From contig NZ_CAKLBV010000005.1 of assembly GCF_920984675.1 (NCBI RefSeq), positions 62,001 to 126,000 of the forward strand: DNA of 64,000 bases. The letters run 5' to 3'. How positions within the stretch are numbered: the first letter of the stretch is position 1; the number at the start of each line of letters is the position of its first letter. Of this stretch, positions 1 through 64,000 are shown in pieces. The position numbers were made by a program, and so were the translations under genes. Source of the stretch: Methylobacterium sp. Leaf118. GTDB lineage: Bacteria; Pseudomonadota; Alphaproteobacteria; Rhizobiales; Beijerinckiaceae. Below the pieces are notes generated by a model, which worked only from the letters and a program-made list of their open reading frames with translations, searched no databases and was not told where the DNA came from.

Positions 1-1435
1 CGCTTCCCGCCTCGTAGAGGGCGACGGGCGCGTCCTTCCAGGCGTCCAGCAGCGGTTCGACGGCGGCCCAGCCGGCCTCGATGGAATCGGCCCGCTGGAA
101 CAGGGTCACGTCGCCCATCATGCAGTCGTAGATCAGGGTCTCGTAGCCGACGGTGGGGGCGGGATCGAAGAAGTCGCCGTAGCGGAAACCCGTCTCGACC
201 GGCGCGATGTGCATCTGCGGCCCAGGGCGCTTCACATTCAGCGACGTGACGATGCCGGGATCGGGGCTGATGCGCAGGCGCATGACGTTGGGCGCCGGTT
301 CGGTCACCGGCGTGTCGCGGAACAGGCGGAAGGGCGGCGGCCGGAAATGAACCGCGATCTCCGTGCGGTGGGCCCCCATCCGCTTGCCGGTGCGCAGGTA
401 GAACGGCACGCCGGCCCAGCGCCAGTTCTCGATCTCGAGCTTGAGGGCGACGTAGGTCTCGGTGCGCGACTGCTCGGACACGCCCGGCTCGGCGCGGTAA
501 GCCGGGACATCATGCCCGCCGATCCGACCGGCGGCATACTGGCCGCGCACCGCCTTGTCGGGGCTGACCGGGCGGACGGCTTCGGCGAGCTTCGCCTTCT
601 CGTCGCGCACGGCTTCCGCATCGAAGGAGTTCGGCGGCTCCATCGCCACCATACAGAGCAGCTGGAATAGGTGGTTCGGCACCATGTCGCGCAAGGCGCC
701 GGTGGGCTCGTAGAAGCCACCGCGCCCCTCGACCCCGATGCTCTCGGCGGCGGTGATCTCGATATGGCTGACATGCTCGCGCCGCCAGACCGGCTCCAGC
801 ATGCCATTGGCGAAGCGGACCGCCATGATGCTCTGAACCGTCTCCTTCCCGAGGAAGTGGTCGATCCGGTAGAACTGGCTCTCGTCCCCATAGCCGAGGA
901 TCGTCCGGTTCAGGGCCCGGGCGGAGGCGAGGTCGGCGCCGAACGGCTTCTCGATGATGACGCGGCGGAACGCGCCTTCCGTCTCCGCTAGGAGGCCGGC
1001 CTTCCCCAGACCCTCGACCACCGGAGCGAAGAAGCGGGCGGCTACCGCGAGGTAGAACACGACGTTGCCGCGCACGCGCCCGGCCAGCGCCCGATAGGTC
1101 TCCGGCTCGGAAAAATCGCCCTGCATGACGTGCAGGCGTTCGCGCACGAAGCCCCAGGTGGTCGGGTCGATCCGGTCGGCGTGGAACTCGGCGGACGGAT
1201 CCCGGGTGAAGGCGTCCATCGTCTCGGTGAGGTCCTGGCGCCAGCCCGCGTCGGTGAGCGGGTTGTGATCGACGCCGAGAACCGAGAACCCCGGGTCGAG
1301 CAGGCCGCCGCCGGCGAGGTTGTAGAGGGCCGGCATCAGGAGCCGCTTGGTGAGGTCGCCGCCGGCTCCGAAGACCACGAGGGTGCAGGGCGGCGCGGGC
1401 GGGCTCGCGGGTTGCGTCGTCGGCGCATCGGCCAT
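1..1435 (-). CDS. zwf: Glucose-6-phosphate 1-dehydrogenase (3' truncated by window edge)
   Basis: Oxidises glucose 6-phosphate to 6-phosphogluconolactone with NAD(P)+ in the cytosol, the entry step of the pentose-phosphate and Entner-Doudoroff routes. The ATG at 1435-1433 starts MADAPTTQ. The nucleotide-binding motif GAGGDLTKR lies near residue 24 and the substrate-binding motif RIDHFLGKE near residue 188. The C-terminal stretch reaches ALYEAGS, which is typical of the last lines of this family, so only some 10-20 residues are missing. It lies 106 bp downstream of the efflux operon on the same strand; I see no reason to link them functionally. The family assignment is secure. Confidence 0.95.
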   Translation of the reverse strand, partial: MADAPTTQPASPPAPPCTLVVFGAGGDLTKRLLMPALYNLAGGGLLDPGFSVLGVDHNPLTDAGWRQDLTETMDAFTRDPSAEFHADRIDPTTWGFVRERLHVMQGDFSEPETYRALAGRVRGNVVFYLAVAARFFAPVVEGLGKAGLLAETEGAFRRVIIEKPFGADLASARALNRTILGYGDESQFYRIDHFLGKETVQSIMAVRFANGMLEPVWRREHVSHIEITAAESIGVEGRGGFYEPTGALRDMVPNHLFQLLCMVAMEPPNSFDAEAVRDEKAKLAEAVRPVSPDKAVRGQYAAGRIGGHDVPAYRAEPGVSEQSRTETYVALKLEIENWRWAGVPFYLRTGKRMGAHRTEIAVHFRPPPFRLFRDTPVTEPAPNVMRLRISPDPGIVTSLNVKRPGPQMHIAPVETGFRYGDFFDPAPTVGYETLIYDCMMGDVTLFQRADSIEAGWAAVEPLLDAWKDAPVALYEAGS

Positions 1436-1541
1436 GGGCGGCTCCGGGTCGTCGGCCGGGGGAAACGCGACGACAACAGGCCGACGCGGGCGGTGTTCCG
1501 GCAGACGGTGTTCCGGCAGACCTGCCCCGCTCCCGCCGCGC

Positions 1542-3137
1542 CTATTCCTCGGTTCGGACGGCCTGCCCGCGATCGATCGGCAGGCGGGGGCCCTTCAGCT
1601 CCTCGCCGGTCGGCAGCGAGCGGGCGTCCCAGCCTCCGCCGAGGGCGCGGATCAGGGAGACCGCCGTGCTAAAGCGGTTGAGCCGCACCTGCAGGGCCGT
1701 GATCTCGTTGCTGATCTGGAGCGACTGCGCCGTGACGACGGTGGTGTAATTCTGCGTGCCGGCCCGATACTCGTTCAAGGCGATCTCGACCGCGCGCCGG
1801 GCGGAGGCGACGGCCTCGTCCTGCTTGGCCTGTTGCTGAGCCAGGATGCGCACGCCCGCCAGCCCATTCTCGACCTCGCCGAAGGCGGTGAGCACGGTCT
1901 GGCGGTAGCTCGCCACCGCCGCGTCATAGGCAGCCCGCGCCGATTGCAGCACCGCCGCCCGCGCGCCGCCGTCGAAGAAGACCTGCTCGCCGGCCGCGGA
2001 AACCGACCAGACCCGGTTCGCCGCCGAGAACACGCCGTTGCTCGCTAATCCCGAGAAGCCACCGGAGGCCGAGAGCGTCACGGTCGGGTAGAAGGCCGAG
2101 ACCGCGACCCCGATCTGCTCGCTCTGCGACTGCACCAGCCGCTCGGCCTGGGCGATGTCGGGGCGCCGCTCCAGCAGGTCGGAGGGAATGCCGACCGGCA
2201 CCGCCGGGGAGCGCGCCGGCAGGGGCGAGAACGGCAGGTTCAGCTCGGAGGGCGGGCGCCCCGTGAGGATCGCGACTGCGTGCTCGAAGGTGGCGCGCTG
2301 GAGATCGACCGCGATCAGGGTCGCCTGCGTGGTCTGGAGCTGCGTCTGCGCAGTGATGACGTCGGACCGGGCGGCGACGCCGGCATTGTACTGGTTCTCG
2401 GTGATCGCGAGGCTCTTCTTGAAGCCCTCGACGTTCTCGCGGAGCACCTGCTTGAGCGCGTCCTGGTAGCGCATCTGCAGATAGGCGGTGGCGAGTTCCG
2501 CCTGGAGGCTGAGACGCACCGAGGCGAGATCAGCGGCCGAAGCCTGGGCGGCGGCGACATCGCTCTCGATCTGACGGCGGATGCCGCCGAACAGATCGAG
2601 CTCCCAGCTCGCCTGTCCCTGGAGCGAGACGGTGGTGCGCTCGACGCCGAGGGTGCGGGAGCGGGTGATGCTCGGAGCGCCGATCACCGTCGGGAACAGG
2701 GCGGCCCGCGATTGCGCCACGAGCGCCCGCGCTTGGTCGTAGAGCGCGATTTGGGCCCGTAGATTCTGGTTGTCCACGTCGACCGAGCGGATCAGCCGGT
2801 CCAGCGTGGCATCGTTGAACACCCGCCACCAGTCGCCGCGCTCGGCCGCGTCGCTCGGATTGGCGATCCGCCAGCCCTTCTTCGACTGGACATGAGCGAG
2901 GCTGTCCTCGCGCAGGCCGCCCTGCTTGAAGCCCAGCGGCGTCTCGACCGAGGGGCGCGTGTAATCGGGACCGACGAGGCAGCCGGAGGTGGAGAGGGCG
3001 AGGGCGGCAGCGAGAGCGAGGCGGCAGGGGGAAGTGACCCATCGCCCCCCCTCCCCCCGGCATGGTCCGCCGGCACCCGCCCCCGCAGGGGGAGAAGGGT
3101 TTCGATGCGGCTGACTGGTCACGAACGGATCATCCAT
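1542..3137 (-). CDS. RND efflux outer-membrane lipoprotein (NodT/OprM family)
   Basis: Outer-membrane channel of the tripartite pump encoded upstream. The lipobox STSGC is followed by the family hallmark GPDYTRPSVE, then two TolC/OEP repeats of long helices. The start is taken as ATG 3137 because it overlaps the stop of the RND gene as TGATG, which implies translational coupling; a GTG at 3140 is an alternative. This start leaves about 37 residues before the signal peptide core. That extension is encoded by a G+C-rich palindromic repeat (3064-3092), and the acceptor Cys is residue 53, unusually far in. The alternative is an undetected start nearer the lipobox, but the codons there are not starts (for example GTC at 3038-3036). 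Confidence 0.9.
   Translation of the reverse strand: MDDPFVTSQPHRNPSPPAGAGAGGPCRGEGGRWVTSPCRLALAAALALSTSGCLVGPDYTRPSVETPLGFKQGGLREDSLAHVQSKKGWRIANPSDAAERGDWWRVFNDATLDRLIRSVDVDNQNLRAQIALYDQARALVAQSRAALFPTVIGAPSITRSRTLGVERTTVSLQGQASWELDLFGGIRRQIESDVAAAQASAADLASVRLSLQAELATAYLQMRYQDALKQVLRENVEGFKKSLAITENQYNAGVAARSDVITAQTQLQTTQATLIAVDLQRATFEHAVAILTGRPPSELNLPFSPLPARSPAVPVGIPSDLLERRPDIAQAERLVQSQSEQIGVAVSAFYPTVTLSASGGFSGLASNGVFSAANRVWSVSAAGEQVFFDGGARAAVLQSARAAYDAAVASYRQTVLTAFGEVENGLAGVRILAQQQAKQDEAVASARRAVEIALNEYRAGTQNYTTVVTAQSLQISNEITALQVRLNRFSTAVSLIRALGGGWDARSLPTGEELKGPRLPIDRGQAVRTEE
3064..3092. repeat. G+C-rich palindromic repeat inside the start of the efflux lipoprotein gene
   Basis: CCCCCGCAGGGGG (3080-3092) is a perfect 5-bp stem with a 3-nt loop. 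It is preceded by the near-palindrome GGTCCGCCGGCACC at 3064-3077. It resembles short intergenic REP-like elements, but here it lies inside the open frame of the outer-membrane lipoprotein. Confidence 0.5.
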
Positions 3138-6100
3138 CACTCGGCCGGCACCGCCGCGCCACCCGGGCGACGCTTCGCCCAGAGCCTGAGCCGGTCGAGA
3201 TACAGGTAGACCACGGGGGTGGTGTAGAGGGTCAGGATCTGACTGACGATGAGCCCCCCGACAATGGCGATGCCGAGCGGCCGGCGCAGCTCGGCGCCCT
3301 CCCCGCCCGCGATGATGAGCGGCGCCGCGCCGAGCAGGGCGGCGAGCGTCGTCATCATGATCGGGCGGAAGCGCAGGAGGCAGGCCTCATAGATCGCCTC
3401 GCCCGGCGTCAGGCCGCGTTGGCGCTCGGCGTCGAGGGCGAAGTCGATCATCAGGATGGCGTTCTTCTTGACGATGCCGATCAGGAGGAAGACCGCGATG
3501 AGCGCGATGATGGTGAATTCGGTGCCCGTGGAGAGCAGGGCCACGATCGCCCCGATCCCGGCCGAAGGCAGGGTCGAGAGAATCGTGATCGGGTGGATGT
3601 AACTCTCGTAGAGGATGCCGAGCACGGCGTAGACGGCGAGCAACGCGGCCAGGATCAGGAGCGGCTGACGCGAGGCGGAATCCTGGTAGCTCTTGGCCGC
3701 GCCGGCGAATTCGCCGTGGATCGTCTGCGGCAGCTGCAGTTCCGCCATGGTCTGCGTGATCACCTGGGTCGCATCGCTGAGGCTCTTGCCCGGTACGAGG
3801 TTGAACGAGATCGTCGTCGCCACGAACAGGCCCTGGTGGGACACCTGCACCGGCGCGTTGCCGGTTTCGAATCGGGCGAAGGCCGAGAGCGGCACCATCG
3901 TCTCCTTCGAGCTCGACACCGGCGCGCTCGACGAGGCCCCCCCCTTGCCGCCCGCGATGGCGTTGGAAGCGGCGTTGCGGGCCGAATCCGCGGCGAGGCT
4001 GGCGGCGGTGTCGGTGGCCGTGGAATCGGTGCCGGTCGTCTCGGCGGTCACCGTGCCGGCGACCGCGTTGGTCGTCGCCGAGCCCCGCGCCCGGCCGCCC
4101 CGGGTCGAGACGTAGATCGACTTCAGAACCTCCGGGTTCTGCAGGTATCGCGGCGCGATCTCCATCACCACGTGGTACTGGTTGAGGGGGTTGTAGATCG
4201 TCGACACCTGACGCTGGCCGAAGGCGTCGTAGAGGGTGTTGTCGATCTGGTCGGGGGTGATGCCGTAGCGGAAGGCCGTGGCCCTGTCGATGACGAGCCG
4301 GCTCTCCAGCCCGCCCTCCTGCTGGTCGGAGGTCACGTCGGCGAAGAGGTCCGTGCGCTTTTGGAGCGCCTGCAGCACCTTGGGCGCCGCCGCGTAGAGT
4401 TCCGCCGCCGTGTCGCCCTGGAGGGTGTACTGATACTGGGCGAAGCTCTGGCGGCCGCCCATGCGCAGGTCCTGCCGGGGAAACAGGAACAGCCGCGCCC
4501 CCGGTACCTGGGCGAGCTTGGGCCGCAACCGCGCCATGACCTTCTCGATGGGATCGCGCTCGCCCAGGGGCTTGAGGCCCACGAAGACGTTGGCCGAGTT
4601 GGTGCCGCGCCCGCCCGTGAAGCCGACGATGCTGGCCACCGCCGGATCGGCCTGCACGATGGCGCTCGCCTGTTCCAGCTTCTGCTTCATCGACTGGAAC
4701 GAGATGCGCTGGTCGGCCTGGATGCCGCCCATGAGCTGGCCGGTATCCTGGTCCGGGAAGAAGCCCTTCGGCACGATGACGTAGCCGTAGACCGTCAGGC
4801 CGATGGCGACGAAGACGCTGAGCAGGGTCAGCCGGCGGTGGTCGAGGGCGAAGCGCAGGGTCCGCTCGTAGCCCCGCAGGGTCGCGTCGAACCCGCCCTC
4901 GAGCATCCGCAACACCCAGTTCGGGCGCCGGCCGGCATGGGCCTCTTTTTCCGGCCTCAGCAGCAGCGCGCACATCATCGGCGTCGTCGTGAGAGAGAGC
5001 ACGAGCGAGACGAGGATCGACATCGACAGGGTGACGGCGAATTCCTCGAACAACCGGCCGACGATGCCGCCCATGAGCAGGATCGGCAGGAACACGGCGA
5101 TGAGCGACAGGCTCATCGAGACGACGGTGAAGCCGACCTCGCGGGCGCCGACCAGGGCGGCCTCGACGCGCGGTTTGCCGGTCTCGATATGGCGCTGGAT
5201 GTTCTCGAGAACGACGATGGCGTCGTCCACCACGAAACCGGTGGCGATGATGAGCGCCATCAGCGAGAGGATGTTCAGGGAATAGTCGAGCATCCACATC
5301 GCCGCGAACGTGCCGACGATGGAGATCGGCACGGCGACTGCCGGGATCAGCGTCGCCCGCCACGAGCGCAGGAAGATGAACGTCACGAACACCACGAGGG
5401 CGATCGCGATGAGCAGCGTCTCTTCCGTAGTGGCCAGCGAGGCGCGGATCGTGGCGGAGCGGTCGCCGGAGATGCTGAGGTCGATGTCGCCGGGCAGGGC
5501 CGCCTTCACCTGCGGGATCGCCGCGCGCACCCGCTCGACCGTCTCGACCACGTTCGAGCCCGGCTCCTTGTAGATGAACAGGATCACGCCGGGCTTGCCG
5601 TCGATGAGGCCGAGATTGCGCTTGTCCTCGACCGAATCCACGACCTCGCCGACATCGGAGAGGCGCACCGCCGCGCCGTTGCGGTAGGCCACGACGATGT
5701 CGCGGTAATCGGAAGCCTGCCGGCCCTGGTCGTTGGCGTAGAGCTGGTAGCGGCGCGCGCCCGCCACGATGTCGCCTTTCGGCGAGTTGGCGTTGGCCGA
5801 GGCCAGTCCCGCGCGGATGCCCTCCAACCCGATTCCGTAATGGAACAGGGCGGTCGGATCGAGCTCGACCCGCACGGCGGGCAGCGAGGAGCCGCCGACA
5901 TCGACATTGCCGACGCCCTCGATCTGGCTCATCCGCTGCTGCACGACGGTGGCGGCGGAATCATAGAGCTGGCCCGGCGTCAGGGTGTCGGAGGTCAGCC
6001 CCAGGATCAGGATCGGCGAATCGGCCGGGTTGAACTTGCGGTAGGTCGGGTTGGTGCGCAGCGAGGTCGGCAGATCCGCCCGCGCGGCGTTGATCGCCGC

Positions 6101-6427
6101 CTGCACGTCGCGCGCCGCGCCGTCGATGTCGCGATTCAGGCCGAACAGCAGGACGATCCGCACCGTGCCTTGCGAACTCGTCGAGGTCATCTCGTTGACG
6201 TCGGCGATGGCGCCGAGACGGCGCTCCAGCGGCGCCGCCACCGTGGTCGCCATGGTCTCCGGCGAAGCGCCCGCCATCTGCGCCTGGACCAGGATGACGG
6301 GGAAGTCGACCTGCGGCAGGGGCGCGACGGGCAGCCGGACATAGGCGAACAGGCCGGCGAGCAGCAGGCCGATGGTCAGGAGCGTCGTCGCCACCGGGCG
6401 GCGGATGAAGGGTTCGGAGAGGTTCAC
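3137..6427 (-). CDS. mdtC: RND efflux pump inner-membrane subunit, MdtC-like
   Basis: Proton-driven inner-membrane drug/solute exporter subunit, HAE1/MdtBC type, about 1096 residues from the chosen start. The N-terminal transmembrane helix (RRPVATTLLTIGLLLAGL), periplasmic porter domains, and the helix-4 segment [17 protein letters not shown] with its proton-relay aspartates are visible. So are the second TM cluster and the family end motif [18 protein letters not shown] 6427 is chosen because it starts VNLSEPFIRRPVATT at the normal N-terminus; in-frame codons up to 6532 would add sequence derived from a palindromic spacer. It carries an unusual Ala/Ser/Thr/Gly-rich insertion of about 60 residues (about 3900-4105). 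It is coupled to the downstream lipoprotein by TGATG. Confidence 0.93.
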   Translation of the reverse strand: MNLSEPFIRRPVATTLLTIGLLLAGLFAYVRLPVAPLPQVDFPVILVQAQMAGASPETMATTVAAPLERRLGAIADVNEMTSTSSQGTVRIVLLFGLNRDIDGAARDVQAAINAARADLPTSLRTNPTYRKFNPADSPILILGLTSDTLTPGQLYDSAATVVQQRMSQIEGVGNVDVGGSSLPAVRVELDPTALFHYGIGLEGIRAGLASANANSPKGDIVAGARRYQLYANDQGRQASDYRDIVVAYRNGAAVRLSDVGEVVDSVEDKRNLGLIDGKPGVILFIYKEPGSNVVETVERVRAAIPQVKAALPGDIDLSISGDRSATIRASLATTEETLLIAIALVVFVTFIFLRSWRATLIPAVAVPISIVGTFAAMWMLDYSLNILSLMALIIATGFVVDDAIVVLENIQRHIETGKPRVEAALVGAREVGFTVVSMSLSLIAVFLPILLMGGIVGRLFEEFAVTLSMSILVSLVLSLTTTPMMCALLLRPEKEAHAGRRPNWVLRMLEGGFDATLRGYERTLRFALDHRRLTLLSVFVAIGLTVYGYVIVPKGFFPDQDTGQLMGGIQADQRISFQSMKQKLEQASAIVQADPAVASIVGFTGGRGTNSANVFVGLKPLGERDPIEKVMARLRPKLAQVPGARLFLFPRQDLRMGGRQSFAQYQYTLQGDTAAELYAAAPKVLQALQKRTDLFADVTSDQQEGGLESRLVIDRATAFRYGITPDQIDNTLYDAFGQRQVSTIYNPLNQYHVVMEIAPRYLQNPEVLKSIYVSTRGGRARGSATTNAVAGTVTAETTGTDSTATDTAASLAADSARNAASNAIAGGKGGASSSAPVSSSKETMVPLSAFARFETGNAPVQVSHQGLFVATTISFNLVPGKSLSDATQVITQTMAELQLPQTIHGEFAGAAKSYQDSASRQPLLILAALLAVYAVLGILYESYIHPITILSTLPSAGIGAIVALLSTGTEFTIIALIAVFLLIGIVKKNAILMIDFALDAERQRGLTPGEAIYEACLLRFRPIMMTTLAALLGAAPLIIAGGEGAELRRPLGIAIVGGLIVSQILTLYTTPVVYLYLDRLRLWAKRRPGGAAVPAE

Positions 6428-6466
6428 GAGAGGCCGCCCAACCCCGAGCTTCCGGTTCCTGCCTCG

Positions 6467-6480
6467 CCCCGCCTGCGGGG
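6467..6480. repeat. Short palindrome between the two RND pump genes
   Basis: CCCCGCCTGCGGGG forms a 6-bp stem with a 2-nt loop in the 88-bp spacer between the MdtB-like stop and the MdtC-like start. It is similar in composition to the palindrome at 3080-3092 at the next junction of the operon. Such elements can tune the stability of individual mRNA segments. Confidence 0.45.
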
Positions 6481-6515
6481 AGCGCATTTGCACGGCACCG
6501 TTCGGGCCCCGCGCA

Positions 6516-9656
<3,141 letters not shown>

Positions 9657-9789
9657 GAGCAACCCCCACGCGCCGAATGTTCATCCCTCGCCCCGCCGTT
9701 GCTCGGGCCTCGCCGACCAAGGCAGGCCTCCGCGCCCGCGCCGGAGACGCCCGACGGGAGTCTCGGCGTCGCGCGCGATACGGGCCCCA

Positions 9790-11202
9790 TCACTGCGGCC
9801 GCCGGCGGCCGCGGCCCTCGGGGGTGCCGGTCGGGGTCGAACCGGTCGCGCTCGGCGGGCTGCTCGACGCGGCAATCGGCGCTCCGGGCGCGGCAGGTCC
9901 GGCAGCGGCGCCGGGAGCGCCGGGAGCGGGCGTGCCCGCCTGCGGCCCCGGCGTCTCGCCGACCACCCGCACCGGGGCGCCCTCCCGCAAGCGGTCGGTG
10001 CCGTCGGTGACGACCCGGTCGCCGGGGGCGAGGCCCGACAGGACGACGCTGCGGGTGCCGTCGGTCTCGCCCGTCGTGATCGGGCGGACCGTGACCTTGT
10101 CGTCGCCGTCCATCAAATAGACGTAGGTGCCGGGCGTGCCGCGCAGGATCGCCGCGTTTGGGACGACGGGGGCGTTCTCGATCGTCTCGACGGTGAGGCG
10201 CGCGTTGACGAACTGGTTCGGGAACAGTTCCTCTTCGTCGTTGTCGAAGAGCGCGCGCAGTTTCACCGTGCCCGTGGTCACGTCGATCTGGTTGTCGATC
10301 GTGTCGAGCCGGCCGGTGGCGATCTCGTGCTGATCGCCGCGGTCATAGGCGCGCACAGTGAGCTTGGCCCCCTGGCGGAGGCGGCGCATCACCCGGGCCA
10401 CGTCGTCCTCGGGCAGGGTGAACACCACCGAGATCGGGTGGAGCTGGGTGACGACGACGATGTTGGTCGAGCCGGCGGTGATGTAGTTGCCGAGATCCAC
10501 CTGCCGCAGGCCCACACGCCCCTCCACGGGCGAGATGATGCGGGCATAGGTGAGATTGAGACGCTGCTGGTCCACGAGCGCCTGATCGGCGGCCACCGTG
10601 CCCTCGTTCTGCTTCACCAGAGCCGCCTGGGTGTCGACGTTCTGCTTCGAGATCGAATCCTGCCGATTCAGCGTCTGATAGCGTGTCAGGTCGAGCCGCG
10701 CGTTCTGAAGCAGCGCCTGATCGCGGGCGAGCTGACCCTGGTACTGGGCCAGCAGCGCCTCGTAGGGCCGCGGGTCGATCTGCGCGAGGAAGTCGCCTCG
10801 CTTCACCGTCTGCCCCTCGCGATAGCCGATCTGGGTGAGGTAGCCGGAGATCTGCGAGCGGACCGTGACGGTCGCGAGCGGGGTCACCGTGCCGAGGCCC
10901 TGCAGCACCACCGGCATCGAGGCGGTCACGATCGGGGCGATGCCGACCGCCTGCTTCATCTCGGTGGGTCGTCCGGGACGACCCGCACCGCCGCGGCCCG
11001 GCGCGGCGGCCGTCTCCTCGGTCGGGGCGCGGCGCGCCTCGTAGGTGCGGTGGGCGACGGCCCCCACGCCGCCGAGCGCCAGGAGCACGAGCATCCAGCG
11101 GCCCAAGCGGTTGCGGCGCCGGGTCGGGGCGGGCGGTGGAAGCGTCGGAACCTCCCGGTATTGCCGGGCCGTGTCCGTGCGGATCGGAGAACTCTCGTTC
11201 AT
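9790..11202 (-). CDS. mdtA: Efflux pump periplasmic adaptor (membrane fusion protein), MdtA-like
   Basis: Links the RND pumps to the outer-membrane channel. It has one N-terminal membrane anchor (about residues 35-52, RWMLVLLALGGVGAVA). A lipoyl/barrel-sandwich half follows (VRSQISGYLTQIGYREGQTV), then a coiled-coil hairpin around residues 150-220, the second lipoyl half (ISPVEGRVGLRQVDLG) and a beta-barrel. The last 60 or so residues are rich in Pro, Gly, Ala and Ser and look unstructured. It is the first gene of the minus-strand operon mdtA-mdtB-mdtC-outer membrane channel. No dedicated regulator is adjacent. Confidence 0.93.
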   Translation of the reverse strand: MNESSPIRTDTARQYREVPTLPPPAPTRRRNRLGRWMLVLLALGGVGAVAHRTYEARRAPTEETAAAPGRGGAGRPGRPTEMKQAVGIAPIVTASMPVVLQGLGTVTPLATVTVRSQISGYLTQIGYREGQTVKRGDFLAQIDPRPYEALLAQYQGQLARDQALLQNARLDLTRYQTLNRQDSISKQNVDTQAALVKQNEGTVAADQALVDQQRLNLTYARIISPVEGRVGLRQVDLGNYITAGSTNIVVVTQLHPISVVFTLPEDDVARVMRRLRQGAKLTVRAYDRGDQHEIATGRLDTIDNQIDVTTGTVKLRALFDNDEEELFPNQFVNARLTVETIENAPVVPNAAILRGTPGTYVYLMDGDDKVTVRPITTGETDGTRSVVLSGLAPGDRVVTDGTDRLREGAPVRVVGETPGPQAGTPAPGAPGAAAGPAAPGAPIAASSSPPSATGSTPTGTPEGRGRRRPQ

Positions 11203-11369
11203 CCCTCAAACTCGTCGGAGCAGATCGGTCGGACGGCGGTTCACGTCCCCTCCCCCTCCGAAGATAATGGCGAATCGTCCCGGTGACGGCGCCGTCGATG
11301 CCGCATCCCCAGCGCTTCCTCGCGGAAGGCTGCGGAATCGGCCGAACCTCGCCCGGCAATACGGTCTCT

Positions 11370-11564
11370 CTAGGGCGCCGACGTTTCCGGCGTGTTGCTG
11401 GGGACCGGCGGGGACCGACCGGGCTCCGGCGGATGCCCCGCCTGGTACCAGGGCAGAAGGTCGCGGAACCCCTGGTCCACCGGCGTCACCGGCACGGCGG
11501 CGCGCAGCAGGAATCCGGCGATTCCGGTTCCAAGCGCGAGCAGGAGGCAGGTGATCAGACGCAT
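11370..11564 (-). CDS. Small single-span membrane protein, unknown function
   Basis: A 64-residue protein with a hydrophobic N-terminus (MRLITCLLLALGTGIAGFLL) that could be a signal anchor. The tail is Pro-rich with VDQGFRDLLPWYQAG in the middle. I do not recognise a family. The start codon lies in a 14-bp direct duplication (GATCAGACGCATG at 11553-11565 and again at 11567-11579), so a second ATG sits 14 bp upstream out of frame. It lies between the efflux operon and the candidate small RNA. Confidence 0.55.
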   Translation of the reverse strand: MRLITCLLLALGTGIAGFLLRAAVPVTPVDQGFRDLLPWYQAGHPPEPGRSPPVPSNTPETSAP

Positions 11565-11692
11565 GGGATCAGACGCATGAGCCGAGGGAAACCTCACGGC
11601 ATCGCCCTGGCCAGGATGACGGATGGACGAGAGAGACGGCCGGGATCCCGCGCCGGTTTCCCGAAGAGCGGATACGAAGAAGAGCGGACACG

Positions 11693-11720
11693 AAAAAGGC
11701 CGCCGTGTCGAGCGGCGGCC
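11693..11720 (-). terminator. Intrinsic terminator of the small RNA
   Basis: Perfect 8-bp stem GGCCGCCG (11720-11713) and CGGCGGCC (11705-11698) with a 7-nt loop, followed on the minus strand by TTTTT (11697-11693). The plus strand lacks a comparable U-tract, so the direction is clear. Confidence 0.8.
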
Positions 11721-11805
11721 TCTTCTGTACACGACCGGACCGGCCTCCACTTGGGAGAAACGAGGGGGCGAAGTCCCTCCCCGGTGGTGGCCGGTCCGAC
11801 CGTGT
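11693..11805 (-). ncRNA. Candidate unannotated small RNA, about 113 nt
   Basis: Read on the minus strand, a 17-nt arm (11805-11789) is complementary to a 17-nt arm (11745-11729) with nine uninterrupted G+C-rich pairs (GGACCGGCC/GGCCGGTCC) and a closing ACACG/CGTGT helix. The loop between them contains C-rich, anti-Shine-Dalgarno-like tracts (CCCCCUCGUUUCUCCC). An intrinsic terminator follows: GGCCGCCG/CGGCGGCC and five U residues. A sigma70-like promoter sits at the right distance upstream. No minus-strand reading frame there looks coding. It is not SRP RNA, since the GGAAGCAG-type loop is absent. It is shorter than, and unlike, typical 6S RNA. Function unknown; a trans-acting riboregulator is the likeliest reading. 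Confidence 0.7.
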
Positions 11806-11809
11806 CCTG

Positions 11810-11838
11810 AACATGCGCTCACGACTGACGATCGTCAA
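11810..11838 (-). promoter_or_regulatory. Sigma70-type promoter of the small RNA
   Basis: On the minus strand the -35 element TTGACG (11838-11833) and a -10-like CATGTT (11815-11810) are separated by exactly 17 bp. The predicted start falls at 11805-11803, at the first base of the small RNA's long helix. The -10 match is modest. Confidence 0.6.
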
Positions 11839-12095
11839 CATTCGTCAGCGCCCGACAGGCGACTTTCGCGCAGATTTCGCCCCCGAACAGCAGGATCGTG
11901 TGCGTGAACGCACTTCGAATGTCGCGGTCGCGAAGATTTCGACCAGTTCTCCCGCGCCGGGCCTTGTCCTTCTCCGACGGGACACAAGCAGCGGGCCAGT
12001 CTCCAAAGTGGACAGTGTCGGGACGCCTTGCGGGGCCTATCGGGGGCTTGGCAGGGGCCTTGGAGCCGGCTTCGGGTTCTGCGAAGACGCCCGCC

Positions 12096-13253
12096 ATGGA
12101 CCGCACCTTCAATCCCGTCTTCGCCGAGCTGCCCGAGACCGTGTTCGAGAGGATGTCGCGCCTCGCCCGCGAGCGGGGGGCGATCAATCTCGGCCAGGGT
12201 TTTCCCGACGGGCAGGGTCCGGACGACGTGCGCGCCGCCGCCGCCCGGGCCCTGGAGAACGTCAGCAACCAGTATCCGCCGATGATGGGGCTGGCGTCGC
12301 TCCGCGCCGCCATCAGCGCCCATTACCGGCACCATCAGGGCCTCGAACTCGATCCCACGAGCGAGGTGATGGTGACCTCCGGCGCCACGGAGGCGTTGGC
12401 CGGCGCCCTGATGGCGCTCCTGCGCCCGGGCGACGAGGTCGTGCTGTTCGAGCCGATGTACGACGCCTACCTGCCGCTGGTGCGTCGCGCCGGGGGCGTG
12501 CCGCGCTTCGTCACCCTGAAGCCTCCCCATTTCCGCCTCGACGACGCGGCCCTCGCCGCGGCCTTCTCTGAGCGCACCCGCGTCGTCGTCCTCAACGACC
12601 CGCTCAACCCGAGCGCCACGGTGCTGCCGCAGGAGGATCTCGCGCGTCTGGCCGCCTATTGCTGCCGCTTCGACGCGATCGCGCTCTGCGACGAGGTGTG
12701 GGAGCACGTCGTGTTCGACGGCCACCGCCACCGGCCGCTGATGGCGCTGCCGGGGATGCGCGAGCGCACCGTCAAGATCGGCTCGGCCGGCAAGATCTTC
12801 AGCCTGACGGGCTGGAAGGTCGGGTTCGTGATGGCCTGCGAGCCGCTGATGCGGGTGCTGTCGCGGGCGCACCAGTTCCTGACCTTCACGACGCCGCCGA
12901 ACCTGCAGGAGGCCGTGGCCTACGGGCTCGCCAAGGACGACGCCTATTTCACCGCGATGCGCGCCGGCCTCGCCCGCTCGCGGGACCGGCTCGCGGCGGG
13001 GCTGGCCGGACTCGGCTTCACCGTTCTGCCGAGCGCCGGCACCTATTTCCTCTCCATCGACATCGCCGCGTGGGGCGAGGACGACGAGACCGTCTGCCTG
13101 CGGATGGTCCGGGAGCACGGCGTCGCCGCCATCCCGATCAGCGCGTTCTATCAGGAGGGGGCGGTGCGCAGCCTCGTGCGCCTGTGTTTCGCCAAGACCG
13201 ACGCGACCCTGGATGCGGCCCTGGAGCGTCTGGCCAGAATGCGGCCGGCGTGA
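12096..13253 (+). CDS. PLP-dependent class I/II aminotransferase
   Basis: A 385-residue fold-type I aminotransferase. INLGQGFPDG near residue 31, the substrate-arm NQYPPMMG, SGATEA, a shortened NDPLNPS loop (usually NxPxNP), CDEVWEH, and the Schiff-base lysine K233 in SAGKIFSLTGWKVG are all visible. The pattern matches the kynurenine/methionine (YbdL-like) aminotransferase group; the exact amino-acid substrate cannot be read from sequence. ATG 12096 is chosen because homologous sequence begins at FNPVFAELP. It is divergent from the small RNA. A dyad motif TCTCCAAAGTGGACA lies about 80-100 bp upstream. Confidence 0.88.
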   Translation: MDRTFNPVFAELPETVFERMSRLARERGAINLGQGFPDGQGPDDVRAAAARALENVSNQYPPMMGLASLRAAISAHYRHHQGLELDPTSEVMVTSGATEALAGALMALLRPGDEVVLFEPMYDAYLPLVRRAGGVPRFVTLKPPHFRLDDAALAAAFSERTRVVVLNDPLNPSATVLPQEDLARLAAYCCRFDAIALCDEVWEHVVFDGHRHRPLMALPGMRERTVKIGSAGKIFSLTGWKVGFVMACEPLMRVLSRAHQFLTFTTPPNLQEAVAYGLAKDDAYFTAMRAGLARSRDRLAAGLAGLGFTVLPSAGTYFLSIDIAAWGEDDETVCLRMVREHGVAAIPISAFYQEGAVRSLVRLCFAKTDATLDAALERLARMRPA

Positions 13254-13310
13254 GGAAACCGTGCGCGCGCTTCCTTGCCGAGCGGGTCGGCCAGGGCCAC
13301 ATCCTCGCAC

Positions 13311-13775
13311 ATGACCACGCAAGCCGACACCCCCCGCATGGCCTTCCGCGACCCCGCCGGCTCCGCGCAGATGCGCCGATTCACCGACGCCAGCCCGGAG
13401 GCGAGCCTCCAGCGCCTGGAGCAGCTCGCGCATCTGATGGATTCGGCCTTCGTCCTGCCGGGCATCAACCGCCGCGTCGGCCTCGACGCGGTGATCGGTC
13501 TCGTGCCGATCGTGGGCGACATCGCCGGCATGGCGATCGCGTCCTACATCGTCTACGAGGCCAGGCGCCTTGGCGCGCCGCGCTGGCTCGTCTGGCGGAT
13601 GATGGCCAACGTCGCCCTCGACGGCGCGGTGGGGGCGGTGCCGCTGGCCGGCGACCTGCTCGACGCCGCCTTCAAGGCGAACCGCCGCAACGTCGCCCTT
13701 CTGCGCCGCCACCTGGAGCGCAAGGGCGGCCTGCGGCCGAGCGAGATCGAGGGCACCGCCATCCGGCTCGATTGA
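13311..13775 (+). CDS. DUF4112 family membrane-associated protein
   Basis: A 154-residue protein with the DUF4112 signature: LMDSAFVLPGINRRVGLDAVIGLVPIVGDIAGM, then NVALDGAVGAVPLAGDLLDAAFKANRRNVALL. Two amphipathic/hydrophobic stretches suggest membrane association. The ATG at 13311 (MTTQADTP) is preferred to an upstream ATG at 13275 because the family N-terminus is short. No biochemical function is known to me. It lies 57 bp after the aminotransferase on the same strand. Confidence 0.8.
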   Translation: MTTQADTPRMAFRDPAGSAQMRRFTDASPEASLQRLEQLAHLMDSAFVLPGINRRVGLDAVIGLVPIVGDIAGMAIASYIVYEARRLGAPRWLVWRMMANVALDGAVGAVPLAGDLLDAAFKANRRNVALLRRHLERKGGLRPSEIEGTAIRLD

Positions 13776-13811
13776 GCCGGGGACCCGGCCGCCCGACGGA
13801 GGGGTGAGCCG

Positions 13812-15026
13812 ATGAACGAGAGGCCGCGACCCGAGCCCGACGCGGTGCCCGTCACCGCGCCGGCCCCCGTGCCGCAGGCGCAGGCCCTGCCGCGGGACGC
13901 GTCACCGCCCCGCCGTCGCGGCCTGTCGCCGCTCAACCGGCGCCGTCTCGCCAATTTCCGCGCCAACCGCCGGGGTTCGTGGTCGGCGATGATCTTCGCC
14001 GCCCTCTTCGTGGTGAGCCTCTTCGCGGAGGTGATCGCCAACGATCGGCCGATCATGGTGGAATACAAGGGCGAGTGGCTGTTCCCGGTCCTCGTCGACT
14101 ACCCGGACGAGAAGTTCGGCGGCTTCCTGGCGCAGACCGATTACCGGGCGCCGGAGACGCGGCGCGAGATCGAGTCCAACGGCTGGATCGTGTGGCCGCC
14201 GATTCCCTACGCCGACAACACCTTCATGAGCGACCTGCCGACGCCGTCGCCCTCCCCGCCGACCTGGGCGCTGTCGGACGCGCAATGCCGCCCCGTCGCC
14301 GAGCGGGCGGGCGTCACGGTCCAGGGCCGCGAGCTCGGCTGCCGCGACATCGAATGGCACTGGCTCGGCACCGACAACGCCTCGCGCGACGTGCTGGCCC
14401 GGGTGATTTACGGGTTCCGCATCTCGGTCCTGTTCGGCCTCGTGCTCGCCGGCATCTCGTCGGTGATCGGCGTGATCGCCGGTGCCGTGCAGGGCTATTT
14501 CGGCGGCTGGACCGACCTGATCTTCCAGCGCGTCATCGAGATCTGGAGCGCGATCCCGACGCTCTACCTCATCATCATCATGTCGGCCTTCCTCGTGCCG
14601 AGCTTCTTCACATTGCTGGCGATCCTGACGCTGTTCGCCTGGACCGCCCTGGTCGGCGTCGTCCGGGCCGAGTTCCTACGGGCCCGCAACTTCGAATACG
14701 TGCGCGCGGCCCGCGCCCTCGGTCTGTCGAACATCCGCATCATGACGCGCCACCTCCTGCCCAACGCGATGGTGGCGACGCTGACCTTCCTGCCGTTCAT
14801 CCTGAACGGCTCGATCACGACCCTGACCTCGCTCGACTTCCTCGGCTTCGGCCTCCCGCCCGGCTCCCCCTCGCTCGGCGAGTTGCTGGCGCAGGGCAAG
14901 GACAACATCAACGCGCCCTGGCTCGGCCTCACCGGCTTCTTCGTGGTCGCTGCCATGCTGAGCCTGCTCGTGTTCGCGGGCGAGGCGGTGCGCGACGCGT
15001 TCGATCCTAGGAAGACCTTCGGCTGA
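13812..15026 (+). CDS. yejE: ABC transporter permease, YejE type (microcin C/peptide uptake)
   Basis: Inner-membrane permease of the YejABEF family importing peptides or microcin C-like compounds. It has a long cytoplasmic Pro-rich N-terminus, then RRGSWSAMIFAALFVVSLFAEVIANDRPI, which is typical of YejE. The large periplasmic insert (WHWLGTDNASRDVLARVIYG) and the C-terminal permease domain follow, with the ATPase-contact EAA loop around YVRAARALGLSNIRIMTRHLLPNA. Length, 404 residues, is normal. The partner genes yejA, yejB and yejF are not adjacent: left is DUF4112, right is a convergent glucosidase. Confidence 0.9.
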   Translation: MNERPRPEPDAVPVTAPAPVPQAQALPRDASPPRRRGLSPLNRRRLANFRANRRGSWSAMIFAALFVVSLFAEVIANDRPIMVEYKGEWLFPVLVDYPDEKFGGFLAQTDYRAPETRREIESNGWIVWPPIPYADNTFMSDLPTPSPSPPTWALSDAQCRPVAERAGVTVQGRELGCRDIEWHWLGTDNASRDVLARVIYGFRISVLFGLVLAGISSVIGVIAGAVQGYFGGWTDLIFQRVIEIWSAIPTLYLIIIMSAFLVPSFFTLLAILTLFAWTALVGVVRAEFLRARNFEYVRAARALGLSNIRIMTRHLLPNAMVATLTFLPFILNGSITTLTSLDFLGFGLPPGSPSLGELLAQGKDNINAPWLGLTGFFVVAAMLSLLVFAGEAVRDAFDPRKTFG

Positions 15027-15032
15027 GCGGGC

Positions 15033-17270
15033 TCAGCGCAGGGCCTGATCCCCACCGGGGGGACCGCGCCAGCCCGTATCCACGGTTACGCCGGCGCTGC
15101 GGGTGGCCGTGGAATCGCCGCCGACGGTGACGCGGTATTCCCCGGCCTCGACCACCAGGGTTCCGTCGGGCTCGTGGTAGCCGAGATCCCGCACGGGGAT
15201 GCGGAACTGCGCATAGCGCGTCTCGCCCGGGGCGAGATCGAGGGGGACGGCGCCCTTGAGCAGGCGTTTCGGGCGGCTGCGAGCCGCGACCGGCTGGCTC
15301 AGGTAGAGTTGCGCCACCGCCCGGCCCGGCCGCGCGCCGATATTGGTCACCGCGGCCCGCACCTCCAGCGCCGCGTCGGACTGATCGCCCGGACCGACGC
15401 GGGGCGTGAGCACCTCCGGCTCCCCGTAATCGAAGCGGGTGTAGGAGAGGCCGTGGCCGAACGGGAACAGCGGCAGGGGCGAGGCGTCGGCATAGCCCAT
15501 GGTCCATCGGCTGTTGGGCTGGTGCGGGCGCCCGCCCGGCAGGACGTCGTAGGTCAGGGGCATCTGCCCCACCGACCGCGGCCACGACACGGGTAGCTTC
15601 CCGGACGGATTGGCATCGCCGAACAGCGTCTCGGCGATCGCCGGACCGCCTTCGGTCCCGGGGATCCAGGCCATCAGCACGGCATGGGCCCGCTCCAGGG
15701 CCGCGCCGAGTTCGGTCGGGCGTCCGCCGAACACCACGAGCGCCACGGGCTTGCCGGGCGCGGCCACCGCCGCGAGCAGGTCATGCTGCAGGCCGGGCCA
15801 ATCCAGATAGGCCGTCGAGGAGCCCTCTCCCGAGCGGTCGCGCGGTTCGCCCATCACCGCGACGACGAGGTCGGCCTCCTGCGCCGCGCGCACCGCCGCC
15901 GGGAAGCCCTCGCGGTCCAGGCAGGTGCGGGAGCACCCCTCCGCGAAGACGACCTCCACGCCGGCTGCGGCGGCCCGTTCGCGCAGGCCGGCCAGGATCG
16001 TGACCGTGTCGTGCGGCTGGCCGGTCCCCTCATGGGGCCCGACCTGATCCCAGGCCGCGTCGGCGAAGGGGCCGACCAGGGCGATCCGGCGCACCTTCTT
16101 GGGATCGATCGGCAGCACCTCCTCCCGATTCTGGAGCAGGACGAGGCTGGCGCGCGCCGCCTCGCGGGCGATCCGGCGCGTCTCCGGCAGGAGCAGCCGT
16201 GCCTCCGCGCCCGCGGGATCGAGGAGCGGCTTGTCGAAGAGGCCGAGGCCGAACTTCAGCCGCAGGACGCGCCGCACCGCCGCATCGACGGCGCCCTCCG
16301 GCACCCGGCCCGACCGCACCTCCTCGGGGAGATGGCGCAGGTAGAGACCGCTCGTCATGTCCATGTCGACGCCGGCCAGCATCGCCTTGCGGACGGCCTC
16401 CGCCCCGTTGCGGGCGACGCCGTGCTTGACGAGGCTCGAGACCGCCTGCCAGTCCGCGACGACGAGGCCGGAAAACCCGAGCTGGCGCCGCAGGATGCCG
16501 GTCATCAAGCCCGTATCGGCGGTGGTCGGCACGCCGTTGAGGGCGGTGAGCGCCGTCATCACCGCATCCGCGCCGGACCGGATGCCGGCACGGAACGGCG
16601 GCAGGTGAAGGTCGTGCAGCTCGGCTCCCGACACGAAGGTGGCGTCGTAATCGCGCCCGCCGAGCACCGCCCCGTAGCCCGCGAAATGCTTGAGCGTGCT
16701 GGCCAGCCCCCCGTCGCGGAACCCCTCGACCTGGGCCCCGGTGAGCCTCCCGGTCAGCCAGGGATCCTCCCCGAGCCCCTCGACGACCCGGCCCCAGCGC
16801 AGATCGCGAGCCACATCCGCCATTGGTGCGAAGGTCCAGTTGATGCCGACCGCGGCCGATTCCCGGGCCATGGCTGCCGTCGACCGGCGGACGAGGAGCG
16901 GATCGAAGCTCGCCGCCAGCGCGAGCGGCAACGGGAACACCGTGCGGTAGCCGTGGACCACGTCGAGGCCGACGAGGAGCGGGATCCCGAGCCGGGAGGC
17001 GCGGGCGAGCCGGTCGGCGTCGGCGGCGAGCCAGGCATTGCTGAAGTTGATGACCGCCCCGACCTCGCCTCGCGCAAAGGCCCCCGAATCGAGGATCGGC
17101 TCGTTGGAGATCAGGTTGAGCTGGCCGGCCTTCTCCTCCAGCGTCATCTGGGCCAAGAGCGCCTCGACCCGCTCCTCAAGGGGGGCGGCTGCGGCGGGGG
17201 TGGCGACGGCCCCGAGGGACAGGCAGGCCGCCACCACCCGGCGGACCCACCGCGACACCTGACCCCGCAT
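15033..17270 (-). CDS. bglX: Secreted GH3 beta-glucosidase
   Basis: A 745-residue periplasmic glycoside hydrolase family 3 enzyme, like BglX. A signal peptide (RRVVAACLSLGAVATPAAA) is followed by the family 3 N-terminal barrel: KHFAGYGAVLGGRDYD, and the nucleophile region GFSGLVVADWQAV with the Asp. The C-terminal domain carries the acid/base region RSGEGSSTAYLDWPG, and a fibronectin-III-like tail completes the protein. ATG 17270 has a good ribosome-binding site (GGAGGG, 4 nt upstream) and starts the signal peptide directly. It is convergent with yejE, with stops 7 bp apart. It probably hydrolyses short beta-glucosides; the substrate is not determined. Confidence 0.92.
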   Translation of the reverse strand: MRGQVSRWVRRVVAACLSLGAVATPAAAAPLEERVEALLAQMTLEEKAGQLNLISNEPILDSGAFARGEVGAVINFSNAWLAADADRLARASRLGIPLLVGLDVVHGYRTVFPLPLALAASFDPLLVRRSTAAMARESAAVGINWTFAPMADVARDLRWGRVVEGLGEDPWLTGRLTGAQVEGFRDGGLASTLKHFAGYGAVLGGRDYDATFVSGAELHDLHLPPFRAGIRSGADAVMTALTALNGVPTTADTGLMTGILRRQLGFSGLVVADWQAVSSLVKHGVARNGAEAVRKAMLAGVDMDMTSGLYLRHLPEEVRSGRVPEGAVDAAVRRVLRLKFGLGLFDKPLLDPAGAEARLLLPETRRIAREAARASLVLLQNREEVLPIDPKKVRRIALVGPFADAAWDQVGPHEGTGQPHDTVTILAGLRERAAAAGVEVVFAEGCSRTCLDREGFPAAVRAAQEADLVVAVMGEPRDRSGEGSSTAYLDWPGLQHDLLAAVAAPGKPVALVVFGGRPTELGAALERAHAVLMAWIPGTEGGPAIAETLFGDANPSGKLPVSWPRSVGQMPLTYDVLPGGRPHQPNSRWTMGYADASPLPLFPFGHGLSYTRFDYGEPEVLTPRVGPGDQSDAALEVRAAVTNIGARPGRAVAQLYLSQPVAARSRPKRLLKGAVPLDLAPGETRYAQFRIPVRDLGYHEPDGTLVVEAGEYRVTVGGDSTATRSAGVTVDTGWRGPPGGDQALR

Positions 17271-17502
17271 CGATCCCTCCCGCCCCCGGCCCGGTTCGTG
17301 GCCCGCGCCGAAGCGCGGCCGTACGCCGCGACCATGCGACAGGCAGGATGAACGAAGTCCCTCAACCGGAGGTATCGCGATGAGGTCGTCCTCGGAAACG
17401 GGACCCATTCCCCGGCCGCCTCGGCATCGTTCGCGCCACGGCGGCCCGCTCACCGGCTACGGTGCGCGCCGTTCGGATCGGAGATTCGCGCGAGACGGAT
17501 GC

Positions 17503-18705
17503 TCATCCGGGGGCGCCTGTCGCGAACCGGGATCCGCTTCGGCGTAGAACTCTCTGAGCGGCGAGGTCGACGGCGGCGCGTTCGACCATCACTTGGTCGC
17601 GGCCGGCATGTTTGGCGCCGTAGAGGGCGGTATCGGCCCGGCGCAGCAGATCGTCCAGGCCGCCCCCCTGCCCGGTCGCGGCGATGCCGACGCTGACGCT
17701 GATGCGCAGATCGGGGTAGTCCGGTGGCGCGATCCGGCCGACGGCGCCGCGCACCGCCTCGGCGATCCGGGCGGCGGCGACCGTGCAGGCCTCCGGCAGC
17801 AGGCAGGCGAATTCCTCGCCGCCGAGCCGCCCGAACACGGCCCGGCGCGGCAGCATCGGCAGGGTGGCGTGGCAGAAGGCGGCCAGCACGGCGTCGCCGA
17901 TGCTGTGGCCGTAATCGTCGTTGATCGCCTTGAAGTGATCGAGGTCGAACAGGAGCAGCGTCGCGGGGCCGGCGGCGAGCCGATGTCCCGCCCGGTCGAC
18001 GAAGGCCCTGCGGTTGGCGATGCCCGTGAGCGCGTCGGTCTCGGCGGCGAGGCGCTGCTCGTGCTCGGCCCGCTCCTTGGTCAGGGCCATGAACACGAAG
18101 GCGATGGCCACCGAGAACAGCGTTCCCGTGAAGCAGAGCGCGGCAAACCAGGGCGACTCGAAGGTGGGCCGGAGCGGGGGCGTCGGCAAGGTGAACGCGA
18201 GCGGGATGCGCACCCAGTAGATCCCCGCATAGGCCGCGAGCAGGAAGACAGCCGGATAGCGGGAGACCAGCGGCTCGCTGCGCCCCTGCCAGACCGCGCG
18301 CGCGCCCAGCGCGCAGTAGAGGCCGGCGATGGCCGAGGCGAGGATCACCCGAGCGGGAAGGGAGGCGTAGAAGTCCGGCACGAGGCAGGCCGCACCCCAG
18401 AGGAGGCCACCCGCGACCGCCCAGCCGACCAGGGGACGCCGCCGCTCGAACGCGCGCACGCCGCTCCAGATCAGGCCATAGGCACCGATCATCAGCGCAT
18501 TGGCGAACCCGATCGAGACGGCGTCAGGGATCTGGCCGCGCAGAGCCAGAAGGCAGGAGGCGCAACTGCCGAGCAGATGGGCGATGCCCCAAATCTTGAG
18601 AGCGGATTCCTTCTGGCTCTGGTTCCACGACAACAGGAACAGCACCCCCACCAAGAAGGTGACGGCTGCGGTCATCAGGAAGAGCGTGGGCACATCGAGG
18701 CGCAT
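17503..18705 (-). CDS. Membrane-bound GGDEF diguanylate cyclase
   Basis: Six or more hydrophobic helices fill residues 1-210, starting MRLDVPTLFLMTAAVTFLVGVLFLLSW. A C-terminal GGDEF domain follows (DALTGIANRRAF, FDLDHFKAINDDYGHSIGD, catalytic GRLGGEEF), so synthesis of c-di-GMP from GTP is expected. At the place of the inhibitory I-site (RxxD, upstream of GGEEF) the sequence is PRRAVFGRL, so the Asp is missing and product feedback inhibition is probably lost. The sensory ligand of the membrane region is unknown. It lies downstream of xerD on the same strand. Confidence 0.9.
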   Translation of the reverse strand: MRLDVPTLFLMTAAVTFLVGVLFLLSWNQSQKESALKIWGIAHLLGSCASCLLALRGQIPDAVSIGFANALMIGAYGLIWSGVRAFERRRPLVGWAVAGGLLWGAACLVPDFYASLPARVILASAIAGLYCALGARAVWQGRSEPLVSRYPAVFLLAAYAGIYWVRIPLAFTLPTPPLRPTFESPWFAALCFTGTLFSVAIAFVFMALTKERAEHEQRLAAETDALTGIANRRAFVDRAGHRLAAGPATLLLFDLDHFKAINDDYGHSIGDAVLAAFCHATLPMLPRRAVFGRLGGEEFACLLPEACTVAAARIAEAVRGAVGRIAPPDYPDLRISVSVGIAATGQGGGLDDLLRRADTALYGAKHAGRDQVMVERAAVDLAAQRVLRRSGSRFATGAPG

Positions 18706-18824
18706 CGTTGCCCTGGATCAGTGCGGCGGGAAGGGAGCCATCCGCTCTGGGGAGTCTACAGCATCATGTGCAAATGAATTGCAACCTCAGTGCAAGGCTG
18801 TGCGGCCGCGGCGTGTCGCCCACC

Positions 18825-19802
18825 TCAAGAGGTTGCAGTGTCGGGGCCCGCAGCATCGTTGAGTGGGTGCAAATCCCGCACCATTCCCTTCAGCCGCGCA
18901 TCAAGCACGTGGGTGTAGATCTGGGTGGTGGCGATGTCGGCGTGGCCCAGCAATTCCTGCACGATGCGCAGGTCGGCCCCGTTCTGAAGCAGATGGCTCG
19001 CGAAGGCGTGGCGCAGGACGTGCGGGCTGACCCGGTCGGTGCGCAGGCCGGCGGCGGCGGCCACCGTCTTCAGGTCGCGGGCGAAGGCCTGCCGGGTCAG
19101 GTGCCCGCTCTCGCTGTCGGCGGGAAACAGGAAGGGGCCGTCCGCGGGCCCGAGCGCCACATGGGCGCGCATCGCGTCCCGGGCGAGGTCGGTGAGCGGC
19201 ACGAGACGTTCGCGCCCGCCCTTGCCCTTCACGACGAGGTAGCGCTCGCGGGCCGCCGCGGCCGTCCGCGGCAGGGCGATCAGCTCCGAGACGCGCAGAC
19301 CCGTGGCATAGAGGAGTTCGAGCAGGCACAGCATCCGGACCGCCGCGCGCTGCTCGGCCCGGTCCTCGCCCGCGGCCTCGACCCGCGCGCGGGCGGTCGC
19401 GAGCAGGCCGTCGACTTCGGCCACCGACAGCACCTTCGGCAGACCCTTGGTGCGCCGCGGGGCGGCGACCGGCGCGGTCGGGTCGGTCTCCGCGAATCCT
19501 TCCGCGTAGAGAAAGCGGTGGAAGCCGCGGATGCAGGAGAGGCGCCGGGCCGCCGACGAGGCCTTGAGGCCGCGCGGCTCCAGGGAGGCGATGTAAGCCC
19601 GGACGGTTTCCGCCTCGAGCGCCGCGGGATCGAGGCCGTCCTCGGCGAGGAAGCCGAGATAATCGTCGAGGTCGCGCCGATAGGCCGCCAGGGTGTTGGC
19701 CGCCGCGCCGCGCTCGGCGGCGAGCATGTCGAGATAATCCGCGGCCCGATCCAGGTTCCCCGCGATGCCTCCCGGCCCGGGTCCGTCCGGGCGCGCGCTC
19801 AT
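18825..19802 (-). CDS. xerD: Tyrosine recombinase XerD
   Basis: Site-specific recombinase that, with XerC, resolves chromosome dimers at dif. A SAM-like N-terminal domain (DRAADYLDMLAAERGAAANTLAAYRRDL) precedes the catalytic domain. The R-K-H-R-H-Y residues are visible in LYATGLRVSE, KGKGGRERLV, SPHVLRHAFAS and LLGHADIATTQIYTH. Length (325 aa) and the absence of phage or att-like neighbours argue for the housekeeping enzyme, not a mobile-element integrase. Its ATG overlaps the stop of a 50-aa upstream gene (ATGA). Confidence 0.92.
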   Translation of the reverse strand: MSARPDGPGPGGIAGNLDRAADYLDMLAAERGAAANTLAAYRRDLDDYLGFLAEDGLDPAALEAETVRAYIASLEPRGLKASSAARRLSCIRGFHRFLYAEGFAETDPTAPVAAPRRTKGLPKVLSVAEVDGLLATARARVEAAGEDRAEQRAAVRMLCLLELLYATGLRVSELIALPRTAAAARERYLVVKGKGGRERLVPLTDLARDAMRAHVALGPADGPFLFPADSESGHLTRQAFARDLKTVAAAAGLRTDRVSPHVLRHAFASHLLQNGADLRIVQELLGHADIATTQIYTHVLDARLKGMVRDLHPLNDAAGPDTATS

Positions 19803-19951
19803 CGATTGGCCGGCTGCAGCTTCGAACTCGGGATCGCGACGCTCATCTCGCGGGGCGTCGGCGCGACGAAGTTCGCCAGAGCGAACATGCCGGCGAAGAT
19901 CAGACCCGCGATGATCGCGATCGTGGCAAGAAAACGGAACAGGGTAGGCAA
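19799..19951 (-). CDS. Conserved 50-residue single-span membrane protein upstream of xerD
   Basis: TTG-started frame encoding MPTLFRFLATIAIIAGLIFAG, then a short periplasmic or cytoplasmic tail ending SSKLQPANR. One clear transmembrane helix covers residues 5-27. Its stop overlaps the xerD start (ATGA), a standard sign of translational coupling. From memory, short peptides of this type precede xerD in other Rhizobiales, which supports a real gene. Function unknown. Confidence 0.75.
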   Translation of the reverse strand: MPTLFRFLATIAIIAGLIFAGMFALANFVAPTPREMSVAIPSSKLQPANR

Positions 19952-20116
19952 GGGAACCGGCCTTTCGCCGAAGCTACGCGGACGAGCGGGTCGTGTTGCA
20001 ATGCGGGACCGTGGGCTTCGATCACACGGGCCCGCCGCGAAGGCAAGATCCGCGAAAGCACAGGCGGCCCCTCAAATCGGAGCCCCCGCCCCCCATCCAC
20101 GGTCTCGGTCGCCGTC

Positions 20117-20902
20117 TCAGAACCGGTTCTTCCACGCCCGCAGAGCCGTGAACACCGCCTCGGGGTCCGCCCCCTCCGGCAGGTCGACGGCACGCGCCAA
20201 AGCCGGCTCGGCCGAGCGCAGGAAAGGGTTGGTGGCCCGCTCCGCGCCGATGCTCGAGGGGATCAGGAAGCGGTTCTGCGCCGCGAGGCGCTCGGCCTCC
20301 GCGGCCCGCGCCGCCAAAGCGGTATTGTCCGGGTCGGCGGCCAGGGCGAACCGGGCATTCGAGAGCACGTAATCGTGTCCGCTGTAGACGGCCGTGTCGT
20401 CGGGCAGGGCGAGGAAGCGCCGCAGCGAGCGCCAGAGCGTCGCCGGCTCGGCCTCCATCACCCGGCCGCAGCCAAGTGTGAACAAGGTGTCCCCGGCGAA
20501 GACGACGCGGGCCCCGGCGAAATGGTAGGTCACGTGGTCGCTGCAATGCCCCGGCGTCTCCCACACCGCGGCCTCCAAGGCCCCGACCGACACGCGGTCC
20601 CCTTCCGCGACGTGACGGGCGGCCCCCGGAACGGACGCGGCGGCCTTGGCCGGCACCGTGACCCGGGCCCGGGTCCGCTCGACGACCTCGGGAATGCCCT
20701 CGATATGGTCGGCGTGGCGGTGGGTGACGAGGATGTCGGTGAGGGTCCAGCCCTCGGCCTCGAGCACGCGGAAAACGGGCGCGGCCTCCGGCACGTCGAT
20801 GGCCGCGCAGGCGCCGGTCTCGGGATCGCGGATCAGCACCCCGATATTGTCGCTCCGGCAGAGGAAGGCGCGAATCTCGGGTGCGGCGTTCGGCATCGGC
20901 AT
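20117..20902 (-). CDS. gloB: Hydroxyacylglutathione hydrolase (glyoxalase II)
   Basis: Cytosolic metallo-beta-lactamase-fold enzyme hydrolysing S-lactoylglutathione to lactate and glutathione in methylglyoxal detoxification. The binuclear metal motif ILVTHRHADHIEG is at about residues 59-71. ETPGHCSDHVTYHF, FAGDTLFTLGCGR and the C-terminal HAGH-type domain (NPFLRS) follow. ATG 20902 is chosen; ATG 20896 is an equivalent in-frame alternative. It is divergent from a methyltransferase gene, a pairing I recall from other alphaproteobacteria. Confidence 0.93.
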   Translation of the reverse strand: MPMPNAAPEIRAFLCRSDNIGVLIRDPETGACAAIDVPEAAPVFRVLEAEGWTLTDILVTHRHADHIEGIPEVVERTRARVTVPAKAAASVPGAARHVAEGDRVSVGALEAAVWETPGHCSDHVTYHFAGARVVFAGDTLFTLGCGRVMEAEPATLWRSLRRFLALPDDTAVYSGHDYVLSNARFALAADPDNTALAARAAEAERLAAQNRFLIPSSIGAERATNPFLRSAEPALARAVDLPEGADPEAVFTALRAWKNRF

Positions 20903-21175
20903 GTCTCTCGCGGTCGGACGGTGCTGAGGGTTCGGGAACGGATCGGCCAGGGAAGGGAGTCGAGGAGGGCATCGACCGACCATCGGCGGAACCGGCGCGT
21001 CGTGGGGACGGTTCCGTTCGCCGGGCGTCGCCCGGCTTGCCGGGGGGGCCTGCGATCCCCATTGATGCCCCTCAATCGCGTCTCGCGACACGACCCCCGC
21101 GCGCCGCGCGGGATGGGTTTCGGCCCTCGGACGTTTCGCGAAGATGGCCTGAAACCCCCGGGAGGACAACCGGCC

Positions 21176-21928
21176 GTGCCGGCACCCCATCCGATGCGCC
21201 TCGACGTGACGGACCTGCGGGCGTTCTATGCGAGCCCGCTCGGCGTCGTCACGCATCGGGTCGTCGCCCGCTCGATGCACGCTTTCCTCGGCTCGGTCTC
21301 CGGCCTGCGGGTGCTCGGGCTCGGCTACGTCACGCCCTATCTCGGGCCGGTCCACGTGATTGCCGAGCGAACCCTGGCCTTCATGCCGGCGACGCAGGGG
21401 GTGGTGAACTGGCCCTCCAGCGGACGCTCGGTGACGGCGCTCGCCGACCCGACCATGCTGCCCTTGCCGGAGGCCGCGGTCGACCGGGTCATCCTGGTCC
21501 ACGCCCTGGAGGCGGTCGAGAGTCCGAGCGAGCTGCTCGCGGAAGTCTGGCGGGTGCTGACGCCGGGCGGGCGCCTCATCCTGGTAGTGCCCAACCGCAC
21601 CGGGGTCTGGGCGCGGCGGGACGCGACGCCCTTCGGCCACGGCCAGCCCTATAGCCGCTCGCAGCTCGTCCGGCTGATGCGCCAGACCCTGTTCTCGCCG
21701 GAGGGCTGGGCCGAAGCCCTCTACATGCCGCCGGTCCGCAGCCGCTTCTGGCTCGGCACCGCGGGCGCCTGGGAGCGGCTGGGCACCGGCCTCTCCTTGC
21801 CCTTCGCGGGCCTGCACGTGGTCGATGCGACGAAGCAGCTGTACCGCCCGGTCGCCGTGCGGCAGGTGCGCCGGCTGGAGACCCGCGTGCCGGCGCGGGT
21901 CCTGCTGCCGGCCGGTCAGCCGGGCTGA
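21176..21928 (+). CDS. Class I SAM-dependent methyltransferase
   Basis: About 250 residues with a methyltransferase 11-type core: the glycine-rich region GLRVLGLGYVTPYLG is an atypical version of motif I, then LPLPEAAVDRVILVHALEAVE and LTPGGRLILVVPNRTG. GTG 21176 is chosen since GGAGG lies 10 nt upstream; ATG 21194 is the alternative and gives 244 residues. It is divergent from gloB, which hints at a shared detoxification or quality-control role. The substrate is unknown. Confidence 0.82.
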   Translation: MPAPHPMRLDVTDLRAFYASPLGVVTHRVVARSMHAFLGSVSGLRVLGLGYVTPYLGPVHVIAERTLAFMPATQGVVNWPSSGRSVTALADPTMLPLPEAAVDRVILVHALEAVESPSELLAEVWRVLTPGGRLILVVPNRTGVWARRDATPFGHGQPYSRSQLVRLMRQTLFSPEGWAEALYMPPVRSRFWLGTAGAWERLGTGLSLPFAGLHVVDATKQLYRPVAVRQVRRLETRVPARVLLPAGQPG

Positions 21929-22078
21929 GACGGAGCCACCGGAGACAGGGCCGCCGGTCCTGTCTCCTTGCATCCAGCGGACGCGCGCCGCCCCGCCGCC
22001 GGGGGGGGCTCTTGACGATGCGGCCTCGGCATCGTGGAGGGATATGCGTCCGAGCGATCCCGGCGGAGCCGTCCACCC

Positions 22079-22756
22079 ATGAATGTCGAGACCGCGCTGA
22101 CGAGCTTCCTGCTCGCGCTCTCGGGCCTGTTCTCGATCGTCAATCCGGTCGGCTCGGCGCTGATCTTCGCGCAGATCACGGCTGAGCGCACGGGTGCCGA
22201 GCGGGCGGAACTCGCGCGCCGCATCGGCTTCTACGCGGCGCTCATCATGCTCGCCGCGCTCTGGGCCGGGGCGCCGATCCTCAACTTCTTCGGCGTGTCG
22301 CTGGCGGCCCTGCGCATCGCGGGCGGCCTCGTGGTGGCGGCCTCCGCCTGGTCGCTGCTCTCGGCGCCCGAGGCCCGGGAGGCGCGCAAGCACGCCGAGG
22401 CCGGCCCCGAATCGGGGGAGGGATTGGCGGAGGTCGCGTTCTTCCCCCTCACCCTGCCCTTCACGACCGGGCCCGGCACCATCGCGGTCGCCATCGCCCT
22501 GGGTGCCAACCGTCCGGCGGAGGGACCGGAGCGGATCGGCTTCTACCTCGGCGCCTCCCTGGCGGCGCTCGCCATCGCCGGGATGGTGCGCCTCGCCTAC
22601 GGCTCCGCCGACCGGGTCGTGACCCTGATCGGGCCGGTGCGGGCGCGGGTGCTCGGGCGGCTCTCCGCCTTCCTGCTCCTGTGCGTGGGCACGCAGATCA
22701 CCGTGAACGGCGTCACCGACGTCCTCGAGCCGCTTCTCGCCGCCCGACGCGGCTGA
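22079..22756 (+). CDS. MarC family integral membrane protein
   Basis: A 225-residue protein with about six transmembrane helices and the MarC/UPF0056 signatures LFSIVNPVGSALIFAQIT and FFPLTLPFTTGPGTIAVAIALG. The transported substrate of this family is not established; a link to antibiotic resistance suggested by the name is not supported by what I know. It precedes dapB by 65 bp on the same strand. Confidence 0.88.
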   Translation: MNVETALTSFLLALSGLFSIVNPVGSALIFAQITAERTGAERAELARRIGFYAALIMLAALWAGAPILNFFGVSLAALRIAGGLVVAASAWSLLSAPEAREARKHAEAGPESGEGLAEVAFFPLTLPFTTGPGTIAVAIALGANRPAEGPERIGFYLGASLAALAIAGMVRLAYGSADRVVTLIGPVRARVLGRLSAFLLLCVGTQITVNGVTDVLEPLLAARRG

Positions 22757-22821
22757 CAGGCTTGATCTTCCGGCGATTGCGGTAGAAGCGCCCCTCGGGG
22801 ACGCCGTTCGGAGCCAAGGTG

Positions 22822-23619
22822 ATGAAGCTCGTCGTTGTGGGCGCCGAGGGGCGCATGGGGCGGATGCTGATCCGCGCGGTGGCCGAGGCCGAGGGCTGCA
22901 GCCTGCACGGGGCCGTCGAGCGCGCGGGCTCGCCCGCCATCGGCCGGGATGCGGGCCTGCTCGCAGGCGTGGGCGAACTCGGCGTGTCCGTCTCCGACGA
23001 TCCGCTGGCGCTGTTCGTGGCCGCCGATGGCGTGCTCGACTTCACGACGCCGGCCGCGACGGTCGCCTTCGCCGAACTCGCCGCCCAGGCCCGGATCGTC
23101 CACGTGATCGGCACCACCGGCTTTTCGCCGGACGATCTGAGCCGGCTCGAAGCCGCGAGCTACCATGCCCGGATCGTGCGCTCGGGCAACATGTCCCTCG
23201 GGGTGAACCTGCTCGCCGGCCTCGTGCGCCGGGTCGCGGCGACCCTGGGCGAGGAATTCGACATCGAGGTGCTGGAGATGCACCACCGGATGAAGGTCGA
23301 CGCCCCCTCCGGCACCGCCCTGCTGCTCGGCGAGGCGGCAGCGGAGGGACGGGGCGTGTCCCTCGCCGACACGCGCGTCTCGACCCGCGACGGCCATACG
23401 GGGGCGCGCCGGCCCGGCGAGATCGGCTTCGCGACCCTGCGGGGCGGCTCGGTGGTCGGCGACCACAGCGTGCTCTTCGCCGGTCCCTCCGAGCGGATCA
23501 CCCTCTCTCACCATGCTGAGGACCGGGCAATCTTCGCCCGCGGCGCACTCAGGGCCGCCCAATGGGCCTTCGACAAGCCGCCGGGCCAGTACGGCATGGC
23601 CGATGTGCTGGGATTGTAG
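22822..23619 (+). CDS. dapB: 4-hydroxy-tetrahydrodipicolinate reductase
   Basis: NAD(P)H-dependent reductase of the diaminopimelate/lysine pathway. The N-terminal Rossmann motif [12 protein letters not shown] is followed by [21 protein letters not shown] and NMSLGVNLL. The catalytic/substrate-binding block [21 protein letters not shown] is near residue 155, and the C-terminal [23 protein letters not shown] is intact. ATG 22822 is chosen over the preceding GTG 22819; GGAG lies 8 nt upstream. It is next to gpmA, as in other Rhizobiales. Confidence 0.96.
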
Positions 23620-23819
23620 CGGTCAAAGTCCAGCGCGGGGGCCTGACAGGCTCGGCGATCCGTAGCCAACCCCCGTCATGATGCACTGCAGCACGCTTGG
23701 GGCGGGGCGAAGCCTCTGCTAAGCAGCGCGGCCATTCGGCCTCGGCGCTTCGGCAGCGACCCGCGGCATTCCGGCGCCGGCTCGCTCGGGCCCCGCCCCT
23801 CCAGGAGACGGACCTCACC

Positions 23820-24458
23820 ATGGAGCGCACGCTCGTCCTCGCTCGCCACGGCCAGAGCGAGTGGAACCTCAAGAAGCTGTTCACCGGCTGGCGCGACCCG
23901 GACCTGACCGAACTCGGCGTCGCCGAGGCGCGCAATGCCGGGCGCTGGCTCAAGGCGCAGGGCTCCGGCTTCGACGTCGCCTTCACCTCGAACCTCAAGC
24001 GCGCCCAGAAGACCTGCGCCCTGATCCTGGAGGAGATGGGCCTGTCCGGGATCGAGACGATCCGGTCCGAGGCGCTGAACGAGCGCGATTACGGCGACCT
24101 CGCGGGGCTCAACAAGGACGATGCCCGCGAGCGCTGGGGCGACGCGCAGGTCCACGAGTGGCGCCGCTCCTACGACGTGCCGCCCCCGGGCGGCGAGAGC
24201 CTGAAGGACACCGCGGCCCGGGTCCTGCCCTACTACATCCAGACGATCCTGCCCCGAGTGATGCGCGGCGAGCGGGTCCTCGTGGCGGCCCATGGCAACT
24301 CGCTGCGGGCGCTGGTGATGGTGCTCGACGGCATGACGACGAAGACCATCGCCAGCCTCGAGATCGCGACCGGTATCCCTCTGGTCTACCAGCTCAAGGC
24401 GGACACCACGGTGGATTCCAAGCTGATCCTCGACAAGGACATCGACCACGACACCTGA
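23820..24458 (+). CDS. gpmA: 2,3-bisphosphoglycerate-dependent phosphoglycerate mutase
   Basis: Glycolytic interconversion of 3- and 2-phosphoglycerate. The phosphohistidine motif [10 protein letters not shown] has H10. [13 protein letters not shown], the catalytic Glu region [16 protein letters not shown] and the second histidine in [12 protein letters not shown] are all intact. At 212 residues it is the short bacterial form. GGAGAC shortly before the ATG is a reasonable ribosome-binding site. It is convergent with bchI, with stops 10 bp apart. Confidence 0.96.
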
Positions 24459-24468
24459 GCCCCGGGGC

Positions 24469-25545
24469 TCAGGCGGCGCCCAGCACCTCCTCGACCGCCC
24501 GGGCGACCCGGGCCGTCGAGCCCGATTCGTCGAGCGGGTTGCGGCGCAGGCGGTGGCGCAGTGCGCTCGGCGCGACCTGCCGGAGATGGCTGAGGGCGAC
24601 GGTGTCGGCGCTGTCCAACGCCGCGGCGGCGCGGGCAGTCCGCATCAGGGTGAGTTCGCCGCGCAGGCCGTCGGTGCCGAGCGCGAGGCAGAGCCGGGCC
24701 GCCGCTTCGAGCACCGCATCCGGCACCGCGACGCCCCGGAGACGCTCGCGGGCTGACAGGATCGTCTTCTGTAACGCCTTTTCCGGCTTCGCCTGCGCCG
24801 CGCAGAACCCCTCCGGGTCGCGCTCGTAGGCGTCGCGGCGGCGCACCACCTCGATCCGCGTGGCGATGTCGGTCGGCGTGCCGACCTCGCAGGCGAGGCC
24901 GAACCGGTCGAGAAGCTGGGGGCGAAGCTCCCCCTCCTCGGGATTGCCGCTGCCGACGAGCACGAAGCGGGCCGGATGGCGCAGGGACAGGCCCTCGCGC
25001 TCGACGGTGTTGACCCCGGAGGCCGCCACGTCGAGCAGCAGGTCGACGAGATGGTCCTCCAGCAGGTTGACCTCGTCGATGTAGAGGAAGCCGCGATTGG
25101 CCCGCGCCAGGAGGCCCGGCTCGAACGCCTTCTCGCCGCGTGTGAGCGCCCGCTCCAGGTCGAGGGCGCCGACCACCCGATCCTCGGTGGCACCGAGCGG
25201 CAGATCCACCACGGGCACGGGGATGAGGTGGCTCTTGCCCCGCCCTTCGGCGCAATGCGGGCATTCGGCGGCGGGGGCGTCCGGGGCGCAGGAATAGGGA
25301 CAGCCCGCCACCGCCCGGATCTTGGGCAGGAGCGCGGCCAAGGCCCGGATCGCCGTCGATTTGCCGGTGCCGCGATCTCCGAAGACGAGGACGCCGCCGA
25401 CCGACGGATCGACCGCCGCAATCAGCAGGGCCCGCTTCATCTCCTCTTGGGCGACGATGGCGGTGAAGGGAAAAGCTGGCACCGAGAGGGCGATCCGTGG
25501 CTCGAGCGCCGGACCGAGAGGCGCTCGGCGGGCGGGCGCGATCAT
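24469..25545 (-). CDS. bchI: Magnesium chelatase ATPase subunit I
   Basis: AAA+ subunit that powers insertion of Mg2+ into protoporphyrin IX, the first committed step of bacteriochlorophyll synthesis. Walker [10 protein letters not shown] is at residues 56-64 and Walker B in [41 protein letters not shown] and the C-terminal helical domain follow. Start ATG 25545 (MIAPARRAP) gives 358 residues, normal for BchI. The partner subunits bchD and bchH and the photosynthesis cluster are not in this window. The presence of bchI supports an aerobic anoxygenic phototroph. Confidence 0.93.
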
Positions 25546-25641
25546 GCACGATTCCGCCGGGGGAGCCAGCCACGCTTGCGCTGATCGGTGGAGGTCGCCG
25601 CCTCGACCCTGGACACGACGCGCGCCCGGGCGTCCAGTGGC

Positions 25642-25669
25642 GTCCCTCGTCCCTCGTCCCTCGTCCCTC
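25642..25669. repeat. Heptanucleotide tandem repeat (GTCCCTC)4
   Basis: Four perfect back-to-back copies of GTCCCTC end 2 bp before a GGAG ribosome-binding site and 12 bp before the ATG of the helix-hairpin-helix gene. They also lie about 100 bp upstream of bchI on the other strand. Copy-number change would alter spacing in both 5' regions. Confidence 0.85.
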
Positions 25670-25681
25670 GGGAGACCCGAC

Positions 25682-26038
25682 ATGCGTGCCCCGCTCCTGC
25701 GCACCCTCGCTTTGCTGAGCCTCCTCGCCGCGGCGCCGGCCCTCGCCCAATCCCCGAGCTCGGTGCCGTCCCCGGGCGCACCCAAGCCTCCCACCGCCCC
25801 CGCGGCGCCGACGGCACCGGCCAAACCCGAGGCCGCGGGCGAGAAGACGGCCCTCATCGACATCAACACCGCGAGCGCCCAGGAACTCAGCGCACTCAAG
25901 GGCATCGGCGAGGCACGCTCGGCCGCGATCGTGAAGGGCCGGCCCTACCGGGCCAAGGACGAGCTCGTGCACAAGAAGATCATCCCGGAGGCGGTCTATG
26001 CCGAGATCAAGGACCGGATCATCGCCCGGCAGAAGTAG
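25682..26038 (+). CDS. Secreted helix-hairpin-helix (ComEA-like) protein
   Basis: A 118-residue protein with a signal peptide ([22 protein letters not shown]), a Pro/Ala-rich linker, and a C-terminal helix-hairpin-helix domain. The domain reads [32 protein letters not shown], the DNA-binding fold of ComEA. A periplasmic DNA-binding role is inferred from the fold; no competence genes are nearby. GGAG lies 7 nt before the ATG. The upstream tandem repeat may influence its expression. Confidence 0.85.
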
Positions 26039-26110
26039 GCGGGCTTTCCCAAGCGGGCCTGAGGATGCTAGGCGCGGGAGCCCCGCTTCGCCGCCCGATC
26101 GTTCCGTCCC

Positions 26111-26737
26111 ATGGCCGCCCAGACCTCGCGCATCCGTCTCCACCGGGGCGACCTGCCCGCCGATTTCGCCCCCGGTGCGGCGATCGCCATCGACACCGAG
26201 ACCCTGGGCCTGAACCCGCGCCGGGACCGGCTCTGCGTGGTCCAGGTCTCCCGCGGCGACGGGAGCGCCGACGTGGTGCAGATCCGGCCGGGCGACGCCG
26301 CCGAGCGGCTCAAGGCGGTTTTGGCCGATCCGCGCGTGCTCAAGATCTTCCACTTCGCCCGCTTCGACCTCGCGGTGCTGTTCCAGGCCTTCGGGGTGAT
26401 GCCGGGCCCGGTCTACTGCACCAAGATCGCCTCCAAACTCGCTCGCACCTACACCGATCGGCACGGGCTCAAGGACGTGGTCCGCGAACTCGTCGGCGTC
26501 GACCTGTCGAAGCAGCAACAATCCTCGGATTGGGGGGCGGACACCTTGAGCCAGGCGCAGGTCGATTATGCGGCCTCCGACGTGCTCCATCTCCACGTCG
26601 CCCGCGAGCGGCTCGACGCCATTCTGGCCCGCGAGGGCCGCACGGCGATGGCGGAATCCTGCTTCGCCTTCCTGCCGACCCGGGCCCGACTCGACCTCGC
26701 CGGCTGGCCGGAGACCGACATCTTCGCCCATTCCTGA
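26111..26737 (+). CDS. rnd: Ribonuclease D (exonuclease domain only)
   Basis: A 3'-5' DEDDy exoribonuclease. IAIDTETLGL carries the first D and E (D28, E30), IFHFARFDLAVL the second D, and QVDYAASDVLHLH the Y and final D. At 208 residues it lacks the HRDC domains of E. coli RNase D and matches the short alphaproteobacterial form. Expected substrates are 3' ends of tRNA and small RNAs. Confidence 0.9.
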   Translation: MAAQTSRIRLHRGDLPADFAPGAAIAIDTETLGLNPRRDRLCVVQVSRGDGSADVVQIRPGDAAERLKAVLADPRVLKIFHFARFDLAVLFQAFGVMPGPVYCTKIASKLARTYTDRHGLKDVVRELVGVDLSKQQQSSDWGADTLSQAQVDYAASDVLHLHVARERLDAILAREGRTAMAESCFAFLPTRARLDLAGWPETDIFAHS

Positions 26738-26945
26738 GAGGTCCGACCCCGCCGCAGCTGATGCGGCGGCGCCACGGGGCGGGAGAGAGTACCGAGACGG
26801 TCCATTTCGGATCGCCGCCGTGCGGGGGCGCACGCGGGCGCTGTTGATCATTTCTTGCAGGCGAGGCCATAACTTCGCCACCGCGCCGGGTGATCCGGCC
26901 GGCCCTGGCGCGACCGCTCAGCGCGCCGACCCTTTCGGGAACGCG

Positions 26946-27701
26946 ATGCAGGTGGCCGACCCCCCCCGGACGGACCTCGACGCCCTGGCTGCGAACGAGA
27001 ACGCGCGCCGCCGCCGGGCGCATGGCCGCGCGCGCCGCCACAGCGCCCAGGTGCGCACCCTGCGCCGGGTGATTCCCGCGGCGGCGGGCCTCGCCGTGTT
27101 GGGCCTCGCGGCCGTCGTGCTCTGGGGACCCCTGGCGGGAAGCCTGCCCGACGTCGAGATCGGGCCGATCTCCGTCTCCGGCAGCAAGGTGACGATGGAG
27201 AGCCCACGCCTGTCCGGCTTCCGCAAGGGCGAGCGCGGCTACGAGGTCACCGCCTCGGCGGCGCAGCAGGACGTGCGCAAGCCCAGCATCATCGAACTTC
27301 AGGCCATGAAGGGCCACGTCGCCACCGACGATCGGGGTGGGCGGGCCTATCTCCAGGCGCAGGGCGGCGTGTTCGACTCCACCCGAGAATCCCTGACCCT
27401 GGAGCGGAACATCCGGGTCTGGACCGACAAGGGCGAGGAGATCCAGCTCTCCGTCGCGACCGTCGATTTCAAGGCCGGCAGCCTCCACTCGTCCGAACCC
27501 GTGAAGGTCACCGTGCCGGCGGGCTCGATCGTGGCCGACACCCTCGACGTCGTCGAGAACGGACGGGTCGTCTCCTTCGTCGGCCGCGTGCAGGCCGTGT
27601 TCCACGAGGCGGCGCCCGACGCGACCGTGGTGGCGAGCCGCCACGAGGCGGCCGAGCGCATCCGCACGTCCGCGGCGGAGCCGCCGGAGGCCAACCGATG
27701 A
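26946..27701 (+). CDS. lptC: LPS export periplasmic/anchor protein LptC
   Basis: Bitopic component of the LptBFG-C complex that hands LPS to LptA. A basic cytoplasmic N-terminus precedes one transmembrane helix (VIPAAAGLAVLGLAAVVLWG, about 42-61). A periplasmic beta-jellyroll follows: GSKVTMESPRLSGFRKGERGYEVTASAAQQD, the family hallmark. Its stop overlaps the lptA start (ATGA). A possible promoter, TTGATC then CATAAC with 18-bp spacing, lies near 26844-26873. Confidence 0.9.
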   Translation: MQVADPPRTDLDALAANENARRRRAHGRARRHSAQVRTLRRVIPAAAGLAVLGLAAVVLWGPLAGSLPDVEIGPISVSGSKVTMESPRLSGFRKGERGYEVTASAAQQDVRKPSIIELQAMKGHVATDDRGGRAYLQAQGGVFDSTRESLTLERNIRVWTDKGEEIQLSVATVDFKAGSLHSSEPVKVTVPAGSIVADTLDVVENGRVVSFVGRVQAVFHEAAPDATVVASRHEAAERIRTSAAEPPEANR

Positions 27702-28438
27702 GCGCGCTCGCCACCCGGGCGCTGCTCGCCGCCCTCGCTCTGGCGCTCACCGCCCCCGGCGCGGGCGCCGTGGCGCAGGCGCCGGCTGGCGCGACGGCCA
27801 AGGACGTCTCGAAGGATGCCGGGAAGCCGGCGCCCCTCGGCACGGTCGGCGGCGGCAAGGGCCCGATCAAGATCGACGCCGACCGGCTCGACGTGTTCGA
27901 CAAGGAGAGCAAGGCGGTTTTCGCCGGCAACGTCGTGGCCGTGCAGAGCGACAGCACGATCCGCTGCTCGGCGCTGACCGTCCATTACAAGCGCGACCGG
28001 GACAAGGATCCCGGCCGGACCGGCGGCGCCGAGGCTGCGGCTCCGAAGGACGCCAACGCCCTCGCCGGCAACGGCATCCGCAAGGTCGAGTGCGCCGGCC
28101 CGGTCACCGTCTCCCAGAAGGATCAGGTCGCCACCGGCGACAACGCGGTGTTCGATCAGGAGGCCAAGCGCATCATCCTCACGGGCAACGTCGTGCTCAG
28201 CCAGTGCCAGAACGTCACCCGCGGCTCGCGCCTCGTCTACGACATGACGACCGGCCGGGCGAACATGGATCCGGTGGCGGGCGGGCGCGTCTCGGCGATG
28301 TTCGTGCCGGGCCAGGGCGGCGAGGCCAAGGGCGGCAGCGGACCGAAGGGCTGCGCGCAGCCGGCCGTGGCCGGTAAGCCCGGCGCCCGGCCGGCCGCCG
28401 AGAAGCCCCCGGTCAAGACGCGGGCTCAGGCGAACTGA
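27698..28438 (+). CDS. lptA: LPS transport periplasmic protein LptA
   Basis: Periplasmic bridge for LPS. A signal peptide ([24 protein letters not shown]) precedes the OstA-like fold: [35 protein letters not shown], then [24 protein letters not shown]. The C-terminal 45 residues are rich in Gly, Lys, Pro and Ala and look disordered. It overlaps lptC by 4 bp and sits 2 bp upstream of lptB, so the three form one operon. Confidence 0.92.
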
Positions 28439-28440
28439 CC

Positions 28441-29319
28441 ATGGCGGGTGTTGCGATGCCCGCCGCGGTGCCGTTGCGCGCGGGCGCCGACGCCGCCCCC
28501 GCTGGCCGAGGCCGCAAGGGCTCGCTGTTCGGACGGTGGCTGGGCCGTGCCGCCCCCCGCAGCGAGGCGCGCGACCCGACCGCCGAGGGCGGAGGGCCCG
28601 GCATCCTGCAGGTGCGGGGTCTGCGCAAGAGCTACGGCACCCGCACCGTCGTCCATGAGGCGGGCCTCACCGTCCATAACGGCGAGGCGGTCGGCCTGCT
28701 CGGCCCCAACGGCGCGGGCAAGACCACGATCTTCTACATGATCACCGGATTGGTGCCCGCCGATCGCGGCTTCATCAGCCTGGACGGTCTGGAGATCACC
28801 CATCTGCCGATGTACCAGCGGGCGCGCCTCGGCATCGGCTACCTGCCCCAGGAAGCCTCGATCTTCCGCGGCCTCACGGTGGAGGACAACATCCGCGCCG
28901 TGCTCGAGGTGGCCGAGCCCGACCGCAAGGCGCGCGAACGCAAGCTCGAATCCCTGCTCGAGGAGTTCGACATCGCCCGTCTGCGCAAGTCGCCCTCGAT
29001 CGCGCTCTCGGGCGGCGAGCGCCGCCGCTGCGAGATCGCCCGAGCGCTCGCCTCCTCGCCGACCTTCATGCTCCTCGACGAGCCCTTCGCCGGCATCGAC
29101 CCGATCGCGGTCGGCGACATCCAGGACCTCGTCAAGCACCTGAAGCAGCGCGGGATCGGCGTGCTCATCACCGACCACAACGTGCGCGAGACGCTGGGGC
29201 TGATCGACCGCGCCTACATCGCCCATTCGGGCCGCATCCTCACCGAGGGCACGCCCGAGCAGATCGTGGCGAACGAGGACGCGCGGCGGCTGTATCTCGG
29301 CGAGGATTTTCGCCTCTAG
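28441..29319 (+). CDS. lptB: LPS export ABC transporter ATPase LptB
   Basis: Cytoplasmic ATPase driving LPS extraction. Walker [14 protein letters not shown]-loop [17 protein letters not shown], signature [15 protein letters not shown], Walker [17 protein letters not shown] and switch [10 protein letters not shown] are all present. Compared with the usual 240 residues it has about 50 extra N-terminal residues (Ala/Gly/Arg-rich, residues 1-55) whose role is unknown; an internal start cannot be excluded. It is last in the lptCAB operon. Many Rhizobiales have rpoN next; here a repeat-containing gap follows. Confidence 0.95.
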
Positions 29320-29487
29320 GTCCCCGCCGGCTGGCTCTCGTCAGAAACCCGAGCGGACAACGTGCGGGATCGCGCCCCGACTCACAGAAGGCTCGTCATT
29401 CCGGAGCGCTGATCGGCGAACCCGGACCCGCAGGGGCGCGACGGAGGCTGCCATAGACGGACTGTCGGCGACGCGGGTTCAGCCGCG

Positions 29488-29530
29488 CATTCCGGGTGGA
29501 TACCGGGTTCCGCGGAGCGGCCCCGGAATG
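29488..29530. repeat. Palindromic intergenic repeat (CATTCCGGG...CCCGGAATG)
   Basis: The gap 29320-29639 holds no gene I can support. It contains inverted repeats CATTCCGGG (29488-29496) and CCCGGAATG (29522-29530), with an internal CCGCGGAGCGG. A partial copy, GTCATTCCGGAGCGC, is about 100 bp to the left (29395-29409). The pattern resembles dispersed Rhizobiales palindromic elements. It could act as a transcription terminator for the convergent lptB and transglycosylase genes. Confidence 0.6.
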
Positions 29531-29639
29531 ATTGCCATGCGTGACCGCAGGAGTCTTCCCAATTCATCCGTCCGGGTTCGAACGATGGGTCGCGGTGGCG
29601 GGTGCGCGAAGTTTTGCCACCGCCACTTCCTTCAGGCCG

Positions 29640-30836
29640 TCAGCCCCGCCGCAGCGCCTCCAGCACCTTACCGCCCGGCCGGCCGGTGGCCGGCATGCCG
29701 AGCCGGCGCTCCACGTCCTTGATCGCCTCGCGGGTCTTCGAGCCGACCTTGCCGTCCGGCTCGCCGACATCGTAGCCGCGGGCGATCAGGCGGGATTGCA
29801 GGTCGCGGCGCTCGGCGCGCGACAGCGGCGGATCGTCGGTCGGCCAGTCGGCCTGGACGCCGGGGCGCCCGCGCAGGCGGTCGGACAGGACGGCGATGGC
29901 CAGACCGTAGGATTCGGCGGCGTTGTAGGAGTAGATCGCGTCGAAGTTGCGCGTCACGAGGAAGGCCGGGCCGTTGATGCCGGCGGGCGCGATGATCCCG
30001 GCGGGGCCCTCCCCGCTCAGCGGGCGACCATCGACCCGCGTGACGCCGAGGGAGGCCCAGTGGCCGACGGCATGCTTGTTCTTGCGGCCGGCGCCCGCGA
30101 CGTTGAAGCCGCGCGGCAGCTTCACCTCGTAGCCCCAGGGCTGCCCGTTCGACCACTTGGCGACCCGCAGGAAGTTGGCCGTGGAGGCGACCGCGTCGGC
30201 GACCGAGTCGACCACGTCGCGGCGCCCGTCGCCGTCGCCGTCGACCGCGAGGCGCTGGTAGGTGGTCGGCATGAACTGGGTCTGGCCGAAGGCCCCGGCC
30301 CAGGAGCCGGTCAGCCGCGAGGCTTCGATGTCGCCCCGCTCGATGATCTTCAGGGTGGCGATGAGTTCGCCGCGGAAGAAGTCGCGGCGGCGGTTGCCGG
30401 AGCAGGCAAGGGTGGCCAGCGACTGGATCAGCGGCATCTTGCCGAGATTCTTGCCGAAATTCGACTCGACACCCCAGACCGCGGCGATGGTGTGGCGGTC
30501 GACGCCGTAGCGCGCCTCGGCATTGGCGAGGGCGGCAGCGTGCTGGCGCATGGCGGCGCGCCCGTCCTCCACCCGCTCCTCGTCGACCAGCGCGGACATG
30601 TAGTCCCAGATCGGCGTCTTGAACTCGGGCTGGGCCTGGGACAGCTCGATCACCTTGTCGTCGAAGGTGATGCCGCTCGTCGCCGCCCGAAACGTCTGCG
30701 CCGAGACGCCGGCGCCGGCCGCCTGGGCCTGGATGCCGGCGAGGCAGGACGGGAAGTCGGCCCGCGCGGGCGTGGCGGCGAGGCCCGTGGCGAGCGCCAG
30801 GGCGATCAGGCTGGCGCGGGGCGGCGGCGTCGGCAT
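29640..30836 (-). CDS. Lytic murein transglycosylase, MltB type, with peptidoglycan-binding domain
   Basis: Periplasmic enzyme cleaving peptidoglycan glycan strands to anhydromuropeptides. A signal peptide (about 1-26, ending ARA) is followed by an SLT-2 catalytic domain with the catalytic Glu in AVWGVESNFGKNLGK. GSWAGAFGQTQFMPTTY and the DGDGRRDVVDSVADAVASTANFL block follow. The C-terminal peptidoglycan_binding_1 repeat reads LSRAERRDLQSRLIARGYDVGEPDGKVGSKTREAI. Length 398 aa is usual. It is divergent from rpsD. Confidence 0.92.
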   Translation of the reverse strand: MPTPPPRASLIALALATGLAATPARADFPSCLAGIQAQAAGAGVSAQTFRAATSGITFDDKVIELSQAQPEFKTPIWDYMSALVDEERVEDGRAAMRQHAAALANAEARYGVDRHTIAAVWGVESNFGKNLGKMPLIQSLATLACSGNRRRDFFRGELIATLKIIERGDIEASRLTGSWAGAFGQTQFMPTTYQRLAVDGDGDGRRDVVDSVADAVASTANFLRVAKWSNGQPWGYEVKLPRGFNVAGAGRKNKHAVGHWASLGVTRVDGRPLSGEGPAGIIAPAGINGPAFLVTRNFDAIYSYNAAESYGLAIAVLSDRLRGRPGVQADWPTDDPPLSRAERRDLQSRLIARGYDVGEPDGKVGSKTREAIKDVERRLGMPATGRPGGKVLEALRRG

Positions 30837-30944
30837 GGTCGGGTCTCTCCGGCGAGTCAGCGGCTTTTCGGGGCCAAATCAGGCGATACGAGGGTTAACG
30901 AAGCGTGACGAACCTCCATCCCGGCGCGCCGACGGCGTTCGGAT

Positions 30945-30973
30945 TTGACGCGGCCGCCCTTCTCGTCTAGCAC
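30945..30973 (+). promoter_or_regulatory. Probable sigma70 promoter for rpsD
   Basis: TTGACG (30945-30950), a 17-bp spacer, and TAGCAC (30968-30973). The predicted start near 30980 gives a leader of about 145 nt before rpsD. This leader contains a hairpin, described separately. Confidence 0.55.
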
Positions 30974-30985
30974 GCCGCCTGCGGT

Positions 30986-31017
30986 CGGGGCTCCTCAGCG
31001 GGGCCCCGCATCGTTTT
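30986..31017 (+). promoter_or_regulatory. Possible attenuator hairpin in the rpsD leader
   Basis: CGGGGC (30986-30991) pairs with GCCCCG (31003-31008) and is followed by CATCGTTTT. The hairpin is only a few nucleotides after the predicted transcription start. It could be an attenuator or an autoregulatory S4 target; the stem is short and the U-tract imperfect. Confidence 0.35.
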
Positions 31018-31123
31018 CATGCGCACCCGCGAGCGGCAATGTCCGCTCTGTCGCCCGCGCGGCTCCGGCCGGGCAGGAGAGGAGGGCGCGTTCCTCACCA
31101 GTCTTGTTCCAGAGGAACAGCGA

Positions 31124-31741
31124 ATGTCAAAACGCGTCCAGGCGAAGCACAAGCTCGATCGCCGCATGGGCCAGAACATCTGGGGCCGCCCGAAGAGCCC
31201 CGTGAACCGCCGTGAATACGGTCCCGGCCAGCATGGCCAGCGCCGCAAGGGCAAGATGAGCGACTTCGGCACGCAGCTGCGCGCCAAGCAGAAGCTCAAG
31301 GGCTATTACGGCAACATCACCGAGAAGCAGTTCCGCCGCTACTACGCCGAGGCGATCCGCCTGCGCGGCGATTCCGGCGAGAACCTGGTCGGCCTGCTGG
31401 AGCGTCGCCTCGACGCCGTCGTCTACCGGGCGAAGTTCGTCGCGACCCCGTTCGCCGCGCGCCAGTTCGTCAACCACGGCCACGTCAAGGTCAACGGCCG
31501 CCGGGTCAACATCCCGAGCTACCAGGTCAAGGCCGGTGACGTGATCGAGGTGAAGGAAGCCTCCCGCCAGCTCGAGTTCGTCGTCGTGGCGAGCCAACTC
31601 TCCGAGCGCGACGTGCCGGACTACATCGAGGTCGATCATCAGAAGATGACCGCCCGCGTCACCCGGATCCCGGGCCTCTCCGAGGTGCCCTACCCGGTGC
31701 AGATGGAACCGAACCTCGTCATCGAGTTCTATTCGCGCTGA
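31124..31741 (+). CDS. rpsD: 30S ribosomal protein S4
   Basis: Primary 16S rRNA-binding assembly protein of the 30S subunit. It has 205 residues, with the N-terminal [31 protein letters not shown]. The S4 RNA-binding domain reads [49 protein letters not shown], and the C-terminus [11 protein letters not shown] is intact. AGAGGAA before the ATG is the ribosome-binding site. It is a monocistronic unit with its own promoter and terminator, as is common in alphaproteobacteria where rpsD lies outside the main ribosomal clusters. Confidence 0.98.
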
Positions 31742-31771
31742 TCGGTTTCCCGATCTGCCAACAACGGAACA

Positions 31772-31796
31772 GGGCCGCCCCTCGGGGCGGCCCTTT
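31772..31796 (+). terminator. Intrinsic terminator of rpsD
   Basis: A perfect 10-bp stem (GGGCCGCCCC/GGGGCGGCCC, 2-nt loop) is followed by TTTCTCGTT. Immediately after, TTTCTCGTTCACGCA occurs twice with an 18-bp period (31794-31808 and 31812-31826). Confidence 0.85.
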
Positions 31797-31840
31797 CTCG
31801 TTCACGCAGTGTTTCTCGTTCACGCACCGCGCGGAGCGGT

Positions 31841-32020
31841 TCAGAAGACCGCCTGGCCGATGGCGAGGGCGATGACCACGATGATGATCGCCAGGACCAG
31901 GAAGAGACCGAACAGGATGCGGGCGATCGAGCTCGCCCCGGAGGCGATGCCCGTGAAGCCGAGCCCGCCGGCCACCAGGGAGATCACGAAGGCGATGGCG
32001 GCCCATTTCAGGAGGGTCAT
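31841..32020 (-). CDS. DUF1328 (UPF0391) small membrane protein
   Basis: A 59-residue protein, [48 protein letters not shown] at the start, with two transmembrane helices. This is the standard length and pattern of the UPF0391/DUF1328 family, often induced under stress. ATG 32020 is chosen (GGAG 9 nt upstream). Molecular function is unknown. Confidence 0.88.
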
Positions 32021-32093
32021 GACGGAAGACTCCACAACGTAAGCGGAGCAGGAATTCCCGTGGGGACCGGGGCGTTCCGTCGCCGGGCCGGAT

Positions 32094-33419
32094 TCATCGC
32101 TTCTCCGCCTCCGCCGCCTGCCGCACCAGGAGCTCGGCGAGGGCGTGGTAGAGCCCGTGGCGGCAGACGAGCTTCGACACCGCGTCGGCGATCAGGGCGG
32201 CCAGCATCAGCGGGATCATCATGGCGTGGTCCTGGGTCATCTCGGTGACGATGACGAAGGCGGTGATCGGCGCCTGGAGCACGCCGGTCAGGTAGGCGAC
32301 CATGCCGACGAGCACGAGCGCGCCGACGGGCGCCTGCGGCAGCAGCAGGGCGACCTCCGCGCCGAGGCCCGCGCCGACGGCGAGCGAGGGCGCGAACAGG
32401 CCCCCCGGGATGCCGCTGATCGAGGAGAACACGGTCGCCAGGAACTTGAGCGGGGCGAAGTCCCAGCGCGGCGCCTCCTGCCCGTGCAGGATCGCCCGCG
32501 CCTCGTCATAGCCGGTGCCGTAGGCGCTTCCCCCGGAGGCGAGGCCGCACAGTGCCAGACCGAGCCCGCACAGGGCCGCGAACAGGATGGCATGGCGGCC
32601 GATCCAGGCGCCCGCCCGGCCCGGCAGGCCGCGGGCGACGGCGATGACGATGCGGCTGAAGACACCGCCCGCGAGGCCGCCCACGACGCCGAGCAGGGGC
32701 ACCGCGATCCAGCCGGCTTCGAGGGGCAGCCGCGCCTCCGTCTTCCCGAAATACGAATAGTCCCCGAGGATCGCGAGGGAGGTCAGGCCGGCGGCGACGA
32801 TGGTCGCCACGACGAGCCCGCTGCCGCTCCGGTCATAGGCCCGGCCGAGTTCCTCGATGGCGAACAGGATGCCGGCGAGCGGCGTGTTGAAGGCCGCCGC
32901 CACCCCGGCGGCACCACCGGCCAGGAGGAGGCCGCGCATCCGCTCCGGGCTCAGGCGGCCGAAGGCGGCCATGATCGCCGCCCCGACCTGGACCGTCGGC
33001 CCTTCCCGCCCGACCGATGCGCCGCAGAGCAGGCCGAGCAGCATGACGACGATCTTGCCGAACGCGACCCGCAGCGAGATCAGGGCGTGACGCGCCCCCG
33101 CGTCGGTGATGGCCCGGGCGGCGATGACCTGCGGGATGCCCGACCCCTGCGAGTTCGGGAAGACGGTTCGGGCAAGCCACGCCGCGAGGGCGAACCCGGC
33201 CGGGCAGAGCACCAGCGCGAGAGCCGGCGACAGCGTGAGCAAGTGGCGAAACACCGCCTGCGCGGCGTCCGCCGCCATGGCCATCAGGACGGCCGCCAGA
33301 CCGACGCCGATGCCGCCCGCGACGAACAGGCCGCGCCGCCGCCAGACCGTCCAGCGGCCGCGGGACGGATCGTGCAGCCGGCGCAGGGCCGCCTGGAGGG
33401 CCGGGAGGGGAAGCGGCAT
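32094..33419 (-). CDS. clcA: ClC-type chloride channel/H+ antiporter
   Basis: Inner-membrane ClC protein of about 441 residues. All three selectivity-filter motifs are visible: [21 protein letters not shown] with the gating glutamate, and [20 protein letters not shown]. The segment [15 protein letters not shown] contains the internal proton-transfer glutamate position of exchangers, so Cl-/H+ exchange is more likely than a channel. There is no C-terminal CBS domain. ATG 33419 ([12 protein letters not shown]) is preferred because upstream in-frame sequence is not protein-like. Confidence 0.92.
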
Positions 33420-33754
33420 GGGATCGCGTTGGCGGGAGGGCGTCGGCCGGGGATAGCAGGTATCCTGCCGGCCAAGCTCGGGCGCAATCCCGCGGCACCC
33501 TTCGGAGGGACGTCGGAGCGGCGCCGGTGTTCCCCGGGGGCGGGCCGTCGACCCGCGTTTGCTGCCCTGGTGTGCCCCGCCGGACCTTGCGCACGACTTT
33601 TTCGCCATGGCAGCGTCGCCGTGCGCTGCGGCGATGCAGCAAATGGTCCCGGTTGCCGGAACCGTCGGAAGCCGCAGGTATGGATGCGGCGGAAACCGCA
33701 GCGTCGGCACGGGCCGGCGCGGTGTCGGGCATCGGGATCGACCGGGGAGACGGC
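33420..33754. other. Divergent intergenic region between clcA and the DUF3429 gene
   Basis: About 335 bp with no supported gene. In-frame codons extend the DUF3429 reading frame upstream (an ATG at 33680 would add 25 residues), but ribosome-binding site evidence favours 33755. An imperfect palindrome GCAGGTATCCTGC lies near 33457. Nothing else is recognised. Confidence 0.5.
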
Positions 33755-34192
33755 ATGGGGCGGCTGACCACGGTTCCGGCGAGCGCGGTGCTGCTCGGCA
33801 TCGCCGGACTGATCCCGTTCATCGGCTTCGCGGCCCTGTCGGTCAGCGGGTCCGATGTCGGCCTCGGTATGATCGGCCTGTCGCCGCGGACCATCCTCTC
33901 GGCTTACGGAGCGGTGATCGCCTCGTTTCTCGGCGGCATCCGCTGGGGCGTCGCGGCGGCGCGCGGCGCCGGCTGGCCGGATTACCTCCTCGCCATCGTG
34001 CCCTCGCTGCTCGCCTGGACGGCGCTCGCGGCACCGGCGCCCTGGGACCTGCGCATGCTGGGCGTCCTGGTTCTGGTCTGGGGCCTCGTCGACCAGGATC
34101 TCTCCCGCCGGGGCCTCGTGCCCGTCTGGATGAGCCGGATGCGGCTGGTGCTGTCGGGTGTCGCGGGGGCCTCCCTGCTGGTCGCGGCCTGA
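33755..34192 (+). CDS. DUF3429 membrane protein
   Basis: A 145-residue protein with about five hydrophobic helices and the pattern LLGIAGLIPFIGFAAL, ILSAYGAVIASFLGGIRWG, typical of DUF3429. ATG 33755 has GGGGAGA 5 nt upstream and starts just before the first helix. Function is unknown. It is convergent with the hybrid kinase gene. Confidence 0.8.
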   Translation: MGRLTTVPASAVLLGIAGLIPFIGFAALSVSGSDVGLGMIGLSPRTILSAYGAVIASFLGGIRWGVAAARGAGWPDYLLAIVPSLLAWTALAAPAPWDLRMLGVLVLVWGLVDQDLSRRGLVPVWMSRMRLVLSGVAGASLLVAA

Positions 34193-34277
34193 GGCCGTCT
34201 CGCGCCGGCCCGGGCAGCCATCTCGGAACGACAGCCCTGCGGCGCAGGACCCGAGAGCGGCGTTCCCGGCCTTCGGA

Positions 34278-36221
34278 TTACGATCGGCGCGGCGCCATCC
34301 GGCCGAGGATGCGTCCGAGCTGGTCGGCCGAGTAGGGCTTGTGCAGCACCTCGAAGCCGCCGGCCCCGTCCTGCGCCAGCACGTGGCTGTAGCCGGAGGC
34401 GAGGAGCACCGGCAGCCCCGGCATGCGAGACCGCAGGATCCTTGCCAGGGCGATGCCGCCCATGCCGGGCATCATCACGTCGGAGAACACGACGTCGAAG
34501 CCGGCGCCGTCGTCGCCGAGCGTCTCCAACGCGTCCTCGGCATTGGCCGACCACGTCGTCCGATAGCCGAAATCCTCGAGGATCTGGGTGGCGAAGCGCC
34601 CGACCTCGATATTGTCCTCCACCACCAGCACCCGCTGGCCGTCGCCGGTGGGGAAGCCCTCGTCCTTGCACTCCGGCACCGGCTCCTCGCCCGCACCGCC
34701 CTGGAGCATCGGCAGGTAGAGGCGGAAGGTCGTGCCCCGGCCGACTTCGCTCTCGACCGCGACATCGCCACCCGATTGCTTGGCGAAGCCGAACACCTGA
34801 CTGAGCCCGAGCCCCGTGCCCTTGCCGATCTCCTTCGTCGTGAAGAACGGCTCGAAAATCCGGTCGATCTGCTCGGGGGCGATGCCGCCGCCGGTGTCGG
34901 TGAGCGAGACGCTGGCGAAGGGTCCGGGGGCCGCGGCATGCCCGCGGATGGGCGGAAGGGTCCCGGCGCGCTCCAGGCGGAGGGTCAGGACGCCCTGGCC
35001 GTCCATGGCGTCGCGGGCATTGACCGCCATGTTGACGAGCGCCGTCTCGAACTGGCTGACATCGGCCCGCACCCGACAGGGCGCGTCCGGGATCTCGGCC
35101 ACGACGCGGATCCGCGCACCGGTGACGGTGTCCAGCATTTCCCCGACGCTGCGCAGCCGCTCGCCGACATCGAAGGCCTCGGGATTCAGCGCCTGGCGCC
35201 GGGCGAAGGCGAGGAGCTGGCCGGTGAGCTTGGCGGCCCGGTCGACGGTGTCGGACACCGCGTCCATGTAGCGGCGGCGGCGCTCTTCCGGCAGGTCGGG
35301 CCGACGCAGGAAGTCGACGGAGGAGCGGATGATGGTGAGCAGGTTGTTGAAGTCGTGGGCGACGCCTCCGGTGAGCTGGCCCACCGCTTCCAGCTTCTGC
35401 GACTGGCGCAGGGCTTCCTCCGCGCGGGCCAGGGCCGCGGCCTGCTCGTGCTCGGCGGTGGTGTGCCGGCCGGTCGCGTAGACCTCGCCGTCCTCGAACG
35501 CCCCCGTCCACGAGAAGCGCCGATACGAGCCGTCGGCGTGCCGCAGGCGAAATTCGTGCGGGGTCACCAGGGGCGCCGTCACGATACCGGCGAAGGCGGC
35601 CTTCGTGGCCGCGACGTCCTCCGGATGCGTGAAGTCGAAGACACTGCGCCCGATGAGATCGGGCGCCTCCCGGCCGAGCAGGCCGGCCCAGGCGGCGTTC
35701 ACCGATCTGAGGCATCCCTCGGTATCGGCGACGACGAGAAGGTCGGGCGAGAGGCGCCAGGCACGGTGGAGCGCGCGGGTCCGCTCCGCCACGCGCGCCT
35801 CGAGCGCCTGATTGAGGTCCCGCAACTGCCGCTCGTACCGCCGCCGCTCGGAGGCGTTGAAGACCGTGATCCGGATGAAGCGCGCGCTGCCGTCGCCATC
35901 CTTGCGCACCACGGCGTTGACCAGAACGGGCAGCACCGTGCCATCGGCCTTCAGCAGGTCGAGGGCGACCTCGTGGAAGAAGCCCTTGATGCGCAGCAGC
36001 GGCGCGAAATGGGTCTCGTAATAGACCTTGCCGGCGATCGTCAGGAGATCGAGGAAGCGGCGACCGACCAGGTCCCCCGATGCGTATCCGAGCCAGGTCG
36101 AGAGGGTGTGGTTGACCTTCGAGATCCGCCCGTTGGGCAGCGCGGAGGCATAGCCGCACGGCGCGTTCTCGAACAGATCCTCGAGGTCCTCGGTCTCCGG
36201 GCCCAGCGTCCGGCCGCTCAA
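34278..36221 (-). CDS. PAS-PAS hybrid histidine kinase with C-terminal receiver
   Basis: Cytoplasmic sensor kinase of 647 residues from TTG 36221. PAS 1 covers about 10-130 ([26 protein letters not shown]) and PAS 2 about 150-260. The dimerisation/phosphoacceptor helix [11 protein letters not shown] has His 289. The HATPase boxes [21 protein letters not shown] and [12 protein letters not shown] follow, then a receiver with the Asp in [11 protein letters not shown]. The TTG start overlaps the stop of the RsbQ-like hydrolase as TTGA, with GAGG 7 nt upstream, so coupling is very likely. By analogy with RsbQ-RsbP, the hydrolase may supply or process the PAS ligand. Confidence 0.88.
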
Positions 36222-37006
36222 AGGAACGCCTCGATGGCCGCGATGGTCTCCTTGGGGGCGGACAGGTTCGGGCAGTGCCCCGTCGTGTCGAGGATCGCCA
36301 GCGTGCTGTTCGGCAGATGGCGATGCATGTAGGCGCCGACTTCGGCGGGGGCGAGGATGTCCTCGGCGCACTGGATGACGAGGCACCGGGCCTGCACGTC
36401 GGCGAGGTCCGCCCGGTTGTCGGAGAGGAAGGTGGTCCGGGCGAAGCGCTTGGCGATGGCCGGATCCATGCGGCAGAAGCTGTCGGTCAGCTCCTCGCCG
36501 AGTTCAGGGCGATCCGCATGGGCCATGATGGCCGGCGCCATCGCCTGCGACCAGCCGATTTGGTTGTCGTCGAGGAAGTCGAGCAGTTCCTCGACCTGTG
36601 CGGCGCTGAAGCCGCCGACATAGTCGGTATCGTCGAGATAGCGCGGGGACGGACAGATCAGGATCAGGCTCTCGAACAGCTCCGGGGCCTTCTTGTAGGC
36701 CAGGATGCCGATCATGGCGCTGACCGAATGGCCGACGAAGACGCCGCCGGTCACGGACACGGCCCGACAGATCGCGACCACGTCGTCGGCATAGCCGTCG
36801 AGCACGGCGTATCGCACGGCGTCGAACGCCGCCGGGTCGGAGCCCCCGGCGCCGATATGGTCGAACAGGACCGTCCGGTATCGGTCCTCGAAGGCGGGAG
36901 CCACGAAGCGCCACATGTTCTGATCGCAGCCGAAGCCGTGCGCGAAGACCATCGCGGTCCCAGCGCTCCCTGCCACCTTGACGTTGTGCCGCCGAACGAT
37001 CGACAC
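36218..37006 (-). CDS. rsbQ: RsbQ-like alpha/beta hydrolase (putative signalling hydrolase)
   Basis: A 262-residue alpha/beta hydrolase closely resembling Bacillus subtilis RsbQ: RHNVKVAGSAGTAMVFAHGFGCDQNMW at the start, then PAFEDRYRTVLFDHIGAG and VFVGHSVSAMIGILAYKKAPELF. CPSPRYLDDTDYVGGF and APAEVGAYMHRHLPNSTLAIL follow. The triad is S94, D216 and H244, nearly the RsbQ numbering (96/219/247). The GTG start at 37006 has two GGAG boxes upstream, the nearer within a palindrome CTCCCGAACGGGAG (37014-37027) that could mask it. It is directly coupled to a PAS hybrid kinase, not to a PP2C phosphatase as in Bacillus. Confidence 0.88.
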   Translation of the reverse strand: MSIVRRHNVKVAGSAGTAMVFAHGFGCDQNMWRFVAPAFEDRYRTVLFDHIGAGGSDPAAFDAVRYAVLDGYADDVVAICRAVSVTGGVFVGHSVSAMIGILAYKKAPELFESLILICPSPRYLDDTDYVGGFSAAQVEELLDFLDDNQIGWSQAMAPAIMAHADRPELGEELTDSFCRMDPAIAKRFARTTFLSDNRADLADVQARCLVIQCAEDILAPAEVGAYMHRHLPNSTLAILDTTGHCPNLSAPKETIAAIEAFL

Positions 37007-37123
37007 GCTCCGACTCCCGAACGGGAGCGATCTAGCATCGATTCCCGTGTCCCGCCCCAACCGTTTACCGTCTTCGACACCCGCCCCGGCATGGGTCGCC
37101 CCCCTATTCCGGGGCGCTCGACG

Positions 37124-37837
37124 CTACGCCTTGCCCAGCATGGCTCGGCCGATGGCGAAGACTCGACCGTCACCGAGGAGATAGGCGGTGAAACCGTCGG
37201 GAAACAGCGGTTCGAAGACGGCATCCCGCACGTTGAGCCCGCCCGTATAAGCGCCGAAGGCCGGCATCACGAGGCGGCGGCCGTCGCCGATGAAGCAGCG
37301 GCGCCGCACCGAGCGCCCGCGCATGCTGACCTTGCCGCACGGATGCAGATGGCCCGCGACCTCGCCCGCCTCGGCCCCGGGCCGCGGTTCGTGGCGCAGG
37401 GTGAGGCCGCCGAGGGCGAGGGTCTCGCAATAGCGCCCGCCGACGCCCTCGCTCACCGCGGCGTCGTGGTTGCCGGCGATCCAGACCCAGTCGCGCCCCT
37501 CTTGCAGGGCGGCCACCATGGCCCGGTCGCCGGGCTCCATCCGCTCGGGCCCGCGGGCGTCGTGGAAGGAATCGCCGAGGGCGACGACGCAGGCGGGATC
37601 GAGCCGCTGGATGACCTCGTGCAGAAGGCTCAGGGTCTCGCGGGTGTCGTAGGGCGGCAGGAACTGGCCCGAGCGGGCGGCATAGGCCGAGCCCTTCTCC
37701 AGGTGGAGGTCCGACACGACCAGGGTGCGGTGCCCCGGGAGCCAGAGCGCGCCGGTGCGATCGAGGCTCAGCGCCTCGCCGGCCAGCGACAGGTCGGTGC
37801 CTTTCACGGTCTTCTCGAGTCGGCTGGCCAGTGCCAA
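37124..37837 (-). CDS. pdeM: Ligase-associated DNA damage response metallophosphatase PdeM
   Basis: A 237-residue calcineurin-like phosphoesterase. Metal motifs are VVSDLHLEKGSAYAARSGQFLPPYD, ALGDSFHDARG, IAGNHD and AGHLHPCGK. The SDLHLEKG..PPYDT pattern is specific to the PdeM family, found beside Lhr-type helicases and ATP-dependent DNA ligases. It follows the helicase by 42 bp on the same strand and is presumably in its operon. A DNA end-processing nuclease role is inferred from the family. Confidence 0.9.
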   Translation of the reverse strand: MALASRLEKTVKGTDLSLAGEALSLDRTGALWLPGHRTLVVSDLHLEKGSAYAARSGQFLPPYDTRETLSLLHEVIQRLDPACVVALGDSFHDARGPERMEPGDRAMVAALQEGRDWVWIAGNHDAAVSEGVGGRYCETLALGGLTLRHEPRPGAEAGEVAGHLHPCGKVSMRGRSVRRRCFIGDGRRLVMPAFGAYTGGLNVRDAVFEPLFPDGFTAYLLGDGRVFAIGRAMLGKA

Positions 37838-37879
37838 GGTCGCATCCTCATCGGGGCATGGAGGGGACGACCCGCCACC

Positions 37880-40408
37880 TCAAGCCAGCGCCTCTTCGAG
37901 CAACGCGGCTTCGGCCTCCGCCAGAATCTCGTCGGCCCCCTCCCCGTAGACCCGCTCGCGCCCGATCTCGAGCATGACGGAAACGGAGAGGGGCGAGACA
38001 CGGTCGAGTGACCTGTGGATGATTCGCCCCCGGATGCGCCTCAGCATCATGCCGAGCCGGGTCACGTCGAGGAGTCCCGTTGCCGCATCCTGGCGCGCGG
38101 CCCGCAGGAGCAGGTGGTCGGGCTGGTGGCGGCGCAGCACGTCGTAGATCAGATCGGTCGAGATCGTGACCTGCCGCCCGGTCTTCTTCTGGCCGGGAAA
38201 GCGCCGCTCGATCAGCCCGGCGATCACCGCGCATTGCCGGAAGGTGCGCTTCATCATCGCCGATTCGTCGAGCCACGCCTCGAGGTCGTCGCCGAGCATG
38301 TCCTCGTCGAACAACGCCTCGACGAAGCCCGGGGCGAGGGCGGCGCGCTCGCCGACGTCCCGCGTGCCCCAGATTGCGATGCCGTAATCGTTGGCGGCAA
38401 AGCCCAGGGGCCGCAGCCCGGCCCGCTCGAGGCGCCGGGTGAGGAGCATCCCCAGGGTCTGGTGGGCGAGCCGCCCCTCGAACGGGAAGGCGGTGAGATA
38501 GTGGCGTCCCGCCCTCGGAAAGGTCTCGACCAGCAGGTCGCGCTCGCCCGGCAGCACCGAGTGGCGGCGCTGCTGGGCGAGGTATTCGGAGAGCTGGCGG
38601 GGCAGCCGGTCCCATTCGAACGGGTCGGCGATGATCGCCCGCACCCGCGCGGCGAGGAAGGTCGAGAGCGGGAACTTCGAGCCGGCATAGGACGGGATGG
38701 CCGGATCGGTGCCGGGCCCGGCCCGGGTGACCAAGCATTCGTCCTCGGCCAGCCCCTCGAAGCGCAGCACCTCACCGGCGAACAGGAAGGTGTCGCCCGG
38801 CGTCAGCGTTTCACAGAAATCCTCCTCGATCTCGCCGAGCACCCGGCCGCCCCGCGGCAGCACGGTGCCGGGTTTCCCGCGCAGCTGGCGGCCGAGCCGC
38901 ACCTTGACGTGGGTCGATTCGATGATGGTGCCGATGTTCATGCGGTATTGCTGCGCCACCCGCGCATCGCGCACCCGCCATTTCCCATCGGCTCCTCGGA
39001 GGATCTTGGCGAAGCGCTCGTAGGCGCGCAGCGCGTATCCGCCGGTCGCCACGTAATCGACGACCGCCTCGAAATCCTCCCAGGACAGGGTCGCGTAGGG
39101 CGCGGCGGAGACGATCTCCGCATAGAGGTCCGGCGGATCGAACGCGTCGGCGCAGGCCATGCCGAGGATGTGCTGGGCCAGCACGTCCGGGGCACCGATC
39201 CGGGCGTCGGGGGTGTCCTGGGCCGCCTCCTCCACCGCGTCGAGGGCGGCGCGGCATTCCAGCATCTCGAAGCGGTTGCCCGGCACCAGATAGGCCTTCG
39301 ACGGCTCGTCCATCCGGTGGTTGGCCCGGCCGATCCGCTGCATGATCCGGCTCGCCCCCTTCGGCGCCCCGACATTGACCACGAGATCGACGTCGCCCCA
39401 GTCGATGCCGAGATCCAGCGTGGCCGTGCAGACGATGGCCCGCAGCTGCCCCGCCGCCATCGCGGCCTCGACCCGTCGGCGCTGCGAGGCGTCGAGCGAG
39501 CCGTGATGGAGGGCGATCGGCAGGGTGTCGTCGTTGAGCCGCCACAGCTCCTGGAAGGTGTATTCGGCCTGGAGCCGGGTGTTGACGAAGACCAGCACCG
39601 TGCGGTGCTGACGGATCAGCGCGTAGATCGCCGGCATCGCGTGCCGGGCGGTGTGCCCGGCGAGCGGGAGCGTCCGGCCGATATCGAGCATGCGCAGCTC
39701 GGGCCGCGCGCCGCCGGTCGCGACGACGAGATCGGCCAAGTCGGGGAGCGGCACGGGGAGCGGCGTCCCGTCCGCCTCTGCGGAGGGCGGCGGCGTCTGC
39801 GCCACCAGGTACTGTCGCAACGCGTCCGGCTCGCGCACCGTCGCCGACAGCCCGATGGCGCGGGCCTCCGGCGCCAGACGCCGCAGCCGGGCGAGGGCCA
39901 GCGAGAGGAGGTCGCCGCGCTTCGAGGTGACGAGGGCGTGCAGCTCGTCGAGCACCACGGTCCGGAGACCGGCGAAGAAGCTCTCGGCCTCCCGGTGGGC
40001 GAGCAGCAGCGAGAGCTGTTCGGGCGTCGTCAGCAGGATGTCCGGCGGGCGCTGGATCTGGCGGGCGCGCTTGTGGGCGGGCGTGTCGCCGGTGCGGGTC
40101 TCGACCGTGACCGGCAGCCCCATCCCCTGGATCGGCGCTTCGAGGTTGCGGGCGATGTCGACGGCGAGCGCCTTCAGCGGCGAGACGTAGAGCGTGTGGA
40201 GGCCCCGCTTGCCGGGCGGCGTCGCGGCGAGTTCGACAAGGCTCGGGAGGAAGCCCGCCAGGGTCTTGCCGGCCCCCGTCGGCGCCACGAGAAGCGCCGA
40301 GCGCCCGGCCTGCACCGTGGCCATCAGGGCGAGCTGGTGCGGGCGCGGTGACCAGCCGCGGGCGGCGAACCAGTCGGCGAAGGGTCTCGGGAGGTCGGAG
40401 GACGGCAC
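37880..40408 (-). CDS. Lhr-type ligase-associated DEXH-box DNA helicase
   Basis: An 842-residue superfamily 2 helicase. Motif I is LLVAPTGAGKTLAG, motif II is VVLDELHAL (DELH), motif III is GLSATV, motif V is VCTATLDLGIDWGDVD and motif VI is QRIGRANHRMDEP. The winged-helix and Lhr core domains follow (ESTHVKVRLGRQLRGKPG, SYAGSKFPLSTFLAARVR). This is the shorter, ligase-associated Lhr class. PdeM follows it; the cognate ATP-dependent ligase and the beta-lactamase-fold exonuclease are not seen here. Confidence 0.93.
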   Translation of the reverse strand: MPSSDLPRPFADWFAARGWSPRPHQLALMATVQAGRSALLVAPTGAGKTLAGFLPSLVELAATPPGKRGLHTLYVSPLKALAVDIARNLEAPIQGMGLPVTVETRTGDTPAHKRARQIQRPPDILLTTPEQLSLLLAHREAESFFAGLRTVVLDELHALVTSKRGDLLSLALARLRRLAPEARAIGLSATVREPDALRQYLVAQTPPPSAEADGTPLPVPLPDLADLVVATGGARPELRMLDIGRTLPLAGHTARHAMPAIYALIRQHRTVLVFVNTRLQAEYTFQELWRLNDDTLPIALHHGSLDASQRRRVEAAMAAGQLRAIVCTATLDLGIDWGDVDLVVNVGAPKGASRIMQRIGRANHRMDEPSKAYLVPGNRFEMLECRAALDAVEEAAQDTPDARIGAPDVLAQHILGMACADAFDPPDLYAEIVSAAPYATLSWEDFEAVVDYVATGGYALRAYERFAKILRGADGKWRVRDARVAQQYRMNIGTIIESTHVKVRLGRQLRGKPGTVLPRGGRVLGEIEEDFCETLTPGDTFLFAGEVLRFEGLAEDECLVTRAGPGTDPAIPSYAGSKFPLSTFLAARVRAIIADPFEWDRLPRQLSEYLAQQRRHSVLPGERDLLVETFPRAGRHYLTAFPFEGRLAHQTLGMLLTRRLERAGLRPLGFAANDYGIAIWGTRDVGERAALAPGFVEALFDEDMLGDDLEAWLDESAMMKRTFRQCAVIAGLIERRFPGQKKTGRQVTISTDLIYDVLRRHQPDHLLLRAARQDAATGLLDVTRLGMMLRRIRGRIIHRSLDRVSPLSVSVMLEIGRERVYGEGADEILAEAEAALLEEALA

Positions 40409-40447
40409 GCCCCTCAGGTAACGGGCCCGGAGCGGCCCGTCACCGTG

Positions 40448-41410
40448 TCACGCCAGCGCCATCAGGAAGCGGTCGATGAGCTCCAAGGCCCGCTCGGTCA
40501 TGGCCCCGGGATAGCGCACGAAGATGTGGCAGCCACCGGGATAGACCGCAGTGTGGCCGCCATTGCCCGCCGCCGCCCAGCGTGCGGCCATGTAGAGGGT
40601 GTCATCCAGGAGCGGGTCGGCGGTGCCGATGGTGAAGAGCGCCGGGGGCAGGCCCTTGAGATCGGCGTAGAGCGGCGAGACGTCGGGACGGCGGCGGTCG
40701 ATCCCGTCGCGCACGTAGTCGTCGGCGAAGCGCTTGAGATCCGTCGTGTTCACGACGAGCCGCTCCTCACCCCAGAGACGCACGCTCGGGGTCAGGCCGA
40801 GATCGTAGAAGCCGGCGTTCAGGTTGGCCCCGCGGAAGGCGCGGATCAGGTCGTGCCGGTCACGCAGGCGGAGCAGCACCATCACGGCGAGATGGGCGCC
40901 GACCGACTCGCCGCCGATGGTCAGCGCCGCGACGCCGAGTTCCGCCCGGCCGGGGCCGGCGAGCCAGACGGCGGCCGCCTCGCAATCCTCCAGCGCGGCC
41001 GGGTAAGGATGCTCGGGCGCGAGCCGGTACTCGACGGAAAGACAGACGAAGCCGCAGGCATCGGCGATGCGCTCGAGCCAGGGATCCTGCTCGTCGGCCG
41101 CGCCCCAGACCCAGCCGCCGCGGTGGATGTGCAGGTAGGCCCCCCGCGGCTTGCCGGCGAAGCGCCCTTGCGGCCGGATCACCCGAAGGGTCAGCGGTCC
41201 GCCGGGGCCGTCGATCGTCAGGATCTCGGCCCGGGCGCTGCGCGGCATCGCGGGCGACGCCTTTGTGCCCTCCCGCCGGCGCGCGCGCACCTCCGCGATC
41301 GGCAGCGTCCAGGGATCGGCCTGCGCGGCATGGGCGGCGATGATCTCGGCGTTGAGCGCCTTGGTCTCGGCGTCGATCGTCGCCGGATCGAACAAAGCGT
41401 GGTCGATCAT
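40448..41410 (-). CDS. Alpha/beta hydrolase fold esterase (HSL-like)
   Basis: A 320-residue hydrolase. The oxyanion segment reads YLHIHRGGWVWGA (variant of HGGG), the nucleophile elbow GGESVGAHLAV, the acid region IGTADPLLDDTLYMA and the catalytic His YPGGCHIFVRYPGAM. This matches the hormone-sensitive-lipase-like esterases. ATG 41410 (MIDHALFDP) has a GGGAAGG ribosome-binding site. Natural substrate unknown; it lies downstream of no obvious pathway. Confidence 0.85.
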   Translation of the reverse strand: MIDHALFDPATIDAETKALNAEIIAAHAAQADPWTLPIAEVRARRREGTKASPAMPRSARAEILTIDGPGGPLTLRVIRPQGRFAGKPRGAYLHIHRGGWVWGAADEQDPWLERIADACGFVCLSVEYRLAPEHPYPAALEDCEAAAVWLAGPGRAELGVAALTIGGESVGAHLAVMVLLRLRDRHDLIRAFRGANLNAGFYDLGLTPSVRLWGEERLVVNTTDLKRFADDYVRDGIDRRRPDVSPLYADLKGLPPALFTIGTADPLLDDTLYMAARWAAAGNGGHTAVYPGGCHIFVRYPGAMTERALELIDRFLMALA

Positions 41411-41582
41411 AGCCTTCCCGGGGATGCGCGTGGATGCAGCCCGCCATCTTGAGCGGAATGGGTTCGGATGCCATGTGGCGGGGGCCGCGATACCGCCCAA
41501 CTCCTGCCGGCTTGAGGCGGTTTCAAACGAGTTGTGGCGGGCGGGCAACGTTCCGGCGGCGGCGCGAAGGATTGAGCACGGT

Positions 41583-41936
41583 ATGATCGGCGACCACGAC
41601 CCGCGGCGGCGCGCCCCCCTCGATCACGGCGCCTATGCCGATCCGCGCGCCGGCACCCAGCATCGGCGCTCCGCCCTGAACCGCTTCCTCGGCGGATCGC
41701 CCGCCGCGGTGGTGGTGAAACTCCTGTTCCTGTCGGTCCTCGTCGGCGCCGTGATGGCGATGTTCGGCCTGACGCCGGGGCTGCTGTTCTGGCAGGTCTA
41801 CGACGTCGCCCGGAACCTGATCGACCTCGGGATGGAGACCTTCCACGATTTCGGCCGCTGGATCCTGGCCGGCGCCCTCGTGGTGGTGCCGATCTGGTTC
41901 GTCGCCCGGCTGCTCACGGTCTCCCGGGAGCGCTGA
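41583..41936 (+). CDS. Small membrane protein, DUF6460-like
   Basis: A 117-residue protein: a basic soluble N-terminus, then two hydrophobic helices (AAVVVKLLFLSVLVGAVMAMFGL and WILAGALVVVPIWFVARLL) joined by LFWQVYDVARNLIDLGMETFHDFGRW. I associate this pattern with DUF6460 proteins of Rhizobiales, with moderate certainty. Function unknown. It is divergent from the esterase. Confidence 0.7.
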   Translation: MIGDHDPRRRAPLDHGAYADPRAGTQHRRSALNRFLGGSPAAVVVKLLFLSVLVGAVMAMFGLTPGLLFWQVYDVARNLIDLGMETFHDFGRWILAGALVVVPIWFVARLLTVSRER

Positions 41937-42141
41937 CCGCCGGAGCCGCGCCCCATCCTGGTGAGCCGTGCCCACGGCTCTCGGCCTCTATCGTGACGCG
42001 CTCGCATCAGCCGAGCCGGCCTGCCCATCGGCGGAGGCGTCCTCACCCGGCCGGCGGACCAATCGCCGCTCCCGATTGCCTCGTGATCGAGAGCGGTTCT
42101 AAGAAGCACGGACAAGAAAGAAGAAATCCGAGGACGGCGCC

Positions 42142-43542
42142 GTGCAGACCAGCTTCTCTCCCGCGCAGCTCGCCGATCCCGCCATGGCGGCCTCGGAGAA
42201 GATTCTGCGCACCTGCGTGCATTGCGGCTTCTGCACCGCGACCTGCCCGACCTACCTGCTTCTCGGCGACGAGCTCGATTCACCGCGGGGGCGGATCTAC
42301 CTCATCAAGGACATGCTGGAGGGCGGCAAGCCGGCCAGCCGCGAGGTGGTCAAGCATGTCGACCGCTGCCTCTCGTGCCTGTCTTGCATGACGACCTGCC
42401 CGTCGGGGGTGCACTACATGCACCTCGTCGATCACGCCCGCACGCATATCGAGAAGACCTACCGTCGCCCCCTCTCGGACCGGTTGCTGCGGTCGGTGCT
42501 GGCCCTGGTCCTTCCCTATCCCAACCGCTTCCGCCTCGCGCTGCTCGCCGCCAAGATCGGCGCACCGCTCCGGCCGCTCGCCGCGCGGGTGCCGCGGGTC
42601 GGCAACCGGCTGGCCGCGATGCTCGACCTCGCGCCGCCGCAGCTTCCCAACCGTAATCCGACCGACCGGCCCGGCGTCTTCCCCGCCGACACCTCGGCCC
42701 AGGAGATCAGCGACCTGTTCCAGACCGGCCGCGACGCCGGGCCGGGACGGCGACGCGGTCGCGTCGCCCTGCTGCGCGGCTGCGCCCAGAGCGTGCTGCG
42801 GCCCGACTTCAACGAGGCGGCGATCCGCCTCCTGACCCGCCACGGCATCGAGGTGGTGCAGCCGAAGGGCGAGGGTTGCTGCGGTGCACTCACCCATCAC
42901 ATGGGCAAGGAAGACTCCGCCCGTGCCCATGCCAAGCGGACCATCGACGCCTGGATCGCCGAGATCGACGGCGAGGGGCTCGACGCCATCGTGGTGACCG
43001 CCTCGGGCTGCGGCACGACGATCAAGGATTACGGCTTCATGTTCCGCGACGACCCGGCCTATGCCGAGAAGGCGGCGCGGGTCTCGGGGCTCGCCCGGGA
43101 CGTGACCGAGTACGTCACGCAGATCGGCCTCCTGCCCCCCGTGGCGGAGACCGACCTCGTCGTCGCCTACCACTCCGCCTGCTCGATGCAGCATGGCCAG
43201 GCGATCCGCACGGAGCCGAAAACACTTCTGAAGCAGGCGGGCTTCACCGTGAAGGACGTGCCCGAAGGCCATATCTGCTGCGGCTCGGCGGGGACCTACA
43301 ACATCCTCCAGCCCGAGATCGCCGGTCGCCTGCGGGCCCGCAAGGTCGCCAATATCGAGCGGATGCGGCCCGACGTCATCGCCACCGGAAACATCGGCTG
43401 CGCCACGCAGATCGGGAAGGGAACCGACATCCCGATCCTGCACACGGTCGAGCTGCTCGACTGGGCGACCGGGGGCCCGCGGCCGGAGGCCCTGGAGGGG
43501 GTGATCGCGGCCGCCGCGGCACCGCAGCGGCGGCTCGCGTGA
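42142..43542 (+). CDS. glcF: Glycolate oxidase iron-sulfur subunit
   Basis: GlcF, electron-transfer subunit of the membrane-associated glycolate dehydrogenase (GlcDEF) that oxidises glycolate to glyoxylate. Two [4Fe-4S] motifs lie at CVHCGFCTATCP and CLSCLSCMTTCP, followed by two CCG domains (CAQSV...EGCCGALTHHMG and CSMQHGQ...ICCGSAGTYN). 466 residues from GTG 42142. glcD and glcE, which normally precede it, are not upstream; the 205-bp gap on the left holds no gene I can see. They must lie elsewhere. Confidence 0.92.
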   Translation: MQTSFSPAQLADPAMAASEKILRTCVHCGFCTATCPTYLLLGDELDSPRGRIYLIKDMLEGGKPASREVVKHVDRCLSCLSCMTTCPSGVHYMHLVDHARTHIEKTYRRPLSDRLLRSVLALVLPYPNRFRLALLAAKIGAPLRPLAARVPRVGNRLAAMLDLAPPQLPNRNPTDRPGVFPADTSAQEISDLFQTGRDAGPGRRRGRVALLRGCAQSVLRPDFNEAAIRLLTRHGIEVVQPKGEGCCGALTHHMGKEDSARAHAKRTIDAWIAEIDGEGLDAIVVTASGCGTTIKDYGFMFRDDPAYAEKAARVSGLARDVTEYVTQIGLLPPVAETDLVVAYHSACSMQHGQAIRTEPKTLLKQAGFTVKDVPEGHICCGSAGTYNILQPEIAGRLRARKVANIERMRPDVIATGNIGCATQIGKGTDIPILHTVELLDWATGGPRPEALEGVIAAAAAPQRRLA

Positions 43543-43563
43543 GCCTTGCGCGCCCTGCGCTCT

Positions 43564-43590
43564 TCCACCGCTCCTGGTGGAGGTTTCCTT
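43564..43590 (+). terminator. Possible terminator after glcF
   Basis: TCCACC (43564-43569) pairs with GGTGGA (43576-43581) and is followed by GGTTTCCTT. The stem is short (6 bp) and the T-tract weak. Confidence 0.35.
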
Positions 43591-43653
43591 GACCTCGCTG
43601 CAGGTGCGAATTAGGCCGCAACCAGCCCCGGCCCGAGATCGTTTGCATCGCTG

Positions 43654-44040
43654 ATGACAGAAGAACCCGCAGAGCCGCCCGTGGTCCTCCTCGTCGAAGA
43701 CGACGGTCTGCTGCTGATGGAAGCCTCGGACACGCTGGCCGAGGCCGGGTTCAGCGTCCTAGAAGCCTCCCACGCCGACCGGGCGCTCGACGTCCTAGAA
43801 GGCCGTCCCGACGTCGAGGTGCTGATGACCGACGTCGACATGCCGATGGGCTCGATGGACGGTTTCGCGCTCGCCCGCCTCGTCGCCCACCGCTGGCCGA
43901 AGATCCCCGTCCTGATCGTCTCCGGCATGGGCACGCCCGGCCCCGGCGACATGCCCGAGGGCGCCCGCTTCATCCCGAAGCCCTACGCACCGAGCATGCT
44001 GGTGCGCACCCTCAAGGCCTGTCTCCGGCGCGCCGCCTGA
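43654..44040 (+). CDS. Single-domain response regulator (receiver only)
   Basis: A 128-residue CheY-like receiver without an output domain. Acidic pocket VLLVEDDGLLLMEA, phosphoacceptor region VLMTDVDMPMGSMDGFAL, the switch Ser in LIVSGMG, and the conserved Lys in FIPKPYAPSML are visible. Such receivers typically relay phosphate from hybrid kinases; the two hybrid kinases of this window are not adjacent. It stands alone between glcF and metZ. Confidence 0.92.
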   Translation: MTEEPAEPPVVLLVEDDGLLLMEASDTLAEAGFSVLEASHADRALDVLEGRPDVEVLMTDVDMPMGSMDGFALARLVAHRWPKIPVLIVSGMGTPGPGDMPEGARFIPKPYAPSMLVRTLKACLRRAA

Positions 44041-44107
44041 GGGTTCGGGACGTCTCGGAGCGACGCCCTCCGCCGGCGGGGTCCCCCTGTCGGCGGCTCC
44101 GGGGTAT

Positions 44108-44139
44108 CGCGAAAAAACGTTTCGCGGCAGAAGAGCCGC
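44108..44139 (+). promoter_or_regulatory. Two mutually exclusive hairpins in the metZ leader
   Basis: Hairpin 1: CGCGAAA (44108-44114) and TTTCGCG (44120-44126). Hairpin 2: GCGGC (44124-44128) and GCCGC (44135-44139). They share 44124-44126 and cannot form together. Hairpin 2 ends 12 nt before the first ATG. It does not match the SAM-II consensus as I know it. Confidence 0.4.
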
Positions 44140-44166
44140 CGAGACGCGCGAATGTCAGGTCGATCC

Positions 44167-45462
44167 ATGAGTGCCGAGCCCAAACCCTTCCGACTCGCCA
44201 CGCAGGCGGTCCATGCGGGCGCCGCCCCGGACCCGGCCACGGGTGCGCGGGTGCAGCCGATCTACTTCACGAACGGCTTCGTGTTCGACTCGACGGAGCA
44301 GGCGGCCGACATCTTCGCCATGCGCAAGACCGGCTTCTCGTACTCGCGGGGCTCGAACCCGACGGTCGCCGCCCTGGAGCGCCGCGTCGCCGCGCTGGAA
44401 GGCGCCAAGGCGGCGGTGGCGGTCTCGTCGGGCCAGTCGGCCGTGCTCCTCGTGATGATGACGCTGATGCAGTCGGGCGATGCCTATGTCGCCTCGCCGC
44501 GGCTGTTCGGCGGCTCCCTCGGGCTGATGCGCCGCCTCGACGGGCGCTACGACCTCAAGCCGCATTTCGCCGCCGACCTCACGCCGGAGGCCTTCGAGGC
44601 CGCGATCACGCCCGAGACGAAGGCGATCATCTGCGAGTCGATCGTCAACCCCTGCGCCACCGTGATGGACCTCGAGGGGATCGCCGCGGTCGCCAAGCGG
44701 CACGGCCTGCCGCTCGTGGTCGACAACACCCTCGCCTCGCCCGCCCTGATCCGGCCGATCGCGTACGGCGCCGACATCGTCGTGCATTCGACCTCGAAGT
44801 TTCTCGGGGGCTCGGGCCAGGTCATCGGCGGCATGATCTGCGACGCCGGCACCTTCGACTGGGCCTCGAAGGGCTCGCGCTACAACCTGATCAACGATCC
44901 CTGGCCGGATTACGACGACCTGATCGTCAGCGATCGCTTTCCCGAGACCCCCTTCGCCGTCGCCTGCCGCCTGTTCGGCCTGCGCGACCTCGGCCCCGGC
45001 CTCTCGCCGATGAACGCGTTCCTGACGCTCACCGGGATCGAGACCCTGCCGCTGCGCATGGCGCGCCACTGCGCCAACGCCCGGACGATCGCAGCGTACC
45101 TGCAGGCCCATCCGGCGGTCGCCTGGGTGAGCTATCCGGCCCTGCCCGGTCAGCCCGGCGAGGCCCTGGCCAAGCGCTACGTGCCGCAGGGGCCGGGCTC
45201 GATCTTCACCTTCGCGCTCAAGGGGGGCGAGCCGGCCGCGCTCGCCTTCATCGCCGCCCTCGAACTCGTCTCCCACCTCGTCAACATCGGCGAGATCAAG
45301 TCGCTGGCGATCCACCCCGCCACCACCACGCACCGGCAGCTCCGCCCCGAGGAGCGGGAGGCCGCCTGTGTCGGCCCGGAGACCGTGCGCCTCTCGATCG
45401 GCCTGGAGGATCCCGAGGATCTGATCGCCGACCTTGAGCAGGCTCTGGCGAAGGTCGGCTGA
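44167..45462 (+). CDS. metZ: O-succinylhomoserine sulfhydrylase
   Basis: PLP enzyme making homocysteine from O-succinylhomoserine and sulfide in methionine synthesis. Cys/Met-metabolism family motifs are FRLATQAVHAG, YSRGSNPTVAALERRVAALEGAKAAVAVSSGQSA, the PLP aspartate in VVDNTLASP, the Schiff-base Lys in HSTSKFLGGSGQ, and the C-terminal HPATTTHRQL. The GSNPTV arm and HPATTTH favour MetZ over cystathionine synthases. ATG 44167 is chosen from the family N-terminus; ATG 44152 adds five residues. Confidence 0.92.
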   Translation: MSAEPKPFRLATQAVHAGAAPDPATGARVQPIYFTNGFVFDSTEQAADIFAMRKTGFSYSRGSNPTVAALERRVAALEGAKAAVAVSSGQSAVLLVMMTLMQSGDAYVASPRLFGGSLGLMRRLDGRYDLKPHFAADLTPEAFEAAITPETKAIICESIVNPCATVMDLEGIAAVAKRHGLPLVVDNTLASPALIRPIAYGADIVVHSTSKFLGGSGQVIGGMICDAGTFDWASKGSRYNLINDPWPDYDDLIVSDRFPETPFAVACRLFGLRDLGPGLSPMNAFLTLTGIETLPLRMARHCANARTIAAYLQAHPAVAWVSYPALPGQPGEALAKRYVPQGPGSIFTFALKGGEPAALAFIAALELVSHLVNIGEIKSLAIHPATTTHRQLRPEEREAACVGPETVRLSIGLEDPEDLIADLEQALAKVG

Positions 45463-45468
45463 GCGCCG

Positions 45469-46014
45469 ATGGGCCGGCGGCGCGCCGCGCTCTGGCTTCT
45501 CGTCCTGGTCGGCCTCGGCGCGGCCGGGATCGTCGCCGCCGACGGTCTCCAGATCGGCCGGACCGAGCCGGCGCTCGTCGCCGCACCGGAGCGCGCCGAC
45601 CGCGTCGTCGTCGAGAAAGGGGCCCGCCGCCTGACCCTGCTGCGGGAGGGCCGCGTGCTCGCGACCTATCCGGTCTCCCTCGGATTCACGCCTTTGGGCC
45701 ACAAGACCCGCGCGGGTGACGGGCGGACCCCGGAGGGGACCTACGCCATCGCCTACCGCAACCCGAAGAGCGTCGCGCACCTCTCGCTCAAGGTCTCCTA
45801 TCCCTCCCCGGCCGACGAGGCCGCCGCCCGATCCCGCGGCGAGCCGCCCGGCGGCGACATCATGATCCACGGGTTGATGCGCGGGTTCTCCTGGGTCGGC
45901 CCGCTCCACCGCATGATGGACTGGACGCAGGGCTGCGTCGGCGTGACCAACGCCGAGATGCGCGCGATCTACGCCCGCGTCGATGTCGGCACGCCGATCG
46001 AGATCCGGCCCTAG
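45469..46014 (+). CDS. L,D-transpeptidase (YkuD domain)
   Basis: A 181-residue membrane-anchored periplasmic L,D-transpeptidase. An N-terminal helix (LWLLVLVGLGAAGIVAA) precedes the YkuD domain VVEKGARRLTLLREGRVLATYPVSLG. The catalytic HG (H134) lies in DIMIHGLMRG and the nucleophile in TQGCVGVTNAEM (C156); the usual SxGC(I/V) has Q here. It is expected to form 3-3 cross-links or attach proteins to peptidoglycan. It begins 6 bp after metZ, so it is probably cotranscribed. Confidence 0.9.
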   Translation: MGRRRAALWLLVLVGLGAAGIVAADGLQIGRTEPALVAAPERADRVVVEKGARRLTLLREGRVLATYPVSLGFTPLGHKTRAGDGRTPEGTYAIAYRNPKSVAHLSLKVSYPSPADEAAARSRGEPPGGDIMIHGLMRGFSWVGPLHRMMDWTQGCVGVTNAEMRAIYARVDVGTPIEIRP

Positions 46015-46087
46015 AACGCCGGTTCGGCGGCGCAGAGGGTCCCTGCGGGCCCGTGCCGTCACGGCGCGGCGTCCCGGGCAGGGCTTC

Positions 46088-46963
46088 TCAGAAATGGGTG
46101 CCGATTCTCAGGCGCACCTGATGCCGGTCGAAATTGGTGAGGTCGCGATCCTCGCCCCTGCGGGCCTCGCTGCCCGAGACCTGCGTCCCCCAGGTGACCG
46201 AGATCCAGGTCGCCTCGGTCAGTTCCTTGTAGACCGTCGGCCCGAGATAGACCGCCTGCCCCGCGAAGCGGTCGAGCCCGAGCCCGTGATAGGCGCGCAG
46301 GTAACGCGCCTCCAGGCCGAGGAAGAGGCCGGGTCCGAAGCGCCGCGCGACGGCGCCGGAGACCTCGACATTCGAGGCTCTCTGGTCGGAATTTCCTCCG
46401 TCGAGCCGGGACCGGCCCAGGGCGTAGACGACGTTGACCGCGCCCACGACCTCGCCCGGCACGATCTCCCGGTCCATCAGGAGACCGGCCTCGACCGAGA
46501 CGCCGCGGGCCCCGAGACCGGTCGCGGCGTCGAGGCGGCTCCCGCCGATCACCGTGTTGAGGGTCAGGCCGAACGGCGCCTCCTCCCGCGTCAGCAGCCG
46601 CGCCCGCGTCTCGACGAAGCCGCCCGCCAGCGCGGCGACCGACCGGTCGTCGAGTCCCGGCACGTCCCGCATCGCGTAGCCCGCGAAGGCGAGGCCGGGG
46701 GCGACGCGGAAGCGGTCGCTCAACGGAAGCTTGAGCACGAGGGCGCTGTCGACGGCGCGGAACGACCCGCCGCGTTTGCCGAGCCGGGCCGTGGTTTCCG
46801 ATTCGAGCTCCTTCTCCGGCGGGGCGCCGAGATCCGAGCCCTCGGTGAAGCCGAACAGGTGCTCGGTGTCGACGCCGTGATCGGACGATCGGGCCGGGGA
46901 CGCGAGGGCAGACGCGGCAAGGAAAGCCGCGAGGCTGGCGAGCCGGAGGGAGGGGCGCTTCAC
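46088..46963 (-). CDS. Secreted outer-membrane beta-barrel-like protein, unknown function
   Basis: A 291-residue protein with a signal peptide (LASLAAFLAASALASPARS). Many alternating amphipathic strands follow, ending in HQVRLRIGTHF, where a C-terminal aromatic after charged and small residues is typical of outer-membrane barrels. Segment EHLFGFTEGSDLGAPPEKELE follows the signal peptide. Some similar proteins in this group are named cellulose-biosynthesis BcsS, but I cannot confirm that here and no bcs genes are adjacent. A good promoter lies 40 bp upstream. Confidence 0.65.
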   Translation of the reverse strand: MKRPSLRLASLAAFLAASALASPARSSDHGVDTEHLFGFTEGSDLGAPPEKELESETTARLGKRGGSFRAVDSALVLKLPLSDRFRVAPGLAFAGYAMRDVPGLDDRSVAALAGGFVETRARLLTREEAPFGLTLNTVIGGSRLDAATGLGARGVSVEAGLLMDREIVPGEVVGAVNVVYALGRSRLDGGNSDQRASNVEVSGAVARRFGPGLFLGLEARYLRAYHGLGLDRFAGQAVYLGPTVYKELTEATWISVTWGTQVSGSEARRGEDRDLTNFDRHQVRLRIGTHF

Positions 46964-47002
46964 AGGAGGGACTCGCGTCGAACATTATGCATGATGCTAT
47001 AA

Positions 47003-47032
47003 CTGATAGATCTTGCGCAGACATACAGTCAA
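47003..47032 (-). promoter_or_regulatory. Probable sigma70 promoter of the beta-barrel gene
   Basis: On the minus strand TTGACT (47032-47027), an 18-bp spacer, and TATCAG (47008-47003). It lies in a locally A+T-rich patch of the 283-bp gap, which otherwise holds nothing I recognise. Confidence 0.55.
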
Positions 47033-47246
47033 GGCTGATCCACAGGTCGATCAGGAGGTGCCCCGTCGCTCCGTTGGCCGGCGGGGTGATCCGTTCGAGG
47101 CTTGGCCCGACGAGCTTCGGGAGACCGGCCTCCATCGCGGCGGCGCGGCGGCATCCACCGCCTCCCTCGGGAAACGCGGCGGAAGCGGTCGCCTTCGGGC
47201 GTCCCTCTCCCATATGCGCTCCCGATCGAATCGCGGAGTGAGCCCC

Positions 47247-48260
47247 ATGCGCGCCTACGAGATGTCCGCCGCCGCCGGCCTCGGCAGCTGGACTCTGGCC
47301 CAGCGCCCGACGCCGGAGCCGGGCCGCGGGCAGGTTCTCGTGCGGTTGCGGGCCGCCTCCCTGAATTACCGCGACCTGCTGATCGCGCAGGGCCACTACC
47401 CCTTCGCGGTCCATCTCGACCGGCTGATCCCGGTCTCCGACGGCGCCGGCGAGGTCGTGGCGGTCGGACCCGGCGTGCGTCGCTTCCGGGGCGGAGAGCG
47501 CGTCGCCGGCATCTTCTCGCAGAGTTGGCTCGGCGGGGCGCAGGTGGCCGACATGTGGCAGACGGCGCTCGGCGGTGCCATCGACGGCGTGCTGGCCGAG
47601 TATCAGCTCTTCGACGAGGACGGTCTCGTCACGCTTCCCGACGGGCTGAGCTTCGAGGAGGGGGCTACCCTCCCCTGCGCGGCGGTGACCGCTTGGAACG
47701 CCCTCTACGGCCTGAAGCCGCTCAGGGCCGGCGAGACCGTGCTGACGCTCGGCACCGGCGGCGTCTCGATCTTCGCCATCCAGTTCGCCCGCGCCGCGGG
47801 GGCTCGGGTCATCGCGACCTCATCGAGCGACGCCAAGCTGGAGAAAGCCCGCGCGCTCGGCGCTCACGACACCATCAACTATCGCACGCATCCGGATTGG
47901 GAGCGCGAAGTGCGCCGGCTGACCGATGGCGTCGGCGTCGACCACGTGGTGGAGGTCGGCGGCACCGGCACCCTTCCCCGCTCCATCGCCGCGACCCGAG
48001 CCGGCGGCCAGATCGGGCTGATCGGCCTGCTCGCGCAGGGCGAGGCGATCGACCCGCTGGCCATCCTCGGTGCGAGTTGCATCGTGCGCGGGGTCGCCGT
48101 GGGGTCGCGGGAGATGTTCGAGGACATGAACCGGGCGATCGCCCTTCACCGGATCGCGCCGGTGATCGACGCGGTCCACGCCTTCGACGCGGCCCCAGCC
48201 GCCCTGGCGGCCTTGGCCGAGGCCGCGCATGTCGGCAAGATCGTGGTCCGGATCGGTTGA
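47247..48260 (+). CDS. Zinc-independent MDR alcohol dehydrogenase / quinone oxidoreductase-like protein
   Basis: A 337-residue NAD(P)H-dependent medium-chain dehydrogenase/reductase. The N-terminal GroES-like domain reads RLRAASLNYRDLLIAQGHYPF, then SDGAGEVVAVGPGV. The Rossmann motif is VLTLGTGGVSIFAIQFARAAGARVIATSSSD and the C-terminus AHVGKIVVRIG. The cysteine ligands of the structural zinc are absent. Substrate not predictable. Confidence 0.88.
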   Translation: MRAYEMSAAAGLGSWTLAQRPTPEPGRGQVLVRLRAASLNYRDLLIAQGHYPFAVHLDRLIPVSDGAGEVVAVGPGVRRFRGGERVAGIFSQSWLGGAQVADMWQTALGGAIDGVLAEYQLFDEDGLVTLPDGLSFEEGATLPCAAVTAWNALYGLKPLRAGETVLTLGTGGVSIFAIQFARAAGARVIATSSSDAKLEKARALGAHDTINYRTHPDWEREVRRLTDGVGVDHVVEVGGTGTLPRSIAATRAGGQIGLIGLLAQGEAIDPLAILGASCIVRGVAVGSREMFEDMNRAIALHRIAPVIDAVHAFDAAPAALAALAEAAHVGKIVVRIG

Positions 48261-48274
48261 GCGAGGGGACGGAT

Positions 48275-48625
48275 ATGCGTCGCGCGGTCTTCCTGCTCCT
48301 TCTGGCGCCGCTTCTTCCGCCCTCGGTGTCCCGGGCGGGGGATGGAACGGAGGCGATCACGGTGCGGACCGAGTCGTTTCCCCGGCCGCCCTATTCCGGG
48401 GCGACCTACTACGTCTACCAGCAGGGGGACCGGACGATCTGCACCAAGCTCGCGGTCTGCAATAAGTTCGACCAATGCGAGACGAGCTACGTCCCGGGCG
48501 CCTTCCGCGCGCCCGAGGACACGGCGACGGGCATACCCTACGACACGACCCCGGCGGTGACGATCGCGGCATCCTCGCTCGCCAAGCATGTCTGCCTGAC
48601 GCGGTTCGGGCTGGTGGCGCGGTAA
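48275..48625 (+). CDS. Secreted hypothetical protein with conserved cysteines
   Basis: A 116-residue protein with a signal peptide (MRRAVFLLLLAPLLPPSVSRA). The mature part has four Cys: three in TICTKLAVCNKFDQCE and one in AKHVCLTRFG, suggesting two disulfides. I do not recognise a named domain. It starts 15 bp after the oxidoreductase stop on the same strand, so cotranscription is likely. Confidence 0.7.
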   Translation: MRRAVFLLLLAPLLPPSVSRAGDGTEAITVRTESFPRPPYSGATYYVYQQGDRTICTKLAVCNKFDQCETSYVPGAFRAPEDTATGIPYDTTPAVTIAASSLAKHVCLTRFGLVAR

Positions 48626-48668
48626 GCCGTCCGGGCGCCGCGGTGAGCGACAAAGCCGGGGCGCGGGG

Positions 48669-49403
48669 CTACCCCGCGTCCGGCTTCGCGCGGCGGTTCA
48701 GCGCCCGCAGCGCCCCACGGAAGGTGCGCACGTCCTGCTCGGTCATCGCCATGCGGTGGAGCATGTCGCGCATGTTGCGCGCGATGATCTCGCGTTTCTC
48801 CGGCGGGTAGAAGCCGGCCTCGGCCAGGGTGTCCTCCAGGCTCGCAAACAGCGACAGCACCGCCTCCCGGGTCGCGGGCGGCGAGAGCATCTCGCCGGAG
48901 AAGCGCAAGGCGGCGAGCCCAGCGGCCCGGCGCCATTCGTAGCCCATCAGCAGCACCGCCTGGGCGAGGTTGAGCGAGGGAAATTCCTCCGTGACCGGAA
49001 AGGTCACGATGGCGTCGGCGAGCGACACCTCGTCGTTGGTGAGGCCGACCCGCTCCCGCCCGAACATGAGCCCGACCCGCTCGCCCCGGCCGATCCGCTC
49101 GGCGACGCCCGCGAGGGCGGGCTCGGGGGCCAGGACGCGCTTCATCTGGCCGCGTTCGCGGGCGGTGGTGGCGAGCAGATGGTGCAGGTCGCCGATCGCC
49201 GCGGGCACGGTGTCGTAGAGCCGGGCCCCGTCGAGGACATGGGTGGCGCCGGAGGCCGCCTCCCGCACGCCCTTCTTCGGCCAGCCGTTCTTGGGCGCCA
49301 CGAGGCGCAATTCGGACAGGCCGAAATTCGCCATGGCGCGGGCGGTCATGCCGATGTTCTCGGCGAGCTGCGGTTCGACCAGGATGACGATGGGGGCGGT
49401 CAT
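48669..49403 (-). CDS. trmJ: tRNA (cytidine/uridine-2'-O-)-methyltransferase TrmJ
   Basis: SPOUT-fold methyltransferase modifying position 32 of tRNAs. It reads IVILVEPQLAENIGMTARAMANFGLSELRLV, then the knot motifs GLMFGRERVGLTNDE and FPVTEEFPSLNLAQAVLLMGYEWRR, and a C-terminal TrmJ extension (PPEKREIIARNMRDMLHRMAMTEQDVRTFRGALRALN). Length 244 residues is normal. It lies downstream of the Fae-like gene on the same strand. Confidence 0.92.
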   Translation of the reverse strand: MTAPIVILVEPQLAENIGMTARAMANFGLSELRLVAPKNGWPKKGVREAASGATHVLDGARLYDTVPAAIGDLHHLLATTARERGQMKRVLAPEPALAGVAERIGRGERVGLMFGRERVGLTNDEVSLADAIVTFPVTEEFPSLNLAQAVLLMGYEWRRAAGLAALRFSGEMLSPPATREAVLSLFASLEDTLAEAGFYPPEKREIIARNMRDMLHRMAMTEQDVRTFRGALRALNRRAKPDAG

Positions 49404-49458
49404 CTCACACTCGAGGTCGGGCGCCGCCAGCGAGGCCGGCAGCGCCCATGCCGGACAA

Positions 49459-50007
49459 TCAGATCTTCCCGTCGAGGCCCATCTGGTAATACTTGTGGAC
49501 GATCTTGTCTTGGTTCTCGAGAAGCCAGTCGATCGACGGCTCGTTGGTCATCGCCTTGCGGATCGCCTCGGTCATGCCCTTGCGCTGGATCTCGAACAGG
49601 GCCTTGTGATCGACGCTCTCGGCCTGGATCACGCCGGGGCTCAGCCAGACCGAGCAGATGATGCCCAGGTCGTTGGCCTTCTCCTTGGGGATGTAGCCGG
49701 CGCGCACGGCGTCGAGCACGCCGTTGGCGATGGCGTATTGCACCGTGCCCATCAGGATCGAGGTGTACTTGTTCTCGGTGACGCTGACCTTGGAGACGCA
49801 CAGCGTCACCGGGCGCACCATGATGTCGGTGTTCAGCAGCGCGAAGACGCGGGAATGGCCGACGACCTGATCGCCGGTGAGCGTGGCGAGCGCGGTGCCG
49901 ACCGGCCCGTCGAGTTCGCCGATGATCACTTCCGGTTCGGACGCGGTGTTGGGCGGGCCGCCCGCGACGAGGGCCTCGCCGGCGCGCAGGATGATGCGGT
50001 CGCTCAT
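49459..50007 (-). CDS. Fae-family protein (divergent formaldehyde-activating enzyme paralogue)
   Basis: A 182-residue homologue of formaldehyde-activating enzyme, which condenses formaldehyde with tetrahydromethanopterin. The family pattern is visible: GEALV, EVIIGELDGPVGTAL, LCVSKVSVTENKYTSILMGTVQYAIANGVLDAVRAGYIPKEKANDLGIICSVWL. Aligning the IIG block with canonical Fae from Methylorubrum extorquens (HIDLIIG), the catalytic His is replaced by E24 (EPEVIIG). The protein may therefore bind, sense or process another compound. GGGAGGAGA precedes the ATG, a strong ribosome-binding site. Confidence 0.85.
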   Translation of the reverse strand: MSDRIILRAGEALVAGGPPNTASEPEVIIGELDGPVGTALATLTGDQVVGHSRVFALLNTDIMVRPVTLCVSKVSVTENKYTSILMGTVQYAIANGVLDAVRAGYIPKEKANDLGIICSVWLSPGVIQAESVDHKALFEIQRKGMTEAIRKAMTNEPSIDWLLENQDKIVHKYYQMGLDGKI

Positions 50008-50177
50008 GATGTCTCCTCCCTGTTTCTGTTTTGGCGTGGAGGGCCGTCGCAGCCGGGACGGCGTTTGTCCAGAGCACGATGCGAATGGCGGCTCGGCTCT
50101 TGCTTGGGCTCGCGCCGGAGCGTGGCGTGGGCCCCGTGACAGATCGCGACGTCCGAAACCCGCTCCAGAGGCCCGGC

Positions 50178-50206
50178 TTTGTCGTGATGCTGCGGCGCGT
50201 TATAGG
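50178..50206 (+). promoter_or_regulatory. Probable sigma70 promoter of icd
   Basis: TTTGTC (50178-50183), 17-bp spacer, TATAGG (50201-50206). The predicted start is about 70 nt before the icd ATG. The -35 match is imperfect. Confidence 0.5.
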
Positions 50207-50280
50207 GGCGCCGGTAGGGTCGCGGGGCTGCGTGCGGCCGGGTTCGCGGCGGCACGCCAACAGGCAACTGAGGAACCGAC

Positions 50281-51492
50281 ATGGCGAAGATCAAGGTGGC
50301 CAATCCGGTCGTCGAGCTCGACGGCGACGAGATGACCCGGATCATCTGGGCGGACATCAAGAACAAGCTCATCCACCCCTACCTCGATCTCGATCTGGAC
50401 TACTACGATCTCGGCGTCGAGCACCGCGACGCCACGAGCGACCAAGTGACGGTCGATGCGGCCGAGGCGATCAAGCGCCACGGCGTCGGCGTGAAATGCG
50501 CCACCATCACCCCCGACGAACAGCGGGTGGAAGAGTTCAAGCTGAAGGAGATGTGGCGCTCGCCCAACGGCACGATCCGCAACATCCTCGGCGGCGTCAT
50601 CTTCCGCGAGCCGATCATCTGCTCGAACGTGCCGCGCCTCGTGCCGGGCTGGACCCAGCCGTTCGTGATCGGGCGCCATGCCTACGGCGACCAGTATCGC
50701 GCCACCGATTTCAAGGTGCCCGGCAAGGGCCGCCTGACGATCAAGTTCGAAGGCGACGACGGCACGGTGATCGAGAAGGAGGTGTTCAAGTTCCCGGACG
50801 CTGGCGTCGCGATGTCGATGTACAACCTCGACCAGTCGATCATCGATTTCGCTCGGGCCTCGTTCAACTACGGCCTCGCCCGCAAGTACCCTGTCTACCT
50901 CTCGACCAAAAACACCATTCTCAAGGTCTATGATGGCCGCTTCAAGGATCTGTTCCAGAAGGTTTTCGACGAGGAGTTCAAGTCGAAGTTCCAGTCCCTC
51001 GGCTTGACCTACGAGCACCGCCTGATCGACGACATGGTGGCGTCGTGCCTCAAGTGGTCCGGCGGCTATGTCTGGGCCTGCAAGAACTACGACGGCGACG
51101 TGCAGTCGGACACCGCGGCGCAGGGCTTCGGCTCGCTCGGCCTGATGACCTCGGTGCTGATGACGCCGGACGGCCAGACCGTCGAGGCCGAGGCCGCCCA
51201 CGGTACCGTGACGCGCCATTACCGCGAGCACCAGAAGGGCAAGGCGACCTCGACCAACTCGATCGCCTCGATCTTCGCCTGGACCCGCGGCCTGTCCCAC
51301 CGGGCCAAGCTCGACGGCAACGCGGACCTCGCGAAGTTCGCCTCGACACTGGAGAAGGTCTGCGTCGATACGGTCGAGGCCGGCCACATGACGAAGGACC
51401 TCGCCCTGCTCGTCGGCCCGGACCAGAAGTGGCTCACCACCGACGGCTTCCTCGACAAGGTTGACGAGAACCTGAAGGCTGCGATGGCGTAA
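50281..51492 (+). CDS. icd: NADP-dependent isocitrate dehydrogenase
   Basis: TCA-cycle enzyme, isocitrate to 2-oxoglutarate. The 403-residue homodimeric (eukaryote-like) type usual in alphaproteobacteria. It reads [86 protein letters not shown] and [16 protein letters not shown], with metal and substrate residues intact. It is divergent from the Fae-like gene. Confidence 0.97.
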
Positions 51493-51536
51493 GGCGCGAC
51501 CGCCAAACGCCGGCCCGTCCCGCCACGACCTCCGCG

Positions 51537-51833
51537 TCATGTCCCGACGCGGAGGTCGTCGTCTTCCTGAGCGCGGGAGACGGCGAGGCGCAGGATCGCG
51601 GCGGAGGCCTCGTAGCGCTCCCGCCGTTGGTCCGGCTCGGGAAGGGCCCGGGCCGGGTCGAGGTTGTCCTCGTTGTCGGCCGAGCTTGACGATGGTGGCG
51701 AGGCGATCGTCGGTCTCGGCGATCGCCTGGACCCAGGCGACATCGTTCGAGCCTTCAGGACGGCCCAGCCGCTCGACCGCCGCGACCACGGGCGGATCGA
51801 AGCCGGCGCGCGCAGGTCGTCGGCGGTGGCCAT
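51537..51833 (-). pseudogene. Hypothetical gene with two apparently compensating frameshifts
   Basis: The frame from ATG 51833 begins MATADDLRA and ends with the protein-like NLDPARALPEPDQRRERYEA, but its middle is Arg/Ser/Pro-rich shadow sequence. A second minus-strand frame over about 51681-51808 reads GFDPPVVAAVERLGRPEGSN and DVAWVQAIAETDDRLATIVK, which looks genuine. Joining them requires a shift at a (GC)4 tract (51806-51813) and a reverse shift near 51676-51682. Either the gene is damaged, or the consensus has two small errors. I do not recognise the family; the intact product would be about 98 residues. Confidence 0.5.
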
Positions 51834-52075
51834 GGCTCGAATCCTTCATGTGCAGGGTGATGGCGCCCGGCCTCCGCCCCGATGTCGAACGGATCGATCG
51901 GCGCGCCGGTCACGGAGCACGTCGCGGGGAGGGTTCCCCGACGCGACGTGCGGGGGCTGCGATCCCGCTGCGGCGGTTCAGCAAGAGGAGCGCGACTTCC
52001 GAAAAACCCGGAGCCGGCTTCTTGAACGCCCGATCCGCAGGCGCGCCCCCTGCAAACGAGGACGATTCGGCGTCC

Positions 52076-52393
52076 TCAGCCCGTCTTCTTCGCCGCGTTG
52101 CGCTTGCGGGTCTCGGCGGCCTTCTTCGCCGAGGCCGAACGCTGCTCGGGCGTGCGCTGGGACGAGGCCGTGCCGCCGCTGCGGCCGCCCTTGTGGGCCG
52201 CCGGGTGTCCGGTCGAGCGGCCCCGCCCCGAGCCGCCGGGATGATTTCCGCCGCCGTCGTCCTTGTTGACCGTCGCCCAGGCGCGGGACTCGGCCTCCTT
52301 CTCGGGCACGCCGCGGGACTCGTAGGATTCCGCGATATGCTCCGCCTTGCGGATCTGCTTGGTCGTGTATTTCGACGTGTCGCCTTGAGGCAT
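52076..52393 (-). CDS. Small basic stress-type protein (often labelled 'plasmid stabilization protein')
   Basis: A 105-residue hydrophilic protein: MPQGDTSKYTTKQIRKAEHI, then RGVPEKEAESRAWATVNK. A Gly/Ser/Arg- and Lys/Ala-rich tail ends AAETRKRNAAKKTG. The N-terminal block is a widespread conserved motif usually annotated as plasmid stabilization or stress protein; no toxin partner is adjacent, so the plasmid label is doubtful. The tail resembles histone-like low-complexity regions. It follows the LOV kinase by 26 bp on the same strand, perhaps in its operon. Confidence 0.75.
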   Translation of the reverse strand: MPQGDTSKYTTKQIRKAEHIAESYESRGVPEKEAESRAWATVNKDDGGGNHPGGSGRGRSTGHPAAHKGGRSGGTASSQRTPEQRSASAKKAAETRKRNAAKKTG

Positions 52394-52419
52394 GGCTCTC
52401 TCCGGGCTCCGCGCGACGC

Positions 52420-54003
52420 TCACCCGCCCGGCGCGTCGAGCACCGCCCGCAGGCGCCGGATCAGGTCGGCGCGGCGGTAGGGCTTGTTCAGGATTTCGAA
52501 CTCCGGACGCGGCATTCCGGTTCGCTCCAGGCTCGCCTCGGCATAGCCGGTGGTGAGCAGCACCCGCAGGGAGGGGCGGCGCCGGCGCGCCTCGCGGGCG
52601 AGCGTCAGGCCGTCCATCCCCGGCATGATGAGATCCGAGAACAGCAGATCGATCCCGGGATCCCCGTGGAGGATCTCCAGCGCCTCGCGCCCGTGGCGGG
52701 CCATCAGGGTGGTGTAGCCGTAGTCCCGCAGGATGGCGCGGGCGAGTTCGGCCACGTCCGCCCGGTCGTCGACGATCAGCACGGTCTCGGTGCCGGGCCG
52801 CTCCTCCACCATCGGCGCGGCGGCGCCGATCTCGGCACCGCCCTCGTCGCTGGCCGGGAAGGACAGGCGCACCGTCGTCCCCTCCCCCACCACCGATCCG
52901 ATCTGTACGCTGCCGCCGGATTGCTTGGCGAAGCCGTAGACCATCGAGAGGCCGAGCCCGGTGCCCTTGCCCTCTTCCTTGGTCGTGAAGAACGGGTCCA
53001 TCACCCGGGCGAGGAGGTCCGAGGCAATCCCGGTCCCGGTATCGCGGACGGCGACACCGACGCAGCGCACGCCGCTCCGGGGCTCCTCGTTGCGGGTGGT
53101 GATCGTCACGCGCCCGCCGCCCGGCATGGCGTCGCGGGCGTTGATGAGGATGTTCAGGAGCGCGACCTCGACCTGCGCCGGATCGAGCCGGCAGGGCCAG
53201 AGATCGGGCGCGAGGTCGGTCTCGATGGTGACGGCGTCTCCGAGCGTGTGCCCGGCGAGCTCGCGCATCGCCTCGATGACGGCGTTGAGGTCGATGGTCC
53301 GGCCCTCCAGCCGCTGCTTGCGCGCGAAGGAGAGGAGCTGGTGGGTCAGCGTCGAGGCCCGCTCGGCCGCGTCGCGGATGTTGCTGACCGCCCGGCCCAT
53401 CCGGGCGCGGTCGGCGTCCGGCCGTTCCAGGTTGGTGGCGAGCGAATCGGCGTAGCCCAGGATGACCTGGAGCAGGTTGTTGAAGTCGTGCGCGATGCCA
53501 CCGGTGAGTTGGCCCAGGGCCTCCATCTTCTGGGCCTGATGCAGGGAATCCTCCGCCTGGCGGCGGCGGGTGATGTCGAGCTGCGAACCGAAAAAATACA
53601 GGAGCCGGCCATCCGGGCTGTAGACAGGGCTCACGAACAGGGCGTTCCAGAAGGCCGTGCCATCCTTGCGGTAGTTCAGGATCTCGAGGGCGATGTCCTT
53701 CCGCGCCACGATGGCCGCGCGCAGCTGGGCCCGCGCCTGCGGATCGGTGTCGGGCCCCTGCAGGAAGCGGCAATTGCGTCCAACCACCTCGGCCTTCGCG
53801 TAGCCCGTCATCTCCAGGAAGGCCTGGTTGACGAAGACGATGGGGTGATCCGCCTGGTTCGGATCGACCACCGTCATCGGCATGCGGGTCATCTCGACGG
53901 CGGCGAAGAAGATGCCGCTGCCCGACTCGAACTCGCGCCCGGCGAGGCCCGCTTCGATCCGCGGATGGGCACCGTGGGCGGGCTTCTCGGGAATCTCGGT
54001 CAT
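52420..54003 (-). CDS. LOV-domain hybrid histidine kinase (blue-light sensor)
   Basis: A 527-residue soluble photoreceptor kinase. The LOV core carries the photoactive Cys: GRNCRFLQ at 75-82 (C78). Flavin-contact residues are in NYRKDGTAFWNAL (110-122), and GSQLDIT contains the signalling Gln (Q141). The kinase module has [11 protein letters not shown] (H172), NILINARDAM, RDTGTGIASDLL and GTGLGLSMVYGFAKQ, then a receiver with LLFSDLIMPGMDG. ATG 54003 (MTEIPEKPAH) is used since upstream sequence is not LOV-like. Blue light should drive a flavin-Cys78 adduct; the output target is unknown. Confidence 0.92.
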   Translation of the reverse strand: MTEIPEKPAHGAHPRIEAGLAGREFESGSGIFFAAVEMTRMPMTVVDPNQADHPIVFVNQAFLEMTGYAKAEVVGRNCRFLQGPDTDPQARAQLRAAIVARKDIALEILNYRKDGTAFWNALFVSPVYSPDGRLLYFFGSQLDITRRRQAEDSLHQAQKMEALGQLTGGIAHDFNNLLQVILGYADSLATNLERPDADRARMGRAVSNIRDAAERASTLTHQLLSFARKQRLEGRTIDLNAVIEAMRELAGHTLGDAVTIETDLAPDLWPCRLDPAQVEVALLNILINARDAMPGGGRVTITTRNEEPRSGVRCVGVAVRDTGTGIASDLLARVMDPFFTTKEEGKGTGLGLSMVYGFAKQSGGSVQIGSVVGEGTTVRLSFPASDEGGAEIGAAAPMVEERPGTETVLIVDDRADVAELARAILRDYGYTTLMARHGREALEILHGDPGIDLLFSDLIMPGMDGLTLAREARRRRPSLRVLLTTGYAEASLERTGMPRPEFEILNKPYRRADLIRRLRAVLDAPGG

Positions 54004-54113
54004 CGCAAGCCGCCGCCCCTCCTCAAACGCGCGAGCCGGCCGCGACGGCGGCCGGCGATGCCTCGTGTCGCAGGCGGCCGCGACGGGACCCACCGGTCCC
54101 GCCGCGGCGGCGC

Positions 54114-56402
54114 TCACGCCTCTTCGTCGATGCCGAAGCGGACGCTGTCGACGTTCGCCCGCTCATAGGCCTGCATAACGTACTGGTAGGAGCGCTCCAT
54201 CTCGCTGTGCTCCTCCCCCTCGTTCTCGATCGGCTTGAGGACGAACATCAGCATGGAGCGCCCCGTCACCGAGTAGGTCTCCCCGACCTTGAAGCTCTCG
54301 ATATCCTGACCGTCGGGCAGGTTGGTGTCGAGGAGCCGCGTCCAGGCCGTGCCGCCCGGCGCGTCGGGGAAGGTGAAGCCGACGACATCGTGGTAGGCAT
54401 TGTAGAACAGCAGCAGGGTGGCGTCCCCGCCGCGACGGTGGATGCCTGACGCCTGAGCCCGCCCGTCGAGCAGCACCGCCAGCGAGCGGGAATTGCCGTC
54501 GTTCCAGTTTTCCGGCGTCATCTCGGTGCCGGCCGGCGTCAGCCAAGTCACGTCCTTGACGCCGAACTCCTCGTCGTAATTGCCGGTCACGAAACGGCCG
54601 CGGGAGAGCATCGGCAGGGCGTTGCGCAGCAGGATCAGGCGCTGGGTGAACTCCGTCAGGTCCCGCTCGTCCGGGCCGATCGCCCCCCAATCGACCCAGC
54701 TCACCTCGTTGTCCTGGCAATAGGCGTTGTTGTTGCCGGCCTGCGTGCGGGCGAACTCGTCGCCGGCGAGCAGCATCGGCGTGCCCTTGGAAAGGAACAG
54801 GGTCGCGAGCAGGTTGCGCATCTGCCGTTTGCGCACGGCACGGATCTCGGGATCGTCGGTCGGGCCCTCGACGCCGTAATTGTAGGAGAGGTTGTGGCCG
54901 TGTCCGTCGCGGTTGTCCTCGCCGTTGGCCATATTGTGCTTCTCGTTGTACGACACGGTGTCGTTCAACGTGAAGCCGTCATGCGCCGTGATGAAGTTCA
55001 CCGACGCCCAGGGCCGGCGCCCGCGCTTGTTGAACTTGTCGGCCGAGGCCGTGATGCGCGAGGCGAGCGAGGGGAGCAGGCCACCATCGCCCTTCCAGTA
55101 GCCGCGCACGTCGTCGCGGAAGCGATCGTTCCACTCGGCCCAGCCCGGAGGGAAGCCGCCGACCTGATAGCCGCCAGGGCCGCAATCCCACGGCTCGGCG
55201 ATGAGCTTCACGTCGTTGAGGACGGGATCCTGGCGGCAGGTGTCGAGGAAGCCGCCGCCCTCGTCGAAGCCGTAGGGCTCGCGGCCGAGGATGGTCGCCA
55301 GATCGAACCGGAAGCCGTCGACCCGCATCTCGTTCGCCCAGTAGCGCAAGCTGTCGGTGACGAGCTGGAGCACCCGCGGGTGCGACAGGTTGAAGGTATT
55401 CCCGGTGCCGGTGTCGTTGATGTAGTAGCGCGGCTGGTTCGGCAGCAGCCGGTAGTAGGAAGCGTTGTCGACGCCCTTGAACGAGAGGGTCGGCCCCTTC
55501 TCGTTGCCCTCGGCGGTGTGGTTGTAGACGACGTCGAGGATCACCTCGAGACCGGCGCCATGCATGCGGGCGACCATCTCCTTGAACTCGGAGAAGGCGA
55601 AGTCCGGCACCGCGGCGTAGCGGCGGGCGGGGGTGAAGAACGAGATCGTGTTGTAGCCCCAGTAATTGATGAGGCCCTTCTGCTGCAGGTAGTCGTCCTG
55701 CACGAACGAATGGACCGGCAGCAGCTCGACCGAGGTGACGCCGAGGCTCTTGATGTAGTCGAGCACCGCCGGATGCCCCATGCCGGCATAGGTGCCGCGC
55801 AACTTCTCCGGCACGGCCGGATGGAGCTTGGTGAAGCCCTTGACGTGGGTCTCGTAGACGATCGTCCGCTCCCACGGCACACGGGGCTTCTCGTCGCGGC
55901 CCCAGGTGAAGGCGGGGTCGATCACCCGCGAGCGGCGGGTATAGGGGGCCGAATCCCGCTCATCGAAGGTGAGATCGTCGCCGGTCTCCATCTTGTAGCC
56001 GAACAGGGCCGGGTTCCACTGGATGGTGCCGACGAGCCCCTTGGCGTAGGGGTCGATCAAAAGCTTGTTCGGGTTGAAACGGTGGCCGGCCTCCGGCTCG
56101 TAGGGGCCGTGGACGCGGTAGCCGTAGATCGTGCCGGGCCGCGCGTCCGGCAGGTAACCGTGCCAGACCTCGTCGGTGTACTCGGGCAGCTCGATGCGCT
56201 CGATCTCGTTCTTGCCGTCGTCGTCGAACAGGCACAGCTCGACCTTGGTCGCGTGCGCCGAGAACAGCGCGAAGTTGACGCCCCGCCCGTCCCAGGTGGC
56301 GCCTCGGGGATGCGGCGAGCCTTCGCGGATGCGCGAGCGCGAAATGCGCGGCTTGGGCGTCGCAGTCCTGTCGTGATCGGCCATCGTCGTTCCGTCTGTC
56401 AT
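54114..56402 (-). CDS. glgX: Glycogen debranching enzyme GlgX (GH13 isoamylase type)
   Basis: Hydrolyses alpha-1,6 branches of glycogen limit dextrins. 762 residues: the N-terminal CBM48 domain reads SPHPRGATWDGRGVNFALFSAHATKVELCLFD. The (beta/alpha)8 barrel has DVVYNHTAEGN, the nucleophile in RVDGFRFDLA, the acid/base Glu in KLIAEPWDCGPGGYQ, and NFITAHDGFTLND. A C-terminal beta domain follows. ATG 56402 is used; ATG 56384 is an equally plausible start. No other glg genes are adjacent. Confidence 0.95.
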   Translation of the reverse strand: MTDGTTMADHDRTATPKPRISRSRIREGSPHPRGATWDGRGVNFALFSAHATKVELCLFDDDGKNEIERIELPEYTDEVWHGYLPDARPGTIYGYRVHGPYEPEAGHRFNPNKLLIDPYAKGLVGTIQWNPALFGYKMETGDDLTFDERDSAPYTRRSRVIDPAFTWGRDEKPRVPWERTIVYETHVKGFTKLHPAVPEKLRGTYAGMGHPAVLDYIKSLGVTSVELLPVHSFVQDDYLQQKGLINYWGYNTISFFTPARRYAAVPDFAFSEFKEMVARMHGAGLEVILDVVYNHTAEGNEKGPTLSFKGVDNASYYRLLPNQPRYYINDTGTGNTFNLSHPRVLQLVTDSLRYWANEMRVDGFRFDLATILGREPYGFDEGGGFLDTCRQDPVLNDVKLIAEPWDCGPGGYQVGGFPPGWAEWNDRFRDDVRGYWKGDGGLLPSLASRITASADKFNKRGRRPWASVNFITAHDGFTLNDTVSYNEKHNMANGEDNRDGHGHNLSYNYGVEGPTDDPEIRAVRKRQMRNLLATLFLSKGTPMLLAGDEFARTQAGNNNAYCQDNEVSWVDWGAIGPDERDLTEFTQRLILLRNALPMLSRGRFVTGNYDEEFGVKDVTWLTPAGTEMTPENWNDGNSRSLAVLLDGRAQASGIHRRGGDATLLLFYNAYHDVVGFTFPDAPGGTAWTRLLDTNLPDGQDIESFKVGETYSVTGRSMLMFVLKPIENEGEEHSEMERSYQYVMQAYERANVDSVRFGIDEEA

Positions 56403-56607
56403 CGTGGCAGGCCCCCCGCGGTGGCCCCGGCCGGACTCTGAACGTTCACGCCACGGTGAAGCTCCCCCGGGGCGTCGCATTGCAGCAATTATTTCCGTGC
56501 CGGTATCGAGGGCGGAGATGTGGTAGGCGTCGAGGGGAAACCCGGGCCGAAGGCGGCTGTTTCAAGCCCGGCTCCGCGCCGGGCCCGAAGGAGGACACCG
56601 TCCGATC

Positions 56608-57414
56608 ATGAGTGAAGAGACGCGCGGCACATCCCCGGGCCTCCAGGCCCTCGCCGACCGGCACGGGGTGAGCCTGGAGGGCGTGCGCCATCTCGTCCGC
56701 GCCCTGGAGGCCGGCCACGGCAACATGGCGCAGTTCGACCACCCGGATCTCGGCGGTTTCGGCCAATGGTCCCGCGGCGGCATGGTCATGATCGGACGCA
56801 TGAACGACCACGCCCTCAAAGCCCGCGTCGACGCGCTCTGCACCGAGCTCTCCGCCGCCTTGCCGCCGGCGGAGATGCAGGGCGCGTCGGGCGCGGGCCA
56901 TTGGTGGCCCGAGGGGCTCGGGCAGCCCTCGAGCGTCGGGGCGCAGAATGGGACGCGCTACGCGTTCTTCCCGGGAAGCCGCCGGCTCGCCGTCGAGACC
57001 GACGGGCGCGTCGTCCTCTACGACACCGGCGGCCGGGAGGTGACGGGCGTCTCGCAGCAGCAGGGCGGATCCGCCTCGTTCGCCTTCAGCGGGCCCGGGG
57101 GAGGATTCTCCCTGCACGACCTTGCCCGCGCCAGCCCCGAGGATGCCGGAAGCGGGTGGGCAGAACCCGCCCCGCCCGCCCGGCCCGAGAGGTCGACGCT
57201 GATGGCGGCGGAAGCGCCCGCCCCGCCCGAAATGCCGAAGCCGGCGGCGGCGGAAGCGCCCGCTCCGGCCCGAGCCGCCAGCAATGCCGCCTCGGCGACG
57301 GGCGCGTCGGACGTCCTGACCCTGCTGGAGCGGCTGGCCGAACTCCACCGCAAGGGCGTGCTGACCGAGGCCGAGTTCTCGGCCAAGAAGACCGAACTGC
57401 TCGCCCGGCTCTGA
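56608..57414 (+). CDS. SHOCT-domain protein
   Basis: A 268-residue cytoplasmic protein. The N-terminal part (LADRHGVSLEGVRHLVRALEAGHGNMAQFDHPDLGGFGQW) resembles a recurrent domain of unknown role, followed by GSRRLAVETDGRVVLYDTGG. A Pro/Ala-rich linker leads to a C-terminal SHOCT motif: LLERLAELHRKGVLTEAEFSAKKTELLARL. SHOCT is a short oligomerisation/C-terminal domain. Function unknown. It precedes the SPL-like gene by 52 bp on the same strand. Confidence 0.82.
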   Translation: MSEETRGTSPGLQALADRHGVSLEGVRHLVRALEAGHGNMAQFDHPDLGGFGQWSRGGMVMIGRMNDHALKARVDALCTELSAALPPAEMQGASGAGHWWPEGLGQPSSVGAQNGTRYAFFPGSRRLAVETDGRVVLYDTGGREVTGVSQQQGGSASFAFSGPGGGFSLHDLARASPEDAGSGWAEPAPPARPERSTLMAAEAPAPPEMPKPAAAEAPAPARAASNAASATGASDVLTLLERLAELHRKGVLTEAEFSAKKTELLARL

Positions 57415-57466
57415 CGGGCCGGGCCCGATCGCCGCAGCCCCCGGCGGCCGGCGGGGTCCGCGCCAT

Positions 57467-58540
57467 ATGCGGACGATGGCCGGGCGCGACTTCCTCGACA
57501 TCGACCGCATCTTCCACGAGCCGGCCGTGCTCGCCTATCCGCGCGGGCAGGAGATTCTGGCGCGGTTCCCCGCGGCCGAGCGGATCGCGGTGCCCTCGCA
57601 CTGGAACATCCCCTCGCTTCACGGCAATGCCGGATCGGTCGAGGACTGGGTGCGCATCAAGCGCTCGACCCTGGTGCTCGGCGTCAAGAAGGGGCTCGCC
57701 CTGCGCCCCAACGGCCGTTCCGCCCATTTCATCGCGCCCTCGACCTCCAACGGCTGCGCCATGGCCTGCGCCTATTGCTACGTGCCGCGCCGCAAGGGCT
57801 TCTCCAATCCGATCTCGCTGTTCGTGAATGTGGAGGCGGTGGCGGCCGCGATCACGCGCCACGCCGCCCGACAGGGGGGGCTGCCGGCCCCCGACCAGAT
57901 CGATGCGACGGACTGGGTCTACGATCTCGGCGAGAACGGCGATCTCTCGGTCGACGCCATGGTTTGCGACACCGTCCGCGACCTCGTCGCGCTGTTCCGC
58001 GGCCTGCCCAACGCCAAGGGCTCGTTTGCCACGAAATGGGTCAACCGCGATCTCCTCGACTACGAGCCGCGAGGCCGCACCCGCATCCGCTTCTCCCTGA
58101 TGCCCGCGCGGATCGCCCGGATCGTCGACGTGCGCACGAGCCCGATCTCCGAGCGCATCGCCGCGATCGACGACTTCCTGGCCGCCGGCTACGAGGTGCA
58201 CGTCAATTTCTCGCCGGTCATCCTCTACGAGGGCTGGGAGGCGGACTGGGCCGAGCTGTTTTCCGAGATCGACGATCGTCTCTCGGACGCCGCCAAGCGC
58301 CAGCTGAAATGCGAGATCATCATGCTGACCCACAATGCCGGGCTGCATGCGGTCAATCTCGGCTGGCATCCCAAGGCCGAGGCGCTGCTGTGGCGCCCGG
58401 ACATCCAGGAGACGAAGCGCTCCGAGGGCGGAGGCGAAAACCTGCGCTACCGCACGGGCTGGAAGGGCCGCTGGCTCGCCCGGTTCAAGGCGCTGCTCGC
58501 CGAGAGGATGCCCTATTGCACGGTACGCTACGCGTTCTGA
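57467..58540 (+). CDS. Spore photoproduct lyase family radical SAM protein
   Basis: A 357-residue radical SAM enzyme with the [4Fe-4S] motif CAMACAYC (C97, C101, C104). It follows a typical SPL-family segment LVLGVKKGLALRPNGRSAHFIAPSTSNGC. Authentic spore photoproduct lyases repair thymine dimers in spores and use a hydrogen-donor Cys about 43 residues after the cluster. Here that region reads VYDLGENGDLS, with no Cys; the nearest is C167. The host is not a spore former, so another substrate is likely. GTG/ATG choice: ATG 57467, with ATG 57476 possible. Confidence 0.85.
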   Translation: MRTMAGRDFLDIDRIFHEPAVLAYPRGQEILARFPAAERIAVPSHWNIPSLHGNAGSVEDWVRIKRSTLVLGVKKGLALRPNGRSAHFIAPSTSNGCAMACAYCYVPRRKGFSNPISLFVNVEAVAAAITRHAARQGGLPAPDQIDATDWVYDLGENGDLSVDAMVCDTVRDLVALFRGLPNAKGSFATKWVNRDLLDYEPRGRTRIRFSLMPARIARIVDVRTSPISERIAAIDDFLAAGYEVHVNFSPVILYEGWEADWAELFSEIDDRLSDAAKRQLKCEIIMLTHNAGLHAVNLGWHPKAEALLWRPDIQETKRSEGGGENLRYRTGWKGRWLARFKALLAERMPYCTVRYAF

Positions 58541-58562
58541 ACCGCGGACACGGGGAGACGGC

Positions 58563-59027
58563 ATGAGCGAGCACGAGGGCTACCTGCGCGAGGCGGTCGA
58601 GATCGCCCGGGCCAACGTGGCGGAGGGCGGGCGCCCCTACGGCGCCGTGATCGTGCGCGACGGCGCTGTGGTGGCGCGGGCGGCCAACACCACCCACACG
58701 ACCCTCGATCCCACCGATCATGCCGAGATGGCGGCCCTGCGGGCGGCGAGCCGGCGGCTCGGCCGGGCGAAGCTCGACGGCTGCATCGTCTACGCCAGCG
58801 GGCGGCCCTGCCCGATGTGCCACGCGGCGATGCGCCTCGCCGGCGTCGAGCGGGGCTACTACGCCTTCACCGCCGAGGAGGCGGAGGCCGAGGGGCTCAT
58901 CAGCGCCGGCATCTACGCCGAATTGTGCCGCCCTCCCGAGGAGCAGCCGATGCAGGTCCGCCACCTGCCGCTGCCGGGCGAGGCGAGCCCGTTCCGGGTC
59001 TGGGCCGAGCGGAAGTCGGGCGGCTGA
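58563..59027 (+). CDS. Nucleoside/nucleobase deaminase (CDA superfamily)
   Basis: A 154-residue zinc-dependent deaminase. The catalytic motif TDHAEM has H53 and E55, and the zinc cysteines lie in RPCPMCHAAM. The overall pattern (AVEIARANVAEGGRPYGAVIVRDGAVVARAANTTH) resembles guanine deaminase-like proteins more than tRNA adenosine deaminase. The gene starts 22 bp after the SPL-like gene on the same strand, so the two probably form a unit acting on purine or pyrimidine bases. Confidence 0.88.
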   Translation: MSEHEGYLREAVEIARANVAEGGRPYGAVIVRDGAVVARAANTTHTTLDPTDHAEMAALRAASRRLGRAKLDGCIVYASGRPCPMCHAAMRLAGVERGYYAFTAEEAEAEGLISAGIYAELCRPPEEQPMQVRHLPLPGEASPFRVWAERKSGG

Positions 59028-59075
59028 GCCGGCCCTTTCCGCCGCGTTCGGGCGGCCTGACGCCGCCCCCGCCCC

Positions 59076-59387
59076 TCAATGCGTCCAGGGCGCGGTGCGG
59101 TTGAACTTGAAATTGTCGGAGTAGGACAGCCCCTTGCGGATCGTGGGGGGCTTCGGTTCCTCGACTCGGTAGGCGATGCCCTGCGAGCGGGCATAGGCCA
59201 CCGCCTCCTCGGCGGTGTCGAATTCCAGCCGCACCTGCTGGAGCATGTCGGAGGAGCCGGTCCAGCCCATCAGCGGATCGGTCTCGCGCGGGGCCGTCTG
59301 ATCGAATTCCAGCACCCAGAGCTTGGTGCGCGCAAGCCCGGACTGCGTCGGGTCCTTGGCGGGGCGGTAGATGCGGGCGCTCGACAT
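59076..59387 (-). CDS. Complex I accessory subunit, NDUFS4 (18 kDa) homologue
   Basis: A 103-residue homologue of mitochondrial NDUFS4, an accessory subunit of NADH:quinone oxidoreductase in alphaproteobacteria. It reads ARIYRPAKDPTQSGLARTKLWVLEFD, then DPLMGWTGSSDMLQQVRLEFDTAEEAVAYARSQGI, ending SYSDNFKFNRTAPWTH. ATG 59387 is chosen because homology starts at once. A tRNA-Pro gene lies 28 bp upstream on the same strand, a linkage I recall from other Rhizobiales. Confidence 0.92.
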   Translation of the reverse strand: MSSARIYRPAKDPTQSGLARTKLWVLEFDQTAPRETDPLMGWTGSSDMLQQVRLEFDTAEEAVAYARSQGIAYRVEEPKPPTIRKGLSYSDNFKFNRTAPWTH

Positions 59388-59415
59388 CGGATGACTGACG
59401 ACTCCGGGAAGGCCA

Positions 59416-59492
59416 TGGTCGGGGCGATAGGATTCGAACCTACGACCCTCTGCTCCCAAAGCAGATGCGCTACCAGACTGCGCTACACCCCG
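59416..59492 (-). tRNA. tRNA-Pro (anticodon TGG)
   Basis: A 77-nt cloverleaf on the minus strand. Acceptor CGGGGTG pairs with CGCCCCG plus A and an encoded CCA. The anticodon stem TCTGC/GCAGA encloses TTTGGGA (anticodon TGG), and the T arm contains GGTTCGAATCC. All arms fold as expected. Confidence 0.97.
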
Positions 59493-60458
59493 ACACCCTC
59501 TTGGGCCTAGGGGAACTACGATTTTCGGCCCCGCCGGGCAAGCCTGGGAGTGGCCGCGAAGGGCACATCGCGAGGTCGTCCCGAGCGGTTCGGGGCGAGA
59601 ACCGCCAAAACAGTCACCCAGAATACGCCCCAGGCGTTCTCGTCTCGGGCCTTTCTCGCTCCCTAAGCGGCATCGACCTGGGGAAGAGCCTCACGCCGGA
59701 AGGGCGCGACGCCTTCGCCGCCGCCAGCGACCGGCCAGATCGGAATGGTCGCAAGCGCGAGCGCCAATGGGGGCCGCCGGAGCGGCGCCTGCCGCTCGGC
59801 GCGGCGCAGCGATGTGACCGGGGCGCCCTGGGGCACGCGCGACTGGCTGAAGGTCGATCTCTGCAGTTTCAAAATCCACGACGGCAGGCGCCGGCTGGCA
59901 AGGGAACTGGGATGACGTCTCTGAGCGTTCTGACGGTGTGTGCGGCGCTGTTAACGGCACAAGCTCAAGCAAAACATCAAAGCAATTCGCCAAAATGGAT
60001 CAAAGACCTATCTAAGATTAAATGATCGAATCATCATGAGACCGTCAAACTTCTACGAGCGCTGCGGAGCGTAGCCGATAGATTTCACAGCGAGTTCCAT
60101 AGCCTGAAGATCGGAGACGGGGACACCGGAAATAGGAAATATCTGGTTAATTTTATCATTAGCACAAATGTTTGATTTTAATAGTTCAATTTTATATTTG
60201 TTGGGACACTCGTAAAAATTATAAACACAGATCTAATTCGGCATATTCGCAAATAATGCTGGTTTTATTGCGAATTTATCATGTGTATATGGCGCACTTG
60301 TGCACCTCCACCCAACCTCCGGCTTGTGGTTGCGTTTGTTGCCCGCCCGCAACAGATCAACAACGTTTTAGTTCCAGTCCCTCAACCTGAGATGGACGCC
60401 ACAGCCACGGCGTGCTGAAAAATAATTCGACGGCAACGACCGTCTTCCGGGGGCTCTT
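59493..60458. other. Gene-poor, partly A+T-rich intergenic island
   Basis: The left part (to about 59,930) is G+C-rich. It contains open but unconvincing frames, including a plus-strand one ending at about 59914 (GAPWGTRDWLKVDL) that could be a gene remnant. From about 59,940 to 60,420 the sequence becomes strikingly A+T-rich compared with the whole window (for example TTTTATCATTAGC and TTTGATTTTAATAG). One 37-codon ORF is described separately. I see no terminal inverted repeats or transposase. Confidence 0.6.
59912..60025 (+). CDS. Possible 37-residue secreted peptide
   Basis: ATG 59912 follows AAGGGAAC by a usual distance. The product is MTSLSVLTVCAALLTAQAQA, a signal-peptide-like stretch with an AxA site, followed by a 17-residue cationic tail KHQSNSPKWIKDLSKIK. 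Short length makes chance likely; base composition changes within it. If real, it would be a secreted small basic peptide. Confidence 0.35.
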   Translation: MTSLSVLTVCAALLTAQAQAKHQSNSPKWIKDLSKIK

Positions 60459-61175
60459 ATGAACATCCGAGTTTGTTTCGCGGGCGCCCTGCTCGCAACA
60501 ATGGCTGCTGCCTGCGTTCCGACCGAAAAGGTCGCGTTCAATGCCGGGCCTCAGCAGCAATCAGTTGTCCGGGACGGCCGGAATGCCGTGATCTCGAAAA
60601 AGAAGAGTTCAACGGTCATCGTCACGTCCGCATCTCGCGAGATTGCAAGTGGAAGCCGGCCCGTTTTCGTCGTTGGTATCCAGAACAACGGCAAGATTCC
60701 GAGCGATTTCCGGGTCACCAGTGTGAGCGCCGTTCAAATTCAGGATGGGGCGCCATCAAAGTCGATGGCCGTTGTGACCTACGATCAGCTCGTGTCTGAA
60801 GAGCGCACGCGCCAGGTCGTGAGCGCGATCCTGGTTGGCGCGGCCATCGCTGGGAACGCCTACGCCGCACAGAACGCGAGCTACACCAACAGCGGGCGCT
60901 ACAGCCCCATCGCTGGCGCCATCAATGGGGCCCGGGCCGATGCCCAGAATGCCGCCCTCATCGGTGAAACAGTTGCCGGCGGTCAGCTCAACCTCGCCGC
61001 GTTGGAGCAAAACGTCATCAAGGACAATACGGTGATGCCGGCCGAGTGGGTCGGTGGCCAGCTTCACATCGAGCCTCCCGCTGGGGGCGTCGGGGCCGCG
61101 AAGGCCTATGTGATTACCGTGCCGGTCGGCAACGACATCCATGAAATCACGGTCACGCAGGGCAAGGCGGTTTGA
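60459..61175 (+). CDS. Putative lipoprotein, unknown family
   Basis: A 238-residue protein. The lipoprotein signal reads MNIRVCFAGALLATMAAACVPT, with the acceptor Cys at 19. An Ig-like or beta-rich part follows (SASREIASGSRPVFVVGIQNNGKIPSDFRVTSVSA), and then an Ala/Gly-rich segment that could insert in a membrane (VVSAILVGAAIAGNAYAAQNASY). Codon usage is less G+C-biased than in neighbours, and it borders the A+T-rich island, so acquisition is plausible. I do not recognise a family. Confidence 0.75.
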   Translation: MNIRVCFAGALLATMAAACVPTEKVAFNAGPQQQSVVRDGRNAVISKKKSSTVIVTSASREIASGSRPVFVVGIQNNGKIPSDFRVTSVSAVQIQDGAPSKSMAVVTYDQLVSEERTRQVVSAILVGAAIAGNAYAAQNASYTNSGRYSPIAGAINGARADAQNAALIGETVAGGQLNLAALEQNVIKDNTVMPAEWVGGQLHIEPPAGGVGAAKAYVITVPVGNDIHEITVTQGKAV

Positions 61176-61560
61176 CGTGAGACCAAGGCAGCGGATCGCA
61201 CACATAGCGCTCCGCCGCCTCCAACCGCGGACACACGCCTTCGAAGAGCTGAGCCCCCCTCCTGCACTTGCCCATCACAGCGTCCGCCATTTGCTCCGGA
61301 ATGACCCTCTCATGGGCACGGACCATGAGCCGGAAGCGGTCGAAGGCGTCGGGGTCGTCGATCTCGGGCCGGTCGGCATAGCGATCGATGGCTGGCCAAC
61401 GGACCTGCCCGGCGCCGCGCATGGCGGCCCGCTGCCAATGGTCGGAGATTCAGCGAACCCCTCGCTGTCAGAGGCGAGATGAGAGGCCGCCCAGATCATG
61501 CCGGCGCGGAAGCCGCGGAACACCGCTTCGCTCAGCCGCTGGGACGCGCGATTTTGGGAG
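61153..61560 (-). pseudogene. Frameshifted remnant of a hypothetical gene
   Basis: Minus strand. A frame from about 61560 reads ASQRLSEAVFRGFRAGMIWA, then SHLASDSEGFAES, after which it turns into shadow sequence. Shifting one frame near 61445 gives SDHWQRAAMRGAGQVRWPAI and continues DDPDAFDRFRLMVRAHERVIPEQMADAV to a stop at 61153. The two halves join naturally if one base is missing at GAATCTCCGACC. No start codon is seen upstream, so it is also 5' truncated. Its end overlaps the lipoprotein stop convergently. Confidence 0.5.
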
Positions 61561-61743
61561 GCGGGCAGTGGCGGACGAGGACCCGTCTCAGGAGGCGTCG
61601 GGTTACGGCGCTCCCATCGCCCGGATAGCCCGCAGCGGCCGGCCCGCTCGCGTGCGCCTCACGCCAGGCCCGCGTGCGACGGCATCTCCCTGCGGCGAAG
61701 CCGGCGCAACGTCGCTTCCCAAGGAAGACCCGCCCCGTAGGGG

Positions 61744-61959
61744 TCAGACCAAGATGTCGAGGACGCGCCGGTCCGCCTCGAGCGACGATTTCAAGAGGGC
61801 CGTGGTCACGCCGACCTCGGTCTTGGCCGAGACGAGATCGACCGCCGCCCGGGTCGGGTCCGCCGCGCCCTGCGGAGAGGCGACGCGGCTCGCCGCGCCG
61901 TCGAAGCGCTGGAAGGCGGCGGACAGGGCCGCCGTGCTGGTGGAGACTGCCGAGACCAT
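61744..61959 (-). CDS. Small protein resembling flagellar basal-body rod C-termini
   Basis: A 71-residue protein: MVSAVSTSTAALSAAFQRFD at the start, then TRAAVDLVSAKTEVGVTTALLKSSLEADRRVLDILV. The closing heptad-like helix ending in LDILV resembles the C-terminal helix of FlgC/FlgE-type rod and hook proteins. No other flagellar genes are nearby, and this could be a coincidental coiled coil. GGAG lies 7 nt before the ATG. It is divergent from the GST gene. Confidence 0.6.
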   Translation of the reverse strand: MVSAVSTSTAALSAAFQRFDGAASRVASPQGAADPTRAAVDLVSAKTEVGVTTALLKSSLEADRRVLDILV

Positions 61960-62127
61960 CGCCCGCTCCGTGCCGTCAGGGCCCCGACGAAAGCACGCGA
62001 GGCATGAAGCTTTCCTTGTCCGATTCCGCGCAAGGCGTTCGATCCGGCGGCTTGAACCCGCGGGAGGGCGCTCCCACCTCGCCGCTGGCCGGAACGTGAG
62101 CCGGCCGGCGGAAGGACGAAGCGCGCG

Positions 62128-62838
62128 ATGATCGACCTGCACTATTGGCCGACCCCGAACGGCCACAAGGTCACGATGTTTCTGGAGGAGGCGGGCCTGC
62201 CCTACCGGATCCATCCGGTCGATATCGGCAAGGGCGCGCAGTTCGAGCCCGCCTTCCTGGCGATCGCGCCGAACAACCGGATGCCGGCCATCGTCGATCA
62301 TGCGCCCGCCGACGGGGGCGCGCCGGTCTCGCTGTTCGAGTCGGGAGCGATCCTGCTCTATCTCGCCGAGAAGATGGGCCGCTTCCTGCCCACGACGTCC
62401 CGCGGCCGGGCCGAGGCGCTGCAATGGCTGTTCTGGCAGATGGGCGGCCTGGGACCGATGGCGGGGCAGAACCACCACTTCTCCCAGTACGCCCCGGAAA
62501 AGATTCCCTACGCCATCGACCGCTACGTCAAGGAGACGAACCGGCTCTACGGCGTGCTCGACCGGCGCCTCGCCGACCGGCCCTTCGTGGCGGGGGCCGA
62601 CTACACCATTGCCGACATGGCCTCCTATCCGTGGATCGTACCGTGGGAGCGGCAGGCTCAGGATCTCAACGCCCATCCGAACCTGAAGCGCTGGTTCGAG
62701 GCGATCCGCGAGCGGCCCGGCACGCAGGCCGCCTACGCGCGGGCGACGGAGGTCAACCCGAACCACGGCCAACCGATGAGCGAGGATGCCAAGCGGGTGA
62801 TGTTCGGCCAGACCGCGGCGACCACGCGGGGCGACTGA
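62128..62838 (+). CDS. Glutathione S-transferase family protein (YghU/YfcG-like)
   Basis: A 236-residue cytosolic GST. The N-terminal thioredoxin-like domain reads LHYWPTPNGHKVTMFLEEAGLPYRIHPVDIGKGAQF, with NNRMPAIVDH and the glutathione-contact LFESGAILLYLAEKMG. The C-terminal helical domain includes GADYTIADMASYPWIVPW. The TPNGHKVT active-site pattern is that of YghU/YfcG disulfide reductases. Probable role: thiol redox maintenance or detoxification. Confidence 0.9.
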   Translation: MIDLHYWPTPNGHKVTMFLEEAGLPYRIHPVDIGKGAQFEPAFLAIAPNNRMPAIVDHAPADGGAPVSLFESGAILLYLAEKMGRFLPTTSRGRAEALQWLFWQMGGLGPMAGQNHHFSQYAPEKIPYAIDRYVKETNRLYGVLDRRLADRPFVAGADYTIADMASYPWIVPWERQAQDLNAHPNLKRWFEAIRERPGTQAAYARATEVNPNHGQPMSEDAKRVMFGQTAATTRGD

Positions 62839-62916
62839 CACCGCGGCGCCCCTCGGAATGCGGCGGCGGCGGCGCGCGGACGGTGCGGAGGCCCCGAAGC
62901 GCCCCCCGCTCCGGGC

Positions 62917-63783
62917 TCAGCGCCCGCTGCGGCGCGTCGCGACGCGGGTGAGCGCGGCGAAATCCCGGTCGGCGTCGCCGTGGGCGATGGCATCGAGCAG
63001 GTTGTCGCGCAGGACGCTTGCGAACGGCATCGGCACCGAGGCCGCCTCGCCGGCCTCCAGGACCAAGCGGACGTCCTTCATCCCCAACCGCAGGGTGAAG
63101 CTCGGCGGATCGAACCGGCCCTCGCTGATGATCGCGCCGTAATTCGTGTAGACCGGCGAAGCGAACAGGGTGCTGGTCAGCATCGCCAGCACGTCCTTGC
63201 CGGGAATGCCGTGGCCTTCCGCGAAGGCCGAAGCCTCGCCCATCGCCTCGATCGCCGAGACCAGCATGAAGTTGCCGGCGAGCTTGACGGCGTTGGCCTT
63301 CTCGGGCTCCGCCCCGAAGCGCCAGGTTTTCGTCCCCATGGCGTCGAGGAGCGGCTGCACCCGGGCGATGGCTTCGTCCGCGCCGGCCGCCACGATATGG
63401 AGCGCGCCCGCCGCCGCGGCGTCCGGCCGGCCGAAGACCGGAGCGGACACGTAAGCGATTTTGGCCCGGGCATGGGTCTCCGTCAGCTCCTTCGCCAGGG
63501 CCACCGAGATCGTCGACAGGCCGACATGCACCGCCGGGCGGGCCGTCCCCTCGAGGAGGCCGCCCTGCCCGATCACGGCGCGCAGGGCCGCGTCGTCGGC
63601 CAGCATCGTGAAGGCCGCGTCTCCCGAAAAGGCCTCCGCCGCGCGGGCCACCGGCTCCGCCCCCTCGAGGGAACGGGCCGCCTCCGGCGTGCGGTTCCAG
63701 ACCCGGACCCGATGACCCGCTTCGACGAGGCGACGGGCCATGGCCCGGCCCATGCGGCCGAGCCCGATGAATCCCACATCCAT
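62917..63783 (-). CDS. NAD(P)-dependent beta-hydroxyacid dehydrogenase (3-hydroxyisobutyrate dehydrogenase family)
   Basis: A 288-residue enzyme. The dinucleotide motif is MDVGFIGLGRMGRAMARRL. The substrate-binding region VHVGLSTISVALAKELTE stands where many members have DxSTxxP, and the catalytic Lys lies in AVKLAGNFMLVSAIEAMGEA. The substrate cannot be assigned; GLYR-type or tartronate semialdehyde reductase-like members are alternatives. It lies 17 bp downstream of a partial hydrolase gene on the same strand. Confidence 0.88.
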   Translation of the reverse strand: MDVGFIGLGRMGRAMARRLVEAGHRVRVWNRTPEAARSLEGAEPVARAAEAFSGDAAFTMLADDAALRAVIGQGGLLEGTARPAVHVGLSTISVALAKELTETHARAKIAYVSAPVFGRPDAAAAGALHIVAAGADEAIARVQPLLDAMGTKTWRFGAEPEKANAVKLAGNFMLVSAIEAMGEASAFAEGHGIPGKDVLAMLTSTLFASPVYTNYGAIISEGRFDPPSFTLRLGMKDVRLVLEAGEAASVPMPFASVLRDNLLDAIAHGDADRDFAALTRVATRRSGR

Positions 63784-63800
63784 GTGCGTCTTCCCGCCTG

Positions 63801-64000
63801 TCAGTTACGGTCGAGGAAATCGAGCATCAGCCCGTTGAACATGCCGGTCGCCTCCATGTGGACGAGGTGGCCGACATTGGCGATGACCTCGGCGCGGCCG
63901 TTGGGCATCCGCGCGGCGAGCGCCCGGGCGTGGCCGGTGTTGTCGCCCATGCCGGAGCGCTTCTCCGGCGGCGCGAACGCCTTGCCCGGCGCGTTGCGGT
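63801..64000 (-). CDS. Alpha/beta hydrolase, C-terminal fragment (5' end beyond window)
   Basis: The minus-strand frame contains RMPNGRAEVIANVGHLVHME, then ATGMFNGLMLDFLDRN and a stop at 63803-63801. The VGHLVHME segment carries the catalytic His of alpha/beta hydrolases. Only the last 66 codons are inside the window, so substrate and length are unknown. Its spacing suggests an operon with the dehydrogenase that follows. Confidence 0.8.
   Translation of the reverse strand, partial: RNAPGKAFAPPEKRSGMGDNTGHARALAARMPNGRAEVIANVGHLVHMEATGMFNGLMLDFLDRN

Follow-up and report, generated by a model that had tools for sequence, protein, structure and literature searches.

The anti-Shine-Dalgarno sRNAs of rhizobia, such as NfeR1, carry C-rich single-stranded motifs, which have been proposed to mask ribosome sites. 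The genus Methylobacterium serves as a model for methanol use and for life on plant leaves. PmaR of Agrobacterium tumefaciens, as portrayed in the available excerpts of its description, is an intergenic sRNA of a narrow species group, with a long stem and an exposed C-rich terminal loop that is taken as the target-binding site (PMC6234868). GsrN of Caulobacter is part of the sigma-EcfG stress response; homologs detected by BLASTn were confined to Caulobacteraceae (PMC5869019). For Methylobacterium, the matches listed from the open-access literature include no report of the RNA described here or of any native trans-acting sRNA. The parts of PMC6520949 and PMC9029176 that are available mention no native Methylobacterium sRNA, and the word 'sRNA' is absent from the main text of the M. 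extorquens DM4 dRNA-seq paper (PMC9320726).

The locus considered here lies on the minus strand of a 64,000-nucleotide stretch of DNA from Methylobacterium sp. Leaf118 (the window). Comparative sequence analysis indicates a genuine structured RNA gene, specific to the genus and new to Rfam, which is probably an independent Methylobacterium trans-acting sRNA gene of the C-rich-loop kind. Its long stem, exposed C-rich terminal loop, intergenic position and narrow distribution resemble those of PmaR as described in PMC6234868. The Methylobacterium RNA is distinguished from PmaR by an 11-nt loop with the fixed core GCCCCCUC, and by adjoining an aminotransferase gene on one side and, on the other, a small ORF followed by an efflux operon. 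GsrN, placed in the sigma-EcfG response by PMC5869019, differs from it in promoter type, as in the Methylobacterium promoter the TTGAC -35 box is enclosed in a dyad.

All elements named in the original prediction were found in register from 11838 to 11693, or from 11847 when the dyad is included (Table 1). The TTGACG-17-CATGTT promoter elements are where they had been placed, as is the perfect 8-bp terminator stem with its five U. The hairpin and its C-rich loop are likewise present as located, but the helix proved longer than described, with 16 uninterrupted base pairs (G-U included) at its base instead of nine and two further helices beneath the loop. The dyad over the -35 box and a conserved small ORF about 130 nt downstream of the RNA had both been missed.

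Table 1. Features of the RNA locus and its downstream ORF (window coordinates).
Feature	Position	Strand	Description	Basis
Candidate regulator site (dyad)	11826-11847	minus	near-palindrome TGACGAATGTTGACGATCGTCA over the -35 box	conservation, arm analysis
Promoter	11810-11838	minus	-35 TTGACG 11838-11833, 17-nt spacer, -10 CATGTT 11815-11810	sequence, conserved alignment
Long hairpin of the RNA	11730-11804	minus		MFE fold, covariation, model matches in 106/111 genus genomes
Apical loop	11762-11772	minus	UUCGCCCCCUC, C-rich, 11 nt, presumed target-pairing site	loop conservation
Intrinsic terminator	11693-11720	minus	8-bp stem GGCCGCCG/CGGCGGCC 11720-11698, TTTTT 11697-11693	sequence, fold, terminator scan
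Conserved small membrane-protein ORF	11370-11564	minus	64 aa, possibly expressed by read-through	67/84 loci

The predicted RNA (11804-11693) folds with a minimum free energy of -75.5 kcal/mol versus -45.6 kcal/mol (sd 3.8) for shuffled sequences (z -7.9), and none of 200 shuffles reached as low a value. All 30 sequences that were folded singly (25 full RNAs and 5 hairpins) adopted the long hairpin with an 11-nt loop, while the tip of one further locus, L064, folds differently. The stable stem exposing a conserved C-rich loop that marks sRNAs of the PmaR/GsrN kind is thus present. As the pattern used to find the named loci contained the core GCCCCCTCG, loop invariance was checked on loci found by other means: 77 loci were entered, 4 could not be parsed and 16 were identical to others, and C-NNN-GCCCCCTCG occurs in the loop of all 57 distinct loci that remained. 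Open frames cross the RNA stretch mechanically; the gaps in the alignments and the compensatory changes in the stem argue against any of them being a conserved ORF.

Compensatory changes in homologous loci, on which the original prediction had been staked, are abundant. In 84 aligned loci (83 distinct), comprising 83 judged homologs and the window's own locus, 91.5% of cells are standard pairs versus 77.0% after shuffling. Double changes occur in 19 of the 24 pairs and fill 303 cells, compared with 109 (sd 9.4) in shuffles, which related sequences can beat without any structure, and at most 81 with slid partners, a control that preserves relatedness but over which the tested structure is favoured, having been derived from the same alignment. 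A smaller alignment of 25 out of 30 loci, from which L017, L018, L027, L029 and L030 were left out because their terminators differ, has double changes in 21 of 36 pairs. The excess of G-U cells (342) over A-C cells (50) fixes the strand of the RNA, and the hairpin model also scores higher on the minus strand than on the opposite one.

A covariance model of the hairpin matched 106 of 111 Methylobacterium genomes (the genus including Methylorubrum) at E ≤0.001, with one copy in each. At least one of the five genomes missed, G035, retains the dyad, with the loop sequence beginning 74 nt on, and so probably holds a diverged copy. A 201-base DNA query found matches in 32 of 61 genomes, all 32 of the genus, in a set made up of the window's own genome, 36 others of the genus and 24 of other genera in the order. 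The same restriction is seen with the covariance model: across 297 genomes of the order its 6 matches are all of the genus, and 25 of the 27 genomes matched at E ≤0.05 among 298 of the family belong to it. In the family search, the two genomes outside the genus were judged not homologous, and this judgement applies to the matches L078, L079 and L080 (E 0.02-0.04). Convincing copies outside the genus were thus not found among the genomes searched, with the proviso that searches over more than 40 genomes ran under stricter filters and could have overlooked distant copies.

A pattern search of named genomes returned 112 stretches, of which 83 were judged homologs (80 titled Methylobacterium or Methylorubrum, three titled Beijerinckiaceae or Methylobacteriaceae) and the other 29, which bear the titles of other organisms, were dismissed as chance. 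The model was used to score 51 of the 112, namely all of L170-L201 and, from L090-L169, the 19 whose titles name other taxa. L200 was kept on its model score of 68.6 bits; L102 has no model score. In both, the match lies at the end of the stretch. Taken as chance were a Microvirga match (L131, 18.5 bits, E 0.6), for which a remote relationship is possible, the weak match L176 (21 bits, E 0.18), and a Rhodoblastus pattern match that the model did not recover. By these sequence searches, the RNA is genus-specific and single-copy in the genomes matched.

An Rfam search, which had been proposed along with the original prediction, returned only tRNA at threshold in the window, and no family reached threshold at the RNA locus. 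The same holds for 20 homologous loci, sRNA families included, which separates the Methylobacterium RNA from NfeR1-type sRNAs. The earlier judgement that it is neither SRP RNA nor 6S RNA was borne out: 6S RNA (RF00013) has no match in 11560-12100 at E ≤10 and is found instead in G000 on contig C28 (80.5 bits), while bacterial SRP RNA has no gathering-threshold match in the window and none at E ≤10 in 11560-12100. Weak matches at the locus include CC1840 (19.7 bits versus a cut-off of 50) and mir-3158 (24.2 versus 97).

Support for the promoter is conservation in the aligned sequences and not the generic promoter scan, which listed no promoter at the RNA locus. In other clades the aligned loci carry a -10 box of the TAGGTT or TAACTC type. 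According to the available part of the DM4 study, -10 boxes of M. extorquens are without the conserved -7 T of E. coli, a remark that the promoter at the RNA locus fits (PMC9320726). The genus form of the dyad, TGACGANNGTTGACNNTCRTCA, was located in 34 of 41 genus genomes; 33 of these carry a single copy and one carries two. The window's own genome has the dyad at a single site even when up to 3 mismatches are allowed. Its left arm, TGACGA, is found in 73 of 73 distinct loci; the search pattern for named loci had included the right arm and not the left. Across the same 73 loci no clear covariation between the arms was seen, most arm positions being invariant: three outer positions show small excesses (49 versus 42, 33 versus 28, 24 versus 18) and one inner position shows a deficit (33 versus 40). 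A transcribed hairpin was judged unlikely for this element on these grounds. The fixed left arm and the lack of clear arm covariation point to a DNA site and not to an RNA hairpin, and on sequence the dyad looks like a site for a candidate regulator having few other sites.

The terminator is among 2 sites listed by a terminator scan of 801 bases, where 0.5 would be expected. By a crude criterion (fold ≤-13 kcal/mol before TTT), 73 of the 84 loci have a strong counterpart, at least 4 of these being doubtful, and 11 have none. Members of the aquaticum group have a terminator that ranges from weak or doubtful to absent, with a weak U tract. A separate case is the clade of L017, L027, L029 and L030, in which the hairpin-adjacent terminator is replaced by a different, farther one while the main hairpin and loop are kept. 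The U tail is generally short, with five U at the studied locus and three or four in many others, unlike that of typical Hfq-bound sRNAs. On sequence alone, the RNA has the promoter and intrinsic terminator of its own that belong to a C-rich-loop sRNA.

Sequence comparison establishes the structure, the conserved loop, the promoter dyad, the terminator and the genus-wide single copy; from these we infer transcription of the RNA, a regulator at the dyad, and pairing in trans with its outcome. A sigma-70-type promoter would make an RNA of about 112 nt, consisting of one long hairpin followed by the intrinsic terminator, and this promoter is probably controlled by a putative regulator bound at the near-palindrome that spans the -35 box. 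The stem would present the 11-nt loop with its fixed C-rich core. By its anatomy, and as in PmaR and GsrN, the loop most likely pairs with G-rich stretches of the GAGGGGGC type in several mRNAs, whether close to the ribosome site or elsewhere, and such pairing would change translation or stability of the target mRNAs.

Candidate targets were sought in a strict form, GAGGGGGC at 2-9 nt before ATG, in the genomes of three Methylobacterium species (G000, G008 and G024). These contain 38, 49 and 35 such places (122 in total), compared with 6, 14 and 40 for a reversed-pattern control. A script scan of all 122 stretches gave eight homologous pairs across genomes, and no start site among them was judged to be common to different genomes under this narrow pattern (ATG only, three genomes). 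One trio (L205, L282, L303) is common to all three, with identical DNA around the motif and frames of just 32-37 aa, and was interpreted as lying antisense to a conserved gene, presumably hemB-like. The remaining pairs were short or repeat-like, had a frame open upstream of the ATG, or differed before it. For PmaR, the portion of the paper available places most predicted interaction regions away from the ribosome site (PMC6234868). Against the sRNA reading stand this lack of a shared start-site target in a narrow search, the short U tail, the terminator gaps, and the ORF that follows in 67 of 84 loci without a clear promoter between, an arrangement that also fits a leader.

Alternatively, but less likely, the RNA could be a cis-acting 5' leader that uses its hairpin and terminator to govern read-through into the small ORF, and perhaps into the efflux operon behind it; this reading is unlikely. 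A profile built from 14 loci and then applied to the 84 detected the ORF in 67, and it lies on the strand of the RNA in at least 66 of these. It encodes a small membrane protein of about 45-64 aa (consensus MRxRTCLLLALxxxxLGLxLRLAVPVTPVD) next to an MdtAB-type efflux operon and matches nothing in Pfam at E ≤0.1 or in NCBIfam at E ≤0.01. Its start is typically 50-180 nt past the terminator, and several hundred nt farther in L099. A leader would be in keeping with the extorquens group, where the gap is short and has no clear promoter, and with the aquaticum group, where about 50 nt separate the hairpin from the start of the ORF and the U tract is weak. The best sub-threshold Rfam match is also an attenuator leader, Thr_leader (RF00506), at 26.4 bits versus a cut-off of 55. 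Thr_leader or a similar attenuator was rejected on this score below gathering and on the loci without a detected small ORF (a count that concerns the small ORF only).

Seventeen of the 84 loci have no detected ORF, two of them with less than 200 nt of downstream sequence and 15 with at least 1,100 nt. Reading 14 of these 15 by eye likewise showed no such frame. All 15 keep the RNA, and 12 keep a strong terminator, which suggests that the RNA is probably independent and not only a leader. Nor did inspection by eye reveal an alternative antiterminator pairing; the core of the loop stays fixed while the terminator arms change, and pairing of the loop with the terminator was rejected in the same way. 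By eye, no clear promoter lies between terminator and ORF except for a candidate in the mesophilicum group, where a conserved GCTCTGGTAGCGT stretch in the gap could be a promoter element and would then count against a leader. Two genomes of another genus encode a relative of the small protein (E 9.6e-10 and 9.1e-4), and no match to the RNA above 10.1 bits occurs in the surrounding 3 kb. With RNA and ORF each found without the other, the two appear to be neighbours that are not bound together. A leader for the efflux operon is further weakened by the separate conserved element before the efflux genes, which may be their own promoter.

That element, AGCAACA..GAAAC..CGCATTG, lies between the end of the small ORF and the efflux adaptor (window about 11399-11354, minus strand). 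Its first part is present in 66 of 77 loci, including loci without a detected small ORF, and it is possibly a promoter or operator of the efflux operon. In ten loci inspected, with neighbour genes recognised by eye from their similarity to window proteins, an aminotransferase gene is upstream and divergent in nine and an RND adaptor is downstream in all ten. The window's own neighbour proteins score as PRK08912 aminotransferase, MdtA/MuxA adaptor and MdtB/MuxB permease. The other-genus relative of the small protein in L332 has a different neighbourhood.

Both products could also come from one locus, a terminated trans-acting sRNA and, by read-through, the small membrane protein, under one regulator. 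RNA and ORF are indeed conserved side by side behind one dyad in most of the 84 loci, but their pairing is not obligatory, as each part occurs without the other, and we consider this arrangement very unlikely. Its fuller form, a genus-wide dual locus in which a dedicated regulator on the near-unique dyad would govern both a trans-acting RNA and a read-through membrane protein serving the MdtAB-type pump, is speculative and also improbable. Least probable is that the RNA binds or titrates a protein through its loop instead of pairing with mRNA: the core of the loop does not vary among the loci examined and the narrow search found no shared start-site target, but there is no candidate protein, and the C-rich loops of comparable sRNAs act by pairing in the accessible portions of their descriptions (PMC6234868, PMC5869019).

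For the preferred reading of an independent trans-acting sRNA, conservation in stem, loop and promoter is strong enough for immediate testing, and the published M. extorquens DM4 dRNA-seq map (PMC9320726) may confirm the 5' end of the RNA with no further experiment. In one species, at L080 1501-1577 (G011:C10:13694-13770) and with no promoter dyad in the 70 bases before it, a second hairpin combines a different stem sequence with the same loop core, GGGGCTTTGCCCCCTCGCCCC.
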